Below, piece after piece: positions 1-64,000 of a stretch of DNA of 64,000 nt (its first letter is position 1; each line of letters starts with the position of its first letter). The stretch is from positions 1 through 64,000 of the forward strand of contig JAFGJS010000117.1 in assembly GCA_016928995.1 (NCBI GenBank), written 5' to 3'. Origin of the DNA: Candidatus Sumerlaeota bacterium. Its GTDB lineage: Bacteria > Sumerlaeota > Sumerlaeia > JAFGJS01. Position numbers and translations under genes: made by a program. The notes under the pieces are model-generated. The model saw only the letters and a program-made list of their open reading frames with translations. It was not told where the DNA came from and made no database searches.

Positions 1-256
1 CTGCCTTGAAAAAACGGGGGGACGGCGGAATTGCATTCAGCAGAGATTGGGATGAGCAAAAGTAGAGTGTATTTTTAAATTGGCTCGCAAGATTTAATTT
101 TTCTGCTGCCTTCAAAGACGATTCGGGTGACTTGACCAATGCATTGGCATGATTATTCAACGCATCCACAAGTTGATTTGTACATTGGGATAAAGCGCTG
201 TTCAGTTTTTCTACTTTTTCATCTAACATCTCATTGGTTTTATGATAATATGACAC
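1..256 (-). CDS. Partial hypothetical protein running off the window edge
   Basis: On the minus strand a frame opens with GTG at 254-256 and stays open to base 1, giving at least 85 residues without a stop. An AAAGGAG ribosome site lies a few bases upstream of the GTG, which favours a real gene. The N-terminus is polar and probably helical (residues such as EMLDEKVEKLNSALSQ); no domain is recognised. Base composition is more AT-rich than the neighbouring glycosyltransferase gene. The C-terminal end lies outside the window, so length and function are unknown. Confidence 0.45.
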   Translation of the reverse strand, partial: MSYYHKTNEMLDEKVEKLNSALSQCTNQLVDALNNHANALVKSPESSLKAAEKLNLASQFKNTLYFCSSQSLLNAIPPSPRFFKA

Positions 257-269
257 TGAATAACTCCTT

Positions 270-410
270 TCATTCTGTCTATCCTGTTCATCATGTCAAA
301 AAAAAATATCTGCGTCACATCAATTAATCTCCGCGCCTCCGCGTCTCCGCGTTAAAAAAATCGGTTCTTCGCATCCTTTGCGCCTTCGCGTCTTTGCGTT
401 ATAAAAACTC
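270..410. repeat. Composite extragenic repeat (CCTGTTCATC / GCGTCTCCGCGTT type)
   Basis: The spacer holds a TATCCTGTTCATCATGTC unit followed by two GCGTCT(C/T)(C/T)GCGTT units, each ending in an A-rich run. The same two-part arrangement occurs at 35160-35393. The stop codon of the downstream minus-strand glycosyltransferase (399-401) is formed from this repeat. Its role is unknown. Confidence 0.6.
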
Positions 411-1595
411 GCACAACCTCCGCACCAGAACCTCCCACCGGCACTCCCGCTCCACCCATTGCCGGCCCTGCGCGCCCAGCTGCGCCGCCTCATCCGGCTG
501 CCCCGCGAGACGCTCCACCACCTCGCGAAACTCGAAGAAATCACGGAAGTACAATCCACCACCCGCTTGCGAACACAGCTCGCGCGTCACATCGCAATAG
601 TCGTTCACGATCACCGGCCGCCCGGCCCGCCAGGCCTCCAGCAGCACGATCCCAAGGCTCTCATGCAACGACGGCTGCGCCAGCGCCAAACACCCCTCCA
701 GCGCATCGAGTTTGTCCTGATCCGTCAGCATCCCCAAATCCCGCACGCGCGACGATCCGCCGCGAGCCAACGGCGCCCGATCCGGGCCGGCCAGCAGCAA
801 ATCCAGCTCCAACGGCGCCGCCTCAAGCAGCCGCTCAAAAAACTGCGTCAGCAACGGCACGTTTTTCGTCGCATCCTTCCGCCCCAGATACAGCAGGTAC
901 GGACGCTCCACGCCAAATTTCTTGCGAAAACGCTCCGCCTCTCCACGCCGTTCAAGCTCCACCCCGCAGCCCAGCACGATCTGCGGCTTATGGCCCAATT
1001 TGAACAGCTGATTGGCGAATCGCCGCTCCGGCTCGCTGTTGAAAATCAAACGCGGCGCCCGCTCGAACATCTCGCGCACCGGCTGCATCCACGCATAGCT
1101 CTCCTGATGCAGACAAGGCAGCAACGTCCCATGCTCGCCCGCCGCGCGCACGCCGAAATACGTCGATCCAAAGCAATACGGCAGGAAAATCGCATGCAGC
1201 TCCGCCGCGCTCTCCCGCAGCCACTCCTCCAGCGCCTCGCTCCGAATCGACTCCTCGAAAAACCTTCGCTCATCACTCGGTGAAATCGGATAACGGTTCA
1301 GCAAGTTGCGATTGATCTGATCGAACACGAGCCAATCCCGCTTGCACACCGGAAAACGACGCACCGGAACGCCCGACTCCGTCCTCTCCCCGGGCGCATG
1401 CTGATTGCGGTTCCAATCCGACTGCGCATCATGACAGCATGTCGCCGCCACGCGCGCATCAACGCCCGCGCTCCGCAAAGCATGGCAATAATCCCGGCAG
1501 AGCGCCTCCGCGCCCCCCGTGATCCGCTCCCCGTACCACGGCATGACAAACACCACCGGCTTACGGGGCCGTATCTCCTCGGGCAATTGCATCAT
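399..1595 (-). CDS. Family 4 (GT-B) glycosyltransferase
   Basis: A 398-residue protein of the GT4/RfaB type, expected to transfer a sugar from a nucleotide-sugar donor to a cell-surface glycan or lipid-linked acceptor in the cytoplasm. The N-terminal acceptor half starts with a GGAEALCRDY segment, typical of GT4 proteins that begin with a GG(A/V)E motif. The C-terminal donor half has YLLYLGRKDATKN, then the E-x7-E region (ESLGIVLLE) and a following glycine-rich strand. Two ATG codons in tandem (1595 and 1592) make the exact start uncertain and no strong ribosome site is visible. It is the last gene of a minus-strand series after mlaF. The acceptor cannot be predicted. Confidence 0.85.
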   Translation of the reverse strand: MMQLPEEIRPRKPVVFVMPWYGERITGGAEALCRDYCHALRSAGVDARVAATCCHDAQSDWNRNQHAPGERTESGVPVRRFPVCKRDWLVFDQINRNLLNRYPISPSDERRFFEESIRSEALEEWLRESAAELHAIFLPYCFGSTYFGVRAAGEHGTLLPCLHQESYAWMQPVREMFERAPRLIFNSEPERRFANQLFKLGHKPQIVLGCGVELERRGEAERFRKKFGVERPYLLYLGRKDATKNVPLLTQFFERLLEAAPLELDLLLAGPDRAPLARGGSSRVRDLGMLTDQDKLDALEGCLALAQPSLHESLGIVLLEAWRAGRPVIVNDYCDVTRELCSQAGGGLYFRDFFEFREVVERLAGQPDEAAQLGAQGRQWVERECRWEVLVRRLCEFL

Positions 1596-1790
1596 GCAGC
1601 CGTTTTATTACACGAAACTTCCGTCCGCCAGCCAAAAGTGCATTCCGTCAGCGCTGCATGAAGCTAAAAAAAGAATGGATGGATAAAAAAAACGGAGATG
1701 CCTTGTTGAAAAGATCTTATCGTACTCGTACTCAGCGCAGCGGCACTCGTACTCGATTACATCGCCATGGCATCGGCATGATGCTTCATC

Positions 1791-1954
1791 AGACCGTTCC
1801 GCATTATTATCGTGGTTTTCAATCAGTACCGCGACCGTCAGGGAGCGGCCCGTAAAGCGTTGCCACTGCGCCATCGGGGCCGCTCCTTCACAGTCGCGGT
1901 ACCGATTGTGATGTCTTTCGAAAAGAGCGTTTATTTTGCATATTAGTTTTAGGC
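1791..1954 (+). repeat. Dispersed palindromic repeat, family A, copy 1
   Basis: A ~160 bp unit with a long imperfect inverted repeat: left arm 1826-1852 (GTACCGCGACCGTCAGGGAG...), right arm ending GGTAC at 1902. Arms and flanks match the copy at 26133-26292 almost throughout, and match the reverse complement of 48378-48505. It occupies most of the 411 bp gap between the glycosyltransferase and mlaF. The rest of the gap holds CGTACTCGTACTC-like low-complexity sequence and no gene that I can support. Confidence 0.8.
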
Positions 1955-2006
1955 AAATCGGAAATTCCAAACGAACAATCGCCAAAACGCCAGCCCGATC
2001 ACAACG

Positions 2007-2765
2007 TCACGCTGGAGCTTTCGCTTCACGATTGAAAAACTGGCGCACCCAGGGATTCTCCGAGCGGTCGCGCAACTCATCCGGACGGCCCTCCGCCACG
2101 ATCCCCTTCGTGCGCTTGTCCAGCATGATCACCCGGCCGGCGATGGCGTAAATGCTGGCCAGCTCATGCGTCACCACGACAAACGTGATCTTCAGCGACC
2201 GCGAAAGCCTCACGATCAACTCGTCGAGTTCCGCCGACGTGATCGGATCCAGCCCCGCGCTCGGTTCATCCAAAAACAAAAGCTCCGGATCCAGCGCCAT
2301 CGCTCGCGCGATCGCCGCGCGTTTCTGCATCCCCCCGCTGATCTCGGAAGGCATATAACCGCAAAACTCCCCCAGTCCGACCAGGGCGAGTTTCATATGC
2401 GCGATCAAGTTCATCGCCTCGCGTGGCAGGCTCGTGAACTCCTCCAGCGGCATCCGGACGTTTTCCAGCAGGCTGAGCGACCCGAACAGCGCCCCGCTCT
2501 GGTACATCACGCCGAACTCCCGCAGGATCGCCCGCCGCTCCTCGCCCTCGGCATGGGCGATATCCTTGCCCTTGATCAAAATCTCCCCGGCGGCTGGCGG
2601 ATACAACCCGATCATATGCTTCAGTAGCGTGCTCTTGCCGCAACCCGAACCGCCCAGGATCACAAACACCTCGCCGCGCCGCACCTCGAAATTAAGCCCA
2701 TCCAGCACCGTCCGGCCCTCATAGGCGGCCTTGAAATTCCGAACCTGGATAATCGTTTCATTCAT
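2007..2765 (-). CDS. mlaF: ABC transporter ATPase, MlaF type
   Basis: A 252-residue ATPase of the MlaF/Mkl group, which powers phospholipid movement between the membranes together with the MlaE permease. Walker A is GGSGCGKST near residues 38-46, the ABC signature is SGGMQKR, Walker B is LLFLDEP, followed by the D-loop SAGLDP and the switch histidine in VVVTHE. The region GVMYQSGALFGSLS is characteristic of MlaF rather than of sugar or peptide importers. The partner mlaE lies about 2.3 kb upstream on the same strand but is separated by two lipoprotein genes. No MCE-domain gene (mlaD) is present in the window. The ATG at 2765 is the natural start. Confidence 0.92.
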   Translation of the reverse strand: MNETIIQVRNFKAAYEGRTVLDGLNFEVRRGEVFVILGGSGCGKSTLLKHMIGLYPPAAGEILIKGKDIAHAEGEERRAILREFGVMYQSGALFGSLSLLENVRMPLEEFTSLPREAMNLIAHMKLALVGLGEFCGYMPSEISGGMQKRAAIARAMALDPELLFLDEPSAGLDPITSAELDELIVRLSRSLKITFVVVTHELASIYAIAGRVIMLDKRTKGIVAEGRPDELRDRSENPWVRQFFNREAKAPA

Positions 2766-2769
2766 GATA

Positions 2770-2880
2770 TTGCTTCAAACACCACAGAGCGCACAGAGAA
2801 CAAACAGTCTGTGCCGTGAACCAATAAGCTCACTCTCCGCGCGCTCTGCGGCTCTGCGCGAAATATATAAAAAAAACATA
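2770..2880. repeat. Extragenic repeat (CACAGAGCGCACAGAG / GCTCTGCGGCTCTGCG)
   Basis: The gap between mlaF and the lipoprotein gene contains CACCACAGAGCGCACAGAG and then a run of CTCTGCG units ending in an A/T-rich stretch. It resembles the GCGTCTCTGCGTTAAAA repeats at 330-410 and 35340-35390 in design but is not identical. No promoter or gene is evident in it. Confidence 0.45.
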
Positions 2881-2902
2881 TCTTGCCGTTTACGCCGCTG
2901 TT

Positions 2903-4033
2903 TTAACGGCGTCCCTCCTGAAGCAGCTCGCCGTCCAGGTAGCACTTCGCCGTGCAGCCTTCGATCTCCACGCGGATGTCGTACCAGCGATCCGTCTCCA
3001 CGCTGCCCGCCACATCGCGCGCCGACAAGTCCGGAAGATTCACCACGTGCTTCGTGTTGCCATAGCCGCCGATGTTCCACCACGTCTTAGTCGCGTCGCC
3101 GGGCGAGCCGAAGATGATCAGAAAACCCTCTTTGCCCCCCAGCTTACGCGCCTTCATGCTCAGCGTGCAATCCTCAAACTCATGGCCGCTCAGCAGCGCC
3201 CGCGCATTATCATCGCCGCTGATCTGCCGCAGCGCGCCGTCCACGACCTCCCAGGTCCCGCCCTGCGCTTCCCAGCCCTCCATTCCCTTCGAAAAGTCGC
3301 TGGCGTAAAGCGTCTGGTCGTACTTGGTCACCTTGATGTCCTTGTACTCCGCCTGGGTCGCCCATGTTCCCACGCCGATTCTTCCCTTGATTGGCTCGCT
3401 GGAGACGATCCCCATGTCGCGCCGCATCGCCGCCACCATCAGCACACAACGACGGAAATTCTCCGGATTGCCTTCCTTGTCGTAATTCAAGCCATACGGC
3501 CAGAAATGCATCCGGTCGGCATGCAGCACCGCATCTGGTCCGTCGAACGCGCGCAGCTGGGCGATCGCATGCGGACCCGTCCAGATCCCGTCCACCGCGC
3601 ACTTCCACCAATTTGGATGCTGCCCCACGCCCAGCGTATGAGCGATTTCATGCAGCGCCACGCGCTCATTGATCGAACCGCCGAAACGTATATAACCGCT
3701 ATAACTGGCGTCCGCCGTCGGCGTGCCGGGGCTGTAAGCCGCGGTCAGATTCTTCGGAAACTGCCCCAGCTGATTGTACAATCCCGTCGCAAAATCCATC
3801 GACTCCACGATGCGCTGACGCTTGTCCGCCGGCCATTGCTCATTGCCGTTCGCCAGAACATAAGTCAATTGATACCCCGTGACCGGAGCCATCGGCGCCG
3901 GCTCATTCGAAGCCGCGGCCAGTTCCTGCGTCTCGGCAAGCGGCTCATCCGCCTCAATCGCCGGCTGCAATTGCGAACAACCCGCCTGCACAATCAGCAA
4001 GACGGCCAGACCAATCAGCATTTGTTTTTTCAT
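2903..4033 (-). CDS. Secreted lipoprotein: metzincin-like zinc protease with a lectin-like C-terminal domain
   Basis: The 376-residue product starts with a lipoprotein signal ending VQAGC (Cys19), so it is probably membrane-anchored outside the cytoplasm. Residues 128-138 read HEIAHTLGVGQH, the HExxHxxGxxH zinc motif of metzincin metalloproteases. From about residue 245 a beta-rich segment (WEAQGGTWEVVDGAL, then RWYDIRVEIEG and CYLDGELL) resembles the concanavalin-like domain found in arabinofuranosidase-type enzymes. The protein stops soon after CYLDGELL, earlier than I would expect for that domain, and a repeat follows directly, so the C-terminus may be truncated. A GGGAGGA ribosome site precedes the ATG at 4033. 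The substrate is unknown. Confidence 0.75.
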   Translation of the reverse strand: MKKQMLIGLAVLLIVQAGCSQLQPAIEADEPLAETQELAAASNEPAPMAPVTGYQLTYVLANGNEQWPADKRQRIVESMDFATGLYNQLGQFPKNLTAAYSPGTPTADASYSGYIRFGGSINERVALHEIAHTLGVGQHPNWWKCAVDGIWTGPHAIAQLRAFDGPDAVLHADRMHFWPYGLNYDKEGNPENFRRCVLMVAAMRRDMGIVSSEPIKGRIGVGTWATQAEYKDIKVTKYDQTLYASDFSKGMEGWEAQGGTWEVVDGALRQISGDDNARALLSGHEFEDCTLSMKARKLGGKEGFLIIFGSPGDATKTWWNIGGYGNTKHVVNLPDLSARDVAGSVETDRWYDIRVEIEGCTAKCYLDGELLQEGRR

Positions 4034-4171
4034 GACATTCCTCCCTTTGGTTCAAACGCCCTGAAGGCGCGGCATGTTTTTTTGAATTCCCTCATGATGA
4101 TGCGCCTTTGACAGAGCGCGTCTTTATTACGTTGTTGATCCTATCGCTAATCTTCGTCGAAGGCCAACGCT

Positions 4172-4945
4172 TTATTTCGTTTTCGCCTCCAGCGGCGGTT
4201 TCCAAACCGCTTCGTTCAAGCACTTCGCCGCCACTGACTCCAGCGCCTCGCGATTTGCCGCGGTCATCTTCGCGCTCATCGCGGCGATCATGCTCTTCGC
4301 CATCGAACGCTCGACGAAACCCGCCTTTTCTTTCTCAAATTGGCGATCCATCATCACGTTCAACGATCTTTTCACGCATCGATCCGTGGGGGCGATCACG
4401 AACCACCCATATAAATCACGCGTCGCCTCCGGCAACGCCAACAGCGCATGCGCATTGCGCGGATCAAGAGAAACCGGCGCCAGCTTAAACACATCTCCAA
4501 AACTCAAACCCGTCTGTCGAAACACTGCCTCCATCTGGGTCAACACCGCCTCGGCCGACTTGCGCTGCTCGGACGGCGCCTGATCGGACAACTGCGCCAA
4601 CAGTTCGATCAGCATATCGGCGTTAAACGGATACTCCTCATCATACTGCACGACGATAATCAATCCCGGCGCGCGTTTCGCGGCGCCATCCGCTTCAAAC
4701 TTCTCAACGGCGCTCCGCACGGCCGCCCCGATGTCTTCGACATCCTTCGCGCTTGCGGCGTAATAATAATCCCCCGAACACTGATAAAAACGCCGCCCCT
4801 GCAATTCCTTCGGCCAGGCTGATTTTTCAACGCGCTCAAAGTGGAGTCTTGCGCAACCAGCCAGGCAGCAAAGCGCGCCTGCGATCAAAACGAATTTGAG
4901 CCACGGCATTCCCGTCATCCCGTCATTCCTTCGAAATCGATTCAT
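4172..4945 (-). CDS. Hypothetical lipoprotein
   Basis: A 257-residue protein. The chosen ATG at 4945 has an AGGAG site ten bases upstream and gives a basic n-region, a hydrophobic stretch and a lipobox CLAGC with the lipidated cysteine at residue 31. The mature part is mixed alpha/beta with few cysteines, and ends in a basic Thr-Lys tail. I do not recognise a family. It lies 71 bp downstream of the mlaE stop on the same strand and upstream of the metzincin lipoprotein, so it is probably co-transcribed with the lipid transport genes. It is not an MCE protein, because no MCE-like glycine/valine pattern is present. Confidence 0.7.
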   Translation of the reverse strand: MNRFRRNDGMTGMPWLKFVLIAGALCCLAGCARLHFERVEKSAWPKELQGRRFYQCSGDYYYAASAKDVEDIGAAVRSAVEKFEADGAAKRAPGLIIVVQYDEEYPFNADMLIELLAQLSDQAPSEQRKSAEAVLTQMEAVFRQTGLSFGDVFKLAPVSLDPRNAHALLALPEATRDLYGWFVIAPTDRCVKRSLNVMMDRQFEKEKAGFVERSMAKSMIAAMSAKMTAANREALESVAAKCLNEAVWKPPLEAKTK

Positions 4946-5016
4946 GTCCGGCTCGCTCCTCTCATCATGCAATGGATTGAAGCTTCAGACAGCATAACCT
5001 CGATTTCGTTACCGCC

Positions 5017-6180
5017 TTATATATCCAGCGCATAAAACAGCGCGGTGAAAATCCCGTCCCAGATCGCGATCAGCACGATGCCGGTCACCACGGCGCTGGT
5101 CGCCGCATCCCCCACTGCGCTCGCCCCGCTCTTCGTCTGCAATCCCCGCAAACAGCCCACCGCGGAAACAAGCAGACCGAAAACCACGGCCTTGAACATC
5201 CCCGTCAGCAGATCGGAAAGATCCATCGCCGCGACGGAAGTAAACAGCTGATTATAATACGTGATCAACGGATAATCGAACGACAGCACCACCACGCCCC
5301 CGCCGATGAGGCCGAAAAGATTGGCGAACATCACCAGGAACGGCATCACGCAAACCGCCGCGATCACGCGCGGAACGACCAGGTAGCGCACTGGATTCAC
5401 GCCCATCGTATGCAGCGCGTCGAGCTCCTCGTTCACCTTCATCGTCCCGATCTCCGCCGCAAAAGCCGAACCCGTGCGGCCGGCCAGGATGATCGCCGAC
5501 ATCAACGGCCCCAGCTCGCGCAGCAAGGAAAGCCCCACCAGGTTGGCCACATACAGCTCCGCGCCGTATTCCTTCATGAACGCCCCGGCCTGAAAAGCCA
5601 GAATCAACCCCAGCAAAAATCCAATCAGCGCGACCAGCGGCATCGCATTGGCGCCGGCCTTCTCCGCCAGCAACAGCGCCTCGCCCCAGCGCGTCTGACG
5701 CGGATGCCGCAGCGCCCGCCAAAGTTCCACGGCCAGCTCCCCGCGATAAGAAACGCCGTTATACAGATCCGTTAACAGGTTCGCCGTCGCGCGGCCGATA
5801 TCAACCACGAAATTTGTGGCCTGAGGCTCAACCTTCTCATCCTGTAAAAAATGACGCAGCTCGAATAAATTCAGCAAACGCTGGTATTCCTCGGGGAATC
5901 GCTCGATCCGCACGGACTGCTCGCGCTGCATGGCGATGCGCTGCAGCTCAATCAACACCGCCGCGCCCGCTCCGTCGCAATACTCCAGCTCGCCGCAATC
6001 CACAATCAGCTCGCCCGAATGCCCTCGCGCCGCGCGCACCGCCTCATCCCAAACCGTGGCGGCGCCATCAGCGTCAAGCCGCCCGGACAGCGCGATCCTC
6101 AGCGCGCCAGCTTCGACAGCCGCCTTGCAAGTCGCCACGGCATTGGGAGTTTGAGGCATGGACATGGCGTTATATTGCAT
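5017..6180 (-). CDS. mlaE: MlaE-family lipid ABC permease with N-terminal STAS domain
   Basis: The N-terminal ~100 residues form a STAS domain (LRIALSGRLDADGAATVWDE ... VDCGELEYCDGAG), the role played by separate MlaB in Escherichia coli. The remainder is an MlaE permease: FLLGLILAFQAG, the conserved GLSLLRELGPLMSAIILAGRTGSAFAAEIG region interrupted by short loops, EELDALHTMG, and C-terminal membrane helices. With MlaF it would form an inner-membrane phospholipid transporter. I chose the ATG at 6180; a TTG at 6201 and ATGs at 6165 and 6159 are alternatives. It is first in the minus-strand series leading to mlaF. Confidence 0.88.
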   Translation of the reverse strand: MQYNAMSMPQTPNAVATCKAAVEAGALRIALSGRLDADGAATVWDEAVRAARGHSGELIVDCGELEYCDGAGAAVLIELQRIAMQREQSVRIERFPEEYQRLLNLFELRHFLQDEKVEPQATNFVVDIGRATANLLTDLYNGVSYRGELAVELWRALRHPRQTRWGEALLLAEKAGANAMPLVALIGFLLGLILAFQAGAFMKEYGAELYVANLVGLSLLRELGPLMSAIILAGRTGSAFAAEIGTMKVNEELDALHTMGVNPVRYLVVPRVIAAVCVMPFLVMFANLFGLIGGGVVVLSFDYPLITYYNQLFTSVAAMDLSDLLTGMFKAVVFGLLVSAVGCLRGLQTKSGASAVGDAATSAVVTGIVLIAIWDGIFTALFYALDI

Positions 6181-6481
6181 GGAAATCCGGCGCCAGTGCA
6201 AGCGGTACTTATGAAAAACGAATCCCGCGCTTCAACACACCGCGCCATGTGCCATTTCGTACACCCCGCAAACGCCTGTGCGTCAACGTACGGCGTTTCT
6301 TTGCTCCCTCACGCATCATCCGGTCTTCAATTTGCCCAAAATTAACTCTGGATTGCTGTTTCGACTCATGATAGCTCTCATTATCTCTAAATTCGACGAA
6401 TTGCGCGAATCCGGTATAAGCTTTGCTTTGGATATCCTTGCGGTAAAACGTTTTGATAGAATTTGATCAGGAGGATAGCTC

Positions 6482-7639
6482 ATGAACGCCTCAAAAGCGA
6501 TAATGCTCGGATTGCTGAGCGTTGCGCTGATGGCGTTTTCCACGGCATCGCCTGCGCAGCAGGAGGGACATGGGCGTCAACGCATGCTGCGTGGACCCAA
6601 CCGCAGGGAGCCGCAAGACCGTATGCGCAACAGCAGAATCATGTCCGATCCTCAGCGCCAGGCCGAAGCGTTCGTCCAGAAATTCGACAGCAACGGAGAT
6701 GGAGTAGTCTCAGACAGCGAATTTCCCGGCAATCCAAATCGGCTGAATGAATTGGACAGCGATGGAGACGGCAAGGTGTCCGTGGAAGAATACGCCGCGC
6801 AGGCCCGGCAGCGGCAGCAGCGCATGAACAACCTGCGGGATCTTGACGGCCCCCCGGAGCAGGATGGTCCGCCCCCTGGCAATCGGGTCATGCGAAATCT
6901 GCAGGAAACATTGAAAAGAATGGACGCCGATCAAAGCGAGACGCTATCGCCAGAAGAATTCAAAGCGGGTGTCGAGACATTATTCCAAGCCCTGGACCGC
7001 AATCAGGACGGCGAACTGGACCGGATGGAAATCGGACTGCCCCCGCCTCCGCTTTCCGAAGAAGAACGCGAACGCATCGTTCAAGCGGTCCGCGAGCGCT
7101 TCGTGGAACGCGTCATGGAGCGCATGGATGCAAACGAAGACGGCGCCATCAGCCAGGACGAATGGAATGGACTGCGCGCGCGCTTTAAACGAATCGATGC
7201 GAACTCCGACGGAACGTTGAGTGCGGAAGAACTCAGCGACAGCGTGGAGCAGAGCGCTGAATTTCAGGACAATACTCCGAGGCTTCCGCCGGAATTCGAC
7301 GACTCTCTATTCGACGAACTTTTCCAGCGCCGCGACCTCAACCAAAACGGCAAAATAGAACGGGATGAATTCCACGGATCGGATGTAGCTTTCCAAGAGG
7401 CGGATCAAAATGAAAACGGCGTCCTGTCATGGAACGAAGCTCGGATCTATATGCAACGACACATGGCCAGGCTGGGCCGGCTAAGGATCGGCGGCCCAGC
7501 GCATAACACAGAAGAACAAAACCACCCCCCTTACGGCCCCCCGGATTTCGATGACGGGGAACGGGATGACATGGATCCCGCAGGAATGATGCCCCCGCCG
7601 CCGCCGGGCTTTCCTCCGGAATGGGACGAATTATTTTAA
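6482..7639 (+). CDS. Secreted protein with eight EF-hand calcium loops
   Basis: An AGGAGG site seven bases before the ATG fixes the start. Residues 1-25 are a signal peptide ending near SPAQQ. Eight DxDxDG-like loops start near residues 69, 92, 148, 172, 216, 239, 285 and 308 (for example DSNGDGVVSDSEF and DANSDGTLSAEEL), arranged mostly as pairs. They are joined by charged helices and proline-rich linkers such as GLPPPPLSEEE. The C-terminus is Pro/Asp-rich and low complexity. It probably binds calcium outside the cytoplasm; enzymatic function is not indicated. It is transcribed alone. Confidence 0.85.
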   Translation: MNASKAIMLGLLSVALMAFSTASPAQQEGHGRQRMLRGPNRREPQDRMRNSRIMSDPQRQAEAFVQKFDSNGDGVVSDSEFPGNPNRLNELDSDGDGKVSVEEYAAQARQRQQRMNNLRDLDGPPEQDGPPPGNRVMRNLQETLKRMDADQSETLSPEEFKAGVETLFQALDRNQDGELDRMEIGLPPPPLSEEERERIVQAVRERFVERVMERMDANEDGAISQDEWNGLRARFKRIDANSDGTLSAEELSDSVEQSAEFQDNTPRLPPEFDDSLFDELFQRRDLNQNGKIERDEFHGSDVAFQEADQNENGVLSWNEARIYMQRHMARLGRLRIGGPAHNTEEQNHPPYGPPDFDDGERDDMDPAGMMPPPPPGFPPEWDELF

Positions 7640-7762
7640 TCCCGCGTCAGCCGGATGTCTACAGGCTCTCTTCATCATCTCCTCTCCCGCCCATTCACCG
7701 CCAGCCAACCGCAACGCGCAGCCTCTTTTCAGATCTTGGACCTCAATCAATCATAATATCGA

Positions 7763-7933
7763 TATAACGGTTCTCAAAAGATATTGCGCGATTGGCTGTT
7801 CAAAAGGCCGACGTGAATGTAAGACGAACACTCCTGTTCGTCTCATCATGACGTCGATATGACGCCGATCCGGAAGGCGAACAGGAGTGTTCGCCCTACA
7901 GGGGTGGCGCAAGAACTTTTGAGAATTGCTATA
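7763..7933. repeat. Nested inverted-repeat element, family C
   Basis: The outer arms are TATAACGGTTCTCAAAAG (7763-7780) and CTTTTGAGAATTGCTATA (7916-7933), 15 of 18 positions complementary. Inside are a second pair, GACGAACACTCCTGTTCGTC (from 7823) and GGCGAACAGGAGTGTTCGCC (from 7877). There is no coding capacity, so it looks like a MITE- or REP-type element. The rest of the 392 bp gap (7640-8031) holds the fuc promoter/operator region and nothing else that I can identify. Confidence 0.65.
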
Positions 7934-7964
7934 AGCGTTCCGACCCGGAAAAGCAATCAATCAC

Positions 7965-7996
7965 TTGACATTCCCAGCAAAATAGTTAACGCTAAC
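7965..7996 (+). promoter_or_regulatory. Candidate fuc promoter with LacI-type operator
   Basis: A TTGACA hexamer (7965-7970) is followed by the palindrome GTTAACGCTAAC (7985-7996), with the longer context AATAGTTAACGCTAAC. The same palindrome, with AATAGTTA in the same orientation relative to transcription, lies at the fucosidase promoter (12735-12746). A central CG flanked by TTAR/YTAA fits LacI-family operators. The -10 box is poor or overlaps the operator. Confidence 0.55.
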
Positions 7997-8031
7997 TTAA
8001 CTGTGGCATAGACTAATTCACAAAATTCCTG

Positions 8032-9622
8032 ATGCTTTCAATTCTGTGCCGCGACCGTGAGGGAGCGGCCCGCAAACCCTTGCCGCAACGCCAATTGGGC
8101 CTTTCCCTTACGGTGACGCCATGCTGGTGCTACGGCTCGGAGACGATGGACATGGATCCGCTGACGCCGAAAGCCGTGTGGGGCTTCAACGGCACGGAGC
8201 GCCCAGGAGCGGTGTACCTGGCCGCGACGCTCGCCGGGCACAGCCAAAAGGGCCTTCCCGCCTTCGGCATTTACGGCCGCGACGTGCAGGACGCCGACGA
8301 TAAAACGATCCCAGCCGACGTTGCTGAAATAATCCATCGCTTCATTCGCGCGGGGCTGGCCGTCGCCACGATGCGCGGCAAATCGTACGCCTCGATGGGC
8401 GGCTGTTCGATGGGCATCGCAGGCTCCATCGTCGATCAGCCTTTCTTCGAGGACTATCTCGGCATGCGCGTCGAGGCGATTGACATGAGCGAATTCACCC
8501 GCCGCATCGACCGCGGAATTTTCGATCCAAAGGAATTCCAAAAAGCGATCCAGTGGACGCAAAAAAACTGCGTCGAAGGCTTCGACTGCAATCCGCCAGC
8601 AAAACAATTCACGCGCGCGGAAAAAGACGCCGTCTGGGAAACGTGCGTGAAGATGGCGCTGATCGCCCGCGACATCATGGCCGGCAATCCGCGCCTGTCC
8701 GAGCTCGGCTTCGGCGAAGAAGCGCTGGGGCGCAACGCCATCGCCGGTGGATTCCAGGGCCAGCGCCAATGGACCGACCACAAACCCAACGGCGATTTCA
8801 TGGAAGCCATCCTCAATTCGTCGTTCGACTGGAACGGCGTCCGCCAGCCCTACATCCTGGCCACGGAAAACGACTCGTTGAACGGCGCGACGATGCTCTT
8901 CGGCCACCTGCTGAACGGCGCCGCGCAGATCTTCGCCGACGTGCGCACGTACTGGAGTCCGCTGGCGGTGAAGCGCGTCACGGGACATACGCTCAAAGGC
9001 GCCGCCGCCGGAGGCGTCATCCACATGATCAATTCCGGCCCCGCCACGCTGGACGGAACAGGCAGGCAGCGCAGCAACGGCCAACCCGCGATGAAGCCGT
9101 TCTGGGAAATCAAAAAAGAAGAGGCAGCCGCATGCCTGAAGGCGACGACGTGGCACATGGCCGTGCAGGAATACTTCCGCGGCGGCGGATGGGGCACGCG
9201 CTATCGCACCGACGGCGGCATGCCGCTCACCATGGCCCGCATCAATCTGGTCAAGGGCCTCGGTCCCGCGCTGCAGATCGCCGAAGGTCAAAGCGTCGAG
9301 CTCCCGGCAAAGGTGCACGACGCGCTCGACCGCGACCTGGCCGACGACGTGGTTCGCGCCGCGCATCACGGGCGCCGGTGCCTTCGCCGATGTCTACAGC
9401 GTGATGAACAATTGGGGCGCGAATCACTGCGCGCTGGCCTATGGCCATATCGGCGCGGACCTGATCACGCTGGCCGGCATGCTGCGCATTCCGGTGTACA
9501 TGCACAACGTGCCCCCGGAAAAAATCTTCCGGCCCAGCAGCTGGGCGCAATTCGGCGGCGATCAAGATCCGATGGGCGCCGACTTCCGCGCCTGCCGCAA
9601 CTTCGGCCCGCTCTACAAATGA
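8032..9622 (+). pseudogene. fucI: Broken L-fucose isomerase gene
   Basis: From about base 8100 the frame matches L-fucose/D-arabinose isomerase ([34 protein letters not shown]). The conserved metal ligands are encoded at TENDSLNG and FADVRTYW. Two lesions are visible. First, the ~80 N-terminal residues of the family are missing; the frame instead begins inside repeat family A ([17 protein letters not shown]). Second, near 9330 the frame shifts: the first frame gives DRDLADDVV, whereas the +1 frame restores [10 protein letters not shown] and the third ligand region WGANH, and runs to the family-like end GPLYK at 9622. The shift fits loss of about 11 bases relative to the family. A sequencing error could explain the shift but not the replaced 5' end. 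Confidence 0.85.
8041..8125 (+). repeat. Repeat family A, partial copy fused to fucI
   Basis: The left arm GTGCCGCGACCGTGAGGGAG (from 8046) and the centre match family A. The right arm (8098-8120, GGGCCTTTCCCTTACGGTGA...) is close to the family A arm GGGCCGCTCCCTAACGGTCG and also encodes the fucI residues GLSLTV. The repeat therefore merges with the coding sequence at this point. Confidence 0.65.
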
Positions 9623-9632
9623 TGAATCTGGA

Positions 9633-12600
9633 TCACTCCGCCAACGTGATCTTCAGCGCCACGGCATGCTCGCAAGGCTTGCTTTCCGGTAGTTGCACTT
9701 GCAGGCCAGCCTCATCGTTGTTGAACTCGAGCGCGCCGTCATGGCCCAGCAGCTCGATCCCGGCGATTTGAACGCCCTGCAAATTCGGCGAGTTGGCCGC
9801 CAGCGATTGAATCGTGACGGTCTTCTGTTCCGGCCATCCCAGCAGAAATGCATAGAGCGCATCGCCTTTCGCCGTGAAGCGAACATCCTTCGCGCTGAAG
9901 CGGGTTTTGCCTTCGTTGAACATGCCTGAGCGGACTTGCGTCGGCCCTTCGCCATAAAGCTTCCAGGGACGCGTGCCGAAAATCGCCTCGCCGTTGATCG
10001 CCATCCAGTCCGCCAGGCCATCCAGGAACGCGGCTTCATGTTCGTCGATCGTGCCGTCGCCGCGCATGGGAACGCTGAGCAGCAGATTGCCGTTCTTGCT
10101 CACGACATCGATCAGCATATGGACGACCTGCTCCACCGATTTGTATCCGTTGCGTTCCGAAAGCCCACGATCATAGTGCCAGTTGCCGATGCAAGTGCAG
10201 GTCTGCCATGGCTCGGGCATAATGCTCTCGCAAAAACCGCGCTCATGATCTTCCACGACGCCCGCGCGCTGCTCCGGTTGCAATTGTTTGCCGTTGACCA
10301 CGACCTCCATCTTCCCGTCGTTCCATTGCAGGCTGGCGTTGTAGTAATGCGCCGTAATGTCCAGCCCCGCCTGCCCCAGCGGCAGTCCAAAATTGTCGAA
10401 ATAAACGAGTTCGGGATGATACTTGTCGACTAAATCCTGGCAGCGCAGATACCAGTTCTCCGTGAATTGCGGATTATTCTCCGGCGCATGCTCCATCCAC
10501 GGCCGCGTGTTAGCCTCATGCCATTCGTTCGCCTCTTTGATGCTCGTGATGCCGTCGGGCATTTTAATCGTCGGTCCGGTGTAGAGCTCCTGCGGATCAA
10601 GCCCCTCCCACCATTTGCCCTTACCGTCTTCCTTGGTCAGCGCCGCCGCGTCATACCGCACCCCGGCCTTCGGTCCTTCCGCGTCATACCCATACGCCGT
10701 TTGCAGCCAGTGCCACGCATGCGCCGAATGATTGCTCACGCCGAAATGCAAGCCTTGCGCCCGCGCGACCTTCTCCCATATCCCTACAATGTCTCTTTTC
10801 GGTCCTACGTTCACCGTGTTCCACGCATGGTATTGGGAATCGTACATGTCCAGATTGTCATGATGATTCGCCATCGCCACAAAGTATTGAGCGCCGGCCC
10901 GCTTGTAGAGCTCCATCAACTTCTCTGGCTCCCATTTATCCGCCTTCCATCGATGAATGACTTCCATGAAACCGAATTCCGACGGATGACCGTAATGTTC
11001 CACATGGTAGTTATACTGCCAGCTGCCCTGCATATACATATGCCGCGCATACCAATCGCTGGCCCCCGGTTCGCATTGCGGCCCCCAGTGCGCCCAGATC
11101 CCGAACTTGGCGTCGCGGAACCATTGCGGGCATTGATAATCTTTCTGAAATGACTCCCAGCTCGGTTGATACGGATCTTGAGCGATCATCCTCGTTGCTC
11201 CTGTTATTGATTTCGATTCACTGCTATTCTGCCTGGATGCTCCCGCCGGACGCAGTTGCAATTTGATAATGGCGACCGGCTCCGCGTGATCTTGCCGCTC
11301 CGCCGTGATTTTGATTTCCTGATCCGATTGCGTGAACGCCGTCTCGCCGCTCGTCAGCAGTTCGCACGAAATAATCTTAAGCTCCAGCGGCGGCAACGCC
11401 AGCGTATCCGTGCCGCGCCAATCCAGCACATGCACATAAACCACGTCGCCTTTGTGCGTTGAACAATAATAATTATCCACCGGTTGAAACGGGCCGGGCC
11501 GCGTGCCATAGATGCTCTCGCTGTACCGTTCCAGCCAGGCGCCGGTTTCCTTCAACCGCTCAATGTGCGCCGCAGGAATCACACCATCGCGATCCGGCCC
11601 CACGTTCAGCAGCATGTTCCCGCCGCGCCCGACCACATTGACCAGCATGCGAATGATGTCATCCAATTTCATCAAATTCTGATGCGTGTTATAACCCCAA
11701 CTGCTCATATTCAGATTGAGGCATTTCTCCCACGGCGTGTCCTTGATCGGCCCCGAAACCGCATGCCCGCCTTCGTCGCATTTGAAATCGCCTTCCCAGC
11801 CGGATCGCGGACTGATCACAACTTTCGGCTGATATTTACGGACCATCGTATTGAGCTTAATCGGCTCCCAAAACCAGGCGGCGTCGGCGTCTGAGCCATG
11901 ATGCGCCAGCCAGCCGCCATCATACCAGAGTATATCGATCTTGCCGTAATCGCGCATCAGCTCCTCGACTTGCCCGTATCCCTGTTGCTTCATCAACGCC
12001 GCGTTGTCCGCTAGTTCCTTCGGCTTGAAATACCCCGGAAAGCGCCAGTCCATCGGCGAATAATACAGCCCCACGCCTAGCCCGGCCACACGGCAAGCCT
12101 TCGTGTATTCCGCTACGAAATCCCGCCGCGCCGCGGTTTTTGCGCTACAAAAATCGCCATAGCTGGACGGACTGTTCCACAGCGCAAAACCATCATGATG
12201 CCGCGCCGTCAGCACCATGTAACGCATCCCCGCTTCCCTGGCGATGCTCGCCCACTCCTCCGCGTCAAATTTTTGCGGCGTAAATTCATCCGCCAGCTTG
12301 GCGTACTCCTCGGCGGGAATTTTCTCGTTGTGCATGACCCATTCCCCGCGCGCCGGAATGGCGTACAGCCCCCAATGGATGAACATGCCGAACTTGGCGT
12401 CCTGCCACCACGCCTTGTCCTCCGGACTTAATTTCAGCTGCCGGCTCGCTTCGTCCTGGTTTTGCTGCGGCTCGAAATCCAGCTGGCTTTTCAATTTCGA
12501 TTTCAATTCATCGCCCTGCATGTTCTCACCCTCGGCGTTAGCGGCTGGCGTAGCGGCCATCATCAAGGCTCCTCCAATGATCATGAATATTATCCACTTC

Positions 12601-12665
12601 GCGCGGTCTGCGCGTCCAGATTTTCGTGCGGTTGTATCTTCATAGTTTTTTGGGGCACAGTGCAT
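9633..12665 (-). CDS. Secreted alpha-L-fucosidase with two tandem GH29 domains
   Basis: The 1010-residue product has a signal peptide ([21 protein letters not shown], about residues 24-44) and two GH29-like halves. Domain 1 (about 80-470) has [18 protein letters not shown] and the putative nucleophile Asp249 in ILWYDGG. Domain 2 (about 493-1010) has [20 protein letters not shown] and a putative nucleophile Asp757 in VYFDNFG. Each half ends with a beta-sandwich-like tail. The junction contains an internal Met493 (ATG at 11187-11189) preceded by CAGGAG eight bases upstream, as if the second half were once, or still is, a separately translated gene. GAAGGA precedes the main ATG. Expected activity is hydrolysis of fucosyl linkages outside the cytoplasm. 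It is convergent with fucI and divergent from lacI. Confidence 0.9.
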
Positions 12666-12734
12666 TTTTAATCCTTCAAATTTTTATCTCATGGATCATT
12701 GTTTCAAACGGCGGGTTATAAAAGCGGCTTGACT

Positions 12735-12776
12735 GTTAACGCTAACTATTATTCCCCGGTTTCGTCACAGAGTCAA
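12735..12776 (-). promoter_or_regulatory. Fucosidase promoter with overlapping LacI-type operator
   Basis: Reading on the minus strand, TTGACT (12776-12771) is followed after exactly 17 bases by AATAAT (12753-12748), a good sigma70-type promoter. The palindrome GTTAGCGTTAAC (12746-12735) abuts the -10 box, so a bound repressor would block transcription. The same palindrome lies upstream of fucI. The divergent lacI-type gene in the same 189 bp gap is the obvious candidate regulator. Confidence 0.7.
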
Positions 12777-12854
12777 GCTGGAAATCCGTTTTTCGCTTGC
12801 CGGTTTCTATGCGGCAATGCTATCTCCTGATCATTCCATGGAACAAAGGTCGCC

Positions 12855-13895
12855 TTGGCTCACGTGAAAAAGCGAAACGTCGGCATCAAAGATCTTTCCG
12901 AAAAATGCTCGCTATCCATGATGACCGTGTCGCGGGCGCTGCGCGGCGCATATGGCGTCAACCCCAAAACGCGGGAACGAGTGCTCCGCACGGCGAAGGA
13001 AATGGGATACATCCCCAATCAAGTCGCAAGCAACCTGGCGCAAAACAAAACGAACACCATCGGCGTCATCGTCCCGGACATCGGCCTCAGTTTTTTCCCC
13101 AATGTGTTCCATCAACTGGAAAGCGAATTCTCCGCGCAAGGCTACAACTTATTCATCTGCTGCTCCTACGATCAGCCTGAAAAAGAGCGCAAGGAAGTCA
13201 TGGCCCTGATCAGCCGCCGCGTGGACGGCATCGTGCTCGCCCCGGCGTCCTGGAAGGAAAGCTACGGCGCCGCCCGGCTGATTCTCGATCAGGACTGTCC
13301 CTTGGTCCTGATCGACCGCAGGATCAAGGGCCTTGATGTAGACACCGTGATTGTGGACGACTATGGCGGCGCGGTCTCGGCCGTGAACCACCTCATCGAG
13401 CAAGGCTTCCGGCGGATCGTCCATCTTTCCGGCGGACAAAACATCTGGACCTCCCGCGAGCGGTTGCGCGGCTATCGCGCCGCGTTGCGCGACGCAAAAA
13501 TAAACATCAAGGAAGCTTGGATTATCCTGGCCGGATTAACCGTCGAAAGCGGCGAAGAAGCCATGACGCGGCTGCTGGAGCAGAATGCCAATTTCGACGC
13601 GATTTTCTGTGTCAACGATCCCGTGGCCCTCGGCGCCTATCGGGCGCTCCAGCGCCATGGCGGAAAGGCGCCGAAACCCATCGCGCTGATAGGCTTTGCC
13701 GGGATCCAAGAGACCGAAATGCTGGAAACGCCGCTCTCCACGGTTCAACAGGACGACGCCCGCATCGGACGGGAAGCCGCCCAGTTGCTCTTGAACCGCA
13801 TCGGCCCCAACGCGAATGAATCCAAACCCGTCTGCCTGAAAATCCCCACTCAACTGATCATCCGCGCATCAACCACGGCCCTGATAAAATCATAA
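12855..13895 (+). CDS. LacI-family transcriptional regulator
   Basis: A 346-residue LacI/GalR protein. The N-terminal helix-turn-helix (GIKDLSEKCSLSMMTVSRAL, about residues 10-29) and hinge (NQVASNLAQNKTNTIGVIVPD) precede a periplasmic-binding-protein-like ligand core (LFICCSYDQ, DGIVLAPA, VNDPVALGAYRAL). The start is taken as TTG at 12855 because AAAGG lies five bases upstream; GTG at 12864 is an alternative. It is divergent from the fucosidase, and the GTTARCGYTAAC palindromes at both fucose genes are its likely sites. The inducer is presumably fucose or a derivative, but this is inferred from context only. Confidence 0.9.
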   Translation: MAHVKKRNVGIKDLSEKCSLSMMTVSRALRGAYGVNPKTRERVLRTAKEMGYIPNQVASNLAQNKTNTIGVIVPDIGLSFFPNVFHQLESEFSAQGYNLFICCSYDQPEKERKEVMALISRRVDGIVLAPASWKESYGAARLILDQDCPLVLIDRRIKGLDVDTVIVDDYGGAVSAVNHLIEQGFRRIVHLSGGQNIWTSRERLRGYRAALRDAKINIKEAWIILAGLTVESGEEAMTRLLEQNANFDAIFCVNDPVALGAYRALQRHGGKAPKPIALIGFAGIQETEMLETPLSTVQQDDARIGREAAQLLLNRIGPNANESKPVCLKIPTQLIIRASTTALIKS

Positions 13896-13955
13896 CACGC
13901 CCTTCGATAGATCGAGCTCATCGAATTGAGCGCTTGGATCTGTTTGGAATAAAAT

Positions 13956-15041
13956 TCAATGGCGCCGGTGATTCCAGGGGGCGCAGATGCGCTCCATGCG
14001 CTTTTCAAAACGGCCGCTATGGATCAGCGCCCATTGGCGGGTGAATTGGAGCATGTATTTTTCGCGCTTTTTGATGTACTTGCGGATGACCCACATAAAA
14101 CCCGGCCGCACCAGGCGGGCCTTTTCCGGATCTGTCAGGACCAAGTCCGAATATCGCGCCTCGAAATACGGCAGGATCACGTCCACGTCATGCATTTCGC
14201 CCGTCGTGTCATGCACGGCTTTGATGACCTTGCGCATCGGACGGTATAACGAAACACGGTGCTGCATGAAGAATTCGAGCGTATAACGGATTCGCTTGCC
14301 GCCCAGCCGCAGGGCGTGAATCGTGTGCATGTCAAAATTGCCCTCGCACTGCTCGCGGCGCTCATAGTACAGACGGCGGAGCCGCTGGAAAATTTTCGGC
14401 AGCTGCAGCGAAAACTGATCCTCGCGCGAAATGCGCCTGCTTTCCCCCATATCACAATACGCAACGCAAAGCTCCCGGTAATCCGCCAGCATCCGCTTGA
14501 ATTCCTCGTAGCGCAGCAGGTGCGTTTCCTTCACCAGATTGTTATAAGGCGCTTCGCGGTCCGCCAGAATCGTGGCATGCGCCCATTCGATGCCCGCCTG
14601 CAAGCTCTCCGTTTTTGGCGGCTTGAGCTTGTTGAATTCCGCCAGCGTCACATCAAAATCACGCACCACGCCCAGCGCGTCTTTATAATGCCGGCATTCC
14701 CGTTTCAGCGCTTTCATCGTCCGCCGGTCGGCGAAAGCGGGAAAATAACGCATGCAATTGCGCAGCTTGTTGATCGCCACGCGCATCTCATGCAGCGGTT
14801 CAATGTCGTCCTTGTCCAGCAGGTTCGGCTCATATTTAAAAATCGTATTGATCTGCTTGATCATCACGGCGGCGCATTCGCGCTTGAAGTCATTGGTCTG
14901 CTGCTTGGGCGGCTTGATTTTGCGCGGCGCCGGCTTCACGGCGAGCACGCCGGCCGCCAATTCCGGCTCAACAGCCGAAACGGCTTCCGTGGATTCAAGC
15001 GCCGATGATGCTTGTGCAATGTTGTTTTTTTTCAGCGCCAT
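13956..15041 (-). CDS. CHAD-domain protein
   Basis: A 361-residue protein whose region from about residue 50 onward matches the CHAD domain: the helical HEMRVAINKLRNCMRYF and HALRLGGKRIRYTLEFF segments carry the conserved histidines and basic residues that bind polyphosphate or other anions. The N-terminal ~45 residues (after MALKK) are Ala/Pro/Lys-rich and probably flexible. I place the start at the ATG at 15041; the open frame extends upstream, but the extra residues are low complexity. No CYTH domain is attached and no ppk gene is adjacent, so the link to polyphosphate is by family only. Confidence 0.85.
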   Translation of the reverse strand: MALKKNNIAQASSALESTEAVSAVEPELAAGVLAVKPAPRKIKPPKQQTNDFKRECAAVMIKQINTIFKYEPNLLDKDDIEPLHEMRVAINKLRNCMRYFPAFADRRTMKALKRECRHYKDALGVVRDFDVTLAEFNKLKPPKTESLQAGIEWAHATILADREAPYNNLVKETHLLRYEEFKRMLADYRELCVAYCDMGESRRISREDQFSLQLPKIFQRLRRLYYERREQCEGNFDMHTIHALRLGGKRIRYTLEFFMQHRVSLYRPMRKVIKAVHDTTGEMHDVDVILPYFEARYSDLVLTDPEKARLVRPGFMWVIRKYIKKREKYMLQFTRQWALIHSGRFEKRMERICAPWNHRRH

Positions 15042-15254
15042 AAAAAAACCTGACGATCTCCTATGAAGGTTCATCTTTAACAAAAAGCAAAAGTTGCGTT
15101 CAAGAAATATGAAGAAATAAACCGCGGATCGGGAAGAGGGGCGAATACAACAACCACAGGAGACTGTTTCGACATATCTACCGGCGACTTTACACAAAAA
15201 GCAGCCGTCTAATCCATGAAAAAAGACCAAGATGGTTTTTTTTTGATCATCCGC

Positions 15255-16454
15255 TCAGCCGCTTTCGCTCAACCGTTTTTCCGGCTTGCTCCAGAGCAGG
15301 GCGTGCGCCTCATCCAGCAGGCGTGGAATTTCGTCCTTGAACGGCGATTGAGCTAACGCAGGCGTGAGGCTGATCTTTTCCTCAACGGCTTTGGCCATAT
15401 TGAAACCCGGAAACCAGTGCCCGCCGTTGCCCAGCAGATTGTAGCGCATACGGCCATATTCCACCATATCGTAGGCTCGCGCAAGGTTGTATAGCCAGAG
15501 GATGATGCGGATATTGATCCCGCCGGGAACCTCTTCCCAACGCGGAATACCCTCCGCATAGCGCTCCGCAAATTCCCGGCCCACAGTCTCATACATCACG
15601 CCTTCCATCCGTTCGGCAATCGGAGGAACGAGCTCCACGGCCTGATCGAGTTGCTCTACGGCCTCAATGTGCTCATCGTAATCCGAGGGCCGCGCCACGC
15701 CGATGCTCAGTGTATGAATTTCCGGAAACGAAAGACAAAAAAGATCATTGAATACGATGGGATGCAGCGGACTGGTGATTTCCCGCAGCTTGTCCGATGG
15801 CTTGTAAAGCATGCCCCCCTTGTCCGAGGGGCTGATGATAAACACGCCCATGTCCTGCTTGCGCGCCTCAAGCACGGCCGGCCAGTTGTCCTGGAAGATA
15901 TAAAACCAGTGCAGATTGACATAATCGAAACCGCCATGCTCTTCGGCTTGAATCGCACGAACGATCACATCCGTCGAACCATGTGTCGAAAAACCAATAT
16001 GGCGCGCAAGGCCTTGCTTGACGAAATCGCGGGCGGCTTTCAGGCAACCGTCCGGCCCCAGCGACCATTGCAGCGTTTCTTCATTGTTGATACCGTGGAT
16101 CGCGAATAGATCAACATAATCTAAGTTCAACCGCGCCAATGAATCATGGAAATTATCGCGGAAACGCCCAACATCGGATTCCGGGCTGACCTTGGTTTGC
16201 ACAATCAGCTGCTCGCGGGGCAAATCCGGCAAAATCTGGCCCAATTGCCGCTCGCTGGAGCCATAGCCGCGGGCCGTTTCGATGTGATTGATGCCAAGTT
16301 CCAGCGAACAGCGGATGATCGCTTCCAGGTTCGCCTGACCTTCCCTGGACACCTCTTCCATGGGCAAATCCTGCCATTGATGCTGATAGCGCATGCCGCC
16401 CGTGGAAAACACGGGCATTTGCAGTTCCGTCCGTCCGAAACGCCTATATTCCAT
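15255..16454 (-). CDS. Aldo/keto reductase family protein
   Basis: A 399-residue protein. TCCTCC read on the minus strand gives a GGAGGA site eight bases before the ATG at 16454, which fixes this start. The N-terminal two thirds form the NAD(P)H-dependent TIM barrel: FGRTELQMPVFSTGGMR, HIETARGYGSSERQLG (with the catalytic tyrosine), the lysine in IVQTKV and the histidine in FAIHG. A C-terminal extension of about 110 residues (from EAVEQLDQAVELVPP onward) is longer than in simple reductases and helical, as in the larger oxidoreductases of this superfamily, but without an obvious Fe-S cysteine cluster. The substrate is unknown. Confidence 0.85.
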   Translation of the reverse strand: MEYRRFGRTELQMPVFSTGGMRYQHQWQDLPMEEVSREGQANLEAIIRCSLELGINHIETARGYGSSERQLGQILPDLPREQLIVQTKVSPESDVGRFRDNFHDSLARLNLDYVDLFAIHGINNEETLQWSLGPDGCLKAARDFVKQGLARHIGFSTHGSTDVIVRAIQAEEHGGFDYVNLHWFYIFQDNWPAVLEARKQDMGVFIISPSDKGGMLYKPSDKLREITSPLHPIVFNDLFCLSFPEIHTLSIGVARPSDYDEHIEAVEQLDQAVELVPPIAERMEGVMYETVGREFAERYAEGIPRWEEVPGGINIRIILWLYNLARAYDMVEYGRMRYNLLGNGGHWFPGFNMAKAVEEKISLTPALAQSPFKDEIPRLLDEAHALLWSKPEKRLSESG

Positions 16455-16784
16455 GCTATAGCTCCTCCATCCAGCAAACCTTATCGTCATTCAATCGGCA
16501 AAACAGCATCCCTTGTCAACAACTAATACAAAGGACAAAATCATCATAAAACACAGACTTTTGATTTAATGATTGTTATAGTCGCCCTGAGCTGTTTTAC
16601 AAATTTTTTACAATCGATTTACTTTAATCTGACCACTTGAAAAAAAAAGGGGCTATGATACAGTACATGAGATTTTGAAAGAGCAAGCCGGGCGGCAGGA
16701 AAAGCGTCCGTATTTAGGTGCGATGGCACAAGGTCAATTGGGCGAAGGTTAAAATTTCTACTATTCCAAAGGGAGGCAAGCATT
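16455..16784. other. 330 bp gap upstream of the pilin gene
   Basis: AT-rich at its left end (16495-16640), with a GGGAGG ribosome site for the pilin gene at 16771-16776. A TAAAAT lies near 16750, but no matching -35 is convincing. No gene or repeat was seen. Confidence 0.4.
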
Positions 16785-17033
16785 ATGTTGTACACACGGA
16801 AGGCCCGCCGCGGCCAAGGCATGACGGAGTATGTGATTATCGTTGCGCTGATCGCGATTTTCTGCATCGGCATCTTCACGCTGTTCGGCCATCAGATTCA
16901 GCAAACGACGGCGTCGATCATCAACAAACTCGGTGGCGCGCAGCAAATTCACTCTACGGTTGAAGATGAGTCGAAGAACGTCACCACCGAGATGGGCGAG
17001 CAGAATCAAAAGCAGCAGATGGCCACATTCTAA
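16785..17033 (+). CDS. Flp-type (class IVb) prepilin-like protein
   Basis: An 82-residue protein with the layout of a class IVb prepilin. A short basic leader ends at Gly10, then QGMTEY places Glu at +5 and Tyr at +6 of the mature protein, followed by a hydrophobic helix (VIIVALIAIFCIGIFTLFG). The C-terminal half is polar and glutamine-rich. GGGAGG precedes the ATG. No tad/cpa assembly genes, prepilin peptidase or second pilin lie in the window, so it is an orphan that would depend on machinery elsewhere. A strong terminator directly follows, so it is a single-gene transcript. Confidence 0.75.
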   Translation: MLYTRKARRGQGMTEYVIIVALIAIFCIGIFTLFGHQIQQTTASIINKLGGAQQIHSTVEDESKNVTTEMGEQNQKQQMATF

Positions 17034-17065
17034 TTGCGGTCGCGCAGCTTTGTGCGCATTCAATG

Positions 17066-17103
17066 CCGGCTTCCCGCATCAGCGGGGAGCCGGTGTTTTT
17101 TTT
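17066..17103 (+). terminator. Rho-independent terminator of the pilin gene
   Basis: A 12 bp stem (CCGGCTTCCCGC / GCGGGGAGCCGG, one G-T pair) with an ATCA loop is followed by GT and eight T residues. It starts 33 bases after the pilin stop codon and lies between convergent genes. No T-run follows on the minus strand, so it acts in one direction. Confidence 0.9.
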
Positions 17104-17112
17104 GTGTCAGAA

Positions 17113-17946
17113 TCAATGAATTCCGCGCTTTAAGGATTCAAATCTTTTCCGCTTGATCGCTTTGCGCACATGAAGTTTGAAGACCAGGTTGCCGATCAGA
17201 TAGCGCCTCCAAAGGCGTCCGGGTTCCAAGGCGAGACGAAAAAGCCATTCCCAGCCGGCGTCGGCAAGCCAACGCGGCGCCAGAGCCCGGCGGCCGCTGA
17301 GGTATTCAAACATCGCGCCGACGCACCACACCACGGGCACATGCAGCTTTTCCTGATTGCGCGAGGCCCAGAGTTCCTGCTTCGGAGCGCCCATTCCAGC
17401 GATCACGATGTCCGGCTGTTTTGAGCGGATCTCGGCGGCCAGCTCCTTCTCTTCATCCAATCCCAGTTCGAAATACCCATGCGAGTATCCCGCCACGTCG
17501 AGTTCCGGCATGGCGCGCTGCATGTTTTCCACGCATTCTCGCACGATCGCACGCTTTCCGCCGACGAAGAAAAGCCGCCGTTTCGATTGCGCCGCGCGCC
17601 GGCAAAATTCCTCGAAGAAGTGCGCCGCGCTCAAGCGTTCGGGCACATCGATGCCAAGGCGCCGCGCGGCTTTCACCACGGACATCCCATCGGCATAGAT
17701 ATAATCCGCCTGACGCAGGATCGCGCCGTATTCCGCGTGAGTGTGGAACATATTCACGCAATGCGCGTTGATGTACGTCACGATCCGCGCACGGTCGCGG
17801 CCGCCGTAGGAAAGCTCCACGATGTCGCCCAGCAATTCATCGAGGGTTGGCGAGCTGAGGGGAATCCCCAGGAAATCCTCGGAAGGAAAACGGCGTGGCT
17901 CCGGATTGACGCTGGTATTGGCTTGGTCCGCGTTCATAAACCGCAT
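17113..17946 (-). CDS. WecG/TagA/CpsF family glycosyltransferase (GT26)
   Basis: A 277-residue protein of the family that adds N-acetylmannosamine or a related sugar to a polyprenyl-diphosphate-linked acceptor at the inner face of the membrane. Visible landmarks are INAHCVNMFH, the YADGMSVVKAARRLG segment with the catalytic-region Asp, LFFVGGK, and the C-terminal GMGAPKQELWASRNQ and VVWCVGAMFEYLSG motifs. The basic C-terminal tail (KLHVRKAIKRKRFESLKRG) fits peripheral membrane attachment. ATG at 17946 or 17937 are both possible starts, and neither has a clear ribosome site. No other O-antigen-type genes flank it directly. Confidence 0.88.
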   Translation of the reverse strand: MRFMNADQANTSVNPEPRRFPSEDFLGIPLSSPTLDELLGDIVELSYGGRDRARIVTYINAHCVNMFHTHAEYGAILRQADYIYADGMSVVKAARRLGIDVPERLSAAHFFEEFCRRAAQSKRRLFFVGGKRAIVRECVENMQRAMPELDVAGYSHGYFELGLDEEKELAAEIRSKQPDIVIAGMGAPKQELWASRNQEKLHVPVVWCVGAMFEYLSGRRALAPRWLADAGWEWLFRLALEPGRLWRRYLIGNLVFKLHVRKAIKRKRFESLKRGIH

Positions 17947-18011
17947 TCAAACGCAACGGCGTTTCATACGCAATCAAATTAGCATTGCGGCGCGCGACTG
18001 ACGCCCTCGCC

Positions 18012-20819
18012 TTAAAACGCAACCATATAGCTCGGCGTCGCCGACGCAGGAGGGCTCCCCGCTTCACTCACGTTCACACTCAGGTTGAAGCTGTCATTGG
18101 CGTAGTCGTTGGCATAGTCGCCGCCAAGGCCGCAGACCCCGATATACCATCGGCCAGCATGCGTGCCGTTCAGCATATTGCCGATCACGGCGGTCTGTTG
18201 CGTGCTGCTTTGCGTGGACGATTGCACGTCGAACTCATCATCGCGCGGCGGACGCGCGCGCCTGGCGTAAAAGACGGCGCCAGTTCCATTGAGCTGATCG
18301 AGCGTGATCGTCATGGTGCGATAGTTCACGTCCGGCGGCGTGTCGAAATAATAGTATCGCCAGCGATGACACTCGACTTCATCGCCGGAGACGGTCGCGT
18401 TGTACCCGCCGCTGCCGGATAATTCCTCAACGGCGTACGCGCGGAGCTGATAGGCTGAGTTTGCCGCGGCGGCGCCATAAACGCCGATGTGCCATTCACC
18501 GGCTGCAGGCGACGCGATATGGACCGCGTTGAGCTCCGGTCCTGTGTCGCTCGTGGCGCCGGCGTCGTCCGTAGAAGCGACCGGCGACCCAGCCTTCACA
18601 TAAAGATCAGGATCGCCAGAGGCGTCCATGGGCAGTAATTCAGCCACGAATTCGTCGATCCCGGCCGGAAGAACCATATAAAACCGGCCCCAATCGCCGT
18701 TCGCTAAAATCCCATTGTGCCGTGGATAGGAATGCGCCAGCTCGACAGGCTGATCCAGCGCTTGCGAGGCGCTGGGGGTTCCAAGCAGGAATTGCATCGC
18801 CTCGCTCATGCGGCGGCCGAGCTCCACCTGGCCCCAGAAATTGAAATGCGCCGCATCGCCATCAAGAATCGGCAGATCATCCACCAGCACGAGCGCTGTC
18901 GCAGTCGTCACGCCCGCCGATCCGTCTCCAAGCCGCATGAAAAACTGGTCCAATCCGATCGGCGTCAACGTCGTATCGTTGTGCGGTTCGCTGTATGGCC
19001 GGATGGCCCCATTTGCGTAAAGCACATATTCGGCGAGGCGGAATTGATTCGAACGCACCGTATCCGTGTAGGTGAAGCGATTTTGATAATTCATCCGCAT
19101 CGTCGTGCCCACGACCAACGGCAGCGCAAGCGGCTGCTCGGGATCCTCGGACAGATCCGTCCGCAAGGATTCAATGAAGTTGCGCAGGTTTTCGCCGTAT
19201 TCGCTCGGAGCGTCGTCCAGGGCCGGCGAGGCATTCAGGCATCCCGGCGTGAGCTCGGGATCGCTGAACGTGTCTTCCACTCCAAGTTGAAGCATGACTC
19301 CGCAGAGTTCGATGCTGCGGCCGCGCTCGCTGAAAAACTCGCGCAGTTCCTGAACGCTGGACACAATACGCGGATACATCGCCGTGTAGTAATAGCGCGG
19401 ATCCGGCTCGACCGAGCTCGGTTGACAGTTGGCGTCGCACACGATTTCCGAGCGCCAATCGCACCAGAGGGTCGTCGCGCCCGGGGTGAATTTCAGCACC
19501 AGCAGCTGTTCGGTTGCGGGATTGATCCACTCGTCACGCATGATGTGGCTGAAAGTTGCGTCCGGTCCGAAGTTCAGTAATTCCGGACGATACATATATC
19601 CGGCGAAACCCGGCGCCAGGGGGCCGATGCGCGGCGAGGCGTCCGCCGCAGTCGGGATGGCTGTCCCCGGTTCGAAATAAAAAGTCACGGGCGTCGGCGG
19701 CACGACATACATCAAGGCGTCGTCCACCGGCTCAGCGTATTCACGGAAATCCGGAACCGCGCCGGAGCCGTCAGGCGTGTCGATCAGGTAAGCCCAGCCC
19801 TCCATGTTTGACGAACCGAGCGCCAGAAAGACCTTCAGCGTGCGGTTGTCGGGCGTGTCCGGAATCTCATAAGCGCCGATGTCCACGCGTCCGGTCAAGC
19901 CAGGCTGACGATTGCCCAGGACGTCCGATGTGGCGTAATCCAGCAGCATCATGCACCCCGCGTCGCGGCAGGGCGATGTGGAAAGCAGGACCGGTCCGGG
20001 ATCCTCCGCCGCTGACGCGAACTGAGGGGCTGTGTTGATGTTGCCGATGCCGCGGGAAAGGTCCCAGCTCTGGATGCAGCAAAACATCGGCGTCCATTCA
20101 TGGGTGGAGCCAGGCTCGATTCCCGGCCGCATTTGCGCATCCGTCGCCGCGTAATTGCCCCAAAGGACGGAGCTGAAGATCCAGCCCCGGCAATCCGCGA
20201 TGCCCCCGCCATAGTTCCCGGCCGCGTTGTCATACAGGGTGTTGTTGAGGATCTGGGCCCGATGGCAGTCGGCGATGCCGCCGCCCGCATTCGTGGCGAA
20301 GTTGAAATAGAAATAATTGTTCAAAATCACGCCGCCGCAGCCCGCGATGCCCGCGCCGCGCACGGCCACGTTGCTTTTGATGAAGTTGCCGCGAATGACC
20401 GGATGCGCCGCGGATTGCAGACAGGCGATGCCGCCGCCGTTTCCGCTCGCATTATATCCATTGATGATCGTAAAGCCCTCGATGATGCAATCCGCGGTCA
20501 CGGCGGTTTGTATCGTGATCACGGGTCCGGCTGAGGCGCCGTCGATGATTGTCAGCGAAGGAGAGGATAGCTCCGAGGCGCGCAATGCGACGCTTTTGTT
20601 CAGCGTCAAATTTTCAGTGTATGTGCCGGGCGTCACAAAGATCGTATCGCCGTCCGAGGCGGCGTTGATCGCCGCCTGGATCGTGCTGTAGTCGTATCCG
20701 CCTCCGCTGCCCACGGTGTAAATCGCCGGGAAAGCACACGGTGAAATCAAGTTCAACAGCGCGAATATCGCAATGCAAACCAATGCGGAATGTTGTTTTA
20801 AGCAGACATGGATTTTCAT
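18012..20819 (-). CDS. Large secreted beta-helix / SGNH-esterase / PPC-domain protein
   Basis: A 935-residue exported protein. The chosen ATG at 20819 gives a signal peptide (about residues 1-32). Residues ~33-310 are a right-handed beta-helix (YDYSTIQAAINAASDGDTI, then repeated NNxxYxN and GGGIADC turns). From ~325 a sialate-O-acetylesterase-like SGNH domain follows: GSSNMEG with the nucleophile near Ser337, and the DxxH block DAAHFN near residues 655-658. Two C-terminal PPC-like beta-sandwiches follow (DWGRFYMVLPAG ... GEWHIGVYG; then YYYFDTP ... GRWYIGVCG). The probable role is deacetylation of an external polysaccharide. No sorting signal is obvious at the C-terminus, which ends SYMVAF. 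Confidence 0.8.
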   Translation of the reverse strand: MKIHVCLKQHSALVCIAIFALLNLISPCAFPAIYTVGSGGGYDYSTIQAAINAASDGDTIFVTPGTYTENLTLNKSVALRASELSSPSLTIIDGASAGPVITIQTAVTADCIIEGFTIINGYNASGNGGGIACLQSAAHPVIRGNFIKSNVAVRGAGIAGCGGVILNNYFYFNFATNAGGGIADCHRAQILNNTLYDNAAGNYGGGIADCRGWIFSSVLWGNYAATDAQMRPGIEPGSTHEWTPMFCCIQSWDLSRGIGNINTAPQFASAAEDPGPVLLSTSPCRDAGCMMLLDYATSDVLGNRQPGLTGRVDIGAYEIPDTPDNRTLKVFLALGSSNMEGWAYLIDTPDGSGAVPDFREYAEPVDDALMYVVPPTPVTFYFEPGTAIPTAADASPRIGPLAPGFAGYMYRPELLNFGPDATFSHIMRDEWINPATEQLLVLKFTPGATTLWCDWRSEIVCDANCQPSSVEPDPRYYYTAMYPRIVSSVQELREFFSERGRSIELCGVMLQLGVEDTFSDPELTPGCLNASPALDDAPSEYGENLRNFIESLRTDLSEDPEQPLALPLVVGTTMRMNYQNRFTYTDTVRSNQFRLAEYVLYANGAIRPYSEPHNDTTLTPIGLDQFFMRLGDGSAGVTTATALVLVDDLPILDGDAAHFNFWGQVELGRRMSEAMQFLLGTPSASQALDQPVELAHSYPRHNGILANGDWGRFYMVLPAGIDEFVAELLPMDASGDPDLYVKAGSPVASTDDAGATSDTGPELNAVHIASPAAGEWHIGVYGAAAANSAYQLRAYAVEELSGSGGYNATVSGDEVECHRWRYYYFDTPPDVNYRTMTITLDQLNGTGAVFYARRARPPRDDEFDVQSSTQSSTQQTAVIGNMLNGTHAGRWYIGVCGLGGDYANDYANDSFNLSVNVSEAGSPPASATPSYMVAF

Positions 20820-20994
20820 AGTTGGATTTCTTTCTCTGGAAGCATCGGCGGCGAGAGTCGAATTATAAGGGAATGATCCACCCGCCATTTTCATCAATTG
20901 GACTAAATTGTATTATGATCACAGTACTTAGTCAATGGTTTCGTGAAAAAACGGAAAGATCGCTGAAAAATGCTATTTTATCTCCAAACTGAAT

Positions 20995-23571
20995 CTATTG
21001 TTGCGGCGATCGGAGCCTGAGCAGGTAATGCTCCGGCGGACTTTGCATGGTGATCGGAGCCTGCGCCCCCGCAGGCCAAACCGGTGCAAGGGCCTCGGAA
21101 GCCATGAATTCGGTGAACCGATTCTTCTCCTGATCATTAAAATGCCGGAAAAAGTCGAATGGATACAGCGACAATTCCCGCAAGTTGAAATAGATGTAGC
21201 GAAAATTTTCATCCCAGAGCTGCTGAATCAGTTCATCATTACTCTTCGTCTGCCGGATCAGCCATAAGATCGCCGGCGTGTCGAACCAATCGCTGGCGAA
21301 ATAATCGACTCGATCAAAATAATATCCGCGAAACTCGCCGATAAAGAGCACCCGCTCATCCGGCTTCACCATGTTGGACAGCAGCCTCGTCATCGGGTAG
21401 TAGTTATGCTGTGACAAATACTGATCACGCGATTGAAATCCAAGCGCCACGGAGAGCGGGGCTTGATGCTGGCGGCAGGCGATGTAGTGAACGGACCACC
21501 ATACCTGCAGCGCGGCCAGGATTACCAGCAGCGCGGCGCAACCGATCCCCGCCGCCTTCCACCAGCGGCTGATTTGCTGAATCGACGCGCCGATGAGCAG
21601 CGCCAGCACAGGAAAGAGCGGAATAAGGAAACGATTGCTTTGATAAGAGAAAAACCAGAAGGTCCAATAAGCTAGCGCCGTCAAGCCCAACGTAACGACG
21701 ATAATGCATTGCGACCGGTTTTCATTTTGCTGTTTCAGCGCGCCCCAAAACGAAATCACGAACAACACAAGCCAGGCCGGCAAAAACGCAAGATAGATCA
21801 ATCCCTGAAAATGATCTTCGTAGCCGCCCCAAATATTCCACATATCAATGGCTTTTTGATCCGGACTATTTCCATGCCGTAGCGTGAGCGCCGCTTTTCC
21901 TCCGTTTTTCATCGAATAGATTTCCGCCCCATAGTCGCCTTTATAGAAATAAAACGCGGAATCGAGCGGACTGCGCAAAAAGAGGAGCCCCTTGACCAGC
22001 GCGGACGGCAAGCGCTGACTGATGCTTAATACGCTAAGGTCGTTTTGTTGATTGTCGATGAAACGATGCGTCCCTTTTACATGGGCTTTTTGCATGTAGA
22101 GGCGCTGGCTACCTGCGCTCCATTCCGGACTTTTAAAGATCGAGTTGGCGGCGGGATAGAGCGGATTGCCGGTGAATTGATAACTCTTCAGCATCCACGG
22201 CGCGAAAAGCGCAAAAGCGATGAGCGCGACCAGCAACGCGCCGCGCAGGCCGCGCGTGAAACGTTTCGCCGGTCCGCGTTCCGTGTCGCGTTGAAGCAGA
22301 GGCGCCAGCGCCAGCGTCACGCCGATCAGCGCGACCATCGGCAGCATGGTCAGCTTCGTTCCCGCCGCCGCGCCGCAGAAAATCCCGCAAAGCACCAGCC
22401 AGAACCTTCGCTCCGCACAGCCAGGGGCGGCTGTGCCACATGTATGAGCTGAATCAGCGCTTGCCGCAGCAACTCGATCCTTCTCCCATGCCGCTGCAAA
22501 CCCGCCGTATTCCAGCGCCGTTGCGACCTTGCCATTCTCCGGCGCCGTTGCATCCCCGCCGTTCTTCCCCGTTTCGGACATTGGAATTTCGAATTTAGAA
22601 TTTGTTTCGGATTTCGGATTTCGAATTTCGGATTTTCTCAGCACATGCCCCATCGCATAGAACGCCAGCGTATAATACAGCGCCGAGAAATGATCGATGA
22701 ATTCCCAACCCGCGACGAGATAGGAAACCGGCGTCGCCGCCACGATCAGCACGGGCAGCCATTGCGCGCCCATCACCGGCTGCGGATCATCCTTGCGCGC
22801 CAGCAACCGCTTCCAGAACAGCCACAGCGCGACGAGTGTCCCGGCGAAGGCCAGGGCGTGCGTCAGCTTCGCCGCAATGTCGCCAAGGCCGATCATGCAA
22901 AAAAGGAACAGCAGCTCGCCGGTGAACGGCAAATTGCTGAAAGCGTTCAGCGGCAGATGCGTGATCGCCCCGCGTTTGATCCACTCCTGTGGCGCCGCAA
23001 GGTGATAACGCAGGCCGTCCGATTGCACTGGCGGTGTGGCGGCATAGAGCACTAGCAGCAATCCAAGCACGCATAAAAAACCCGCAGCGAACTTTTCATA
23101 TATATTCGACTCGCTCCACCATTGTTTCATCGCCGTCCACTTGCGCGCGCCCACGCGCGACCGCACGCCATAAATCAATCCCGGAATCAGCAGCGTGGCG
23201 TATAACGCATAAAACACCGGCCGCTTCAGCAGCCCCAGCGGCCAGCCCAGCAGCAACGTCACGCAGGCGATCAGCACGGAGCCCAGCGCGCAGCTCAGCA
23301 GCCACTGTTCCACGCCCCCCAGCGCAATGCCATGCCGCCGCATCCAACGTCCTGCGATGGCCGGCAGGATCCAGCCCGTGCCAATCATGAACGCCGAAGG
23401 GAAGAGGAAGGCTTGCAGCAGGCTCAGCGGCAATCCGCGAAAACTCTGAAAATACTCAGCCGGAAACGGCGTATTCCACCCGCTCAAAAAACAGATCGGC
23501 CCGCGCACCTGATACCACACGATCAGCGCAATCCACCCCAATGCAACAATGGCAATAATCAACCTTCGCAT
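20995..23571 (-). CDS. GT-C-like polytopic membrane protein with a repeat-derived loop
   Basis: An 858-residue membrane protein with about a dozen hydrophobic segments and a hydrophilic C-terminus. SDGLRYHLAAPQEW in the first large loop and the general layout resemble GT-C glycosyltransferases of the ArnT/PMT superfamily, which use lipid-linked sugar donors. The start is placed at the ATG at 23571, which gives a clean first helix (LIIAIVALGWIALIVWY); the frame stays open further upstream but would overlap the next gene. A ~80-residue loop in the middle (encoded at 22404-22640) is composed of dispersed-repeat sequence, including SEIRNPKSE. Whether the protein is still functional is uncertain. 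Confidence 0.75.
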   Translation of the reverse strand: MRRLIIAIVALGWIALIVWYQVRGPICFLSGWNTPFPAEYFQSFRGLPLSLLQAFLFPSAFMIGTGWILPAIAGRWMRRHGIALGGVEQWLLSCALGSVLIACVTLLLGWPLGLLKRPVFYALYATLLIPGLIYGVRSRVGARKWTAMKQWWSESNIYEKFAAGFLCVLGLLLVLYAATPPVQSDGLRYHLAAPQEWIKRGAITHLPLNAFSNLPFTGELLFLFCMIGLGDIAAKLTHALAFAGTLVALWLFWKRLLARKDDPQPVMGAQWLPVLIVAATPVSYLVAGWEFIDHFSALYYTLAFYAMGHVLRKSEIRNPKSETNSKFEIPMSETGKNGGDATAPENGKVATALEYGGFAAAWEKDRVAAASADSAHTCGTAAPGCAERRFWLVLCGIFCGAAAGTKLTMLPMVALIGVTLALAPLLQRDTERGPAKRFTRGLRGALLVALIAFALFAPWMLKSYQFTGNPLYPAANSIFKSPEWSAGSQRLYMQKAHVKGTHRFIDNQQNDLSVLSISQRLPSALVKGLLFLRSPLDSAFYFYKGDYGAEIYSMKNGGKAALTLRHGNSPDQKAIDMWNIWGGYEDHFQGLIYLAFLPAWLVLFVISFWGALKQQNENRSQCIIVVTLGLTALAYWTFWFFSYQSNRFLIPLFPVLALLIGASIQQISRWWKAAGIGCAALLVILAALQVWWSVHYIACRQHQAPLSVALGFQSRDQYLSQHNYYPMTRLLSNMVKPDERVLFIGEFRGYYFDRVDYFASDWFDTPAILWLIRQTKSNDELIQQLWDENFRYIYFNLRELSLYPFDFFRHFNDQEKNRFTEFMASEALAPVWPAGAQAPITMQSPPEHYLLRLRSPQQ
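22404..22640. repeat. Repeat cluster inserted in frame within a membrane-protein gene
   Basis: The segment contains tandem TTCGGATTTCGGATTTCGAATTTC-like units (22590-22636) and a hairpin GCACAGCC...GGCTGTGC (22416-22438). The TTCGAATTTCG motif recurs at 47077-47108 and, as a single unit, near 54902-54916. Translated on the minus strand it gives SEIRNPKSE and GTAAPGCAER. It keeps the host frame open. Confidence 0.65.
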
Positions 23572-23626
23572 GGCAGTTATTCTTTGCCCAGTTTTCGAAA
23601 ATCGCAAAATGAAAATGAATAAAAGA

Positions 23627-24448
23627 TTAAACGATATCCGGCTGATCAATCTCCTCGAATCGAATCTTATCGAGAAAACGCCGATCACGTTGAATTTGTT
23701 TACGCGCAATAATATTGGCAAGCACCAACAATAAAATTGCCGCGGAAAATAAACTAGGCAAATGAATCAAGGACAAAAGGTCAACGCCATATCGTTCATT
23801 CAGCTGATTTGCATACCATCCTAAAATTGTTTGATGAAACTCATCGCAGACATAATTCATTAATCCTGCTAGAAGCCATATAGGCAACATGCCACGTAAT
23901 AAACCTCTCCCTTTGACGCCAATAACCCATCGAATAGTATGAGCACGGTAAATGAGTATCTTCAAAAAAATAATTAATAATACAACATTGCACGATTCAT
24001 AAAATATAGATTGAACTAGACGCACAATAATAACAGACAATAATCGAACATTGTAAAAATCAATATACACCTGATCCATTGCCATAGCGCATCGATACGG
24101 GACCTGAAAGAATAAAAACAGTGTGATAAACGGAGCATAAATAGAATCAAGCCAGATTTGTTTGGCGTTAGGTAGTATTCGGAGTTGTTCATCCTGTAAA
24201 AAAAAGGCTTTATAACATAGACGATTATAGATCAATGGTGCGAATATCAGCAAAAAAAAGAGAACAAGCTCGTAAAAATCATTAGATACATCTGAGATTA
24301 TATCGATATACGGGCCAAAAAGATCATCATTCAATGTGTGGCCCAAACCTGCAAGCAAGCCGTAGATAAATATGCACCAGTACAAAAAACGGGTACGGCG
24401 CAAAATGCGGCGTTGAATGGGATTGAACTGTAGAAGCGAAAGGGACAA
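23627..24448 (-). CDS. Hypothetical polytopic membrane protein
   Basis: A 273-residue protein with five or six hydrophobic segments (for example VLFFLLIFAPLIY, VVLLIIFLKILIY and LFSAAILLLVLANIIA) and a charged C-terminal tail (RRFLDKIRFEEIDQ). The gene is clearly more AT-rich than its neighbours, suggesting transfer. The only in-frame start in reach is TTG at 24448 (or ATT a little upstream), with no ribosome site, and an inverted-repeat element (24479-24635) sits directly upstream. The 5' end may therefore have been disturbed by that insertion. No family is recognised. Confidence 0.55.
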   Translation of the reverse strand: MSLSLLQFNPIQRRILRRTRFLYWCIFIYGLLAGLGHTLNDDLFGPYIDIISDVSNDFYELVLFFLLIFAPLIYNRLCYKAFFLQDEQLRILPNAKQIWLDSIYAPFITLFLFFQVPYRCAMAMDQVYIDFYNVRLLSVIIVRLVQSIFYESCNVVLLIIFLKILIYRAHTIRWVIGVKGRGLLRGMLPIWLLAGLMNYVCDEFHQTILGWYANQLNERYGVDLLSLIHLPSLFSAAILLLVLANIIARKQIQRDRRFLDKIRFEEIDQPDIV

Positions 24449-24478
24449 ATGTAAATTTGCTCGAATTTAATTTTATTA

Positions 24479-24635
24479 ACTGATGTTACGCAGCGAGTGT
24501 TTCCTTTGAGTGCGCAGGCCATGCCTGCGCCTTGTACAAACGGAATTCGGTCCATCATACGGCAGTATTTCAGCGTAACTCAAGGCGACGGCATGGCCGC
24601 CGAAGTCCAAAGAGTCTGAGATGCGTGACATCAGT
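24479..24635. mobile_element. MITE-like element, family B, copy 1
   Basis: A 157 bp element with 14 bp terminal inverted repeats ACTGATGTTACGCA (24479-24492) and TGCGTGACATCAGT (24622-24635), one mismatch. It is flanked by TATTA on both sides (24474-24478 and 24636-24640), as expected of a 5 bp target-site duplication. It contains internal GCGCAGGCCATGCCTGCGC and GACGGCATGGCCGCCG palindromes and no gene. A second copy is at 57584-57771. The remainder of this 308 bp gap holds the rimO leader. Confidence 0.75.
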
Positions 24636-24756
24636 TATTAATTAAAGATTAAATGATAGGCCTACGCAATTCTTTTTATGTGTTAAGTTTACTCTTGCAC
24701 GTGTGCGCGATGGATTAAACAATTCCCATATTATTATAATTCAAGGATGAAATACG

Positions 24757-26112
24757 ATGCGCGTTGGCGTTGTGACATTAGGCTGCGATAAAAACACGGT
24801 GGATAATGAATACCTGGCCGGGTTGTTGACGCGGCAAGGGGTGGAGTGCATCGCGGTGAATAAGCCGGAGGACAACGCGGACAACACGCTCGACGCCGTG
24901 GTGATCACAACCTGCGCATTCACCGAAGAGGCGCGCGAGGAGAACATCGGCCGGATCGTCGAATGGGCCGAGGCGAAACAGGAATCGGCGCGCCTGAAAC
25001 GGCTGTATCTCTCCGGCTGCCTGACGCAGCGCTACGCCGATGAGTTGATCCGCGAATTCCCTGAAATCGACGGACTGGTCGGCGTGGGACAATGGACCCA
25101 GCTCGCGGCAATGATCACAGCCGATGCGCCGGAGCGGACGCATCCGCAACCAGACCGGTCGGTCGTGCTCGTTGACCTCAAGGAACAGCTGCCGCGCGCG
25201 CCGCTCGATAACCGCCCGTACGCTTACCTGAAAATCAGCGACGGCTGCAACCATCAGTGCACGTTCTGCTCGATCCCGCTGATGAAGGGGCGCATGAGCA
25301 GCGTGCCGCGCGAGATCGTGCTGCACGAAGCGCGCGGACTGATCGAACGCGGAGCGCGCGAGATCAACATCGTGGCGCAAGATTCGGGAGACTACGGCCG
25401 CGATCGCTACGAGGATTACCGCCTGGACCGGCTCGTGGAGGATCTCATCGCGCTCGACGGCGACTTCCGCGTGCGGCTGCTGTACTGCTATCCAATGGGC
25501 GTGACGGAGCGGTTGATCGAGTTGCTCGCCGGACACCCGAAGGTCTGTAATTACCTCGACATGCCATTGCAGCATCTGGACCGCGAGGTGCTGCGCCGCA
25601 TGAAACGCCCGCACAGCGAAATGCACGCGGAGGAATTGATCGGCCGGCTGCGCGAGCGCGCGCCGGAGATTGCGCTGCGCACGACATTCATCACAGGCTT
25701 CCCCGGCGAAACAGACGCCGCCTTCGAAAACTTGCTGGAAGGCGTGCGGCGCATCCAATTCGATTGGCTCGGGGCGTTCACATTTTCCCGCGAAGAAGGG
25801 ACGCCGTCAGCGGAAATGCCCGATCAGATCCCGGACGCGCTCAAGCAGGAACGCTACGAGCGGCTGATGATCGAGCAACAATCGATCACCGAGGCGAAAC
25901 TGCGCGCCCGCGTCGGATCGGTCGAGCGCGTGTTGATCGAGGCGCAAGCGGAAGAGCCGGAAAACTGCTACGCTGGACGCAGCGAAAAAGAAGCGCCGGA
26001 AGTGGACGGACTGATTTTCGTGGAATCTGAAAAAAAATTAACGCCCGGCGCAATCGTCTCCGCGCAAATCATCAACTCCGGACCATACGATCTATTCGCC
26101 AGTATGAAATAA
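24757..26112 (+). CDS. rimO: Ribosomal protein uS12 methylthiotransferase
   Basis: A 451-residue radical-SAM enzyme that adds a methylthio group to an aspartate of ribosomal protein S12. The UPF0004 domain carries the three cluster cysteines Cys10 (TLGCDKN), Cys53 (TTCAF) and Cys88 (SGCLTQRY). The radical-SAM motif is Cys164, Cys168 and Cys171 (GCNHQCTFCSIP). The C-terminal TRAM-like domain covers the last ~65 residues. GFPGETDAAFENLLE and DMPLQH are also family-typical and favour RimO over MiaB. AAGGA precedes the ATG. It is a single gene, and its stop codon is closely followed by repeat family A copy 2. Confidence 0.93.
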   Translation: MRVGVVTLGCDKNTVDNEYLAGLLTRQGVECIAVNKPEDNADNTLDAVVITTCAFTEEAREENIGRIVEWAEAKQESARLKRLYLSGCLTQRYADELIREFPEIDGLVGVGQWTQLAAMITADAPERTHPQPDRSVVLVDLKEQLPRAPLDNRPYAYLKISDGCNHQCTFCSIPLMKGRMSSVPREIVLHEARGLIERGAREINIVAQDSGDYGRDRYEDYRLDRLVEDLIALDGDFRVRLLYCYPMGVTERLIELLAGHPKVCNYLDMPLQHLDREVLRRMKRPHSEMHAEELIGRLRERAPEIALRTTFITGFPGETDAAFENLLEGVRRIQFDWLGAFTFSREEGTPSAEMPDQIPDALKQERYERLMIEQQSITEAKLRARVGSVERVLIEAQAEEPENCYAGRSEKEAPEVDGLIFVESEKKLTPGAIVSAQIINSGPYDLFASMK

Positions 26113-26132
26113 AAATGCATTTCAATAAAGCC

Positions 26133-26292
26133 AGACTGTTCCGCATTTTAATCGTGATTTTCAATCAGTACCGCGACCGTTAGGGAGCGGCCCGTAAAGC
26201 GTTGCCACAGCGCCATCGGGGCCGCTCCTTCACAGTCGCGGCACTGATTGCGATAATCCTTCGAAAACAGCGTTTATTTTACGTATTAGTTT
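26133..26292 (+). repeat. Dispersed palindromic repeat, family A, copy 2
   Basis: It matches copy 1 (1791-1954) through both arms, the centre and the flanks (TTCCGCATT at the left, TCGAAAACAGCGTTTATTTT at the right). The inverted-repeat core is 26168-26242. The right end coincides with the stop codon of the sensor kinase at 26291-26293, so it fills the gap between two convergent genes and could form a strong hairpin in either transcript. Confidence 0.8.
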
Positions 26293-28435
26293 AAGCGTCA
26301 TTTGTGGATGAACCGGCGTTTGAATGATCCGCAACGCGGTCTCGGATGGTTCTGCCAATCGTCTCTCTCAGTTCCTCAATGGTGAAGGGTTTGCCAATCA
26401 CGCAATCCACACCGACGGGATGCTCCCCATGCGAGGCCATGATTTGCGCAAAGCCCGTAATCATGATCACAGGAACAGAACGGCCGGAATCCTTGATATA
26501 TTGAGCCAATTCATCGCCGCTGCCCTTGGGCATGGCCCGGTCGGTGATCACAAGGTCAAACGCGTCCTGGTTGAATTTTTCAATGCCATCGGCGGTGTCA
26601 ACCGCTGTTGCGGCGCTATGTCCGTCCAGAATCAGGTATTCTGAAAGCAGCTTCCGGATGCTCTCGTCGTCATCCACAACCAGCACCTTTAACACCCGGA
26701 TCGTTTGCGATGAAGTCTCTTGAGCGGATTGCATCCCGATATCATTCTGCGCGAGAGGGATTTGCATGGTTATCGTTGTTCCATTTCCGGGAACGCTATT
26801 AATGTTGAGCGTCCCGTTATGGCGCCTGACGATGCCGTGAACCATGGCCAAACCCATGCCGGTTCCTTCTTCGCCTTTGGTCGAGAAGAACGGCTCGAGA
26901 CATTTGCACGCGACTTCGGAAGACATTCCGGCCCCGGTGTCTTCGACTTGCAGATTAAAATGTTCGTCCTCAACAAACGCGCGAATCGTCACTTGGCCGC
27001 CGCCGGCGATGGCATGAAGCGCGTTGAGCAGGAGATTCATCAGCGCCTCGCTGAATTGAGCTTTGCTCAGAGTGACGCTCAAATCCTGCGGCACATCCTC
27101 GATGATTTTGACCGGAATTGACTGGGCTTCCCGTTGCGATTTCCAGAGCGGCTTGGTCGCCTCGACGACTTCAGAGACCAATTTCGCGATGTTGACGCTT
27201 TCCATTTTTGGCCGGGAGTCAGCGCGCTGGAATTCCTGCAACCGCTTGATGATCTCGCGCGACGTATTTGCGGCAGTGCGGATGGCGTCAATCATGGGCA
27301 GCGTTTTTTGAAGATCATTCATGAGCTCCGGATTATGCAGAAGCAGATCGGAATACCCCAGAATGGGAAAAAGCATGTTGTTAAAATCGTGCGAGATGCC
27401 GCTGGTCAATTGGCCCAGGGCGCCGAGGCGTTCCTGACGGACGAGCAGTTCCTCGCTCCTTTTCAATTTCAGGTGCGCCTTCATTGTCTCGCTGACCTGC
27501 TTTTCCAATTGCGCGTTGGCGAGACTCAAATGAGCGGTTTTTTTATTCACCTCATATTTCAGAAGGATGCTCATGGCGAAAAGCAGGAATAATCCCGTGA
27601 TAGCGGCGCTAAATGCCCAGCCAATCCAACTGGGCAGACTGAGTTGAGTGGTTTCTCCCAGCCATCGGCGCAAAGCCTGATGATAAGCCGAGCCTTTCTC
27701 AGCCTTCATGTCCGCGAGCTGGCTGTCGATGGCCGTGATGAGATCCCGATTGACTCCTTTTTTCACGGCGAAGCGCAATGACGCGGGCGAAAACACCACG
27801 GGACTGCGCGTCACATCGAATTCGGTTTCGTGGGTGTAACCGTAAACACGATTGACGATGCCGGCGTCGGCTTTTTTCTCCTGAAGCGTGCGGAACACGG
27901 ATTCGTAATCTTCGACAAGCGTCAAATCATAACTGAATCCGAATCCATCGGCGAGATTCTTCAGCCGCTCAAGGTGTATTCCCTTGCGCATGGTGACGAC
28001 GCGCAGATCCTTGAGATCAGTGATCAGCTTGATGTTGAGCCCTTTTCGCGTATAGACCTGAGCCCAGTTGCAGATCACGTCGTCTTCGCAGAAGGTGTAA
28101 ATTTCAGCTCGCTCGGGGGAGTAAGCGACATCCATCATCAGGTCGATCTCGCCAGCCTCCAGGCGTTCAAGGCACTCCGCCCAGGAACCGTGAACATAAT
28201 GAAGCGTCCAAGCTTCGCGCCGGGCGATCTCCTCAATAAGATCCACGAAAATACCGGCGGGCGTTCCGTCGGCTTCCGTGAAAATTTTGGGCTGATTTTC
28301 GTAGACGCCAACCCTGACATCCCTGGCGTCGGCTAAAAGCATCCGGCTCGACCAGTGCGATAGGCAGAGGAGGAAGAGGAATACGACGCATCGGATCAGC
28401 GATGCGTTTTTTTTGAATCGTGGAACGGCTGTCAT
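26291..28435 (-). CDS. Hybrid sensor histidine kinase with periplasmic solute-binding domain and receiver
   Basis: A 714-residue protein starting at the ATG at 28435 with AAAGGA six bases upstream. In order: signal/anchor segment, a family 3 solute-binding domain (VGVYENQPKIFTEADGTPAGIFVDLIEE ... in short conserved blocks, about 40-265), one transmembrane helix (about 270-290), a short coiled coil, a HisKA domain with the phospho-acceptor His349 (GISHDFNN), a HATPase domain (NLLLNALHA, DTGAGM, GTGMGLAMVHG) and a receiver with Asp632 (LVITDRAMPKG). It would sense an amino-acid-like ligand in the periplasm. No separate response regulator or output gene is adjacent, so the downstream target is unknown. 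Confidence 0.92.
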   Translation of the reverse strand: MTAVPRFKKNASLIRCVVFLFLLCLSHWSSRMLLADARDVRVGVYENQPKIFTEADGTPAGIFVDLIEEIARREAWTLHYVHGSWAECLERLEAGEIDLMMDVAYSPERAEIYTFCEDDVICNWAQVYTRKGLNIKLITDLKDLRVVTMRKGIHLERLKNLADGFGFSYDLTLVEDYESVFRTLQEKKADAGIVNRVYGYTHETEFDVTRSPVVFSPASLRFAVKKGVNRDLITAIDSQLADMKAEKGSAYHQALRRWLGETTQLSLPSWIGWAFSAAITGLFLLFAMSILLKYEVNKKTAHLSLANAQLEKQVSETMKAHLKLKRSEELLVRQERLGALGQLTSGISHDFNNMLFPILGYSDLLLHNPELMNDLQKTLPMIDAIRTAANTSREIIKRLQEFQRADSRPKMESVNIAKLVSEVVEATKPLWKSQREAQSIPVKIIEDVPQDLSVTLSKAQFSEALMNLLLNALHAIAGGGQVTIRAFVEDEHFNLQVEDTGAGMSSEVACKCLEPFFSTKGEEGTGMGLAMVHGIVRRHNGTLNINSVPGNGTTITMQIPLAQNDIGMQSAQETSSQTIRVLKVLVVDDDESIRKLLSEYLILDGHSAATAVDTADGIEKFNQDAFDLVITDRAMPKGSGDELAQYIKDSGRSVPVIMITGFAQIMASHGEHPVGVDCVIGKPFTIEELRETIGRTIRDRVADHSNAGSSTNDA

Positions 28436-28790
28436 AAGGATTCCTTTGATGGTAATCGTTATAACATTGCTCCAAAAACAACCCTTATGCGCCCTAACGC
28501 TGTGTGACAAGTTGAGAATGTCAAGCCGCTCAGCGAGTCCACTGGAAACATATCAGTATAACCGCGACGGCGAATTCTGTTCAACTGGAAATAATTCGAG
28601 AAACATCCTGACGATTCGTGCGACCGCGCAAAACCAATAACTTCAGATTAAAACAAAAATTGTACCCCATGTCAAGAACATGACTGCTTCGTCCTTAATT
28701 AGTCTTAGCGACGATTATCTTATTTTCGGCAAAAACGACTGTTTTCTTGAGGTTTAATCGATAATGTCCATACCGGATGTCGCTCGAAAG
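28436..28790. other. 355 bp gap
   Basis: It lies between the start of the kinase gene and the 3' end of a small membrane-protein gene. The first ~20 bases carry the kinase ribosome site. The rest is AT-rich, with a short ATGTCAAGAACATGAC dyad near 28668. No gene, terminator or member of the repeat families was identified. Confidence 0.4.
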
Positions 28791-29213
28791 TCAATTCGCG
28801 GGAATCAAACGGTGAAGCTCTCGCAGCCAGGCGAGTTGCTGCATGTAAAAACAAAGCCCCAAACCGATCAAAACCGTGTCGCAAAGCAGCAATACAGACG
28901 ACGTGAGCTTCGCCCGGCCGCGCCGATGCTGAAGAAAATAAACCACCGCGCAAAAAATCGGCATCACGGCGACAGGGACAATCAGAATGATATAATGTCG
29001 CAGGATGTCAGAAACAGCCACCTGCCATCCGGCTCCCTGCGGCAACTCAGCCCCGATGCCTGAAAAAATCTCATCGATCATCGGCACGACATACAGAAAA
29101 TGCCGCCACAGCACCCACACCGCAAAGCCATTAAGCAGAAAATGGAGGAAAGCGAAGATCAGTTCGCCGGGGCGTGGAACCGCGTGTAGATTGTCGCCGG
29201 CTGTCTCCGTCAT
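28791..29213 (-). CDS. Small hypothetical membrane protein
   Basis: A 140-residue protein with three or four predicted membrane helices (LIFAFLHFLLNGFAVWVLW, IILIVPVAVMPIFCAVVYFL, VLLLCDTVLIGLGLCFYM) and short charged loops. I chose the ATG at 29213, with GGGAG about 13 bases upstream; a GTG at 29249 overlapping the panD stop is an alternative. It follows panD by 32 bases on the same strand and is probably co-transcribed with it. No family is recognised. Confidence 0.55.
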   Translation of the reverse strand: MTETAGDNLHAVPRPGELIFAFLHFLLNGFAVWVLWRHFLYVVPMIDEIFSGIGAELPQGAGWQVAVSDILRHYIILIVPVAVMPIFCAVVYFLQHRRGRAKLTSSVLLLCDTVLIGLGLCFYMQQLAWLRELHRLIPAN

Positions 29214-29245
29214 GAGCGAATAAGTTCTCCCAGCGGCCGTCGCGT

Positions 29246-29629
29246 TCACGCCGGCGCGTGGATTTCCCCGGTCTTGATCTCGCGGATCTTATTATGCGCG
29301 TCCAGAAAAACCAGCGCAGGATGATGATCCTTCACCTCATCCTCCGTCAGCATCGTCCACGAAAAAACGATGATATGATTGTCCTTCTGGATCAGATGCG
29401 CCGCGGCCCCGTTCATCGAAATCTCGCCGCATCCCGGCTCCAGCCGCAGCACATACGTCGAAAGACGGTTGCCCGAGGTCAAATCCGCGACCATCACGCG
29501 CTCATACTCGCGCAATTTCGCCGCGCGCATCAGATCCTCGGGGATCCCGATGCTCCCCTGATAATCCAAATGCGCCTGCGTCACGGTGGCGCCGTGAAGT
29601 TTCGATTTTAGAAATTCATATAAAGCCAT
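29246..29629 (-). CDS. panD: Aspartate 1-decarboxylase precursor
   Basis: A 127-residue pyruvoyl-dependent enzyme that makes beta-alanine for pantothenate and coenzyme A. The self-cleavage site Gly25-Ser26 is present in HLDYQGSIGI, and Lys10, His12 and Tyr23 match the active-site residues of the Escherichia coli enzyme with an offset of one. The conserved NGAAAHL loop is near residue 74. ATG at 29629 gives the usual family length; the frame extends eight residues further upstream. No other pantothenate gene is adjacent. It lies between an Nfu_N-like gene and a small membrane protein on the same strand. Confidence 0.9.
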   Translation of the reverse strand: MALYEFLKSKLHGATVTQAHLDYQGSIGIPEDLMRAAKLREYERVMVADLTSGNRLSTYVLRLEPGCGEISMNGAAAHLIQKDNHIIVFSWTMLTEDEVKDHHPALVFLDAHNKIREIKTGEIHAPA

Positions 29630-29679
29630 CTTCGTTCTATGCCTGCCAAACACGGGAAAACCCGCCGAAATCTAAAAAA

Positions 29680-29985
29680 TTACCGGTGTTGCTGCGCCTT
29701 GCACTGGTCTTCTTTTTCGAAATGATGATTGATGACTCGTTTCAGCGCCGGCACGATGATCCGCCAATCCCCAATGTGCTCTTTGCGCACACGGATGAAT
29801 GTGCGCATCAGATAGACTTCCTTCACATCGGGAATCGACAAGCAGCGTTGCGCCAACAAGTTGTCCTTAGCTTCGCGAAAACTCCGATAAACTTTGCCTT
29901 CGTTGTCCCGGGTGACCGGGCGGTCCAACGTCACCATTACAATTTCAAGTTCCTTGGTGCCGTCAATCGAAAGCACGGCCGGCAT
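29680..29985 (-). CDS. Nfu/NifU N-terminal-like domain protein
   Basis: A 101-residue protein. AGGAGG seven bases before the ATG at 29985 fixes the start. The central pattern, YRSFREAKDNLLAQRCLSI then VKEVYLMRTFIRVRK and DWRIIVPALKRVINHHF, follows the Nfu N-terminal fold (a small residue-rich turn, a 'gVk.Vf...FitV.K' strand pair and a final helix). The C-terminal CxxC Fe-S scaffold domain of true NfuA/NifU proteins is absent. A role in Fe-S transfer is therefore possible but not shown. It lies 50 bases upstream of panD on the same strand. The similarity is recognised by pattern only. Confidence 0.55.
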   Translation of the reverse strand: MPAVLSIDGTKELEIVMVTLDRPVTRDNEGKVYRSFREAKDNLLAQRCLSIPDVKEVYLMRTFIRVRKEHIGDWRIIVPALKRVINHHFEKEDQCKAQQHR

Positions 29986-30219
29986 AGCGCGTCCTCCTGG
30001 ATCGTCACCCTTGCGGCTCTCATACGGCTCACCACGCGGCAAACAAGATTTTTTCCGAAAACCCAATACAATATCGCCGGAATCTAGGCCAACGCGGCCC
30101 CGTTGACAACATTTTTCCGCAATCTACCGAGGTTTTTCGCTTTTTTTACGTTGAAGTTGAGTCGCCAGAAACGCTTAATATTATATCTCACCACCAACAC
30201 ACAATCAAGCGGAGAAGAC

Positions 30220-31185
30220 ATGAAAACCAAAGCCTTTTTGGGAGCCTTGCCCGGAGCGATCATTGGCGGATTGATCTGGGAACTCACACTGTTAAAAACC
30301 CAATTCTATCTTTTCTTCATGCCGGTCCTGCTGGGCGTCCTCATCGCTTTGGGCGTGGTCCTGATCTTAAGGCAAAGAACAATCAACATCGGTCTGACGT
30401 GCATGGCATTGACCGTCGGCGCTTTTATTCTCGGCAAAATCGCCACCGGCCCCACCTTTTACCACATGCGCAGCGACATCTTCTGCGATGCATTAAACAC
30501 CCCGGAAGCATACGAAACGATGCAGATGCTCAGCCAGGCCTATGGCAACTCTCCCGGCTCCAAAGCCGCCATCCGCATGATGCTGACCCACCCCCGGCAA
30601 TCCCCGGACGAGGATAGCCTGGGACGCCCTGAGTATCGCGTCTTCGTGGATCAGTATCTTGATGAATACGACTACTTCAACGCGGCAAAGCCCACGTTCG
30701 AGGAATGGCAGGCGCACGTGCTGAGCGGCACGCGGGAACAGCTCAAACAGATCAATCCGCTCCGGAAAATCAACGCCTCATCCAGCAAATCGGAAATCAT
30801 GTTTCTCGTCATCGGCCTGATGGCCGCCTTCATGATCGGCGGAGGCAAAAACGACTATGCGCAGGCAGAGCGCGAGGAGTTCATGACCGGCCTTGGGCAT
30901 ACGGAAAATCTGAACAACCACGAGGATTTATACCCCGGCACATCGAATCTTTCGCCGGGATTGGAGCAATACGCAGGCTCGAACGCCCTCCCTGCGCCCC
31001 GTCCGGAAAATGCCTATGCCCTCGAGCTGAATGACGAAACCGGAGCGGACCAGGATCCCACCACGGCGGCTGATGAATCCGACCGATCCAGCTCTCAAGA
31101 GGAACTGGAGCCTTGGCAGAGCCAGTTCATCACGCATACTCGCCCGAAAAGACGCTCCCCATCATCGCAAGACACCGGCCAATAA
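30220..31185 (+). CDS. Hypothetical membrane protein with acidic C-terminus
   Basis: A 321-residue protein. GGAG seven bases before the ATG at 30220 sets the start. Three hydrophobic segments lie in the first 100 residues (FLGALPGAIIGGLIWELTLL, FFMPVLLGVLIALGVVLIL, CMALTVGAFILGKIA), followed by a soluble helical section (residues ~100-200, DQYLDEYDYFNAA) and one more hydrophobic segment (IMFLVIGLMAAFMIGGG). The last ~100 residues are acidic, Ser/Pro-rich and probably disordered. The first segment is glycine-rich. No family is recognised. It is transcribed divergently from the panD cluster. Confidence 0.6.
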   Translation: MKTKAFLGALPGAIIGGLIWELTLLKTQFYLFFMPVLLGVLIALGVVLILRQRTINIGLTCMALTVGAFILGKIATGPTFYHMRSDIFCDALNTPEAYETMQMLSQAYGNSPGSKAAIRMMLTHPRQSPDEDSLGRPEYRVFVDQYLDEYDYFNAAKPTFEEWQAHVLSGTREQLKQINPLRKINASSSKSEIMFLVIGLMAAFMIGGGKNDYAQAEREEFMTGLGHTENLNNHEDLYPGTSNLSPGLEQYAGSNALPAPRPENAYALELNDETGADQDPTTAADESDRSSSQEELEPWQSQFITHTRPKRRSPSSQDTGQ

Positions 31186-31210
31186 TTCGATGCTCCAGAC
31201 AGTCGCCGCG

Positions 31211-32005
31211 TCATTCCTGATCGGCCAGGAGAAACAGCACGACCCGCTTCCATCCTGGCTCGAACACAGGATCTGCCCGTAAGCGGATCCGCCCTTCATA
31301 CAGCCAGGCCGGAATCCGCACATCCCGCTCCGCGCGGACCGGCTCGCCCGAAGCAAAGCAGGCCTGGATCAACTCGCGCTCCTCCGGCAGCAACGGCTCG
31401 CGCATCGGCCACATATCGCCGCGGATCCGCCGGTAAATTTTCCGCTCGCTCCCCTCCGGCTCATCGATGATCGTCAGCACCGCATGCGGCCCTGATTGCG
31501 CCAGCAGCGCATACGCCAGCACCTCATGCGAGGCATGCGGATACAGCCCCTTCAACGCCGCCAAATCGCCTTCAAACTCCTGTGCATCCTGCTCGAAAAA
31601 ATCGCGGTTGATCAAAAAATCCTTGGTGTAAAACACCGCGATTTCATGCATCGCCGCGCGCCACTGGTCAGCGTCCTCCGCCTCTTCGCCGCATGTGAAC
31701 GTATCAATCAAATCATCGTTATCCACAAGAAACTGCTCAATGATCTCATGCGCCACATCGAACTGCTGACGCTCCGGACGCTGTGTCTGATCATGATAAA
31801 TGATCCAGCGCCCGCCCTCGCGCTCTTCGCGGACCGACATCGCCATCGGCGCTTGAGCGCAATCGGCATCCTCGCTTTGCCCGGCAAGCGCCGCCCGGCG
31901 TTCGATCCCGATCGCCTCGCAGACCTTGAATGCATCCGGAGAGCGCACCGGCTCGCAATAAGCCGCCTCAATGATCTCGCGGATGAATTGTTGAATCGCT
32001 TCCAT
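31211..32005 (-). CDS. ImmA/IrrE-like protein with an altered metal motif
   Basis: A 264-residue soluble protein. The block WIIYHDQTQRPERQQFDVAHE followed by IIE matches the ImmA/IrrE metallopeptidase core, in which a pair of lysine/arginine-flanked residues leads into HExxH. Here the motif is His86-Glu87-Ile-Ile-Glu90: the second histidine is glutamate. Downstream, FLINRDFFEQD and LKGLYPHASHEVLAYALLA fit the family's later helices. The C-terminal half (WPMREPLLPEE onward) may be a ligand- or partner-binding domain. Unlike classical members, it has no XRE helix-turn-helix attached and none next door. Proteolytic activity is doubtful. Confidence 0.55.
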   Translation of the reverse strand: MEAIQQFIREIIEAAYCEPVRSPDAFKVCEAIGIERRAALAGQSEDADCAQAPMAMSVREEREGGRWIIYHDQTQRPERQQFDVAHEIIEQFLVDNDDLIDTFTCGEEAEDADQWRAAMHEIAVFYTKDFLINRDFFEQDAQEFEGDLAALKGLYPHASHEVLAYALLAQSGPHAVLTIIDEPEGSERKIYRRIRGDMWPMREPLLPEERELIQACFASGEPVRAERDVRIPAWLYEGRIRLRADPVFEPGWKRVVLFLLADQE

Positions 32006-32088
32006 GCCCGGCTCTCAAGATAAAAAGTAAGGCGCCGGCTTGCGCTGCTGCGCGAACCGGCGCGAATTTCGATAAGCTGCTATCTCGC

Positions 32089-33129
32089 TCAACTAAAAAA
32101 AGTTTTGATTTCCTCATAAAACTCGCAGTCCACAAGCTTGCGCGTCTTGGCCGCCTCCATGATGTCCACGCTTTCCACCCGCGCGCCCCGCAACGCCGTC
32201 ATCAAGCCGAATTTCCCCTCCTCGGCCAGATCCGCGGCCATCGCGCCCAGCCGCATCCCCAGCACGCGGTCGAAAGCGGTCGGGATGCCCCCGCGCTGAA
32301 CATGGCCCAGAATCACGCTCTGCGTCTCCACCTTCAGCTTGCGCTTGATCTGCTGCGCCAGCCAGGCCGCCACGCCATGGCCCATGTCCACTTCGCCATG
32401 TTTCTCCGCCAATTTCGCCAAGCTCTGCTGCTGAGACACGCTGTTCGGCTGCGCGCCTTCCGCCACAACGATGATCGAATACGGCTTGCCCTGAGTGCGC
32501 CGGTACTGAATCAGCTCGCAGATCTCCTTCAGATCAAAAGGAAACTCCGGTATCGCCACATACGACGCCCCGGCGCCCAGGCCCGAATACAACGCAGTCC
32601 AGCCCGAATGCAGCCCGATCACTTCCACCACCACGATCCGCTCGCGCGATTGCGCCGACGTCTGCAAGCGTTCGATCGCCTCGCAAGCCACATTGCTCGC
32701 TGTCGCAAAACCGAACGTATAATCCGTCATCGCCACATTATTATCCAACGTCTTGGGCACTGCAATCACGTTCACGCCCTTGGCTGAAAGCTTGGCCGCC
32801 GCGCGCAGGGACATCTCGCCACCGACGACAATCAAACAGTCCAGCCCGAGCCGCTTATAATTTTTGATCACCTGCTTCTCGCCGTTTTTCTCCTGGTATG
32901 GATCGAGCATCGACGAACCCAGGATCGTGCCGCCAGAAACATGAATATCCTCGACATCCTCGGCGCTGAGTTCCATGGTGCGCCCGCCGTCCATCAACCC
33001 CCGGTAGCCGCGGCGAAGACCAAGCACCTCATGACCCAAAATGCACGCGCGCACGACGATGCCGCGAATCACCGCATTCAAACCCGGGCAATCCCCCCCG
33101 CCGGTTAAAACGCCGATTTTTGCCATCAT
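32089..33129 (-). CDS. pfkA: Divergent 6-phosphofructokinase
   Basis: A 346-residue member of the PfkA family, recognisable from GVLTGGGDCPGLNAVIRG, SGGTILGSS, a TDYTFGF helix and GHVQRGG. The family reaction is phosphorylation of fructose 6-phosphate. Several signature positions differ. GGDG/GGED reads Gly-Gly-Glu105-Met106, where Gly (ATP) or Asp (PPi) is usual at the last position. PKTIDND reads PKTLDNN (Lys126 present, the catalytic Asp129 kept, the second Asp changed to Asn131). The MGR motif reads Ile-Gly-Leu173. The phosphoryl donor is therefore unclear. The next upstream gene on the same strand is tpiA, so it sits in a glycolytic context. ATG at 33129 or 33126 are both possible. Confidence 0.8.
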   Translation of the reverse strand: MMAKIGVLTGGGDCPGLNAVIRGIVVRACILGHEVLGLRRGYRGLMDGGRTMELSAEDVEDIHVSGGTILGSSMLDPYQEKNGEKQVIKNYKRLGLDCLIVVGGEMSLRAAAKLSAKGVNVIAVPKTLDNNVAMTDYTFGFATASNVACEAIERLQTSAQSRERIVVVEVIGLHSGWTALYSGLGAGASYVAIPEFPFDLKEICELIQYRRTQGKPYSIIVVAEGAQPNSVSQQQSLAKLAEKHGEVDMGHGVAAWLAQQIKRKLKVETQSVILGHVQRGGIPTAFDRVLGMRLGAMAADLAEEGKFGLMTALRGARVESVDIMEAAKTRKLVDCEFYEEIKTFFS

Positions 33130-33235
33130 TCCCACCCCATAGATGAATCAATTTTATCTTGCTCTTGCTCTTGCTTCTGAATCTCAATCCCGCTCTTCAA
33201 CAAACCACCCCTGAAAACAAAAGCAAGTAAAACAA

Positions 33236-33988
33236 TTAGCAGCAGGCCACGATTCCCGCGAAGGAATCCGCCTTGAGCGCCGCGCCGCCGATCAAACCGC
33301 CGTCGATGTCCGCCTTGGCCATCAAGCCCTCCGCGTTGTCCGGCTTCATGCTGCCGCCGTACTGCAAACGCACCGCGTCCGCCAGCTCCTGATCGAACAG
33401 CTTCGCCAGCTCCGCACGGATCGCCGCATGCACTTCCTGCGCTTGCTCCGGCGTGGCCACTTCGCCGGTGCCAATCGCCCAAACCGGCTCATACGCGATC
33501 ACGCTCTCGATCATTTTCTCGCGCGGCAGCTCCGCCAGACATCCGCGCACCTGGCCCAGCACCACGTCCAGCGTGCGGCCGGCCTTGCGCTCATCCAGCA
33601 ACTCGCCCACGCAGATGATCGGAATAATGCCGTGTTGATACAGCGCCTTGGCCTTCGCGTTGATCTTCGCGTCCGTCTCGGCGTAATACTGACGGCGCTC
33701 GCTGTGACCGATGATGCAATAATCGACTCCGAGTTCCTTCAGAAACACCGGAGAAATCTCGCCCGTGTAAGCACCGCTGTCATTCTCATTGCAATTCTGG
33801 GCGCCCAATTTCACATTGGTCCCTTTTACTATCATCGACACCGCGCTCAAAGCAGTAAAGGGCGGACACACCGCAACATCCGCATTTTTTGCATCGCCCA
33901 GCGCATCCACGACTCCCTGCGCCAGTTTTTGCGCCTCTTCGAGCGCGCCGTTCATCTTCCAATTTCCCGCAATAATGGGTTTACGCAT
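33236..33988 (-). CDS. tpiA: Triose-phosphate isomerase
   Basis: A 250-residue TIM-barrel enzyme converting dihydroxyacetone phosphate and glyceraldehyde 3-phosphate. All catalytic landmarks are present: GNWKMNG (Lys12-region), IIGHSERR (electrophilic His), AYEPVWAIGTG (catalytic Glu and flexible loop 6) and QYGGSMKPDNA (phosphate loop). CAGGAG precedes the ATG at 33988. Its stop lies about 105 bases before the pfkA start on the same strand. The spacer has a TCTTGCTCTTGCTCTTGC low-complexity run but no hairpin, so co-transcription with pfkA is likely. Confidence 0.95.
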   Translation of the reverse strand: MRKPIIAGNWKMNGALEEAQKLAQGVVDALGDAKNADVAVCPPFTALSAVSMIVKGTNVKLGAQNCNENDSGAYTGEISPVFLKELGVDYCIIGHSERRQYYAETDAKINAKAKALYQHGIIPIICVGELLDERKAGRTLDVVLGQVRGCLAELPREKMIESVIAYEPVWAIGTGEVATPEQAQEVHAAIRAELAKLFDQELADAVRLQYGGSMKPDNAEGLMAKADIDGGLIGGAALKADSFAGIVACC

Positions 33989-34231
33989 GATTTTCAGCTC
34001 CTGGATGGTCAGTTCATGGTTTTAAACCATGAAAGGCGAAATAAAAATGATCAAGCACAAACGTCGGCTCCAAGCCGTAGAATCTTCACCGAAATTTCAT
34101 CTTTTTTTCGCGTTATGGACGCTCAGAAAAAATCAAAAAACTAATGATTGCCAATCAAACTAAAGCCTGCTATTTTATTTAGTTTCGAATGGCGCTCAAA
34201 ACGCCAACACCAACGAAAGGCGCTCGATATC

Positions 34232-35077
34232 ATGTTGCTTGGCGCGCACATCTCCATCGCCGGCGGATTCGACAAAGTCTGCGTGCGCGGCGCGGAGGCC
34301 ACATGCGAGGCCATCCAGGTCTTCGTCAAAAACAACAACCAATGGAACGGCCGCAGCCTCGCCGCCGCCGAATGCGACGCATTCAAACGCGATCTGAAAC
34401 CAAACGGCATCCGCGCCGTCATCGCCCACAACATCTACCTCTCCAACTTCTGCGCCACGAAGCCCGAAAACCTGGAGAAGACCATCGCCTCCACCATCGA
34501 TGAACTGCAACGCTGCCATCAGCTCGGCATTCCCTGGCTGGTGCTCCATCCCGGCTCGCATCTCGGCATGGGCGAAGCATGGGGCCTGGCCAAGGCCGCC
34601 GGAACGCTCAACCTCTGCCTGAAGGAAACCTCCGCCTGCTGCTCCGGCGTGTTGCTCGAAACCACCTCCGGCCAGGGCACGAACCTCGGATACAAATTCG
34701 AGCATCTCGCCGAGATTCTTCGTCGTGTGCGCTCCAAAAAACGCATGGGCGTCTGCCTCGACACCTGCCACATCTTCACGGCGGGCTACGACATCCGCAC
34801 CGCCGCCGGCTGGCGCAAAACCATGCGCCAATTCGACCGGATCATCGGCCTCGATAAACTCAAGGCCGTGCATCTGAACGACTCGAAAAAGGAGCTCGGC
34901 TCGCGCCGCGACCGCCACGAACACATCGGCAAAGGCGCGATCGGCATCGAAGGATTCCGCGCCATCATCAACGACAAACGCCTGAAAAACATCCCCGGCC
35001 TGCTCGAAACACCGGTGGAACAAGACCCGCAGGACAACATCGACAACCTCAACCGTCTGCGCGCCCTGCGGAAATGA
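34232..35077 (+). CDS. nfo: Endonuclease IV (deoxyribonuclease IV)
   Basis: A 281-residue AP endonuclease of base-excision repair that cuts 5' to abasic sites, using three zinc ions. Metal ligands appear in the expected order: GAHISIAGG, LHPGSHLG, LETTSGQG, VCLDTCHIFTAGYD, VHLNDSKKELGSRRDRHEHIGKG (in short blocks) and LETP near the end. GAAAGG precedes the ATG at 34232; the frame is open further upstream, but the added residues are not family-like. It is transcribed divergently from tpiA. The 324 bp after it contain extragenic repeats. Confidence 0.93.
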   Translation: MLLGAHISIAGGFDKVCVRGAEATCEAIQVFVKNNNQWNGRSLAAAECDAFKRDLKPNGIRAVIAHNIYLSNFCATKPENLEKTIASTIDELQRCHQLGIPWLVLHPGSHLGMGEAWGLAKAAGTLNLCLKETSACCSGVLLETTSGQGTNLGYKFEHLAEILRRVRSKKRMGVCLDTCHIFTAGYDIRTAAGWRKTMRQFDRIIGLDKLKAVHLNDSKKELGSRRDRHEHIGKGAIGIEGFRAIINDKRLKNIPGLLETPVEQDPQDNIDNLNRLRALRK

Positions 35078-35159
35078 AAATAAATTTACGCTTGCTCTTA
35101 TCAAGATCCCAACGTTTATGACATAGATCAACAGTAACAGATTTCAACGCAAAGACGCA

Positions 35160-35393
35160 CTGCTTTTTTTTGACAGGATGAACAGGATCAACAAGATGCT
35201 GATGTCGGATGATCCACACAACGGCGCATAAAAATTTCGGTGTCCGTTGTAGCTCGAATACAATTCCTCCATCTAAAACAAAGAAAAATGATGATCAATC
35301 TAATCCAGTTCATCCTGTCGATCCTGTCAAAAAGATACTTATTTCTTTGCGGTTCTTTGCGTCTCTGCGTCTCTGCGTTAAAATAAAAGGAGG
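35160..35393. repeat. Composite extragenic repeat, second locus
   Basis: It holds TTGACAGGATGAACAGGATC (35167-35186) facing the related CATCCTGTCGATCCTGTC unit (35310-35327), so the two form an inverted pair. GCGTCTCTGCGTCTCTGCGTT (about 35358-35378) and AAAATAAAAGGAGG follow. The latter supplies the ribosome site of the next gene. The arrangement matches 270-410. It fills most of the nfo-to-dehydrogenase gap, and no gene was seen there. Confidence 0.6.
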
Positions 35394-35401
35394 GCGCCAT
35401 C

Positions 35402-36562
35402 ATGCGCTTCGAATATTACGGCTGCAAACACATCGTCTTTGAACCCGGCAGCTTCATCGACTTGCCCGAACTCATCGCTGAACGCGGCGGCCGCCTCTTT
35501 CTCGTCATGGGCCGCCGCTCGCTGAAGGAAAGCGGAAAATTCGACAGCCTCATCGACGGACTCGCCAAATTTTCCATCATCCACCAAAGCTTCGAAGTGG
35601 ACGGCGAACCCACCGTCTCCATGGTGCGGAAAGCCGCGCGCAAAGCCAAAGCCTTCGACGCGGACGTCGTCGCCGCCGTCGGCGGAGGCAGCGTGATCGA
35701 CCTCGGCAAAGCCGTCAGCGGACTCGTCGCCAACGGAGGCGACGCGGAAGACTACCTCGAAGGCGTCGGCAAAGGCCTTCAATTCTGCCTGCCTTCGCTC
35801 CCATACATCGCCGTCCCCACAACCGCCGGCACCGGCTCCGAAGTCACGCGCAACGCGGTCATCACCGGCGACGACCGCTCCTTCAAGAAAAGCATCCGCT
35901 CCCAATTTCTCATTCCGGATGTCGCCCTCGTCGATCCCGAACTCACCCTCGGCGCCTCGCCCGAAGTCACCGTCGCTTGCGGCTTCGACGCCATCGCGCA
36001 GCTCATCGAGTCATACACCTCGAACCACGCCGGACCCATGACCGACGCCCTCGCTCTCTCTGCGCTCCGGCCCGTTCGCCGCGCGCTCAAACAAGCCTGG
36101 CAAAATCCCCAGGACATCTCGGCGCGAACCTCGCTCTCTTACGCCGCATTGATCAGCGGCCTCACGCTGGCCAACGCCGGGCTTGGCGCCGTGCACGGCC
36201 TCGCCTCGCCCCTGGGCGCCATGTTCCCCGCGCCCCATGGCGCGGTCTGCGCCATCCTGCTCCCTCACGTCATCCGCGCCAATTACATCGCGCTCTGCGA
36301 ACGCGCGCCCAAGCATCCCACGCTGAAAAAATACAGCGCCCTCGCCCGCAGCTGGCTCCGGAGTTCCAGCGCCCCCCTCGTCTTCGCCGACAGCCTTCAC
36401 GCCGAAACGCAAGAAATGAACATCGCCGGATTAAGCCGTTACAAAGTCGCGCGGCGCGACATCCCGCGCATCGTGGCCCAGGCCCGCGGCTCCAGCATGA
36501 AATACAATCCCATCGAACTGACCGACGACGAGCTCGCCGCCATCATCCAGGCCGCGCTCTGA
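35402..36562 (+). CDS. Iron-containing alcohol dehydrogenase family protein
   Basis: A 386-residue group III dehydrogenase that would oxidise or reduce an alcohol/aldehyde with NAD(P). Cofactor-binding GGGSVIDLGKAV, the PTTAGTGSEVTRNAVI segment and the metal region are present. The metal ligands read Asp in GFDAIAQLIE, His in GAVHGLASPLGA and His in FPAPHGAVC. The usual second ligand His, four residues after the Asp, is Gln here, a substitution also found in a known subset of the family. AAGGAGG precedes the ATG at 35402. A strong terminator lies 52 bases after the stop, so it is a single-gene unit. The substrate is unknown; lactaldehyde is one possibility. Confidence 0.9.
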   Translation: MRFEYYGCKHIVFEPGSFIDLPELIAERGGRLFLVMGRRSLKESGKFDSLIDGLAKFSIIHQSFEVDGEPTVSMVRKAARKAKAFDADVVAAVGGGSVIDLGKAVSGLVANGGDAEDYLEGVGKGLQFCLPSLPYIAVPTTAGTGSEVTRNAVITGDDRSFKKSIRSQFLIPDVALVDPELTLGASPEVTVACGFDAIAQLIESYTSNHAGPMTDALALSALRPVRRALKQAWQNPQDISARTSLSYAALISGLTLANAGLGAVHGLASPLGAMFPAPHGAVCAILLPHVIRANYIALCERAPKHPTLKKYSALARSWLRSSSAPLVFADSLHAETQEMNIAGLSRYKVARRDIPRIVAQARGSSMKYNPIELTDDELAAIIQAAL

Positions 36563-36614
36563 TCGAGCCATTGCGCAAACTCGCATCGTCGCATAAACAT
36601 TTTAAAAATATAAA

Positions 36615-36651
36615 AGCGGGAGGGGCTATCCCAGCCCCTCCCGCTTTTTTT
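36615..36651. terminator. Bidirectional Rho-independent terminator
   Basis: A perfect 12 bp stem (AGCGGGAGGGGC / GCCCCTCCCGCT) with a 7-base loop is followed by seven Ts on the plus strand. On the minus strand the stem is followed by TTTTATATTTTT. It lies between the convergent dehydrogenase and small lipoprotein genes and can serve both. Confidence 0.92.
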
Positions 36652-36670
36652 ACAATGCCATACTTGCTTT

Positions 36671-36895
36671 TTAAATCTCGGACTGTGGCGCGGCGTTGCG
36701 CGACTCCAAAGCATTGACACGGTGCTCGACTCGCTCAACGCGCGAGATGCAATCATTGCACGGCTCATGATTGTGAACATGATCGTGCTTCGTCGTGAAC
36801 AAGCTCAACGACGCGCACCCGCTCGACAATGCCGTCGCGCCCGCAATCAACACCAGACATAATCCCAGGCGCAATTTTCGATCCCATCGTCTCAT
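36671..36895 (-). CDS. Small lipoprotein with His/Cys-rich segment
   Basis: A 74-residue protein. AAAGGAGAAGCAG directly before the ATG at 36895 is a strong ribosome site. The signal peptide ends in a lipobox LSSGC (Cys27). The mature part has a compact His/Cys cluster (KHDHVHNHEPCNDC), then a short amphipathic helix RVERVEHRVNALESR with a heptad pattern, as in Lpp-like or coiled-coil lipoproteins. The cluster could bind a metal, but this is only inferred. It is transcribed alone and ends at the bidirectional terminator. No family is recognised. Confidence 0.7.
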   Translation of the reverse strand: MRRWDRKLRLGLCLVLIAGATALSSGCASLSLFTTKHDHVHNHEPCNDCISRVERVEHRVNALESRNAAPQSEI

Positions 36896-37072
36896 CTGCT
36901 TCTCCTTTCATTTTAAAATGGGAAGATTGCCCTGCCCAGACGCGCCGGAAACGATTTGTTACGCATATTATCGTTATTCCCAAACAGTTTTACGGATATG
37001 GCGCTGCAGCCTAGCCATTCGAAAGGGTTCGCATGCGAGGAGAAGTTTTGAAGGCAACAAAAAGAAACGCCT

Positions 37073-38881
37073 TTATTGCACAGGCAGGACGAGTTCAAGA
37101 AGGATGCGATTGTCAGCGTCACGCACTCGTAACAGCGCGGCGCGCAGGAGCGTCAACAGCTTCAGCGTCGCCTTTTCTTCCTGCAGAAATTCCTCCAGCT
37201 TGTCGTCGCCAAACAGGCTCCATTCCTGCAGATGATTTAAATTCTCGATGAGCTGTTCGAAATTGATAAACAGAATCATGCGGGTGTCCTCGGCCAGGTC
37301 CAGCGAGGCTTGCTGAAAAACCGGATGGCTGGCGAGCGATTGCGCGGAATGATGTTCAGCCAGCAGCATGCGCATCGGCGCGTCCGGCGAAGTGGAGAGA
37401 TAGACGCACCGTTCATCGGCGGAGGCGTAAACCGGCCAGAGCAGCAACGGCACGGGTCCGCATTTCGTCACACGATATTGAAGCAATGGCCCTTCGTCGG
37501 TGTCCGCGGTTTTTTTGGCATCTTTCACCAAGGTGGAGCGCCTGAGCCGTTCGACGGGATCGACTCCCTCATCGAAGCGGCTGGCGGCGCTGGCGACGAA
37601 GAGCGGCAACGGCGAGAATAGAAAAGGCTGCACCGATTCCAACGCCACCACATAATCCTGTCCGAGCAGCTCCGTGAAATACTGAAACAGCAGCGCGCCG
37701 CCGAGTCGGCTGACGAACGCGCGCGTTTCTCGATCCTTGCGGTCGATTTTTTCCAGCCGGTCCTGCAATTTTTCCGGCTTATCCGCGTATTTCTTGCGGT
37801 AATGCTCCCGCTTATCTTCGCGGCTTTGCGTATAGGACTCCTTCACGTAATCGGCCATGATCTTCAGCGCAGCCTGCACGGATTCAGCGTTGCCCGCGGC
37901 GGCGGCGATCGATTTGCCCGGCGCCATGCGCAGCAGCTCCATATCGGCGATGCGACGGAGCGCCGCGCCATCCGCCGGAGCCGCGCCGGAAAGCTCAAGC
38001 CGCAGCTCCAACCGGCTGTCGTAAGTCAGACTCAGGTTGGTCTGCTGATATTCCCGCAGGTATTTCTCCAGCAGGCGATACGAGGCTTTCTGCATTTTTT
38101 CTTCATAGTTTTCCTTCAACATGGCGTGCATATCGTCAATGAATGGGCCGTTGTTGATCCAGGCGATCAGCCCGCGATGCTGGCGCAGCCGCTCCATGGA
38201 ATCGATAAACGGCTGATGCGCGGCCAGGTTGTCCGGCGCGCCAGCCTCAACGTAATCGATGAGTTGCTTGAGATAGTACGTGTCGTCAGAGCGCAAAGAC
38301 AGCACGACGGTTTTGCCATAACGAAAGAAGGAAAAAGAGCGCTTGGACTTTTCCTTCTTGTAGAGAAACAGCTCGACACCATTGTGTTTTTCCGTGATCA
38401 GTTCCAGCTCGGGATAGGCCTTCGAGCAAAGCTCGGCGACACGTTCGCTGAAGCCAAGCTCGGTTTTGGCGAAGACGAAAAAGGCTGGAGGGCGATCCTC
38501 ATCGTAACGCACCAGGGCGCAGGCGGCGCGCGCGCCGAAATAACGATCCACAAAGCCATAGAACGCCGAACGCCGGACGGCGGCGGGAACTTTTTCCAGT
38601 TCCTGAAGCTTGTCGCTTTCTTCGAATAATGCGGCGAGCAGCTCCTCGTCGGTGGTCAGGGCTTGAAACAGTTCGGTCGTCTCGAAGTCATGCGCGAGCG
38701 CGCTGAAGTCGCGCAGCACGATGTATGCGCTGGCCGTATTGGGGACGAGCTCCGCCAGCTCGCCCTTGAAATCGGGCGCTTCGCGCAGCCACAGGAACAG
38801 GTTCAGCAGAACGAGGGCGAGGATGAACACCCCCGCCGCTATCACGCCGCGCGCCAGCCATTTTTTTATCCCTGATCGCAT
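37073..38881 (-). CDS. DUF3352-like membrane-anchored protein
   Basis: A 602-residue protein with one N-terminal membrane helix (GVIAAGVFILALVLLNLFLWL) and a large extracytoplasmic domain. It begins LAELVPNTASAYIVLRDFS, which fits the DUF3352 pattern of a 'P-x-x-t...v' strand after a single anchor. Internal symmetry is suggested by repeated 'FVFAK / LFINFEQLI' beta-strands and the helical ELFQALTTDEELLAALFEE. A basic, Lys/Asp-rich helix (REDKREHYRKKYADKPEKL) lies near the centre. ATG at 38881 has GAGGCG upstream. It is the last gene of a three-gene minus-strand run after the SurA-like and membrane genes. Function unknown. Confidence 0.65.
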   Translation of the reverse strand: MRSGIKKWLARGVIAAGVFILALVLLNLFLWLREAPDFKGELAELVPNTASAYIVLRDFSALAHDFETTELFQALTTDEELLAALFEESDKLQELEKVPAAVRRSAFYGFVDRYFGARAACALVRYDEDRPPAFFVFAKTELGFSERVAELCSKAYPELELITEKHNGVELFLYKKEKSKRSFSFFRYGKTVVLSLRSDDTYYLKQLIDYVEAGAPDNLAAHQPFIDSMERLRQHRGLIAWINNGPFIDDMHAMLKENYEEKMQKASYRLLEKYLREYQQTNLSLTYDSRLELRLELSGAAPADGAALRRIADMELLRMAPGKSIAAAAGNAESVQAALKIMADYVKESYTQSREDKREHYRKKYADKPEKLQDRLEKIDRKDRETRAFVSRLGGALLFQYFTELLGQDYVVALESVQPFLFSPLPLFVASAASRFDEGVDPVERLRRSTLVKDAKKTADTDEGPLLQYRVTKCGPVPLLLWPVYASADERCVYLSTSPDAPMRMLLAEHHSAQSLASHPVFQQASLDLAEDTRMILFINFEQLIENLNHLQEWSLFGDDKLEEFLQEEKATLKLLTLLRAALLRVRDADNRILLELVLPVQ

Positions 38882-38942
38882 CACATCGCCTCATGAATAC
38901 TTTGCGGATTTGACATAAGCAGGTCAAGCGCCGGATTGAATC

Positions 38943-40421
38943 TTATTCTGCAATTAGTTTCAGCAGTACGCCGACGGCGGCGTATCCGCAGACGATGTAT
39001 AACAGCAACAGCAGCGCGGCCGGCGCAAAATCGGCGATTGAAAACACCTCGGATGATTCTGCCTGTCTTTTTTTGAATGAGCGGATGACGGCCAGCAGAT
39101 AAATGATGAAGGCGAAATATGGGGAGAAGCCAAGCAGGCCGATGCCAAAAAACAGAATTCCGATGAGGGCGATAGGCAGCACAAAAAGGAATTGCAGGGA
39201 GACAAGAAACGTGAGCAGCAGTCCCGCGATCAAGCCCCAATGCACGAATGGTTTCCAGGATTTATGATCCCAATGCATTTCATAGATCAGACTGAGCATG
39301 GCCCAGAAGATGATCGGCGAAAACATCCAGTGGATCAAATGGTGAAAGGACAAGGAGAAATAACTCGGAGTGGTGTTTGCTTCCCAGTCCTCATAGAGGA
39401 ATTCCGTGATGCCAGTTGCGCTCACAGCCAAGGCCAGCGCGGGAAACACGATGCCGAAGATCCAACCGTATGCAATGCGCATGCGCCGGCGACGCGCGTC
39501 CCACTCCGTGCGTCCGTGCCAAAAAAAAGTTTCCTCATAAACACGATGCATACGCGAGACGGGTTGAAGCGGATTGAAGAACAGCTCTCCAGCAAAACGG
39601 CAAGCCCAGTATGGCCCGGATATAATCAGCACTGTGGAGCAGATGAGAACGCCAGGGATGATTGAACCAAAGGGAATGCTGGATATGCCCGTGATGAATG
39701 CTCCGGCGATAGTCATGGCCAGGCAAATGGCGTAGGTGTAGATCATATGGAGCGCCCAACTCCGTCCGACGAGCAGCCAGCCGCGCAACGCGGCCATATG
39801 AAAAGCGATGGTCATGATCAGCGGCACAGGAACAAGCTGGCACATCAGCCAGAATATTTCGCGTTGGAAAAATGTTCTTCCAAAAGCACCTTCATCGATG
39901 ACTACCTGATAACCGAAAAACACGCCGCCGATGAGCCAAACGAGCATTGATACGCCGATGATGACCGCAAAGAATAATGTGGGCCAATAAAGCGAACCGA
40001 AGACGATCTCCGCGGGATACATTCGAGTCAGCCGCATTTCTTCGAGGCTGTGGATCGTTCGCCGGTTGTTGCCGAAGATATGCAGCAACATCACACTGAG
40101 CGGCGGCCAACCGAAGCAAATAAACAGAAAAGTGTAGCCGATGGCTTGATCCCCTTCACCAAGGGCGATCAATGCGCCGATCAAGACCGCACAGAACCAG
40201 TAGGCCAGGGCGATGCCGATCAGCAACCAGCGGCGGCCGAATCGGCGTTTTGGCAACGGACTCCCATGCCGGATGAAAGGATTTTCGCGGCGGCGGCGCC
40301 AGAGCCAGGCGAGCTTTCGGTGATAGCGCCAGACGCCAGTGAATTCCGGCACTGTCTCGGCGCCATCACGACGGTCAACGGCGAATTCCTCCGGCGGCGC
40401 AGGCATTGGTTCGGATTCCAT
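38943..40421 (-). CDS. Hypothetical polytopic membrane protein
   Basis: A 492-residue protein with about ten to twelve hydrophobic segments, including LLIGIALAYWFCAVLIGALIA and IILAV-like helices. A basic N-terminal cytoplasmic region contains WRYHRKLAWLWRRRRENPFIRH. The segment NNRRTIHSLEEMRLTRMYPAEIVFG lies between helices 2 and 3 and recalls coupling loops of ABC-2-type membrane subunits, but no ATPase gene is nearby. It lies 31 bases after the SurA-like gene and 61 bases before the DUF3352-like gene, so the three are probably one transcript. The family is not recognised with confidence. Confidence 0.6.
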   Translation of the reverse strand: MESEPMPAPPEEFAVDRRDGAETVPEFTGVWRYHRKLAWLWRRRRENPFIRHGSPLPKRRFGRRWLLIGIALAYWFCAVLIGALIALGEGDQAIGYTFLFICFGWPPLSVMLLHIFGNNRRTIHSLEEMRLTRMYPAEIVFGSLYWPTLFFAVIIGVSMLVWLIGGVFFGYQVVIDEGAFGRTFFQREIFWLMCQLVPVPLIMTIAFHMAALRGWLLVGRSWALHMIYTYAICLAMTIAGAFITGISSIPFGSIIPGVLICSTVLIISGPYWACRFAGELFFNPLQPVSRMHRVYEETFFWHGRTEWDARRRRMRIAYGWIFGIVFPALALAVSATGITEFLYEDWEANTTPSYFSLSFHHLIHWMFSPIIFWAMLSLIYEMHWDHKSWKPFVHWGLIAGLLLTFLVSLQFLFVLPIALIGILFFGIGLLGFSPYFAFIIYLLAVIRSFKKRQAESSEVFSIADFAPAALLLLLYIVCGYAAVGVLLKLIAE

Positions 40422-40452
40422 CTTTATGCCGGTTCATTCCCTCTACAATGAT

Positions 40453-41739
40453 TTATTGCTTGCCCGTTTCCATCGCCTGCTGGCGGCGGCGCAGGGCTTC
40501 CAGCTCGCTATCCCGGATGCCGCTGAAATTGATATAGACCCTGCGCTGACGATCCAGCTGCTGCGCCAGGGCCTCGCGCTTGCCGGCCTTGAGCCCGGCC
40601 ATGATTTGAGAACGGGCGCTTTCGTAGTCATTGCCGGTCTCCGGCTCACGCTTGACCACCCAGGCGAGGTGATAGCCGATTTCGGATTGATGGACCGGGC
40701 TGACCTGCCCCGGTGTCAGCTGGGAATAAAATTCATCGAGCTCGCGAGTCAACTGCGTCAGACGCATGTAATCCACATAGGCCCGGTTCAACTCCGACGA
40801 TCCGCCCTGGAAATCGTCTTCGTCGATATAAATCCAGCCGATCACGCAATTTCCAGCGTTGAACGGCGGATCAGAATGCTCGCGCGCAAGACTCACGAAG
40901 GTTTGCAGATTGGAGGATTGAGCGCGATAGGATTCCATTTCCAAACGGATGCGGTCGATCTCCTCCTGCGGCTTACTGACAAACTCCGGATGGACTTGAG
41001 CCCCTATGTATCCGCTGGCGGAATCATCAGGGCCTTCCATCCTGATCCGCGTGCCTTTGAACAAGGTCACAACATAGATGCTTTCCGGCACGACATACAT
41101 TTTTTTATTTTTACTGTAGAACTCCTTGAGCGCCTTTTCGCTGTTCTCCTCTTCAACAAGTTGGGTTAACATTTTATCAATGGTCAGCGCCTCTTCCAGA
41201 TCCCTCATGAAGTCATTCCGGGAGCGGTTTTTTTGCTTCAGGTGCTCCTCCAGCGTGTCGCCAAGGATGAACAGCTCTTCCGTTTCGCGCACCGCGTTTT
41301 CGACTTCCTGGGGCGAGACTGTGACGCCCATGCGCCGGGCCTCTCGCAGCAGCAGCGTGTGTTGCGCCCATTCTCCAGCGAGTTTCTTAAGGATCTGATT
41401 GCGGGCTTGAATGCCATTATCTTTCGACTGCACGACGGCTTTGGCTTCGGGATTGTCCCGCAGGTAGCGATGGTACATTTCCGTGAGCTCGCCGCTGGTG
41501 AGCAGCGCATTGTCCACAAAAGCGATCGGCATATCGGCTCGCGACGCCAGCACGATCGGCTTGACTTGCGATTCGTTGAGGTCTTTCTGACCTTGCTTGT
41601 CGAGGATGATGCGCCGGCGGAAACGCTCGCGCGTCTCCAGGTCGGTTTGTTGAGCGTGCGCCGCCTGAAGGATTAAAGCGAGGGTGATTCCTGCGATCAG
41701 CAGCGATTTGGACCAAACGGCGTCTATTGATTTCGGCAT
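40453..41739 (-). CDS. SurA/PrsA-like peptidyl-prolyl isomerase
   Basis: A 428-residue exported protein. AGGAAGG precedes the ATG at 41739. A signal peptide ends near LQAAHAQQ. The N-terminal chaperone-like helical part (about 70-230) begins with PIAFVDNALLTSGELTEMYHRYL and ends in EFYSKNKKMYVVPESIYV. The parvulin domain (about 240-385) contains FVSLAREHSD, NAGNCVIGWI and TPGQVSPVHQSEIGYHLAWV. It is expected to assist outer-membrane or secreted protein folding in the periplasm. The C-terminus is a charged helix (RDSELEALRRRQQAME). Gene order with two membrane-protein genes supports an envelope role. Confidence 0.85.
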   Translation of the reverse strand: MPKSIDAVWSKSLLIAGITLALILQAAHAQQTDLETRERFRRRIILDKQGQKDLNESQVKPIVLASRADMPIAFVDNALLTSGELTEMYHRYLRDNPEAKAVVQSKDNGIQARNQILKKLAGEWAQHTLLLREARRMGVTVSPQEVENAVRETEELFILGDTLEEHLKQKNRSRNDFMRDLEEALTIDKMLTQLVEEENSEKALKEFYSKNKKMYVVPESIYVVTLFKGTRIRMEGPDDSASGYIGAQVHPEFVSKPQEEIDRIRLEMESYRAQSSNLQTFVSLAREHSDPPFNAGNCVIGWIYIDEDDFQGGSSELNRAYVDYMRLTQLTRELDEFYSQLTPGQVSPVHQSEIGYHLAWVVKREPETGNDYESARSQIMAGLKAGKREALAQQLDRQRRVYINFSGIRDSELEALRRRQQAMETGKQ

Positions 41740-42002
41740 GCGGCGTCCTTCCTTATTCACCAATTTCACTAGCAGGCAAGCTAGCAGGATTTTTTCGAGA
41801 CTGGCAAGTCCTTTTGCGGAAAGCGACAGACAGTTTTACAAAAAATGCGATGCTATCCTCTCGCTCTTCGCAACCGAAATCGAAATCGGGATCGGGATCA
41901 GAAGATCAGGCTTGTCAGCTCCTGCATGCCGCTTGAGTTTTCTGTTGACGCTTTAGGGCTGGATGATGATTTTTAGCCATCGTAAAAAAAGCGAGGAGCG
42001 CC

Positions 42003-42719
42003 GTGCCGGTTCAATTATTGTCGATCATCATTCCTGCCTATAACGAACAGAATCGATTGCCGCAAACTCTGGAACGTATCGCTGTATATCTGCATGAACA
42101 GGAATTCGATTCGGAAGTGCTGGTTGTGGACGACGGCTCGACCGACGAGACCGTGAAGCGAGCGGAGCAATTTGTGGAGCGCATGCCCGGCGCGTTGCGC
42201 GTGTTGCGCAATCAGGGCAACCGGGGCAAGGGTTACTCAACCCGGCGGGGGATGCTGGAGGCGCAAGGAGCATGGCGCTTGTTCACCGACGCGGATCTAT
42301 CGACGCCGATTGAGGAGCTTGATGCTTTTCTGAAGTTGGCCCGCGACGGAGCGAACGTGGTGATCGGCTCACGGGCGCTGCCCCAATCGCAGGTGGAAGT
42401 GCGGCAGAACTGGCTGCGGCAGACCATGGGTCGAACGTTCAATAAAATTCTGCATGCCCTGGCCCTGCGCGGGATCAAGGACACGCAATGCGGATTCAAG
42501 CTCTTCAGCGCAGAAGCGGCGCAGGCGATTTTTTCAAAAGCGGAGGTGGACGGCTTTGCCTTCGACGTGGAGGCGTTGCTGCTCGCGCGCAAGCTCGGCT
42601 ATGCGATTATAGAGCAGCCGGTGCGGTGGATCAATTCGCCGGACAGCAAAGTCAGCATCGTGCGTGATTCCGCTAAAATGCTCTGGGATGTGCTGGCGCT
42701 GCGCTGGCGTCTGCGCTGA
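42003..42719 (+). CDS. Family 2 glycosyltransferase, polyprenyl-phosphate sugar synthase type
   Basis: A 238-residue GT2 protein resembling dolichyl/polyprenyl-phosphate glucosyl- or mannosyltransferases, which load a lipid carrier with one sugar for GT-C enzymes. LSIIIPAYNEQNRLPQTL opens the GT-A fold; VVDDGSTDET and FTDADLSTP (the DxD-like metal site) follow; TQCGFKLFSAEAA and GFAFDVEALLLARK are typical of this subgroup. There is no C-terminal membrane segment. The start is GTG at 42003 with GAGGAG just upstream. It is convergent with a GT-C-like gene whose stop lies 16 bases beyond its own, and could supply the donor for that enzyme. Confidence 0.88.
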   Translation: MPVQLLSIIIPAYNEQNRLPQTLERIAVYLHEQEFDSEVLVVDDGSTDETVKRAEQFVERMPGALRVLRNQGNRGKGYSTRRGMLEAQGAWRLFTDADLSTPIEELDAFLKLARDGANVVIGSRALPQSQVEVRQNWLRQTMGRTFNKILHALALRGIKDTQCGFKLFSAEAAQAIFSKAEVDGFAFDVEALLLARKLGYAIIEQPVRWINSPDSKVSIVRDSAKMLWDVLALRWRLR

Positions 42720-42735
42720 TCCCTCTCTCGGCTCA

Positions 42736-44700
42736 TCATTTTTCCAGCGGTTCCGCCGGATTCGATTTTGCATCCGGTTTTCCTTCTTTGTTTTCCTCCG
42801 GCATCCAGTAGGGATCGATGTAGTAGATTCCGACTGACGCTTCGTCTTTGATCATCTTCCGCATCGGACCATAATACAGAATATTGAATTGGCCGTGGTT
42901 GAAGTATGCTCTGGGCAGCATCAGCACGACAAAACAGGGAATATCCGCTTTGAACAGCCGGTCAAGCAGACTGATATTGAGAAAACCATAACGATCGATA
43001 AGGAATTCCTGCCGGTCGATGGGATATTGCTCCTTCCAGCGTTTGACAGGCTCGATATGGAGATGCTCAATGGCCATCACATGGAAATCGCTGTGTTCAT
43101 ATGAGCCGAACTTGAGAATGGGATCGCGGTAATCATCCCAAAAAGGCAGAACGCAAGCCTTGCCGTCGAGAACGTGATGGATCAAGGACGGCGAATCATT
43201 GGTGAAGATGACGCTCCCCTCGGGAAAAGTGTCCTTGATGCGCTGAATGCCGCGGATCAACGGCTCCGGCGCCGTGTCCGGCTTGCCGTCGGGTCCGAGC
43301 ATCAGAAACGCATGCATGAAAATCACGACCAGCGCGGTGATGGCGAACAGCGAATTCGTCGCTTGCCGCGTGTTGTCGTTGGACATCGCGCCGCGTGGAT
43401 ATGGAGCGAGCGCGCATCCGGCCAGCAGGCACATCAGCGGCACAATAAAATTAACCAGACGCTCTTGCTGGTAGACAAACGCAAGAAAAATGACAAACAG
43501 AACGAGGCTGCCCCAGGCCCAGGCGCCGATGACGTGCTTTTCCTGATCGCGGCCGGCGAGCCATTCACGGGCGATGCGCCATGCGCCAAAGGGAGCGGCG
43601 AGCGGAATCAAGGCGCTGTAAAACCGTTCGCCGTAAAAGACGAATATTTTCAGCGAGTCGGAGTATGGAAGATCAATTTTGATGAACGGGCGGATGATGT
43701 TGAACAGCACAAACTGGCTGACTCCGCCGGATATGCGATTGAGATAAAAGACCAGGTTGCCGCAATCGCGGCCTTGCATAAGCCCGCTCCGCTCCTGCAT
43801 CCAAAGGAAGGCATAGCGCCAGTCGAATGTGCGAAATGAGGGATCAAAATAATTCTCATAATAGTGATACACGGTTTTCGTCGGATCTCCGTAATAGATC
43901 CATGCGTATACGGCCTTGACGCTGAGCAGCGTCCCGGCGCTGATCACCAGCCAGGAGACATTGCGCGCCACCGTGAAGTTAGGGATGGATGTATAATAAA
44001 AGTAATGCAGGATCAGGACGATGGTGGGAATGGCGTATGTGACGCGCCAGGTGGTCAACAGCCCGGCGAGAAACCCCAACGCCAGCCAATGCATCCAGCT
44101 TCCGCCGTGCTTGTCGCGCCAGATACGCAGCAAGATCCAGTATTGCCCGGCAAGCAGACCGATGGCCGGAACCCCGGTCATGATCAGAATCGAATGCCGC
44201 ACCCAGAACGGAGAGCTGACCATGAAGGCGGTGGAAAGCGCCGCAACCCAGCGCGAGCGGAACATATCGAGCACGAAACCATAGAAGACGGCGAGCGAGA
44301 TGAAAGAAAGCACGACCGTGGTGCAATAGAGACGTGTCAGATCGAAGCCGAAAAACATCAGCTGCGGCAGCAGAAAAAGCGAGTAGCCGAAGAGATAGCG
44401 CCCGGGGTAGAAATTATTGCCGACGAGTATCGACGGTTCGCCGTAACGGAGCCAGTTGGCGGCGGTCAGGGCGTATTGCACGGCGTCGAAACGAGGCCAA
44501 ACATTCCACGATTCGTTGTAGGGCGGGCATTGGAGCATCACGCCGTAAAGCGCCATGACCATGCCCAGGGGCCAAAGCATGAACCAAGCCTGGCCGACGC
44601 TCCAGCTCCGGCGCCGTTCATGCCGCTGTTTTTTCTGGCTTTTCTCGCCCAATGAATTCGGCTCCTTGCGGCCTTGCCCGTTATTCCGTTTGCGCATCAT
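42736..44700 (-). CDS. GT-C-like polytopic membrane protein
   Basis: A 654-residue protein with a very basic N-terminus (RKRNNGQGRKEP ... KKQRHERRRS), about eleven hydrophobic segments and a soluble C-terminal domain of about 180 residues. WPRFDAVQYALTAANWLRYG in the first periplasmic loop has the acidic/aromatic pattern of GT-C transferases, and GNNFYPGRYLFGYSLF follows. The C-terminal domain contains GSVIFTNDSPSLIHHVLDG. The start is uncertain between GTG 44709 and ATG 44700. It lies downstream of the cdd terminator and so has its own transcript. It probably transfers a sugar from a polyprenyl-phosphate donor, but no experiment-backed family name can be given. Confidence 0.7.
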   Translation of the reverse strand: MMRKRNNGQGRKEPNSLGEKSQKKQRHERRRSWSVGQAWFMLWPLGMVMALYGVMLQCPPYNESWNVWPRFDAVQYALTAANWLRYGEPSILVGNNFYPGRYLFGYSLFLLPQLMFFGFDLTRLYCTTVVLSFISLAVFYGFVLDMFRSRWVAALSTAFMVSSPFWVRHSILIMTGVPAIGLLAGQYWILLRIWRDKHGGSWMHWLALGFLAGLLTTWRVTYAIPTIVLILHYFYYTSIPNFTVARNVSWLVISAGTLLSVKAVYAWIYYGDPTKTVYHYYENYFDPSFRTFDWRYAFLWMQERSGLMQGRDCGNLVFYLNRISGGVSQFVLFNIIRPFIKIDLPYSDSLKIFVFYGERFYSALIPLAAPFGAWRIAREWLAGRDQEKHVIGAWAWGSLVLFVIFLAFVYQQERLVNFIVPLMCLLAGCALAPYPRGAMSNDNTRQATNSLFAITALVVIFMHAFLMLGPDGKPDTAPEPLIRGIQRIKDTFPEGSVIFTNDSPSLIHHVLDGKACVLPFWDDYRDPILKFGSYEHSDFHVMAIEHLHIEPVKRWKEQYPIDRQEFLIDRYGFLNISLLDRLFKADIPCFVVLMLPRAYFNHGQFNILYYGPMRKMIKDEASVGIYYIDPYWMPEENKEGKPDAKSNPAEPLEK

Positions 44701-44811
44701 AACTCGCACAATGGCAGTATGCGCAAGGGCGAATGCATCGCATCAAAAGAAAAGATGATGGCGTTATTTGACGACGATTCCGCCTCTTTGATTGAATCCG
44801 CCCTTGGATCC

Positions 44812-44844
44812 AAAAAAATCCCCCGCCGGGGGAGTTGGCGGGGG
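44812..44844 (-). terminator. Rho-independent terminator of the ftsB-cdd operon
   Basis: On the minus strand the stem CCCCCGCC / GGCGGGGG (8 bp, 9-base loop) is followed by one A and seven Ts (44818-44812). It lies about 140 bases after the cdd stop and before the next minus-strand gene. Confidence 0.8.
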
Positions 44845-44983
44845 TGAAAGTCCGTGGAATTCGCGTTGCACGCATTCCACAGTGGGTTGCATGGTTCTGA
44901 ACAACAAACAACATTCAACCCGGATTTATTTCAAAAAAATTAAAATTTTTTTCGATGGCCCTAAATTTTGAAATTTCAGCAAT

Positions 44984-45415
44984 CTATGGATTGTTCGCCC
45001 GCGCTTTCGGGTTGGAGGGGAGCTGAAAACTGAAGGGGAGCAGTTCGCTGAGCGGGAGAATTTTATAATCGCCTTTTTGATTGGCGCAGATCACCTGAAT
45101 ATCGTCGTTGAATTCGGCGAGCACCTGGCGGCAGTTGCCGCATGGAGTGATGATGTCGTCTTCAGAGGGGCTGAGCACGGCGATCGCGATGAAGTCGCGG
45201 CGGCCTTGGGAGACGGCGGCGCAAATGGCCGATTGCTCGGCGCAGATCGTCAGACCGTATGAGGCGTTTTCGATATTGCAGCCCTCGAACACCTCGCCAT
45301 CGGCGCACAGGAGCGCGGCGCCGACAATAAACTTGGAGTATGGCGCGTAGGCATTACCCGCCGCATGGCGTGCTTTTTCGATCAGCATCTCGGTTTTGGC
45401 TTTTTCGATGGTCAT
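44984..45415 (-). CDS. cdd: Cytidine deaminase
   Basis: A 143-residue homotetramer-type enzyme that deaminates cytidine and deoxycytidine to uridine forms in pyrimidine salvage. Zinc-binding and catalytic residues are in NASYGLTICAEQSAI (Cys and the proton-shuttle Glu) and TPCGNCRQVLAEF (two Cys). AYAPYSKFIVGAALL is the usual N-terminal substrate segment. AGGAGGTCAAGGAG lies directly before the ATG at 45415, and the ATG overlaps the stop of the upstream DUF502 gene by four bases (ATGA). It is the last gene of the operon. Confidence 0.93.
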   Translation of the reverse strand: MTIEKAKTEMLIEKARHAAGNAYAPYSKFIVGAALLCADGEVFEGCNIENASYGLTICAEQSAICAAVSQGRRDFIAIAVLSPSEDDIITPCGNCRQVLAEFNDDIQVICANQKGDYKILPLSELLPFSFQLPSNPKARANNP

Positions 45416-46251
45416 GTCTCCTTGACCTCCTTGCCCGCAATGCGGGCTGTTTCGCGCAGCAGGCTATGGCGCTCCGCATAGGGCGCCCATGCCATGTGCT
45501 CCGGAACCACGATTCCGGCGGAAACCACGTATTTCACGGCTTCTTCCATGGTCAGGCTGGTGGCGCGCACGTCGCCCTCGGGAGCAAGCAGGAAAAAGCC
45601 GGAGGTGGGATTCGGCGTTGTCGGCACGAAAAGATTGAGCATGCGCTCGTTCGTATTGGAAAAAACCGTTTCTCCGGTGACATACGCCACCACCCAGCAA
45701 TCTTTTCGAGGATACTCAACCAGCACCACTTCGCGCAAGTTTTTTCGCGGATGGGAGCTGATCGTCTCAACAAGTTGCTTGGTGCCTTTGTAGATTGTTT
45801 TGACGATGGGGATGCGATCCAGAGCACGCTCTCCGAGGTGAATCATTCGCCGGACGATGTAAGTGCTGCTGAGCAAACCGATGAGATAGAGCAGGCAGAG
45901 GAACACGAAAATGGCGAGTGCGCGTCCGCCCCAGTAATAGCGGGTGGATTTGATCATGTACGGCACGCCGTGGAAGCGGAAGAATTTGTAGTTTTTCTGC
46001 TCTTCGGGAGGGATGCCGAGCTGGTCGATTTCCTGCTGGGTCAGCTGCATGCTGCGGACCATGAACGCGCTTTCGAACAGTTCGAACGTTTTATTCACTG
46101 TGAACGTGAGCACGAAAAACACGCAGAGAATCGGAATCACCGTGATCAAGCCGAGGAGCATGCGGCGGCGCAGGGTCATGGCCACCTGGGCCCACAGGCT
46201 GGGCGGTTTCCATCGCGCTGCGTCACCTTTGCGGTGTCTCGAGTCAGCCAT
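45412..46251 (-). CDS. DUF502 family membrane protein
   Basis: A 279-residue protein with two membrane helices (LLGLITVIPILCVFFVLTF and ALAIFVFLCLLYLIGLLSS) and a soluble C-terminal domain. The DUF502 landmarks are the GERALDRIPIVKTIYKGTKQL segment, the VVLVEYPRKDCWVVAYVTGE strands, and FVPTTPNPTSGFFLLAPEGD. The N-terminal region is basic. Function is unknown for the family, which is widespread in environmental bacteria. It overlaps hisA by eight bases and cdd by four, so translation is probably coupled. Confidence 0.88.
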   Translation of the reverse strand: MADSRHRKGDAARWKPPSLWAQVAMTLRRRMLLGLITVIPILCVFFVLTFTVNKTFELFESAFMVRSMQLTQQEIDQLGIPPEEQKNYKFFRFHGVPYMIKSTRYYWGGRALAIFVFLCLLYLIGLLSSTYIVRRMIHLGERALDRIPIVKTIYKGTKQLVETISSHPRKNLREVVLVEYPRKDCWVVAYVTGETVFSNTNERMLNLFVPTTPNPTSGFFLLAPEGDVRATSLTMEEAVKYVVSAGIVVPEHMAWAPYAERHSLLRETARIAGKEVKET

Positions 46252-46990
46252 GCTGGCAAACCTCGATGGCGTTTTTCAGGTCGATCGCGCCTTCGTAGAT
46301 TGCGCGTCCGACGATGGCGCCGGTGATCGAAGGCTGTTTCAGCGCCAGGATGTCCTCCAGGTCCGAACGCTGGGTGACGCCGCCGGAGGCCGTGATTTCG
46401 ATGTCCTCGATGGCCGCCATTTCCTGCAGCCGCGCCAGGTTTGGTCCGCGCATCATGCCGTCCGTGGCCACGTCGGTGTAAATCACGCGGCGCACGCCGA
46501 GTTGAATCGCCTGCCGCGCCAGGTCCACGGCAGGCAGCCCATCCACGGTTTGCACCCAGCCGCGCGTGACCACGATGCCGTCGCGGGCGTCGATTCCGGC
46601 GATCAGGTTCGGTGCGAATTCCCCGGCAAGCGCGGCGAATAAATCGGGATGCTCCGCGGCCGCCGTGCCAAGGATGGCGTCGTTGATCCCCGCGTCCAGC
46701 GCGGCCTGGATCGATTCGTGCGTGCGCAGACCGCCGCCGAGTTCGAGCTCGCAATCCACGGCGGCGCGGATTTGTTCGATCACGGGAAGATTTTTGGGCT
46801 TGCCGCCAAAGGCGCCGTCCAGATCCACGAGGTGGATGCGCTTGGCTCCGGCGCCGGCGAATTGCCGTGCCACGTCCGCCGGATTGTCGCTGAAGATTGT
46901 TTTTTTATCCGCCTCGCCCTGCCGCAGACGCACGGCCTTGCCGTCCATCAGGTCGATTGCTGGTATGATCAGGAAGGATTGTGAATTCAC
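46244..46990 (-). CDS. hisA: ProFAR isomerase of histidine biosynthesis
   Basis: A 248-residue TIM-barrel enzyme that converts the aminoaldose of ProFAR to the ketose (PRFAR) in histidine synthesis. The duplicated phosphate-binding pattern is visible (GGGLRT near residue 80 and ASGGVTQ in the second half), as are the catalytic aspartates in IIPAIDLMDGKAVRL and VIYTDVATDG. The start is GTG at 46990 with GAGGCGG upstream. No other his gene is adjacent; it sits instead between trmJ and DUF502 in a mixed operon. Bifunctional PriA is less likely, but the sequence alone does not exclude it. Confidence 0.93.
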   Translation of the reverse strand: MNSQSFLIIPAIDLMDGKAVRLRQGEADKKTIFSDNPADVARQFAGAGAKRIHLVDLDGAFGGKPKNLPVIEQIRAAVDCELELGGGLRTHESIQAALDAGINDAILGTAAAEHPDLFAALAGEFAPNLIAGIDARDGIVVTRGWVQTVDGLPAVDLARQAIQLGVRRVIYTDVATDGMMRGPNLARLQEMAAIEDIEITASGGVTQRSDLEDILALKQPSITGAIVGRAIYEGAIDLKNAIEVCQHG

Positions 46991-47076
46991 GTTTCCGCCT
47001 CGCGCGCAGTCATTTTCAAGGCATCAAGCATGCCGTGCGAAAAGCACAAAAGGCAAGCGGAAAGGGGGAACTGAAA

Positions 47077-47108
47077 ATTCGAAATTCAGGATTTCGAATT
47101 TCGATTAT
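47077..47108. repeat. TTCGAAATTC-type extragenic repeat
   Basis: AAATTCGAAATTCAGGATTTCGAATTTCG is a short palindrome of the type found at 22590-22636. It lies between trmJ and hisA and provides the trmJ stop codon and its last few residues (NRNSKS). Confidence 0.6.
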
Positions 47109-47892
47109 CGTTTTTCTCAATCCGCGCGCGAATGATCGCTTCTTGATTTTCGATTTGCCGGAAGATGCCGCGCAGGAAACGCAACTCCTGCGTCGTGATG
47201 TCCGCGCGGTCGAAAATGCGTCGAAAAGCATTCATGCGGCGCGATGAATTTTCCGGACGGATGCAATCGAGCTCCAACAAAGCGCGTTCCGCTTGATTGA
47301 AGAACGCCTGCATCGCTCCGGCGGTGGGATGTTTTGATGAACCGATGTTTTCGCTGATTGCTGCGCCGGCATCGTCCGAGATGGCAAAGCGATGCAATTC
47401 CCATGCAATCAGGGCCGCGCTTTGGGCGAGATTTATCGTGGGAAAATCCGGATGCGTGGGAATCTGGACGCTTCGCTGGCACAGGGCGAGCTCATCGATT
47501 TTCAGGCCGGATTGCTCCGGACCAAAGACCAGCGCGACTGGTTGCGGAGCGGCGGCGGCGAAGGGGCCTAATGCTTGCGGCGTAAGATTGAGCGGACCAG
47601 GTTCGCGCTTGCGGCCGGAAGTTCCGATTACGGCGCGGCAATCAGAGACCGCATTCCGCAGGGAATCAAAGCGCCGGGCGCGTTTGATCAAATCATGCGC
47701 ACCGCAGGCCCATTCCACGGCCTCCTCCTCATGCACCAGCCGCGGCTGCACTAGGTCGAGCCGCGTAAAACCGAAATTTTTCAGAGTGCGGGCGATGCAG
47801 CCCAGGTTGCCCGGATTGCGCGGCCGCACGAGAATAAATCGCACCCCGCACAGATCGGACGAAAGGCTGGCGCCGTCCGATGCTTTATTCAC
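47086..47892 (-). CDS. trmJ: SpoU-family RNA 2'-O-methyltransferase, TrmJ-like
   Basis: A 268-residue SPOUT methyltransferase. RFILVRPRNPGNLGCIARTLKNFGF is the N-terminal motif 1 (given here in part: PRNPGNLG and ARTLKNFG). ALVFGPEQSGL is motif 2, and TINLAQSAALIAWELHR is motif 3 with the trefoil-knot SAM site. TrmJ methylates position 32 of certain tRNAs; the C-terminal helical extension (about 175-260) fits TrmJ rather than TrmL. The last residues KNDNRNSKS come from a dispersed repeat, so the C-terminus may be altered. Its start overlaps ftsB by eight bases. Confidence 0.88.
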   Translation of the reverse strand: MNKASDGASLSSDLCGVRFILVRPRNPGNLGCIARTLKNFGFTRLDLVQPRLVHEEEAVEWACGAHDLIKRARRFDSLRNAVSDCRAVIGTSGRKREPGPLNLTPQALGPFAAAAPQPVALVFGPEQSGLKIDELALCQRSVQIPTHPDFPTINLAQSAALIAWELHRFAISDDAGAAISENIGSSKHPTAGAMQAFFNQAERALLELDCIRPENSSRRMNAFRRIFDRADITTQELRFLRGIFRQIENQEAIIRARIEKNDNRNSKS

Positions 47893-48217
47893 GTTCGAGT
47901 TCCAGGTGAATCAGCCGCTCGCCCGGCTTGACCATCCGGTAGCGCTCGCGAATCGCCTTCTCATCGTTGAACGGGCCGTTTTCAATGCCGTTCAGATCTT
48001 GTTTGAGTTCGCGGATATCTGTTTCCAGACGTTCGACTTTGGTTTTCTGGAATTCGAGTTCGGAGCGGGCTTGCCGGTGCTCGTCCAGCGCCGGAATGTT
48101 GTACAAAATCCAGCAAAACACCACGAGCAGCACCACGAGAATTTCGACGGGGGAGATGAATCGCCATAGGCCCTTGCGGGCGGAGGAAGAACGCTTGTTT
48201 TTACGCGGAGCAGTCAT
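47885..48217 (-). CDS. ftsB: FtsB/DivIC-like septum formation initiator
   Basis: A 110-residue bitopic membrane protein. It has a basic cytoplasmic N-terminus (RKNKRSSSARKG), one membrane helix (VEILVVLLVVFCWILYNI), then a coiled coil (ELEFQKTKVERLETDIRELKQ) and the family's short C-terminal segment with AIRERYRMVKPGERL. In other bacteria such proteins link FtsQ and FtsL at the divisome. The ATG is at 48217. It is the first gene of the ftsB-trmJ-hisA-DUF502-cdd run. The 344 bp upstream contain repeat family A copy 3 and no other gene. Confidence 0.88.
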   Translation of the reverse strand: MTAPRKNKRSSSARKGLWRFISPVEILVVLLVVFCWILYNIPALDEHRQARSELEFQKTKVERLETDIRELKQDLNGIENGPFNDEKAIRERYRMVKPGERLIHLELERE

Positions 48218-48377
48218 CGGTCAGCCTCAACAGTATCAACAGGATCGAGCCGGAGCAGCGTCTCCGGCGCGTATATTCGTATTTGGCTTGATTTTAGCTC
48301 TGATCCGTCCGCGGATTCCATGAAAAAAAGACACAATTGAAAAAAAACGGCCAAGGACATCGCCATACAAAGTCTAT

Positions 48378-48505
48378 ACTGATCCGCAAAATTAACGTTG
48401 TTTTCGAAAGGCATCGCAATCTGTACCGCGACTGTGAAGGAGCGGTCCCGACGGCGCTGCGGCTATGCATTACGGGCCGCTCCCTAACGGTCGCGGTACG
48501 GATTC
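48378..48505 (-). repeat. Dispersed palindromic repeat, family A, copy 3 (inverted)
   Basis: The reverse complement matches copies 1 and 2, including the arm GTACCGCGACCGTTAGGGAG, the centre CCGCAGCGCC, the second arm and the flank TTTCGAAAACAACGTTAATTT. The core inverted repeat is 48423-48499. The opposite orientation shows that the family is directional and moves as a unit. The rest of the 344 bp gap (48218-48561) has no supported feature. Confidence 0.75.
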
Positions 48506-48561
48506 ACGACAAGATTAATTGATCGTGCGCTCTAGGGTTTGAGGAGGGCTGCTCAAGCGTT

Positions 48562-49437
48562 TCATTCTAAGAGCATGGCCGGCTCAATCGTCCGGCTGAT
48601 CCAGCGAGATATCGCGGCATGGCCTTTGGCGGAAAGATGCAGGCCGTCAGTGGTCGAGTTGGAGGCGGCGAGGACCGCGCAAAAAATCCGGCGCGGCAGG
48701 AGATGGACGCCGTAACGTCGCGACAAGCGGCGCTGCGCACGGACATATTCGCTCATCAGCGGCGCGGAAGGCAGCTCGAGCATCACAACGCGGCGATCCG
48801 GGGTGCAGACTTTTTGCAGCAGCCGATCCAGATCATCCGCGAAGCGTTTTGCTCCGTTCAGATTCAACATGTCATTGCCTCCGATTTCCAGTACGACAAT
48901 GCAGGGGCCGTCGGGGATGTTGTCCGCTTGATGGAGGGCGTCGGCAAGCTGCGCTCCGGCCTGGGCAAGGTTGACGACGTTCCATTGCGGACGCGCTTCA
49001 GCGAGCAGCACCGGCCAGGTTCGTTCATTATCCGCCAATCCGGCGCTGATCGAATCACCGATCACGACCACGCGCGTGACATTTCCATCGGGCAATTGCG
49101 GATTCAACTGCCACGGCGTTTCCATCAATATCATACCCAAGGCGGCGATTAACGCGACAGCGCCGCACCATCGACGGCGCACAGGCTTCATTGTATCGCA
49201 CCGCATTGCGATAATGGCGGCCACGGCCGCAGCCAAAAACATGAGATAAATGAGCGGATGCAACGGCGCGCCGGAAAGCAGCATCAAGAGAGAGCCTAAA
49301 ACCAAGCCGTGTCGCGTATATCGCAAGACCTGTTTTAGTTCCGGCGATGCGATCAGCAGCGCCGCCGCGACCGCAGTCAAAACAGCGCCCACGAAAAGCA
49401 ATGTCCCGTTTGACAGCGCCTGCGTAAATACGTTCAT
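48562..49437 (-). CDS. SGNH/GDSL hydrolase with N-terminal membrane helices
   Basis: A 291-residue protein. Three hydrophobic segments occupy about residues 12-105 (LLFVGAVLTAVAAALLIA, LMLLSGAPLHPLIYLMFLAAA, AVALIAALGMILM). The C-terminal SGNH domain has the nucleophile Ser129 in GDSISAG, the oxyanion-hole Asn188 in IGGNDM and the Asp264/His267 pair in TTDGLHLS. It is probably a lipid or carbohydrate esterase facing the periplasm. Its start overlaps the stop of the upstream small membrane gene by four bases (ATGA). Confidence 0.85.
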   Translation of the reverse strand: MNVFTQALSNGTLLFVGAVLTAVAAALLIASPELKQVLRYTRHGLVLGSLLMLLSGAPLHPLIYLMFLAAAVAAIIAMRCDTMKPVRRRWCGAVALIAALGMILMETPWQLNPQLPDGNVTRVVVIGDSISAGLADNERTWPVLLAEARPQWNVVNLAQAGAQLADALHQADNIPDGPCIVVLEIGGNDMLNLNGAKRFADDLDRLLQKVCTPDRRVVMLELPSAPLMSEYVRAQRRLSRRYGVHLLPRRIFCAVLAASNSTTDGLHLSAKGHAAISRWISRTIEPAMLLE

Positions 49438-49709
49438 TGTTTCCCGGATTTCTTCGATTCGATCCGTTGTTCAGCGGAAATCGACGGCAACATTTTTTCC
49501 TCAGGAGAATCATTGTGTTTGTCCAGCGGCCCGCCGATGTAAATATTGACGCCGAGGAATCCAACCAGGCAAAACACGACGAGAAAATAACCGACATAGG
49601 GCAGTGGAATTCCGGCCGTGCCGTCCGCTGACGTTAAGATATAATCTTCCCCGATAACGATGCCGCCGACGCCGACAAGCATCAGCAGCAAAGTGACGAT
49701 AAATCGCAT
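49434..49709 (-). CDS. Small hypothetical membrane protein
   Basis: A 91-residue protein with two membrane helices (FIVTLLLMLVGVGGIVIG and YVGYFLVVFCLVGFLGVNIYIGG) and a charged C-terminal tail (SPEEKMLPSISAEQRIESKK). ATG at 49709 follows GGGAAGA; ATG at 49724 is an alternative. It is four-base coupled to the SGNH hydrolase gene and lies just after the rnr stop, so the three probably form one transcript. It may act with the hydrolase, but that is inference only. Confidence 0.6.
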   Translation of the reverse strand: MRFIVTLLLMLVGVGGIVIGEDYILTSADGTAGIPLPYVGYFLVVFCLVGFLGVNIYIGGPLDKHNDSPEEKMLPSISAEQRIESKKSGKQ

Positions 49710-49739
49710 GATGCGTCTTCCCATAATTGCGTCCCGATT

Positions 49740-51977
49740 TTATTTATTTGAACGTCCATTCTTTTTGCGATTGGATTTGTCGCGCGCCGGTTTTTTGCCT
49801 TTGTTTCGGGCCGCCTTTTTTTTGGTCGCGAAGGCGGGGCGGGAGGAGGCGGATTTGGGGGCTTTGAGCAGGATCAGGTCCATCTTAAGGGCGATCAGGT
49901 CGATGTGCTCGATCATGACGCGGACGGGATCGCCGAAGCGCAGGCGGCGGCCGGTGCGGCGGCCGACCATGCATAAATCTTCTTCGATAAAGTCGTAGTA
50001 GTCGTCCTCGATGGCGTCGAGCCGCACCATGCCCTCGGCGGGATGGCGGTCGAGTTCGACGAAGAAACCGGTCGGTGTCATGCCGGTGATCCAACCGTCG
50101 AATTCCTCGCCGATGTGCTGGCGCATGAATTCGAGCGATTTGATCTTCACGCATTCGCGTTCGATTTTTTCCGCGCGGCGCTCGCGTTCGCTGGTCCAGC
50201 CGCCGAACGTGGTCAGGCGCTCCTCCAGTTCGCGACGCTCTTCCTTGTCCGGTTTGCCCAGCGCGAGCAGGCGCTTGCACATGCGATGCACCACCAGGTC
50301 CGGATAGCGCCGGATCGGCGAGGTGAAGTGGCAGTAGCACGGGCTTGCGAGGCCGAAGTGGCCGGCGTTTTCCGGCGAGTACTTGGCCTGCATCATCGAG
50401 CGCAGCACGAGGTAACGCAGGATGTGGCCGTTGGGCAGCGTGGCGGCTTTGTCGAGCGCGTGCTGCATGCCTTTTTGCGAAATCCCGCCTTTGCTGTTGA
50501 ACGGAACCACGACGCCGCTGAGCGCGAGCAGCGGCGCCACGGCAGCGACCTTGTCAGGGTTCGGCGGCTCGTGCACGCGATAGAGCAGCGGCGTCTGGTT
50601 GTCCGTGAGCCATTGCGCCACGGTGTCGTTGGACAGCAGCATGAATTCTTCGATCAGGCGCATGCTGTTCAGCCGCTCGGCGCGCCGCACGTCGGCGACG
50701 ACGCCTTGCTGGTCGAGGATGATTTCGGTCTCCGGGACGTCGAGGTCGATGGCGCCTCGCTCGAAGCGGCGTTTGGTGAGCTGCTCGGAGATTTTCCAGA
50801 GCTGCCGCACGGCGTCATGCGCCGGTTCGAACGCGGCGATGTCGTCGTCCTGCGCGTGGCCGTCGAGCAGGCGCTGCACCTTGGAGTAAGTCAGACGAAA
50901 GTTGGAGTGGATGATCGAGTTGCAGACGCGGGCGTCGAGCACATTGGCCTCGTTGTCGAGTTCGAAGACCACGCTCATGGTCAGGCTGTCCTCGTCCGGC
51001 CGCAGGCTGCACAGTTCGTTGGAGAGCCGCTCGGGCAGCATGGGTACGACGCGGTCCACGGGGTAGATGCTTGTCGCGCGGTCGTAGGCTTCGGCGTCGA
51101 GGCGGGCGCCCGGCTTCACGTAGTGCGAGACGTCGGCGATATGCACGCCCATGCGCCAGCCGTTGCGGGATTTTTCCAGCGAGAGCGCGTCGTCGAAGTC
51201 CTTGGCCGTGTCGCCGTCGATGGTGAAGGTTATCCACTCGCGGAAGTCCTCGCGGCCCTTGATGTCCTGTGGGCGGATCTCCGGGAATTGCGCGACTTCG
51301 TCGAGCACGTCCTGGGGGAACTCCGGTTCCACGCCGAAGTCCTTCACGATCAGCAGCACGTCAAGACCCTTGTCGCCTTCGCGTCCGAGCACTTCGGCGA
51401 TCTCGCCGGTCAGCGGCTCGTGCGGCTCGCCCCAGTCGGTGACTTTAACCTGCACCCAGGCGTCGTCGGGGATTTCTCCGGGCGGGTATTGCCGGGGGAT
51501 GTAAACGACGCGTTTGATGTTCTGGTTGCGCGGGACGACGACGCCCCCCTTGCGCTGACGGGTGTACTGGCCGACGAGGAAGGTGTGGCGGCGTTCAAGC
51601 ACGCGCTCCACGACGCCTTCCTGGCGTCCGCGGCGCTCGCCGATCAGGCGGATTTCCACGCGGTCGCCGTCCATCGCCGTGCCCAGGTTGCGGCGGTCGA
51701 TGAAAATATCCGCTTGTTTTCCGCCGCCCTCGAGAATGATAAAAGCGCTGCCGGAGCGCGTCGCGTCCACGCGGCCGGCCAGGACTTTCCGCGGCGGAGC
51801 GAGCCGGTAGCTGCGTCCGGGCAGCCGTTCGATGCGACCTTCGCGGCAAAGCGTCTTGAGGATCGATTTGAAATCGGCGCGGTCGGATTTGGATACGCCG
51901 AGCTCGCGCATGAGCGCCTGCGCGCTGTATATCACGCCAGGCTCGCGTTCGAGGACTTCCATCACTTGCTGTTTCAT
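49740..51977 (-). CDS. rnr: Ribonuclease R
   Basis: A 745-residue 3'-5' exoribonuclease. Domains in order: N-terminal helix-turn-helix-like region, cold-shock/OB domains (about 70-240), the RNB catalytic domain with DGDTAKDFDDALSL and HIADVSHYVKPG supplying the metal-binding aspartates, and an S1 domain near residues 625-710. A Lys/Arg-rich tail (KKKAARNKGKKPARDKSNRKK) is typical of RNase R and separates it from RNase II. ATG at 51977 is chosen; no strong ribosome site is visible. Confidence 0.94.
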   Translation of the reverse strand: MKQQVMEVLEREPGVIYSAQALMRELGVSKSDRADFKSILKTLCREGRIERLPGRSYRLAPPRKVLAGRVDATRSGSAFIILEGGGKQADIFIDRRNLGTAMDGDRVEIRLIGERRGRQEGVVERVLERRHTFLVGQYTRQRKGGVVVPRNQNIKRVVYIPRQYPPGEIPDDAWVQVKVTDWGEPHEPLTGEIAEVLGREGDKGLDVLLIVKDFGVEPEFPQDVLDEVAQFPEIRPQDIKGREDFREWITFTIDGDTAKDFDDALSLEKSRNGWRMGVHIADVSHYVKPGARLDAEAYDRATSIYPVDRVVPMLPERLSNELCSLRPDEDSLTMSVVFELDNEANVLDARVCNSIIHSNFRLTYSKVQRLLDGHAQDDDIAAFEPAHDAVRQLWKISEQLTKRRFERGAIDLDVPETEIILDQQGVVADVRRAERLNSMRLIEEFMLLSNDTVAQWLTDNQTPLLYRVHEPPNPDKVAAVAPLLALSGVVVPFNSKGGISQKGMQHALDKAATLPNGHILRYLVLRSMMQAKYSPENAGHFGLASPCYCHFTSPIRRYPDLVVHRMCKRLLALGKPDKEERRELEERLTTFGGWTSERERRAEKIERECVKIKSLEFMRQHIGEEFDGWITGMTPTGFFVELDRHPAEGMVRLDAIEDDYYDFIEEDLCMVGRRTGRRLRFGDPVRVMIEHIDLIALKMDLILLKAPKSASSRPAFATKKKAARNKGKKPARDKSNRKKNGRSNK

Positions 51978-52035
51978 GCGATGCCGATCGACTGAGGATT
52001 GGCGGGCGCGATGATCAAAAAAACGAGGCTTGCCG

Positions 52036-53826
52036 TTACGGATTGTTGCGGTGATACGCCGCCTCGCGCGCCGCGCGGAAGCTTTCGTAGAATTGCTCGA
52101 TGTTTTTCACATCGCCAGGTTGCAGCGCGCCCTCATTATGCGACACGCGCACCTTGCTCATCACTTCGGCGAGATACAAGCCGGTGCGCTGCAATTGCCG
52201 TTCGTCGAGCTGAAAAACATACGCGTTCAACGCGTCGTTGACCGGCGTTTTTTTGCGCGATTTATAATGAATGTCGAAAACCGACGCGGGACGGCCAAAG
52301 GGAACCTGTGAAACTTTGCGCGGCTTTGCGGGAGACGGCGACGGAGCGGCTTTTTGGGGCGCCGCCGCTTCGGGCGCTTGCTCCGGCTCGATGTCCGGCA
52401 GCGGAATTTCCGACGGCGCGATCGGCTTCCGGTCCGCTTTGGATTTGGGCTTCGGCAACGGCGGACGAGCAGCGGGCTTCGCTTCGATTTCCGGCTTGGG
52501 CATTTCGACCGGCTCCGCTTGTTGTTGCGGCGGAGCGGCAGGCTGCTCGATGGGCTGTTCTTCGTCCGGAGGCAAGTCGCCCATGTCAATGGAAAAATCA
52601 TCCGGCGCCGGCGGCAGATCCGACTTGGCCATGATGCCTTGGGGCAAAAACGGCGCTTCATTCGTGAACGGCGTGTCGTGTTGAGATCTATCCGGCTCGG
52701 GTTCGCTCGCCACTGCCGCTACGGCCACAGCGGGAGCCTCAGGCATATCGGCGAAATATTCATCGTCTTCGCCGCCGACGTCATCCACTTCTTCTTCAAT
52801 GTCCTTCAGCCAGTTCTCGAAGTCCTCTTCGCTCATGGCGTCGCGGCCGACGACCGATGATTCATCGAATCCGCCGCGCACGGATTCACGCTTTCGCTCG
52901 AGCTCTTTTTGCAGTTCGAGCAGGATGCGATTGTTCGGCTGGAGCTTCAAACCGAATTCGAGCGCGGTTCTCGATTCGCGCAGCCGGTCCAACTCGAAGT
53001 AAAGTTTCGCGGCGGTTTCCGCCTCCTGGGCCGCTTCGAACGTCTGGCCTTTGACTTCCAGCACGCGGGCGTAAAATTCACGGATGCTCGGTTCAGCCGG
53101 CATGGCTTCGAGCATCTCCTGGCAGACTTTCAAAGTTTGCGCGTATTCCTTGCGCTGAAACAGGAAGTCCGCGGCGTACTTCAGCTGCTCCACGGCCTGG
53201 TCGTTCATCTTGAGGCGCATGAAAATATGAAACAGGTTATGGCGCAACATGATATTGTTCGGCGAGATAATCAGCAGCAGTTTATAGATGCTGACGGTTT
53301 TTTCCAGCTGCCCCTTCACGGCGAAGTCTTCCGCGGCGCGGAGATATTCCTGAAAGCCCTCGTCCTTCGTGCCCAGTTCGAGATACAGCGCCGCCAATTT
53401 GCACCGATTGGTGGCGTTCGTCGGATCGGATTCCAGCACCTTTTGCAGGATCGGAATGGCGGAAGAAAGCTCGCCGCGGTCGATCATCCGGTCGGCTTCC
53501 ATCACCAGTTGGGTGTGGTCCATGGGGCCGGCTTTGAGGTGCTCGATGGTCTCCTCGATCGAGATATCGTAAAACATCGCGTAGAGCTCGATCAACGGTC
53601 CGCCTTTATGCGCCTCGCACTGCTTGTGCTGGCAGTAATAGGTGCGCTTTCCGGCGTCCACGATCATGGAGCGTTTGACGATGTCACGATGAATCGGGCA
53701 GTATAGCCGGATTTGATTGCCCTCGACATAAATGGCGTCGCCCTCGATCCCCATTTTTTGCAGGACTTCCAGCGGATCGAATTGCGCGTTCAGTTCCAGG
53801 ATTTGCGAAGAATATTCTGGACTCAT
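52036..53826 (-). CDS. CHC2-type zinc-finger / TPR protein
   Basis: A 596-residue protein of unusual layout. Residues ~15-95 resemble the DnaG CHC2 zinc finger: FDPLEVLQKMGIEG, then Cys43-x2-His46 (YCPIHRD), an 18-residue spacer, Cys65-x4-Cys70 (YYCQHKQC) and GGPLIELYAMFYDISIEETIEHL as the trailing helices. Residues ~105-310 are TPR-like helical pairs (for example LSSAIPILQKVLESDPTNA). A long acidic, then Pro/Ala-rich linker (about 325-500) leads to a conserved-looking C-terminal segment with VFDIHYKSRKKTPVNDALNAY. No TOPRIM primase domain is present. It is possibly a nucleic-acid-binding adaptor, but the function is unknown. Confidence 0.7.
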   Translation of the reverse strand: MSPEYSSQILELNAQFDPLEVLQKMGIEGDAIYVEGNQIRLYCPIHRDIVKRSMIVDAGKRTYYCQHKQCEAHKGGPLIELYAMFYDISIEETIEHLKAGPMDHTQLVMEADRMIDRGELSSAIPILQKVLESDPTNATNRCKLAALYLELGTKDEGFQEYLRAAEDFAVKGQLEKTVSIYKLLLIISPNNIMLRHNLFHIFMRLKMNDQAVEQLKYAADFLFQRKEYAQTLKVCQEMLEAMPAEPSIREFYARVLEVKGQTFEAAQEAETAAKLYFELDRLRESRTALEFGLKLQPNNRILLELQKELERKRESVRGGFDESSVVGRDAMSEEDFENWLKDIEEEVDDVGGEDDEYFADMPEAPAVAVAAVASEPEPDRSQHDTPFTNEAPFLPQGIMAKSDLPPAPDDFSIDMGDLPPDEEQPIEQPAAPPQQQAEPVEMPKPEIEAKPAARPPLPKPKSKADRKPIAPSEIPLPDIEPEQAPEAAAPQKAAPSPSPAKPRKVSQVPFGRPASVFDIHYKSRKKTPVNDALNAYVFQLDERQLQRTGLYLAEVMSKVRVSHNEGALQPGDVKNIEQFYESFRAAREAAYHRNNP

Positions 53827-54020
53827 AGCAACAGCGAGTCTCCCGTGATTCCATGGTACAGAGTCCGCGCGGCCGGTTTTATCGTCCGATTAATGCGCGA
53901 CCTCCGGCATGTTTTTCACACCATCTCGCTGGCATTATGAAGCTCCGTTTGCACAAAATAAAGGAAAATCGAATCTTACCAGCAAGTTCGGACGAATCAT
54001 GCCGCGTCATCCGGGCAATG

Positions 54021-54066
54021 AAAAAGGACGCAAGAATATCCCGGATCGGGGATTTTTTGCGTCCTT
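54021..54066 (-). terminator. Rho-independent terminator of bacterioferritin gene
   Basis: The arms AAGGACGCAA (54024-54033) and TTGCGTCCTT (54057-54066) form a long stem, extended by A-T pairs towards an inner CCCGGATCGGGG hairpin. On the minus strand the stem runs into five Ts. It starts 18 bases after the bfr stop. Confidence 0.75.
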
Positions 54067-54083
54067 GCTTGCTTGACAGCGTA

Positions 54084-54581
54084 TTAATCCGCCGGTTGTC
54101 CGGCGGCGCGGCTTTTACTTCTCTCGATGGATTGCAACGCCAGGTAGTTCGCGCCGAATTTAGCCAAGTTATCCAGCTCGGTGTCGTACTGATCGAAATG
54201 CCGCTCTTCGTCCAGCACTAGTTCTTCGAACACGCTTTTTGAGACAGAATCCGCGTTGGCGGCGCATTCGTTGGCCCAGATGTTGTAGTCATGGGCGCTT
54301 TCCTGCTCCATGCCCGCGGCCTTTTCCAGCATCGCCTTCACGTCGTGAATCTTCTCCACTCCATGCGCCACGGCCATTTCCACTTCGCCTTTGAGGAACA
54401 AAATGCGCTCGGCTAATTTCTCGACGTGGAGCATTTCGTCGATCGCCGTGCGTTTGAACAACCCCGCCAGCAGATCATAGCCCTGGTCGTCGCAGTGAAA
54501 GTGGAAATACATATACTGATGCACCGCGGCCATTTCATCCGCCACGGCCTTGTTCAACAATTCGATGCTTTTCTCGTGCAT
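54084..54581 (-). CDS. bfr: Bacterioferritin
   Basis: A 165-residue four-helix-bundle iron-storage protein. AAGGAG seven bases before the ATG at 54581 sets the start. The ferroxidase residues of Escherichia coli Bfr have counterparts here: Glu16 (ADEMAAVHQY), Glu49 and His52 (AIDEMLHVEKLAERILFL), Glu92 (MEQES), Glu125 and His128 (DEERHFDQYDTEL). The haem-ligand methionine corresponds to Met50. The C-terminus has an extra basic tail (SIERSKSRAAGQ). It is a single gene with its own terminator. Confidence 0.9.
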   Translation of the reverse strand: MHEKSIELLNKAVADEMAAVHQYMYFHFHCDDQGYDLLAGLFKRTAIDEMLHVEKLAERILFLKGEVEMAVAHGVEKIHDVKAMLEKAAGMEQESAHDYNIWANECAANADSVSKSVFEELVLDEERHFDQYDTELDNLAKFGANYLALQSIERSKSRAAGQPAD

Positions 54582-54923
54582 GTCCGGTCTCCTTTTTATG
54601 TTGCATGATTCGTGTATCATTTTTTCGGTGATATTCTGACTGATTCTGGTAAGGTTCATTCCGGCCTGCAACAAAAAAGATAAGGATGAGCATTCTTCAT
54701 CAGGAGCTTTCTAAAGTCCGTTCGACGTGTTTTCTTTTCTCTCTTCGCTGTTGCTATCGGGATCGTAATCGTTGCTGCTGTTGTTTTTTCGATAGCGATT
54801 TCGATCGGACAAGAAGAGACTTTATCTAGTTCCGGTATTCTTTGTCAGTTTCAGGATGCACGAACTTTTTTGTCTTTGTATGGCGGGGCCTTGGCGTGAG
54901 AAAAAATTCGAAATCCGAGTGAA
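54582..54923. other. 342 bp gap with hexanucleotide-like low-complexity tract
   Basis: About 54735-54815 is a degenerate run of TTGCTATCGGGATCGTAATCG-like six-base units. Similar tracts occur near 1721-1765, 33151-33180 and 41868-41895, always between genes. Near 54902-54916 there is a short TTCGAAATCC unit of the 47077 type, just before recO. No gene or terminator was seen. Confidence 0.4.
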
Positions 54924-55709
54924 ATGCAAAGTCAAGCCATGCCGATTGTCAAAACCGAAGCGATCATTCTGAATAGCAGCGACTACCGCGAATCGACGTT
55001 GCTGCTGACGTTGCTCACGCCCGAACATGGGCGGGTGCGGCTGATTGCGCGCGGGGCGAAACGCGCCACCAGCCGCAATCGCGGAAGAGTGGAGCCGCTC
55101 AGCCGCGTCGAGGCGCAGTACTCCATCCGGAAACCGGACGAACTGGGCACGCTGCGCGAAAGCCGGGTGCTGGATTCGGCGGATTGCGTGCGCGGCGACC
55201 TGTTGAAATACGCCGCGGCCCAGCTCGCCGCCGAGTTCGCCGATCGCGCCGTGCATGGCGGCGAGGAATGCCGCGGGGTGTACCAGGCGCTGGCGAGTTT
55301 TCTTTCCGCCCTGAAGGACGCCGCCGATCCGGCCGCGCGGCTGGTTCAAGGGCTGGCGGAGCTGCTGGCTGAGCTGGGTTTTGAGCCGGTCGTGGAGCAT
55401 TGCGTGCGTTGCGGCGAGGCCCGGCCCGCCGAGTCGTTCAGCGTCGCGCTGGGCGGCGTCGTTTGCCGTGAATGCTCCGTTGGCGCGCCGGGACGCCGCC
55501 CCTTCAATCCCGGACTGCAACGCATCCTGTCGCTGATGCTCCGCCGCGATCCGGCGCTGGCGCGCGTCAAAATGTCCTCCGCGCAAACGCGCCAATTGCT
55601 GCTGACGCTGCTCGATCTGGCGCAGCACCATCTGGACCTGCAACTCAGAAGCCGCGACTTTCTCTGGTCCATGCTGAACGCCGGATACGGCGCCAGTGAA
55701 CGCATTTAA
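54924..55709 (+). CDS. recO: DNA repair protein RecO
   Basis: A 261-residue recombination mediator that helps RecR load RecA on gapped DNA. The N-terminal OB-fold is seen in VKTEAIILNSSDYRESTLLLTLLT and the glycine/arginine-rich turn RLIARGAKRATSRNRGRVEPLS (in part). The C-terminal helical domain carries a four-cysteine zinc site (HCVRCG then VCRECS), which is present in many but not all RecO proteins. ATG at 54924 or 54939 could be used; neither has a strong ribosome site. It is transcribed together with, or just ahead of, the Na/Pi cotransporter gene. Confidence 0.88.
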   Translation: MQSQAMPIVKTEAIILNSSDYRESTLLLTLLTPEHGRVRLIARGAKRATSRNRGRVEPLSRVEAQYSIRKPDELGTLRESRVLDSADCVRGDLLKYAAAQLAAEFADRAVHGGEECRGVYQALASFLSALKDAADPAARLVQGLAELLAELGFEPVVEHCVRCGEARPAESFSVALGGVVCRECSVGAPGRRPFNPGLQRILSLMLRRDPALARVKMSSAQTRQLLLTLLDLAQHHLDLQLRSRDFLWSMLNAGYGASERI

Positions 55710-55769
55710 TCCCTTGCATCGCACGTACGCTTCCAGCGAAAATGCGCCAACCTGCAAAGGAGTGACGCC

Positions 55770-57557
55770 ATGCTTCGATCTCCGTTCGCCTCAAACGCCC
55801 ACCGTCATATTAATATTTTTACATTCTTGATGCTTTGCGCGCCGTTGCTGGCCGCGGCAAAGCCGGAAGCCGCCGCCGGCGGATTCGACTGGCTCGTGAT
55901 CATCTCATCCATGCTGGTTGGATTGGTGATCTTTCTGTTCGGCATGGAGACAATGAGCGACGCGTTGAGAATCATCGCCGGGAACAAGCTGAAAAATTTG
56001 CTCTCGAAGCTGACGACGAACCGCATTATGGGGATGATCAGCGGCGCTTTCGTCACGGCCGCCGTGCAGTCGAGTTCGGTGACCACGGTGCTGATCGTCG
56101 GCTTTGTGACGGCGGGACTGATGACGCTGCCGCAGGCCATCGGCGTGATCCTCGGCGCGGACATCGGCACGACGATCACGGCGCAGATCATCGCCTTCAA
56201 CGTGACCAAGTACGCCGCGTTCCTGATGGCGATCGGCTATCTGATGCATTTCATCGCGGGCCGCGACCGTATGCGGCACGTGGGCATGATGATGTTCGGT
56301 TTCGGCCTGCTTTTTTTCGGTATGGGCGAGATGAAGGACGCAATGCATCCCTTGCGCGAATCGGAGACTTTCCTTGGATTAATGGCCAGAATGGACAATC
56401 CCTTGCTCGCCGTGCTGGTCAGCACGGTCTTCACCAGCTTGATTCAATCCAGCGCGGCGACGATCGGCATCGTGATCGTGATGGCCGCGCAGGGTGTGCT
56501 GTCGCTGGAGGCAGGGATCGTGCTCACGCTTGGCGCGAACATCGGCACCTGCGCCACGGCTGGACTGGCGGCGTTGGGTAAGCCGCGACCGGCTCAGCGC
56601 GCGGCGCTGGCGCACGTGATGTTCAAAATCATCGGCGTGGCGATCATCCTGCCGTTCGTGCCGCAGCTCGCCGCATTAGTGGATTGGCTCACGCCCGGCG
56701 GCGGCAACGGGGTCGATGAGATCACTCAGCGCGCCAAGGAAGTGCCGCGGCAGATCGCCAATGCCCACACGATTTTCAACGTCGGCGTAGCCTTCGCCTT
56801 CTTGCCGTTGTCCACGTTTTTCGCCGCAGTGCTGTATAAGATCCTGCCGGATCGCGCCGTGGCGGAGGAGAAGGTGATCAAGCCGAAATACCTCGATCCG
56901 CAGCTGCTTCGCACGCCGGGACTGGCCTTCGGCATGGTGCGGCGCGAAGTCAACCGCATGGCCGAAGTCGTGGAAGAGATGATCAGCGGTTTGCCGCAGG
57001 CGGTGTTTCACGGCGACATGAAGCGCATGGAGGAGCTGCGCAAGCTGGACGACTCGGTGGACACGCTGCACAGCGCGATCACCGTGTACCTTTCCGACAT
57101 CGGCGAGAAAAATATTTCCGGCTCCACCTCGGACGAAGTGCTGGCGGCGATGCGCGCCTCATCCGAGATCGAATCCATCGGCGACATCGTGGAGACCAAC
57201 ATGTGGCATCTCGCGGATGAAATCTCCAAGCAGCCGGAGATCATTGACGCGGACAGTCTGAAGATCCTCGCCGAATATCACGGCGAGGTGCTGGCGGCGT
57301 TCCGCTCGGCCGTCACGGCCTACGTCTGCGACGACCTGGCCGCGGCGCAGCACGTGCAGGAGCAGAAGGACATGATCAGCGAGCACCATCACGCCGCGCG
57401 GCTGCGGCTGGCCGACCGCATGCGCACGAATCCCGACGCCGCGCAGATGGTGAACCACTACACCGTGCACATGAACATCATGGATAATTTAAAGCGGATT
57501 TTCTACCACAGCAAACGCATCGTCAAATCCGTCATCGAGCAGCACAAGGCGGAGTGA
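55770..57557 (+). CDS. Na/Pi cotransporter family protein with PhoU-like tail
   Basis: A 595-residue membrane protein. AAAGGAG seven bases before the ATG at 55770. About nine hydrophobic segments contain the two inverted NptA/PNaS repeats, each with the Gln-Ser-Ser signature (AAVQSSSVTTVLIVGFV and SLIQSSAATIGIVIVMA) and the paired GADIGTTITAQI and GANIGTCATAGLAAL. Residues ~385-595 are a PhoU-like helical domain (MAEVVEEMISGLPQAVF, ...). It is likely a sodium-coupled phosphate or other anion transporter in the inner membrane. No pst or pho genes lie nearby. Confidence 0.9.
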   Translation: MLRSPFASNAHRHINIFTFLMLCAPLLAAAKPEAAAGGFDWLVIISSMLVGLVIFLFGMETMSDALRIIAGNKLKNLLSKLTTNRIMGMISGAFVTAAVQSSSVTTVLIVGFVTAGLMTLPQAIGVILGADIGTTITAQIIAFNVTKYAAFLMAIGYLMHFIAGRDRMRHVGMMMFGFGLLFFGMGEMKDAMHPLRESETFLGLMARMDNPLLAVLVSTVFTSLIQSSAATIGIVIVMAAQGVLSLEAGIVLTLGANIGTCATAGLAALGKPRPAQRAALAHVMFKIIGVAIILPFVPQLAALVDWLTPGGGNGVDEITQRAKEVPRQIANAHTIFNVGVAFAFLPLSTFFAAVLYKILPDRAVAEEKVIKPKYLDPQLLRTPGLAFGMVRREVNRMAEVVEEMISGLPQAVFHGDMKRMEELRKLDDSVDTLHSAITVYLSDIGEKNISGSTSDEVLAAMRASSEIESIGDIVETNMWHLADEISKQPEIIDADSLKILAEYHGEVLAAFRSAVTAYVCDDLAAAQHVQEQKDMISEHHHAARLRLADRMRTNPDAAQMVNHYTVHMNIMDNLKRIFYHSKRIVKSVIEQHKAE

Positions 57558-57583
57558 CGTGCGGCGGCCTTGGCCGTTACTTT

Positions 57584-57771
57584 ACTGATGTTACGCATGG
57601 TGTGGAGCTTTGGAGTGCGCAAGCCATGCTTGCGCCTTTCTGCTGGGGCCGCATTGCCGGCTCTTCGCGCGATGCCAGCACGAGGCTGGCGTTGCGTTTG
57701 CCGCGCGAAGGCGGCGGCATGGCCGCCGCAGTCCAAGGCGTCAAGCTCGGCTTCTATTGCGTAACATCAGT
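57584..57771. repeat. MITE-like element, family B, copy 2
   Basis: The perfect 14 bp terminal inverted repeats ACTGATGTTACGCA and TGCGTAACATCAGT enclose 160 bases. The interior shares the GAGTGCGCAAGCCATGCTTGCGCC and GGCGGCATGGCCGCCG palindromes with copy 1 (24479-24635). No clear target duplication is seen here. It lies immediately before the HicB-like stop codon (57776) and fills the 218 bp gap after the cotransporter. Confidence 0.8.
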
Positions 57772-57775
57772 TGCT

Positions 57776-57931
57776 TTAGTTGAACTCCAGCGCTTCTTTT
57801 AATGTGACATCCAAGGTTTCCTTCAATTCTTCGTAGGTTCGTTCCTGGCAGTTGACCCCTGGAACCTCCTCGATCCACCCCACCCACCACTCGCCTTCGT
57901 GTTTGACGACAGCGGTATATTCGTTCTTCAT
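57776..57931 (-). CDS. HicB-like antitoxin-family protein
   Basis: A 51-residue protein with AAAGGG seven bases before the ATG at 57931. Its sequence, YTAVVKHEGEWWVGWIEEVPG followed by VNCQERTYEELKETLDVTLKEALE, matches the small HicB/UPF0150 fold: a beta-hairpin with the W.GW.EEVPG turn, then an alpha-helix. In complete systems HicB neutralises the HicA RNase and represses the operon. No hicA-like gene is seen on either side, and there is no C-terminal DNA-binding domain, so this is an orphan. The gene ends at the border of a family B element. Confidence 0.7.
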   Translation of the reverse strand: MKNEYTAVVKHEGEWWVGWIEEVPGVNCQERTYEELKETLDVTLKEALEFN

Positions 57932-57950
57932 GAGATCGCCCTTTTATGGA

Positions 57951-58598
57951 TTATTGCATTTTAGTCTTCAAAAAATCGGCCACAGATTTCATTGCTTCTT
58001 CGAACTTATCATTGAATAGGTTTTCCCTTAAAGTTCCATTCTTTGCTCGACATGAAGCGCGCAAGATTTTTTTGCGTTGTTCTTTGGTTTTTTGTTCGTT
58101 AAGTTCGTCTTTAATGCCTTGATCTGTGTCTGGATTTATAGCCGTAAGTTCATCGTTTATCGCCAGCCACAATTTATCTTCAAGATCGTATAATGGCTCC
58201 ATGAGACTGTTCAAATCTTGATCCCAAAAAATCTCAGATTGAAGAAGTTCTGGATAAAACTCCGATCGGACTGAACGGATATTCTGCAACCATTCTTTAT
58301 ATATCTTATAACGCCAGTCAAAAGGTCTTTCATTTTTGCTCGGAGGATCGGCTAGTGGAGAATTAAAAATCCTCGGATGCCTAATAGCAGCAATCGCATC
58401 CCGATACTGAAAACACAAACGAAGAATTCGTTTTGCCAATGAATACTCATCCTGACCTTTGATCTGCTGTTTCCATGTATCAAGGCCTTTCCATGCAAAA
58501 TAAGCGAGCACACAAGTCGCTACAGCGAGTACACAAGTCATAAAAGCGAGCAAGCCAGTTGTAATGGCAAGCACTACATCAGTCCAATTGGGGCTCAT
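57951..58598 (-). CDS. Hypothetical protein with N-terminal membrane helix
   Basis: A 215-residue protein. The N-terminus is one or two membrane helices (VVLAITTGLLAFMTCVLAVATCVLAYFAW), followed by a soluble, charged helical domain (WKQQIKGQDEYSLAKRILRL, NDELTAINPDTDQGIKDELNEQ). The gene is clearly more AT-rich than surrounding genes, which suggests recent acquisition. It lies just upstream of the HicB-like gene on the same strand. No family is recognised. Confidence 0.6.
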   Translation of the reverse strand: MSPNWTDVVLAITTGLLAFMTCVLAVATCVLAYFAWKGLDTWKQQIKGQDEYSLAKRILRLCFQYRDAIAAIRHPRIFNSPLADPPSKNERPFDWRYKIYKEWLQNIRSVRSEFYPELLQSEIFWDQDLNSLMEPLYDLEDKLWLAINDELTAINPDTDQGIKDELNEQKTKEQRKKILRASCRAKNGTLRENLFNDKFEEAMKSVADFLKTKMQ

Positions 58599-58795
58599 AA
58601 ACCAACCCTCCGGCTTTTGATAATAACATACACAAAAATGGACGCATAATTTATTCCGATTTGCAATGGAAACCGTGCTGAGCGATCATTGGAAAATTGC
58701 GCGTCACGCACAAAGTTGTTGTGCGCGGCGCGGTTGCGCCGTATGGTGCTGACGTGAATTGCGAAGGGATCATGGCCGAATGAGGAACGCCGGAA

Positions 58796-59113
58796 ATGGT
58801 GAGCATGCAACAGATTCAAACGCTGGCGGATCGAATCGCCCGGGAGTTCCGGCCGGAGCGTGTGATATTATTCGGCTCTTATGCGCATGGCGATCCGTCG
58901 CCGGATTCCGACGTGGATCTGCTGGTGGTGCTGCCGTTCGAGGGCAAGAATTTTCGCAAGTCGCTCGAAATCATCAATCGCATGTCGCCGCCGTTCGCCG
59001 CCGACATCCTGGCGCGCAAGCCGGACGACACGCGCCGGCGCTATGCCTTGGGTGATCCGCTGATCCGCGAAGCTCTGGATCAAGGAAAGGTGCTTTATGA
59101 ACGAGATCGTTGA
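58796..59113 (+). CDS. MNT-type minimal nucleotidyltransferase (putative antitoxin)
   Basis: A 105-residue protein with the DNA polymerase beta-type nucleotidyltransferase motif GSYAHGDPSPDSDVDLLVV: GS-x10-DxD, where both aspartates are kept, so it may bind metal and nucleotide. GAGGA lies nine bases before the ATG at 58796. In MNT/HEPN pairs this protein counteracts the HEPN toxin, in studied cases by modifying it with AMP. Its 3' end overlaps the HEPN gene by 17 bases, which supports a functional pair. Confidence 0.88.
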   Translation: MVSMQQIQTLADRIAREFRPERVILFGSYAHGDPSPDSDVDLLVVLPFEGKNFRKSLEIINRMSPPFAADILARKPDDTRRRYALGDPLIREALDQGKVLYERDR

Positions 59114-59471
59114 GGAATGGATTCGGAAAGCCGAGGGCGATTATGCCACGGCCTGCCGGGAACTGGCCGCGACGGAGCATCCAAACTATGACGCGGTCTG
59201 TTTCCATGCGCAGCAGTGCGTGGAAAAACTGCTTAAAGCGCTGGTGATCCAGACCGGCGGACATCCGCCCAAAATCCATGACTTGTCGCAACTATTGCCT
59301 CTCTGCCCGGATTGGACGTGGCCAGTAGAGGAATTGCATTATCTTTCCCGCGCCGCCGTGGATTTCCGCTATCCCGGCGAAGAAGCCGACCTTGACGAAG
59401 CGACAGAGGCCTTGGAAATTTGTGGACGCATACGTGATGATTTGCTGAAGAGGCTGAGGCCGGAATCTTGA
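59097..59471 (+). CDS. HEPN-domain protein (putative toxin of MNT/HEPN pair)
   Basis: A 124-residue all-helical HEPN protein (PF05168-like): EEWIRKAEGDYATACREL, then CFHAQQCVEKLLKALVIQTG, KIHDLSQLLPL and the AVDFRYPGEEADLDEATEAL helix. The classical RNase motif R-x4-6-H at the last helices is not obvious; DFRYPGEE occupies that place, and the only spacing match is RELAATEH near the N-terminus. RNase activity is therefore uncertain. AAAGG precedes the ATG. It overlaps the MNT gene and ends 59 bases before the phosphohexomutase start. Confidence 0.88.
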   Translation: MNEIVEEWIRKAEGDYATACRELAATEHPNYDAVCFHAQQCVEKLLKALVIQTGGHPPKIHDLSQLLPLCPDWTWPVEELHYLSRAAVDFRYPGEEADLDEATEALEICGRIRDDLLKRLRPES

Positions 59472-59530
59472 TAATGCGTTTCCGAGTTATTATCCATACA
59501 TCGAATAAATAATCATAATGGAGCTGGAAC

Positions 59531-61333
59531 ATGTTGAGCAAAGAGGCGGAAAAGCGGGCTAAGGAGTGGTTGGGCGAGGAGTTCGACGCGAAGACGCGCA
59601 AGGAAGTGCAGGCGCTGTTCGACGCGGAGGATTGGGTGGAGCTGGAGAACCGGTTCTATCAGACGATGGAGTTCGGCACGGGCGGGCTGCGCGGCGTGAT
59701 GGGCGCGGGCACGAACCGGATGAATCAATATACCGTGGCCCAGGCGACGCAGGGGCTGGCGGCGTACATCAATAAGAAGGTGAAGAGCAAGGCGGCGCGC
59801 AAGGTCGCGATCAGCTATGATTCGCGCAACCGCTCGAAGGAGTTCGCTGCGTCGTGCGCGACGGTGCTGGCGGCGAACGGGATCAAGACATATCTCTTTC
59901 GCGCGCTGCGTCCGACGCCGGAGCTTTCCTTTGCCGTGCGCGAGCTGGGCTGCTGCGCGGGCGTGATGGTCACGGCGAGCCATAATCCGAAGGAATACAA
60001 CGGCTACAAGGCGTACTGGGCCGACGGCAAGCAGCTGACGCCGCCGCATGACAAGGGCGTGATCGCCGAGGCGCGCAGGGTCAAGTCGATCCGGCAGGTC
60101 AAGACGATGGACTTCAAGCAGGCGAAGGCGAAGGGCCTGGTGGAGATGATCGGCGCGGAGGTGGATCGCGCGTTCCTCAAGGCGGTCAAGGCCTGCTCGC
60201 TGAATCCCAAAGCGATCAGGGAGCACGGGCCGGAGACGAAGATCGTGTTCACTCCGCTGCACGGCACGGGCGGCACGCTGGTTCCGCAGGCGCTGAAGGG
60301 CTGGGGCTTCAAGAACGTCATTTGCGAGCCGCAGCAGATGGTTCCGAATGGCGATTTTCCCACGGCGAAGTCGCCGAATCCCGAAGAGCCGGCCGCGCTG
60401 AACGAGGCGATCAAACTGGCGAAGAAAAAAGACGCGGAGCTGGTGATGGCCACGGACCCGGACGCCGACCGTCTGGGCATCGCCGTGCGCGAGGGCAAAG
60501 GGAAGTATCGCCTGGTGACGGGCAACGAGCTCGGCGCGATGATCGCGTATTACGTCTGCGAGACGTTGACCGAACAGGGCCGCGCGGATGAACTCCAGCG
60601 GATGATGTTCATCACAACCATCGTGACCAGCGACCTGTCGGAGTGCATCGCGCCGCGCTACGGCGTGAGCGTGGAGGAGTGCCTGACCGGCTTCAAGTGG
60701 ATCGCGGGCATCGTGAACCGCGAAGAGGAGAAGCGCGCCAAGGGCAAGAAATTCCGGAATTGCTTTTACGGCTACGAGGAGAGCTACGGCTACGCGCTCG
60801 GTACGCATTGCCGCGACAAGGACGCCGTGGTGTCGGCGTGCATCGTGGCGGAAATGGCCTGCTGGGCGCGGTCGCGCGGGCAGTCGCTGATTCAGCTGAT
60901 CGAAGAGATCGTGATGAAGTTCGGCGCGTTCGTCGAGTCGCAGGTTTCGATCAAGATGGAGGGCAAGGCCGGCGCGGAAAAAATCGGCAAGCTGATGGAT
61001 CAATTGCGCTCGAATCCGCCCAAACGCATCGGCCAGCTGACCGTGTTGCGCGTGACCGATTATGTAAACAACGTCGTGACGGACGTGAAGAGCGGCGCGA
61101 AATCCAAAGGTCCAGGGCTGCCGAAATCGAACGTGCTGGAGTTTGAACTCTCCGGTGGCAGCAAGCTTTTCGCCCGGCCGTCCGGCACGGAGCCGAAGAT
61201 CAAGTTTTACTTCAACTTCTGCGACCGCGACGGCGCGCCGTACACGTCAAAGAAAGAACTTAATAAGAAAACTAAAGCGACGCGGGAATTGCTGGAACAA
61301 ACCAAGGAAAGTTTCCTGAAGAGCATCCGCTAG
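59531..61333 (+). CDS. Phosphoglucomutase/phosphomannomutase, PGM2 type
   Basis: A 600-residue alpha-D-phosphohexomutase that interconverts hexose 1- and 6-phosphates. The order is a substrate loop FGTGGLRGVMGAG near residue 50, the phosphoserine loop TASHNPKEYNGYK (Ser150), the metal loop DPDADRLG (Asp309, Asp311, Asp313), the sugar-binding loop GYEESYGYALG and the phosphate-binding RPSGTEPKIKFYF. The long form with an N-terminal helical segment (EAEKRAKEWLG) matches the PGM2/PgcA group. GGAG lies eight bases before the ATG at 59531. It would supply sugar 1-phosphates for the many glycosyltransferases here. Confidence 0.92.
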   Translation: MLSKEAEKRAKEWLGEEFDAKTRKEVQALFDAEDWVELENRFYQTMEFGTGGLRGVMGAGTNRMNQYTVAQATQGLAAYINKKVKSKAARKVAISYDSRNRSKEFAASCATVLAANGIKTYLFRALRPTPELSFAVRELGCCAGVMVTASHNPKEYNGYKAYWADGKQLTPPHDKGVIAEARRVKSIRQVKTMDFKQAKAKGLVEMIGAEVDRAFLKAVKACSLNPKAIREHGPETKIVFTPLHGTGGTLVPQALKGWGFKNVICEPQQMVPNGDFPTAKSPNPEEPAALNEAIKLAKKKDAELVMATDPDADRLGIAVREGKGKYRLVTGNELGAMIAYYVCETLTEQGRADELQRMMFITTIVTSDLSECIAPRYGVSVEECLTGFKWIAGIVNREEEKRAKGKKFRNCFYGYEESYGYALGTHCRDKDAVVSACIVAEMACWARSRGQSLIQLIEEIVMKFGAFVESQVSIKMEGKAGAEKIGKLMDQLRSNPPKRIGQLTVLRVTDYVNNVVTDVKSGAKSKGPGLPKSNVLEFELSGGSKLFARPSGTEPKIKFYFNFCDRDGAPYTSKKELNKKTKATRELLEQTKESFLKSIR

Positions 61334-61366
61334 CCGCGCTATCAGCGTTGCGATCAAGGAGGAACT

Positions 61367-62440
61367 ATGGGCGACATTCATGGCAAACCGATAGCCGAAC
61401 GCATTGATTGGCTGTTCGATCTAGCCCAGCGGCATGGCGAAACCTTTCGCAGCCCCGAAGCCTGGCTGGCGCGCGAACGCTATCTGGCTGAGCATCCGAC
61501 CGCGATTGCGGTGCTGAAGTGCATGGATGGGCGCATCAACATTCCAGTGGCGACCAATACGCCTTCCGGCATCCTCATGCCATTCCGCAATCTCGGCGGC
61601 ATGTTCGATCTCGGCTGGCCGCACCTGGGCGAGGTGCTGTCGCATCATGTCCTGCGCATGACCGGCGCAGGACGCCGCGTGCTGATCATCATCACCTACC
61701 ACTGGTCGAAGAGCAGCGCGAAACGGGGCTGCGCAGGCTTCAATTACGACACCGAAGCAGCCATCGCCCATACGCATGAAATCCGCCGTCAGGTCGAGCA
61801 TATCTTCGGCAACGGCCATGGCACAGTGTATCCGCTGGTGTGCGGAATCGAAACCGACGACGAAGCGATGGTCATTCACGGCCCCGATGACAAAGCGCTG
61901 AATCTGGCCGAATTTACCGCCGCGGATGCAGCCACGCTGGAGCCTCGTTTGGCTGCGCTGCTTCCCGGCATGCCTGCGCAGATGCGCGCCGATCTGCTGC
62001 CGTTGCTGCACGGCAATCTTGAGCACATCGCGCAAGTCCGCGAACAAGCGCGGCGGAATGAGCGCGTGCTCGACGTGGAACACCGCGAATGGATGATCTG
62101 CCTGGGACGCGGCTTCGATTTCCTGCATTTCCCCAACGTCGCGTTGATCATCGGTCCATACAGCCCTGATCTTGCCGATCCGTTGCGCAAAGCCGCGGGC
62201 ATCATTCAAAGCAACATGCAAGCCGGGCGTATTCCAGACGATGGCTTTCTGCTGCTGGCCTCCGTGCCGTATGACGAGCTTGGCGTCGATCGTGCGCGAG
62301 CCGAATTGAAATCCCGTTTTCTCTCTCATTTTGCGGCTCGCGTACTGGAAGAGGAATTCGGCGAGCTCTTTGGAAAAATGCACCAGCATACCGCGGTGCT
62401 TGACTGGCGCTCACGCAACCTCGAATTGATCGATGATTGA
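61367..62440 (+). CDS. CsoSCA-like (beta-type) carbonic anhydrase domain protein
   Basis: A 357-residue protein. AGGAGG sits five bases before the ATG at 61367. The zinc and dyad residues of beta-carbonic anhydrases appear as Cys52-x-Asp54-x-Arg56 (LKCMDGRIN) and His112...Cys122 (TYHWSKSSAKRGCAG). A ten-residue His-to-Cys step, instead of the usual H-x2-C, is characteristic of the carboxysomal enzyme CsoSCA. CGIETDDEAMVIHGPDD and the later NLEHIAQVREQARRNE and GRGFDF regions match the same family by pattern. Neither RuBisCO nor carboxysome shell genes are present. A TauE/SafE permease follows 85 bases later. The residue assignment is recognised by eye and needs a profile search. Confidence 0.6.
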   Translation: MGDIHGKPIAERIDWLFDLAQRHGETFRSPEAWLARERYLAEHPTAIAVLKCMDGRINIPVATNTPSGILMPFRNLGGMFDLGWPHLGEVLSHHVLRMTGAGRRVLIIITYHWSKSSAKRGCAGFNYDTEAAIAHTHEIRRQVEHIFGNGHGTVYPLVCGIETDDEAMVIHGPDDKALNLAEFTAADAATLEPRLAALLPGMPAQMRADLLPLLHGNLEHIAQVREQARRNERVLDVEHREWMICLGRGFDFLHFPNVALIIGPYSPDLADPLRKAAGIIQSNMQAGRIPDDGFLLLASVPYDELGVDRARAELKSRFLSHFAARVLEEEFGELFGKMHQHTAVLDWRSRNLELIDD

Positions 62441-62525
62441 AAGCGGAGTTCTTCGGAGAAGAGCACGCCAAACAGGCAAACCATGACACAGAAGCATCAT
62501 TAACACAAGGATACGATCGCACGGC

Positions 62526-63293
62526 ATGCTGGCGGACCTGACATCGCTGGATTGGACGCTGATCGTCGTTTGCGCGTTCGTGATCGGCATCGCGAAAACG
62601 GGCATTCCGGGCGCGGGGATTCTGTCCGCGCCGGTGCTGGCGGCGATCCTGCCGCCCAAGCCGTCCACGGGATTCGTGCTGCCGATGCTGATCATCGCCG
62701 ACACGCTCGCCGTGGTTTACTGGCGCCGCGACGTAAAGTGGAAGCATCTGACGAAGCTGCTGCCCATCGCGGCGGCGGGCATCGTGCTGGGCTGGCTGCT
62801 GATGGATCGCATCAGCAATCGCTGGTTCGGGCCGCTGATCGGCGCGATCGTGGCCGCGATGCTGGCGATCAACTACTGGCGCAACGCAAAGTGGGAGGGC
62901 GAGCCGCCCGTGCCGGAGCAATGGTGGTTTCCCGTGGCGGTCGGGCTGCTGGCCGGACTCACGACCATGATGGCCAACGCCGCCGGTCCGGTGATGGCGC
63001 TGTATCTGCTGGCCATGCGCCTGCCGAAGGAGGAGTTCATCGGCACCGGCGCGTGGTTTTTCATTGTGGTGAATTGCTTCAAGGTTCCGTTTCAGCTGGA
63101 ACTGGGGCACATCACGCTGGATACTTTCAAAGTCAATCTGGCGCTGGCGCCGGTGATCTTTGCCGGCGGCGTAACCGGAATCATAATCGTGCGCCGCCTG
63201 CCGCAAAAGTATTTCGTCTGGATCATCGAGGTTTTAACAGCGCTGGCCGCTTTGAATCTGATTTTTCCCGTGCGCTCCCTGATGGGAGGTTGA
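62526..63293 (+). CDS. TauE/SafE (TSUP) family permease
   Basis: A 255-residue membrane protein with seven or eight hydrophobic segments arranged as two similar halves. VCAFVIGIAKTGIPGAGILSAP and the second-half GLLAGLTTMMANAAGPVMALYLL are the conserved repeats of the sulfite/organosulfonate exporter family. The ATG at 62526 is the first of the frame; an AAGGA lies 13 bases upstream. The substrate is unknown and could be a sulfur compound or another small anion. It lies between the CsoSCA-like and DUF2079-like genes on the same strand. Confidence 0.88.
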   Translation: MLADLTSLDWTLIVVCAFVIGIAKTGIPGAGILSAPVLAAILPPKPSTGFVLPMLIIADTLAVVYWRRDVKWKHLTKLLPIAAAGIVLGWLLMDRISNRWFGPLIGAIVAAMLAINYWRNAKWEGEPPVPEQWWFPVAVGLLAGLTTMMANAAGPVMALYLLAMRLPKEEFIGTGAWFFIVVNCFKVPFQLELGHITLDTFKVNLALAPVIFAGGVTGIIIVRRLPQKYFVWIIEVLTALAALNLIFPVRSLMGG

Positions 63294-63304
63294 GCGAGAA
63301 GCCA

Positions 63305-64000
63305 ATGGAACACACCAAACACAGGCTGCCGGATTGGCTGGCGATTGCCCTGGGGCATCTCGCGCTGGCGATGATCGCGCTGATGCTGTGGAATTGGCGC
63401 GTGGAGGATGTGTTCCCCAACACACAGTTTTATTTCACGGCGCACGAAAAAAAATATTTTCTGAAATACGGCGTGGGGCTGTTTGCGTTTCTGGCGCTGA
63501 TCCTGCATGGGCTGGCGTGGCGGCTGTCGCGCCTGGGGGCGAATGAAACATATAGCGGCGCACTGGCTGGTCTGTGCCGCGCGGTATGGCCGGGCTGGTT
63601 TTGCGCTTTAGGCCTGCTGGGGCTAATCAGCAAAGAGCCGCTGCCGCTGGATGCGTACAATCTGATCTTCATCACCGGGCTTGGCCTCGCTTTGGGTTCG
63701 CTCACGGCGGAGTATCTGCGCCGCAAATGGACGCTGCTCCCTCCCGCTGCGTTGCCAGCTCCGGATGTGCATGCGCGCCGATGGCTGTGGGGCGTGATCG
63801 CCGCGTGCATGATCTATGCGGCGTACTTCAGCTGGCTTTCGATCCGGCGGCACGAGGCGATTCACACCAACCTTCAGGACTTCAGCCTGTACGATCAGCT
63901 GCTGTGGAATTTGCTGCATGGCAACGGCTGGCGTTGCACGCTATGGGATGACAACATGCGCTTCGGTTGGAACTGGAACGCGGAGCACTTCATGCCGACG
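63305..64000 (+). CDS. Partial DUF2079-like membrane protein
   Basis: The frame opens with ATG at 63305 and stays open to the window end (232 codons, no stop). It has four hydrophobic segments (for example LAIALGHLALAMIALMLW, FLALILHGLAWRL, YNLIFITGLGLALGSL and WLWGVIAACMIYAAYFSWL), then FSLYDQLLWNLLHGNGW. That last motif resembles the DUF2079 family signature, in which an aspartate-aromatic pair precedes a W-N-x-x-x-G loop. DUF2079 proteins are predicted GT-C-like transferases. It starts 11 bases after the TauE stop, so it is probably co-transcribed. Confidence 0.75.
   Translation, partial: MEHTKHRLPDWLAIALGHLALAMIALMLWNWRVEDVFPNTQFYFTAHEKKYFLKYGVGLFAFLALILHGLAWRLSRLGANETYSGALAGLCRAVWPGWFCALGLLGLISKEPLPLDAYNLIFITGLGLALGSLTAEYLRRKWTLLPPAALPAPDVHARRWLWGVIAACMIYAAYFSWLSIRRHEAIHTNLQDFSLYDQLLWNLLHGNGWRCTLWDDNMRFGWNWNAEHFMPT

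Follow-up and report, generated by a model that had tools for sequence, protein, structure and literature searches.

A branch of CsoSCA-type carbonic anhydrases has been described under the name CsoSCA2 (variant 2) in autotrophs and heterotrophs, Accumulibacter included (PMC9164163, 2022). Its members were reported to have a short N-terminus with two short helices and an intact active site, the branch was stated not to have been studied, and CsoSCA2-like enzymes were proposed as the possible origin of carboxysomal CsoSCA (PMC9164163). A 'non-cso' orphan cluster of CsoSCA was described subsequently; its members are shorter than the carboxysomal forms, have no hook domain and are encoded close to genes for NAD or [Fe-Ni] hydrogenases or for permeases (PMC11086599, 2024). 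The CsoSCA2 branch has also served as an outgroup (PMC12646314, 2025). No carbonic anhydrase assay of the branch was found in the open-licence literature searched. The idea of a CsoSCA2 enzyme is thus not new, having been published in 2022 and 2024, and the protein analysed here is an ordinary member of this branch, which is described but has received little experimental attention; its host is unusual.

The gene lies in a stretch of 64,000 nucleotides from a Candidatus Sumerlaeota bacterium (hereafter the window, meaning the whole of the DNA that was analysed). The reading frame and motifs were recovered as described in the initial annotation: 357 codons follow an AAGGAGG ribosome-binding site, and the protein contains the Cys-x-Asp-x-Arg and His112-x9-Cys122 motifs as well as the segment TDDEAMVIHGPD at residues 163-174. 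The features are listed in Table 1. A promoter and terminator scan gave results at chance level. The protein is predicted to be cytoplasmic, as no signal peptide was recognized by eye.

Table 1. Features of the CsoSCA2 locus (window coordinates).
Feature	Position	Strand	Basis and remarks
Phosphoglucomutase/phosphomannomutase (PGM), upstream neighbour	59531..61333	+	Pfam; 33-base gap; not a conserved partner
AAGGAGG Shine-Dalgarno sequence, directly upstream of the ATG at 61367	61356..61362	+	Read from the sequence
CsoSCA2-type carbonic anhydrase gene	61367..62440	+	357 aa; Pfam PF20686 match and modelled fold
Cys52-x-Asp54-x-Arg56, predicted zinc ligand and catalytic Asp-Arg pair	61520..61534	+	Motif; Pfam alignment starting at residue 52
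His112-x9-Cys122, predicted zinc ligands	61700..61732	+	phmmer alignment to 2fgy; invariance in 44 sequences
Second carbonic anhydrase-like domain, residues about 202-357, without the zinc ligand set	61970..62437	+	Model aligned through residue 357
Asp251	62117..62119	+	Gap-free second-domain alignment to CsoSCA; invariant in 44 sequences
TauE/SafE permease, downstream neighbour	62526..63293	+	Pfam PF01925, 110 bits; 85-base gap; not a conserved partner

Family membership was assigned by profile and sequence searches. The score against Pfam PF20686 (CsoSCA_cat) was 34.1 bits (E = 2.5e-08), which exceeds the cut-off of 21.5 and agrees with the family named in the initial annotation, and no match to Pro_CA (PF00484) was returned by the Pfam search at E values up to 1. 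With the carboxysomal equivalog model TIGR02701 a score of 51.2 bits was obtained, below the cut-off of 241.05. In searches of PDB sequences CsoSCA alone fell below E = 0.001, both with the single sequence (E = 1.6e-4) and with the family profile (E = 3.9e-08), and a second sequence match to CsoSCA was located at residues 206-260. The protein belongs to a real family, because 291 related stretches were found among 84,980 species genomes. It is a member of the described CsoSCA2/non-cso branch and not a carboxysomal equivalog; every CsoSCA2 feature that could be tested was present and three features of carboxysomal CsoSCA were lacking.

An AlphaFold2 model (pLDDT 89, pTM 0.86) was calculated from an alignment of 44 sequences consisting of the window protein and 43 homologues 68-85% identical to it. 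The top Foldseek ranks were occupied by CsoSCA of Halothiobacillus and Cyanobium, and alignment of the model with CsoSCA structures by VIA-align gave Z values of 28-30; 334-339 of the 357 residues were covered, with a sequence identity of 17-19%. Single-domain beta-class carbonic anhydrases (beta-CAs) reached Z values of no more than about 11, and the two-domain 1ddz reached 19.7. Residues 1-357 of the model align with CsoSCA and cover both the active and the defunct domain; the second domain is presumably degenerate.

Cys52, Asp54, Arg56, His112 and Cys122 are invariant in 44 of the 44 aligned sequences. In H. neapolitanus CsoSCA the residues aligned with His112 and Cys122 are His242 and Cys253 (phmmer alignment to 2fgy; H. 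neapolitanus residue numbers are 2fgy chain numbers minus 28 owing to a 28-residue tag), two of the three zinc ligands of that enzyme (PMC12646314), and Cys52 was assigned as the counterpart of Cys173 by the motif and the start of the Pfam alignment. In the model a strand formed by residues 45-52 closes at Cys52, His112 stands at a strand end and Cys122 precedes a short helix, the same placing of zinc ligands on strands and helices as in ordinary beta-CAs; the predicted structure thus keeps the CsoSCA fold with the putative ligands at the expected positions. The N-terminus is short, with two helices (residues 9-27 and 30-42) and a first strand beginning at residue 45, so that about 40 residues lie ahead of the catalytic domain and there is no hook insertion. 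In the structural alignment the first residue of the model lies opposite about residue 68-70 of CsoSCA, with no sequence ahead of it; hence there is no RuBisCO-binding tail. In the gap-free alignment of the second domain Asp251 falls on Asp409 of H. neapolitanus CsoSCA, and it too is invariant in the 44 sequences. Asp409 is found in this constitutively active enzyme, and its counterpart in the RuBP-dependent Cyanobium enzyme is Lys469 (PMC11086599). Activity independent of RuBP is predicted because Asp251 matches Asp409 and is invariant, and activity without partners is expected since the N-terminal parts for RuBisCO binding and hexamer formation are lacking and Asp251 is present.

The assignment of the 357-aa protein as a carbonic anhydrase is strong, with catalysis predicted from family, fold and conserved residues. 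Some ordinary beta-CA relatives have shifted to other substrates, and a comparable shift, for example to carbonyl sulfide or carbon disulfide, was considered for the window protein. The COS hydrolase 3vrk and the CS2 hydrolase 3ten have the beta-CA fold and appear in the structure list, and the neighbouring TauE/SafE permease is annotated as a member of a sulfite exporter family. Both hydrolases are, however, placed lower (Z of about 9) and CsoSCA is by far the nearest fold; the Asp-Arg pair shows no variation among the aligned sequences, the vicinity of TauE is not conserved and inorganic-carbon uptake genes adjoin some of the homologues. Together these points make a changed substrate improbable.

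The initial annotation had further proposed that the carbonic anhydrase and the TauE/SafE permease form a small anion-handling unit, in which CsoSCA2 would make bicarbonate and the permease would move it. Both genes are present on the same strand and in close succession. The flanks of 80 CsoSCA2 homologues (up to 8 kb per side, less at contig ends) were searched with tblastn for TauE, PGM and a Na/Pi cotransporter, and no homologue of any of the three was detected in them; the pairing with TauE/SafE thus recurs in none of the 80 loci. TauE relatives also occur in five genomes of the host's class that do not contain CsoSCA2, one of these relatives being 51% identical, and the CsoSCA2 neighbours differ between genera. 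The proposed unit did not withstand this survey and is very unlikely. No clean empty site was available among the class relatives because the TauE relative in one class genome (G020) has no PGM alongside, as judged by eye.

A conserved operon partner was sought and rejected, as the neighbour clusters are genus-specific; the largest of them reflect synteny within Accumulibacter, with an EF-Tu type GTPase gene upstream and a SpoU methylase gene downstream. Since its neighbours are not conserved beyond the genus, the CsoSCA2 gene behaves as a unit of its own. Seven of the 80 loci have CsoSCA2 convergent to genes for DabA and a Proton_antipo_M-type antiporter (at about 9.2-17 kb of those loci), which suggests a link of CsoSCA2 to inorganic-carbon uptake in those bacteria.

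Several other genes of the window were recorded in passing. Overlapping nucleotidyltransferase and HEPN genes at 58796-59471 form a typical MNT/HEPN toxin-antitoxin-like pair. A 215-aa ORF on the reverse strand (57951-58598, low GC of 0.40) matches no Pfam family; by eye it has a single hydrophobic segment, at the N-terminal end, and it may have been acquired recently. A second reverse-strand ORF (23630-24451) has a GC content of 0.38, against 0.57 for the window, and a ferritin/bacterioferritin-like protein is encoded on the reverse strand at 54084-54674.

The host genome (4.55 Mb in 161 contigs, about 92% complete, estimated contamination 0.53%) was searched for RuBisCO, shell proteins and further carbonic anhydrases. 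The RuBisCO large subunit (PF00016) was not found in it, and the CsoSCA2 gene stands outside any cso operon, between PGM and TauE. The initial annotation of a CsoSCA-like carbonic anhydrase outside a carboxysome locus is accordingly upheld by the Pfam match, the fold, the predicted zinc-site residues and a genome devoid of detectable RuBisCO. Its statement that RuBisCO and shell genes are absent was borne out genome-wide for RuBisCO and in the neighbourhood for shell genes; genome-wide it fails for the latter, as shell genes are present on another contig (C63).

The locus on C63 (L085:4781-12596 of the host genome, G000) contains shell genes of the BMC-H and BMC-P-like kinds, three of each, and an EutN/CcmL-type vertex protein is among its products. 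It further encodes a class II aldolase, an acetate kinase, a phosphate propanoyltransferase, a CoA-acylating aldehyde dehydrogenase and, by eye, a DeoR-like regulator. It is a sugar or aldehyde metabolosome and not a carboxysome, and apart from those of this metabolosome no BMC-domain (PF00936) shell genes were detected in the host. That CsoSCA2 works within this microcompartment of its own host is conceivable from the presence of BMC-H and BMC-P genes in the genome. The compartment encoded there is, however, an aldehyde metabolosome, the CsoSCA2 gene is located on a different contig and inspection by eye revealed no targeting extension at the N-terminus of the protein. An aldehyde metabolosome is not known to need CO2, and such a location is considered extremely improbable.

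Searches for Pro_CA, alpha-CA and Pro_CA_2 in the 92%-complete genome found none. A gamma-CA candidate from a search with E. coli YrdA was rejected, the single weak match being LpxA, and DabA was not found in the host genome. CsoSCA2 may provisionally be regarded as the only carbonic anhydrase of the host, with the alpha, beta and gamma classes searched in a genome that is 92% complete.

Within the host's class the CsoSCA2 gene was found in one of 39 genomes, namely this one, and is absent from the 38 others; Pro_CA occurs in ten of the 39. A tree was calculated from 81 proteins (the window copy plus the 80 closest of the 291 relatives). It places the window copy in a well-supported clade of three, whose other two members are a Myxococcota and a Desulfobulbaceae sequence; the surrounding sequences are mostly proteobacterial, and the best identity to the window copy is 85%. 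Horizontal transfer is indicated because the gene is missing in 38 class genomes and nested among proteobacterial copies; a horizontal gain is the simplest reading, presumably by transfer from a proteobacterium-like donor into this lineage.

A contaminating or misassembled sequence in the bin would also account for the sole copy in the class, for the identities of up to 85% to proteins of other phyla, for a GC3 of 0.69 against 0.83-0.85 in both flanking genes and for the nearby contig end, which lies within about 3 kb of the gene on a contig of 65,523 bases. However, the GC3 of the gene equals the window mean of 0.70, the gene sits between two others on one contig, TauE has its 51% identical relative in the class, the estimated contamination of the assembly is 0.53% and, at 85% identity, no species among the 84,980 sampled genomes is close enough to be the source of a contaminant. 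Contamination or misassembly is therefore unlikely, and a horizontal gain of CsoSCA2 is retained as the probable origin.

Pro_CA is also present in 32 of the 46 genomes with a CsoSCA2 gene (about 70%), and CsoSCA2 was therefore rejected as a general replacement for beta-CA. DabA is encoded somewhere in 21 of the 46; both counts describe co-occurrence and not enrichment.

Taken as a whole, the protein is very likely a cytoplasmic, free-standing beta-class carbonic anhydrase of the CsoSCA2 branch that supplies bicarbonate in a heterotroph and was probably acquired horizontally. This explanation is based on the observed family, fold, conserved residues, genome context and phylogenetic placement; catalysis, the location in the cytoplasm, the role in the cell and the direction of the transfer are inferred. 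Each chain would hold one zinc through Cys52, His112 and Cys122, the Asp54-Arg56 pair would gate the fourth zinc site and the protein would convert CO2 to bicarbonate and back. Its C-terminal half would repeat the catalytic domain in degenerate form, retained as a scaffold, and the enzyme should be active alone and independently of RuBP. Its most likely role in a heterotrophic host would be to provide bicarbonate for biosynthetic carboxylases and to equilibrate respired CO2, standing in for the ordinary beta-CA that is seemingly missing from this genome. It is plausible that CsoSCA2 is the only or main carbonic anhydrase of the host cell. The stronger proposal, that a horizontally acquired CsoSCA2 is the sole carbonic anhydrase of a cell from a heterotrophic lineage otherwise without the gene and that an ancestor-like form thereby serves housekeeping, is put forward tentatively, as a possibility we rather doubt. 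If it is true, an ancestor-like form of the carboxysomal enzyme works as a general housekeeping carbonic anhydrase. A genome with CsoSCA2 as its apparent only carbonic anhydrase offers a clean case for the role of the free enzyme.

The ordinary beta-CAs (Pro_CA, PF00484) share with the window protein the arrangement of the zinc site and the fold of the catalytic domain (Z of about 9-11), whereas the window protein consists of two fused domains, one of them defunct, and gave no Pro_CA match at E = 1 or better. The carboxysomal CsoSCAs (2fgy and 9g4t from H. neapolitanus, 8thm from Cyanobium; TIGR02701) share the near-full-length fold, the single zinc site and the Asp-Arg pair. In contrast to these, the window protein is only 17-19% identical in sequence, has 357 residues instead of about 514, scores below the TIGR02701 cut-off, has neither RuBisCO-binding tail nor hook domain and is not accompanied by a carboxysome. 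With the CsoSCA2/non-cso branch it has in common the truncated N-terminus, one active and one defunct domain, all catalytic residues and the lack of a carboxysome locus; no difference was found in the protein itself, and the branch is scattered among autotrophs and heterotrophs. What sets this member apart is its host, in which it is the sole copy in the class with no other class of carbonic anhydrase and no DabA detected, and its surroundings of a Na/Pi cotransporter, PGM and TauE.
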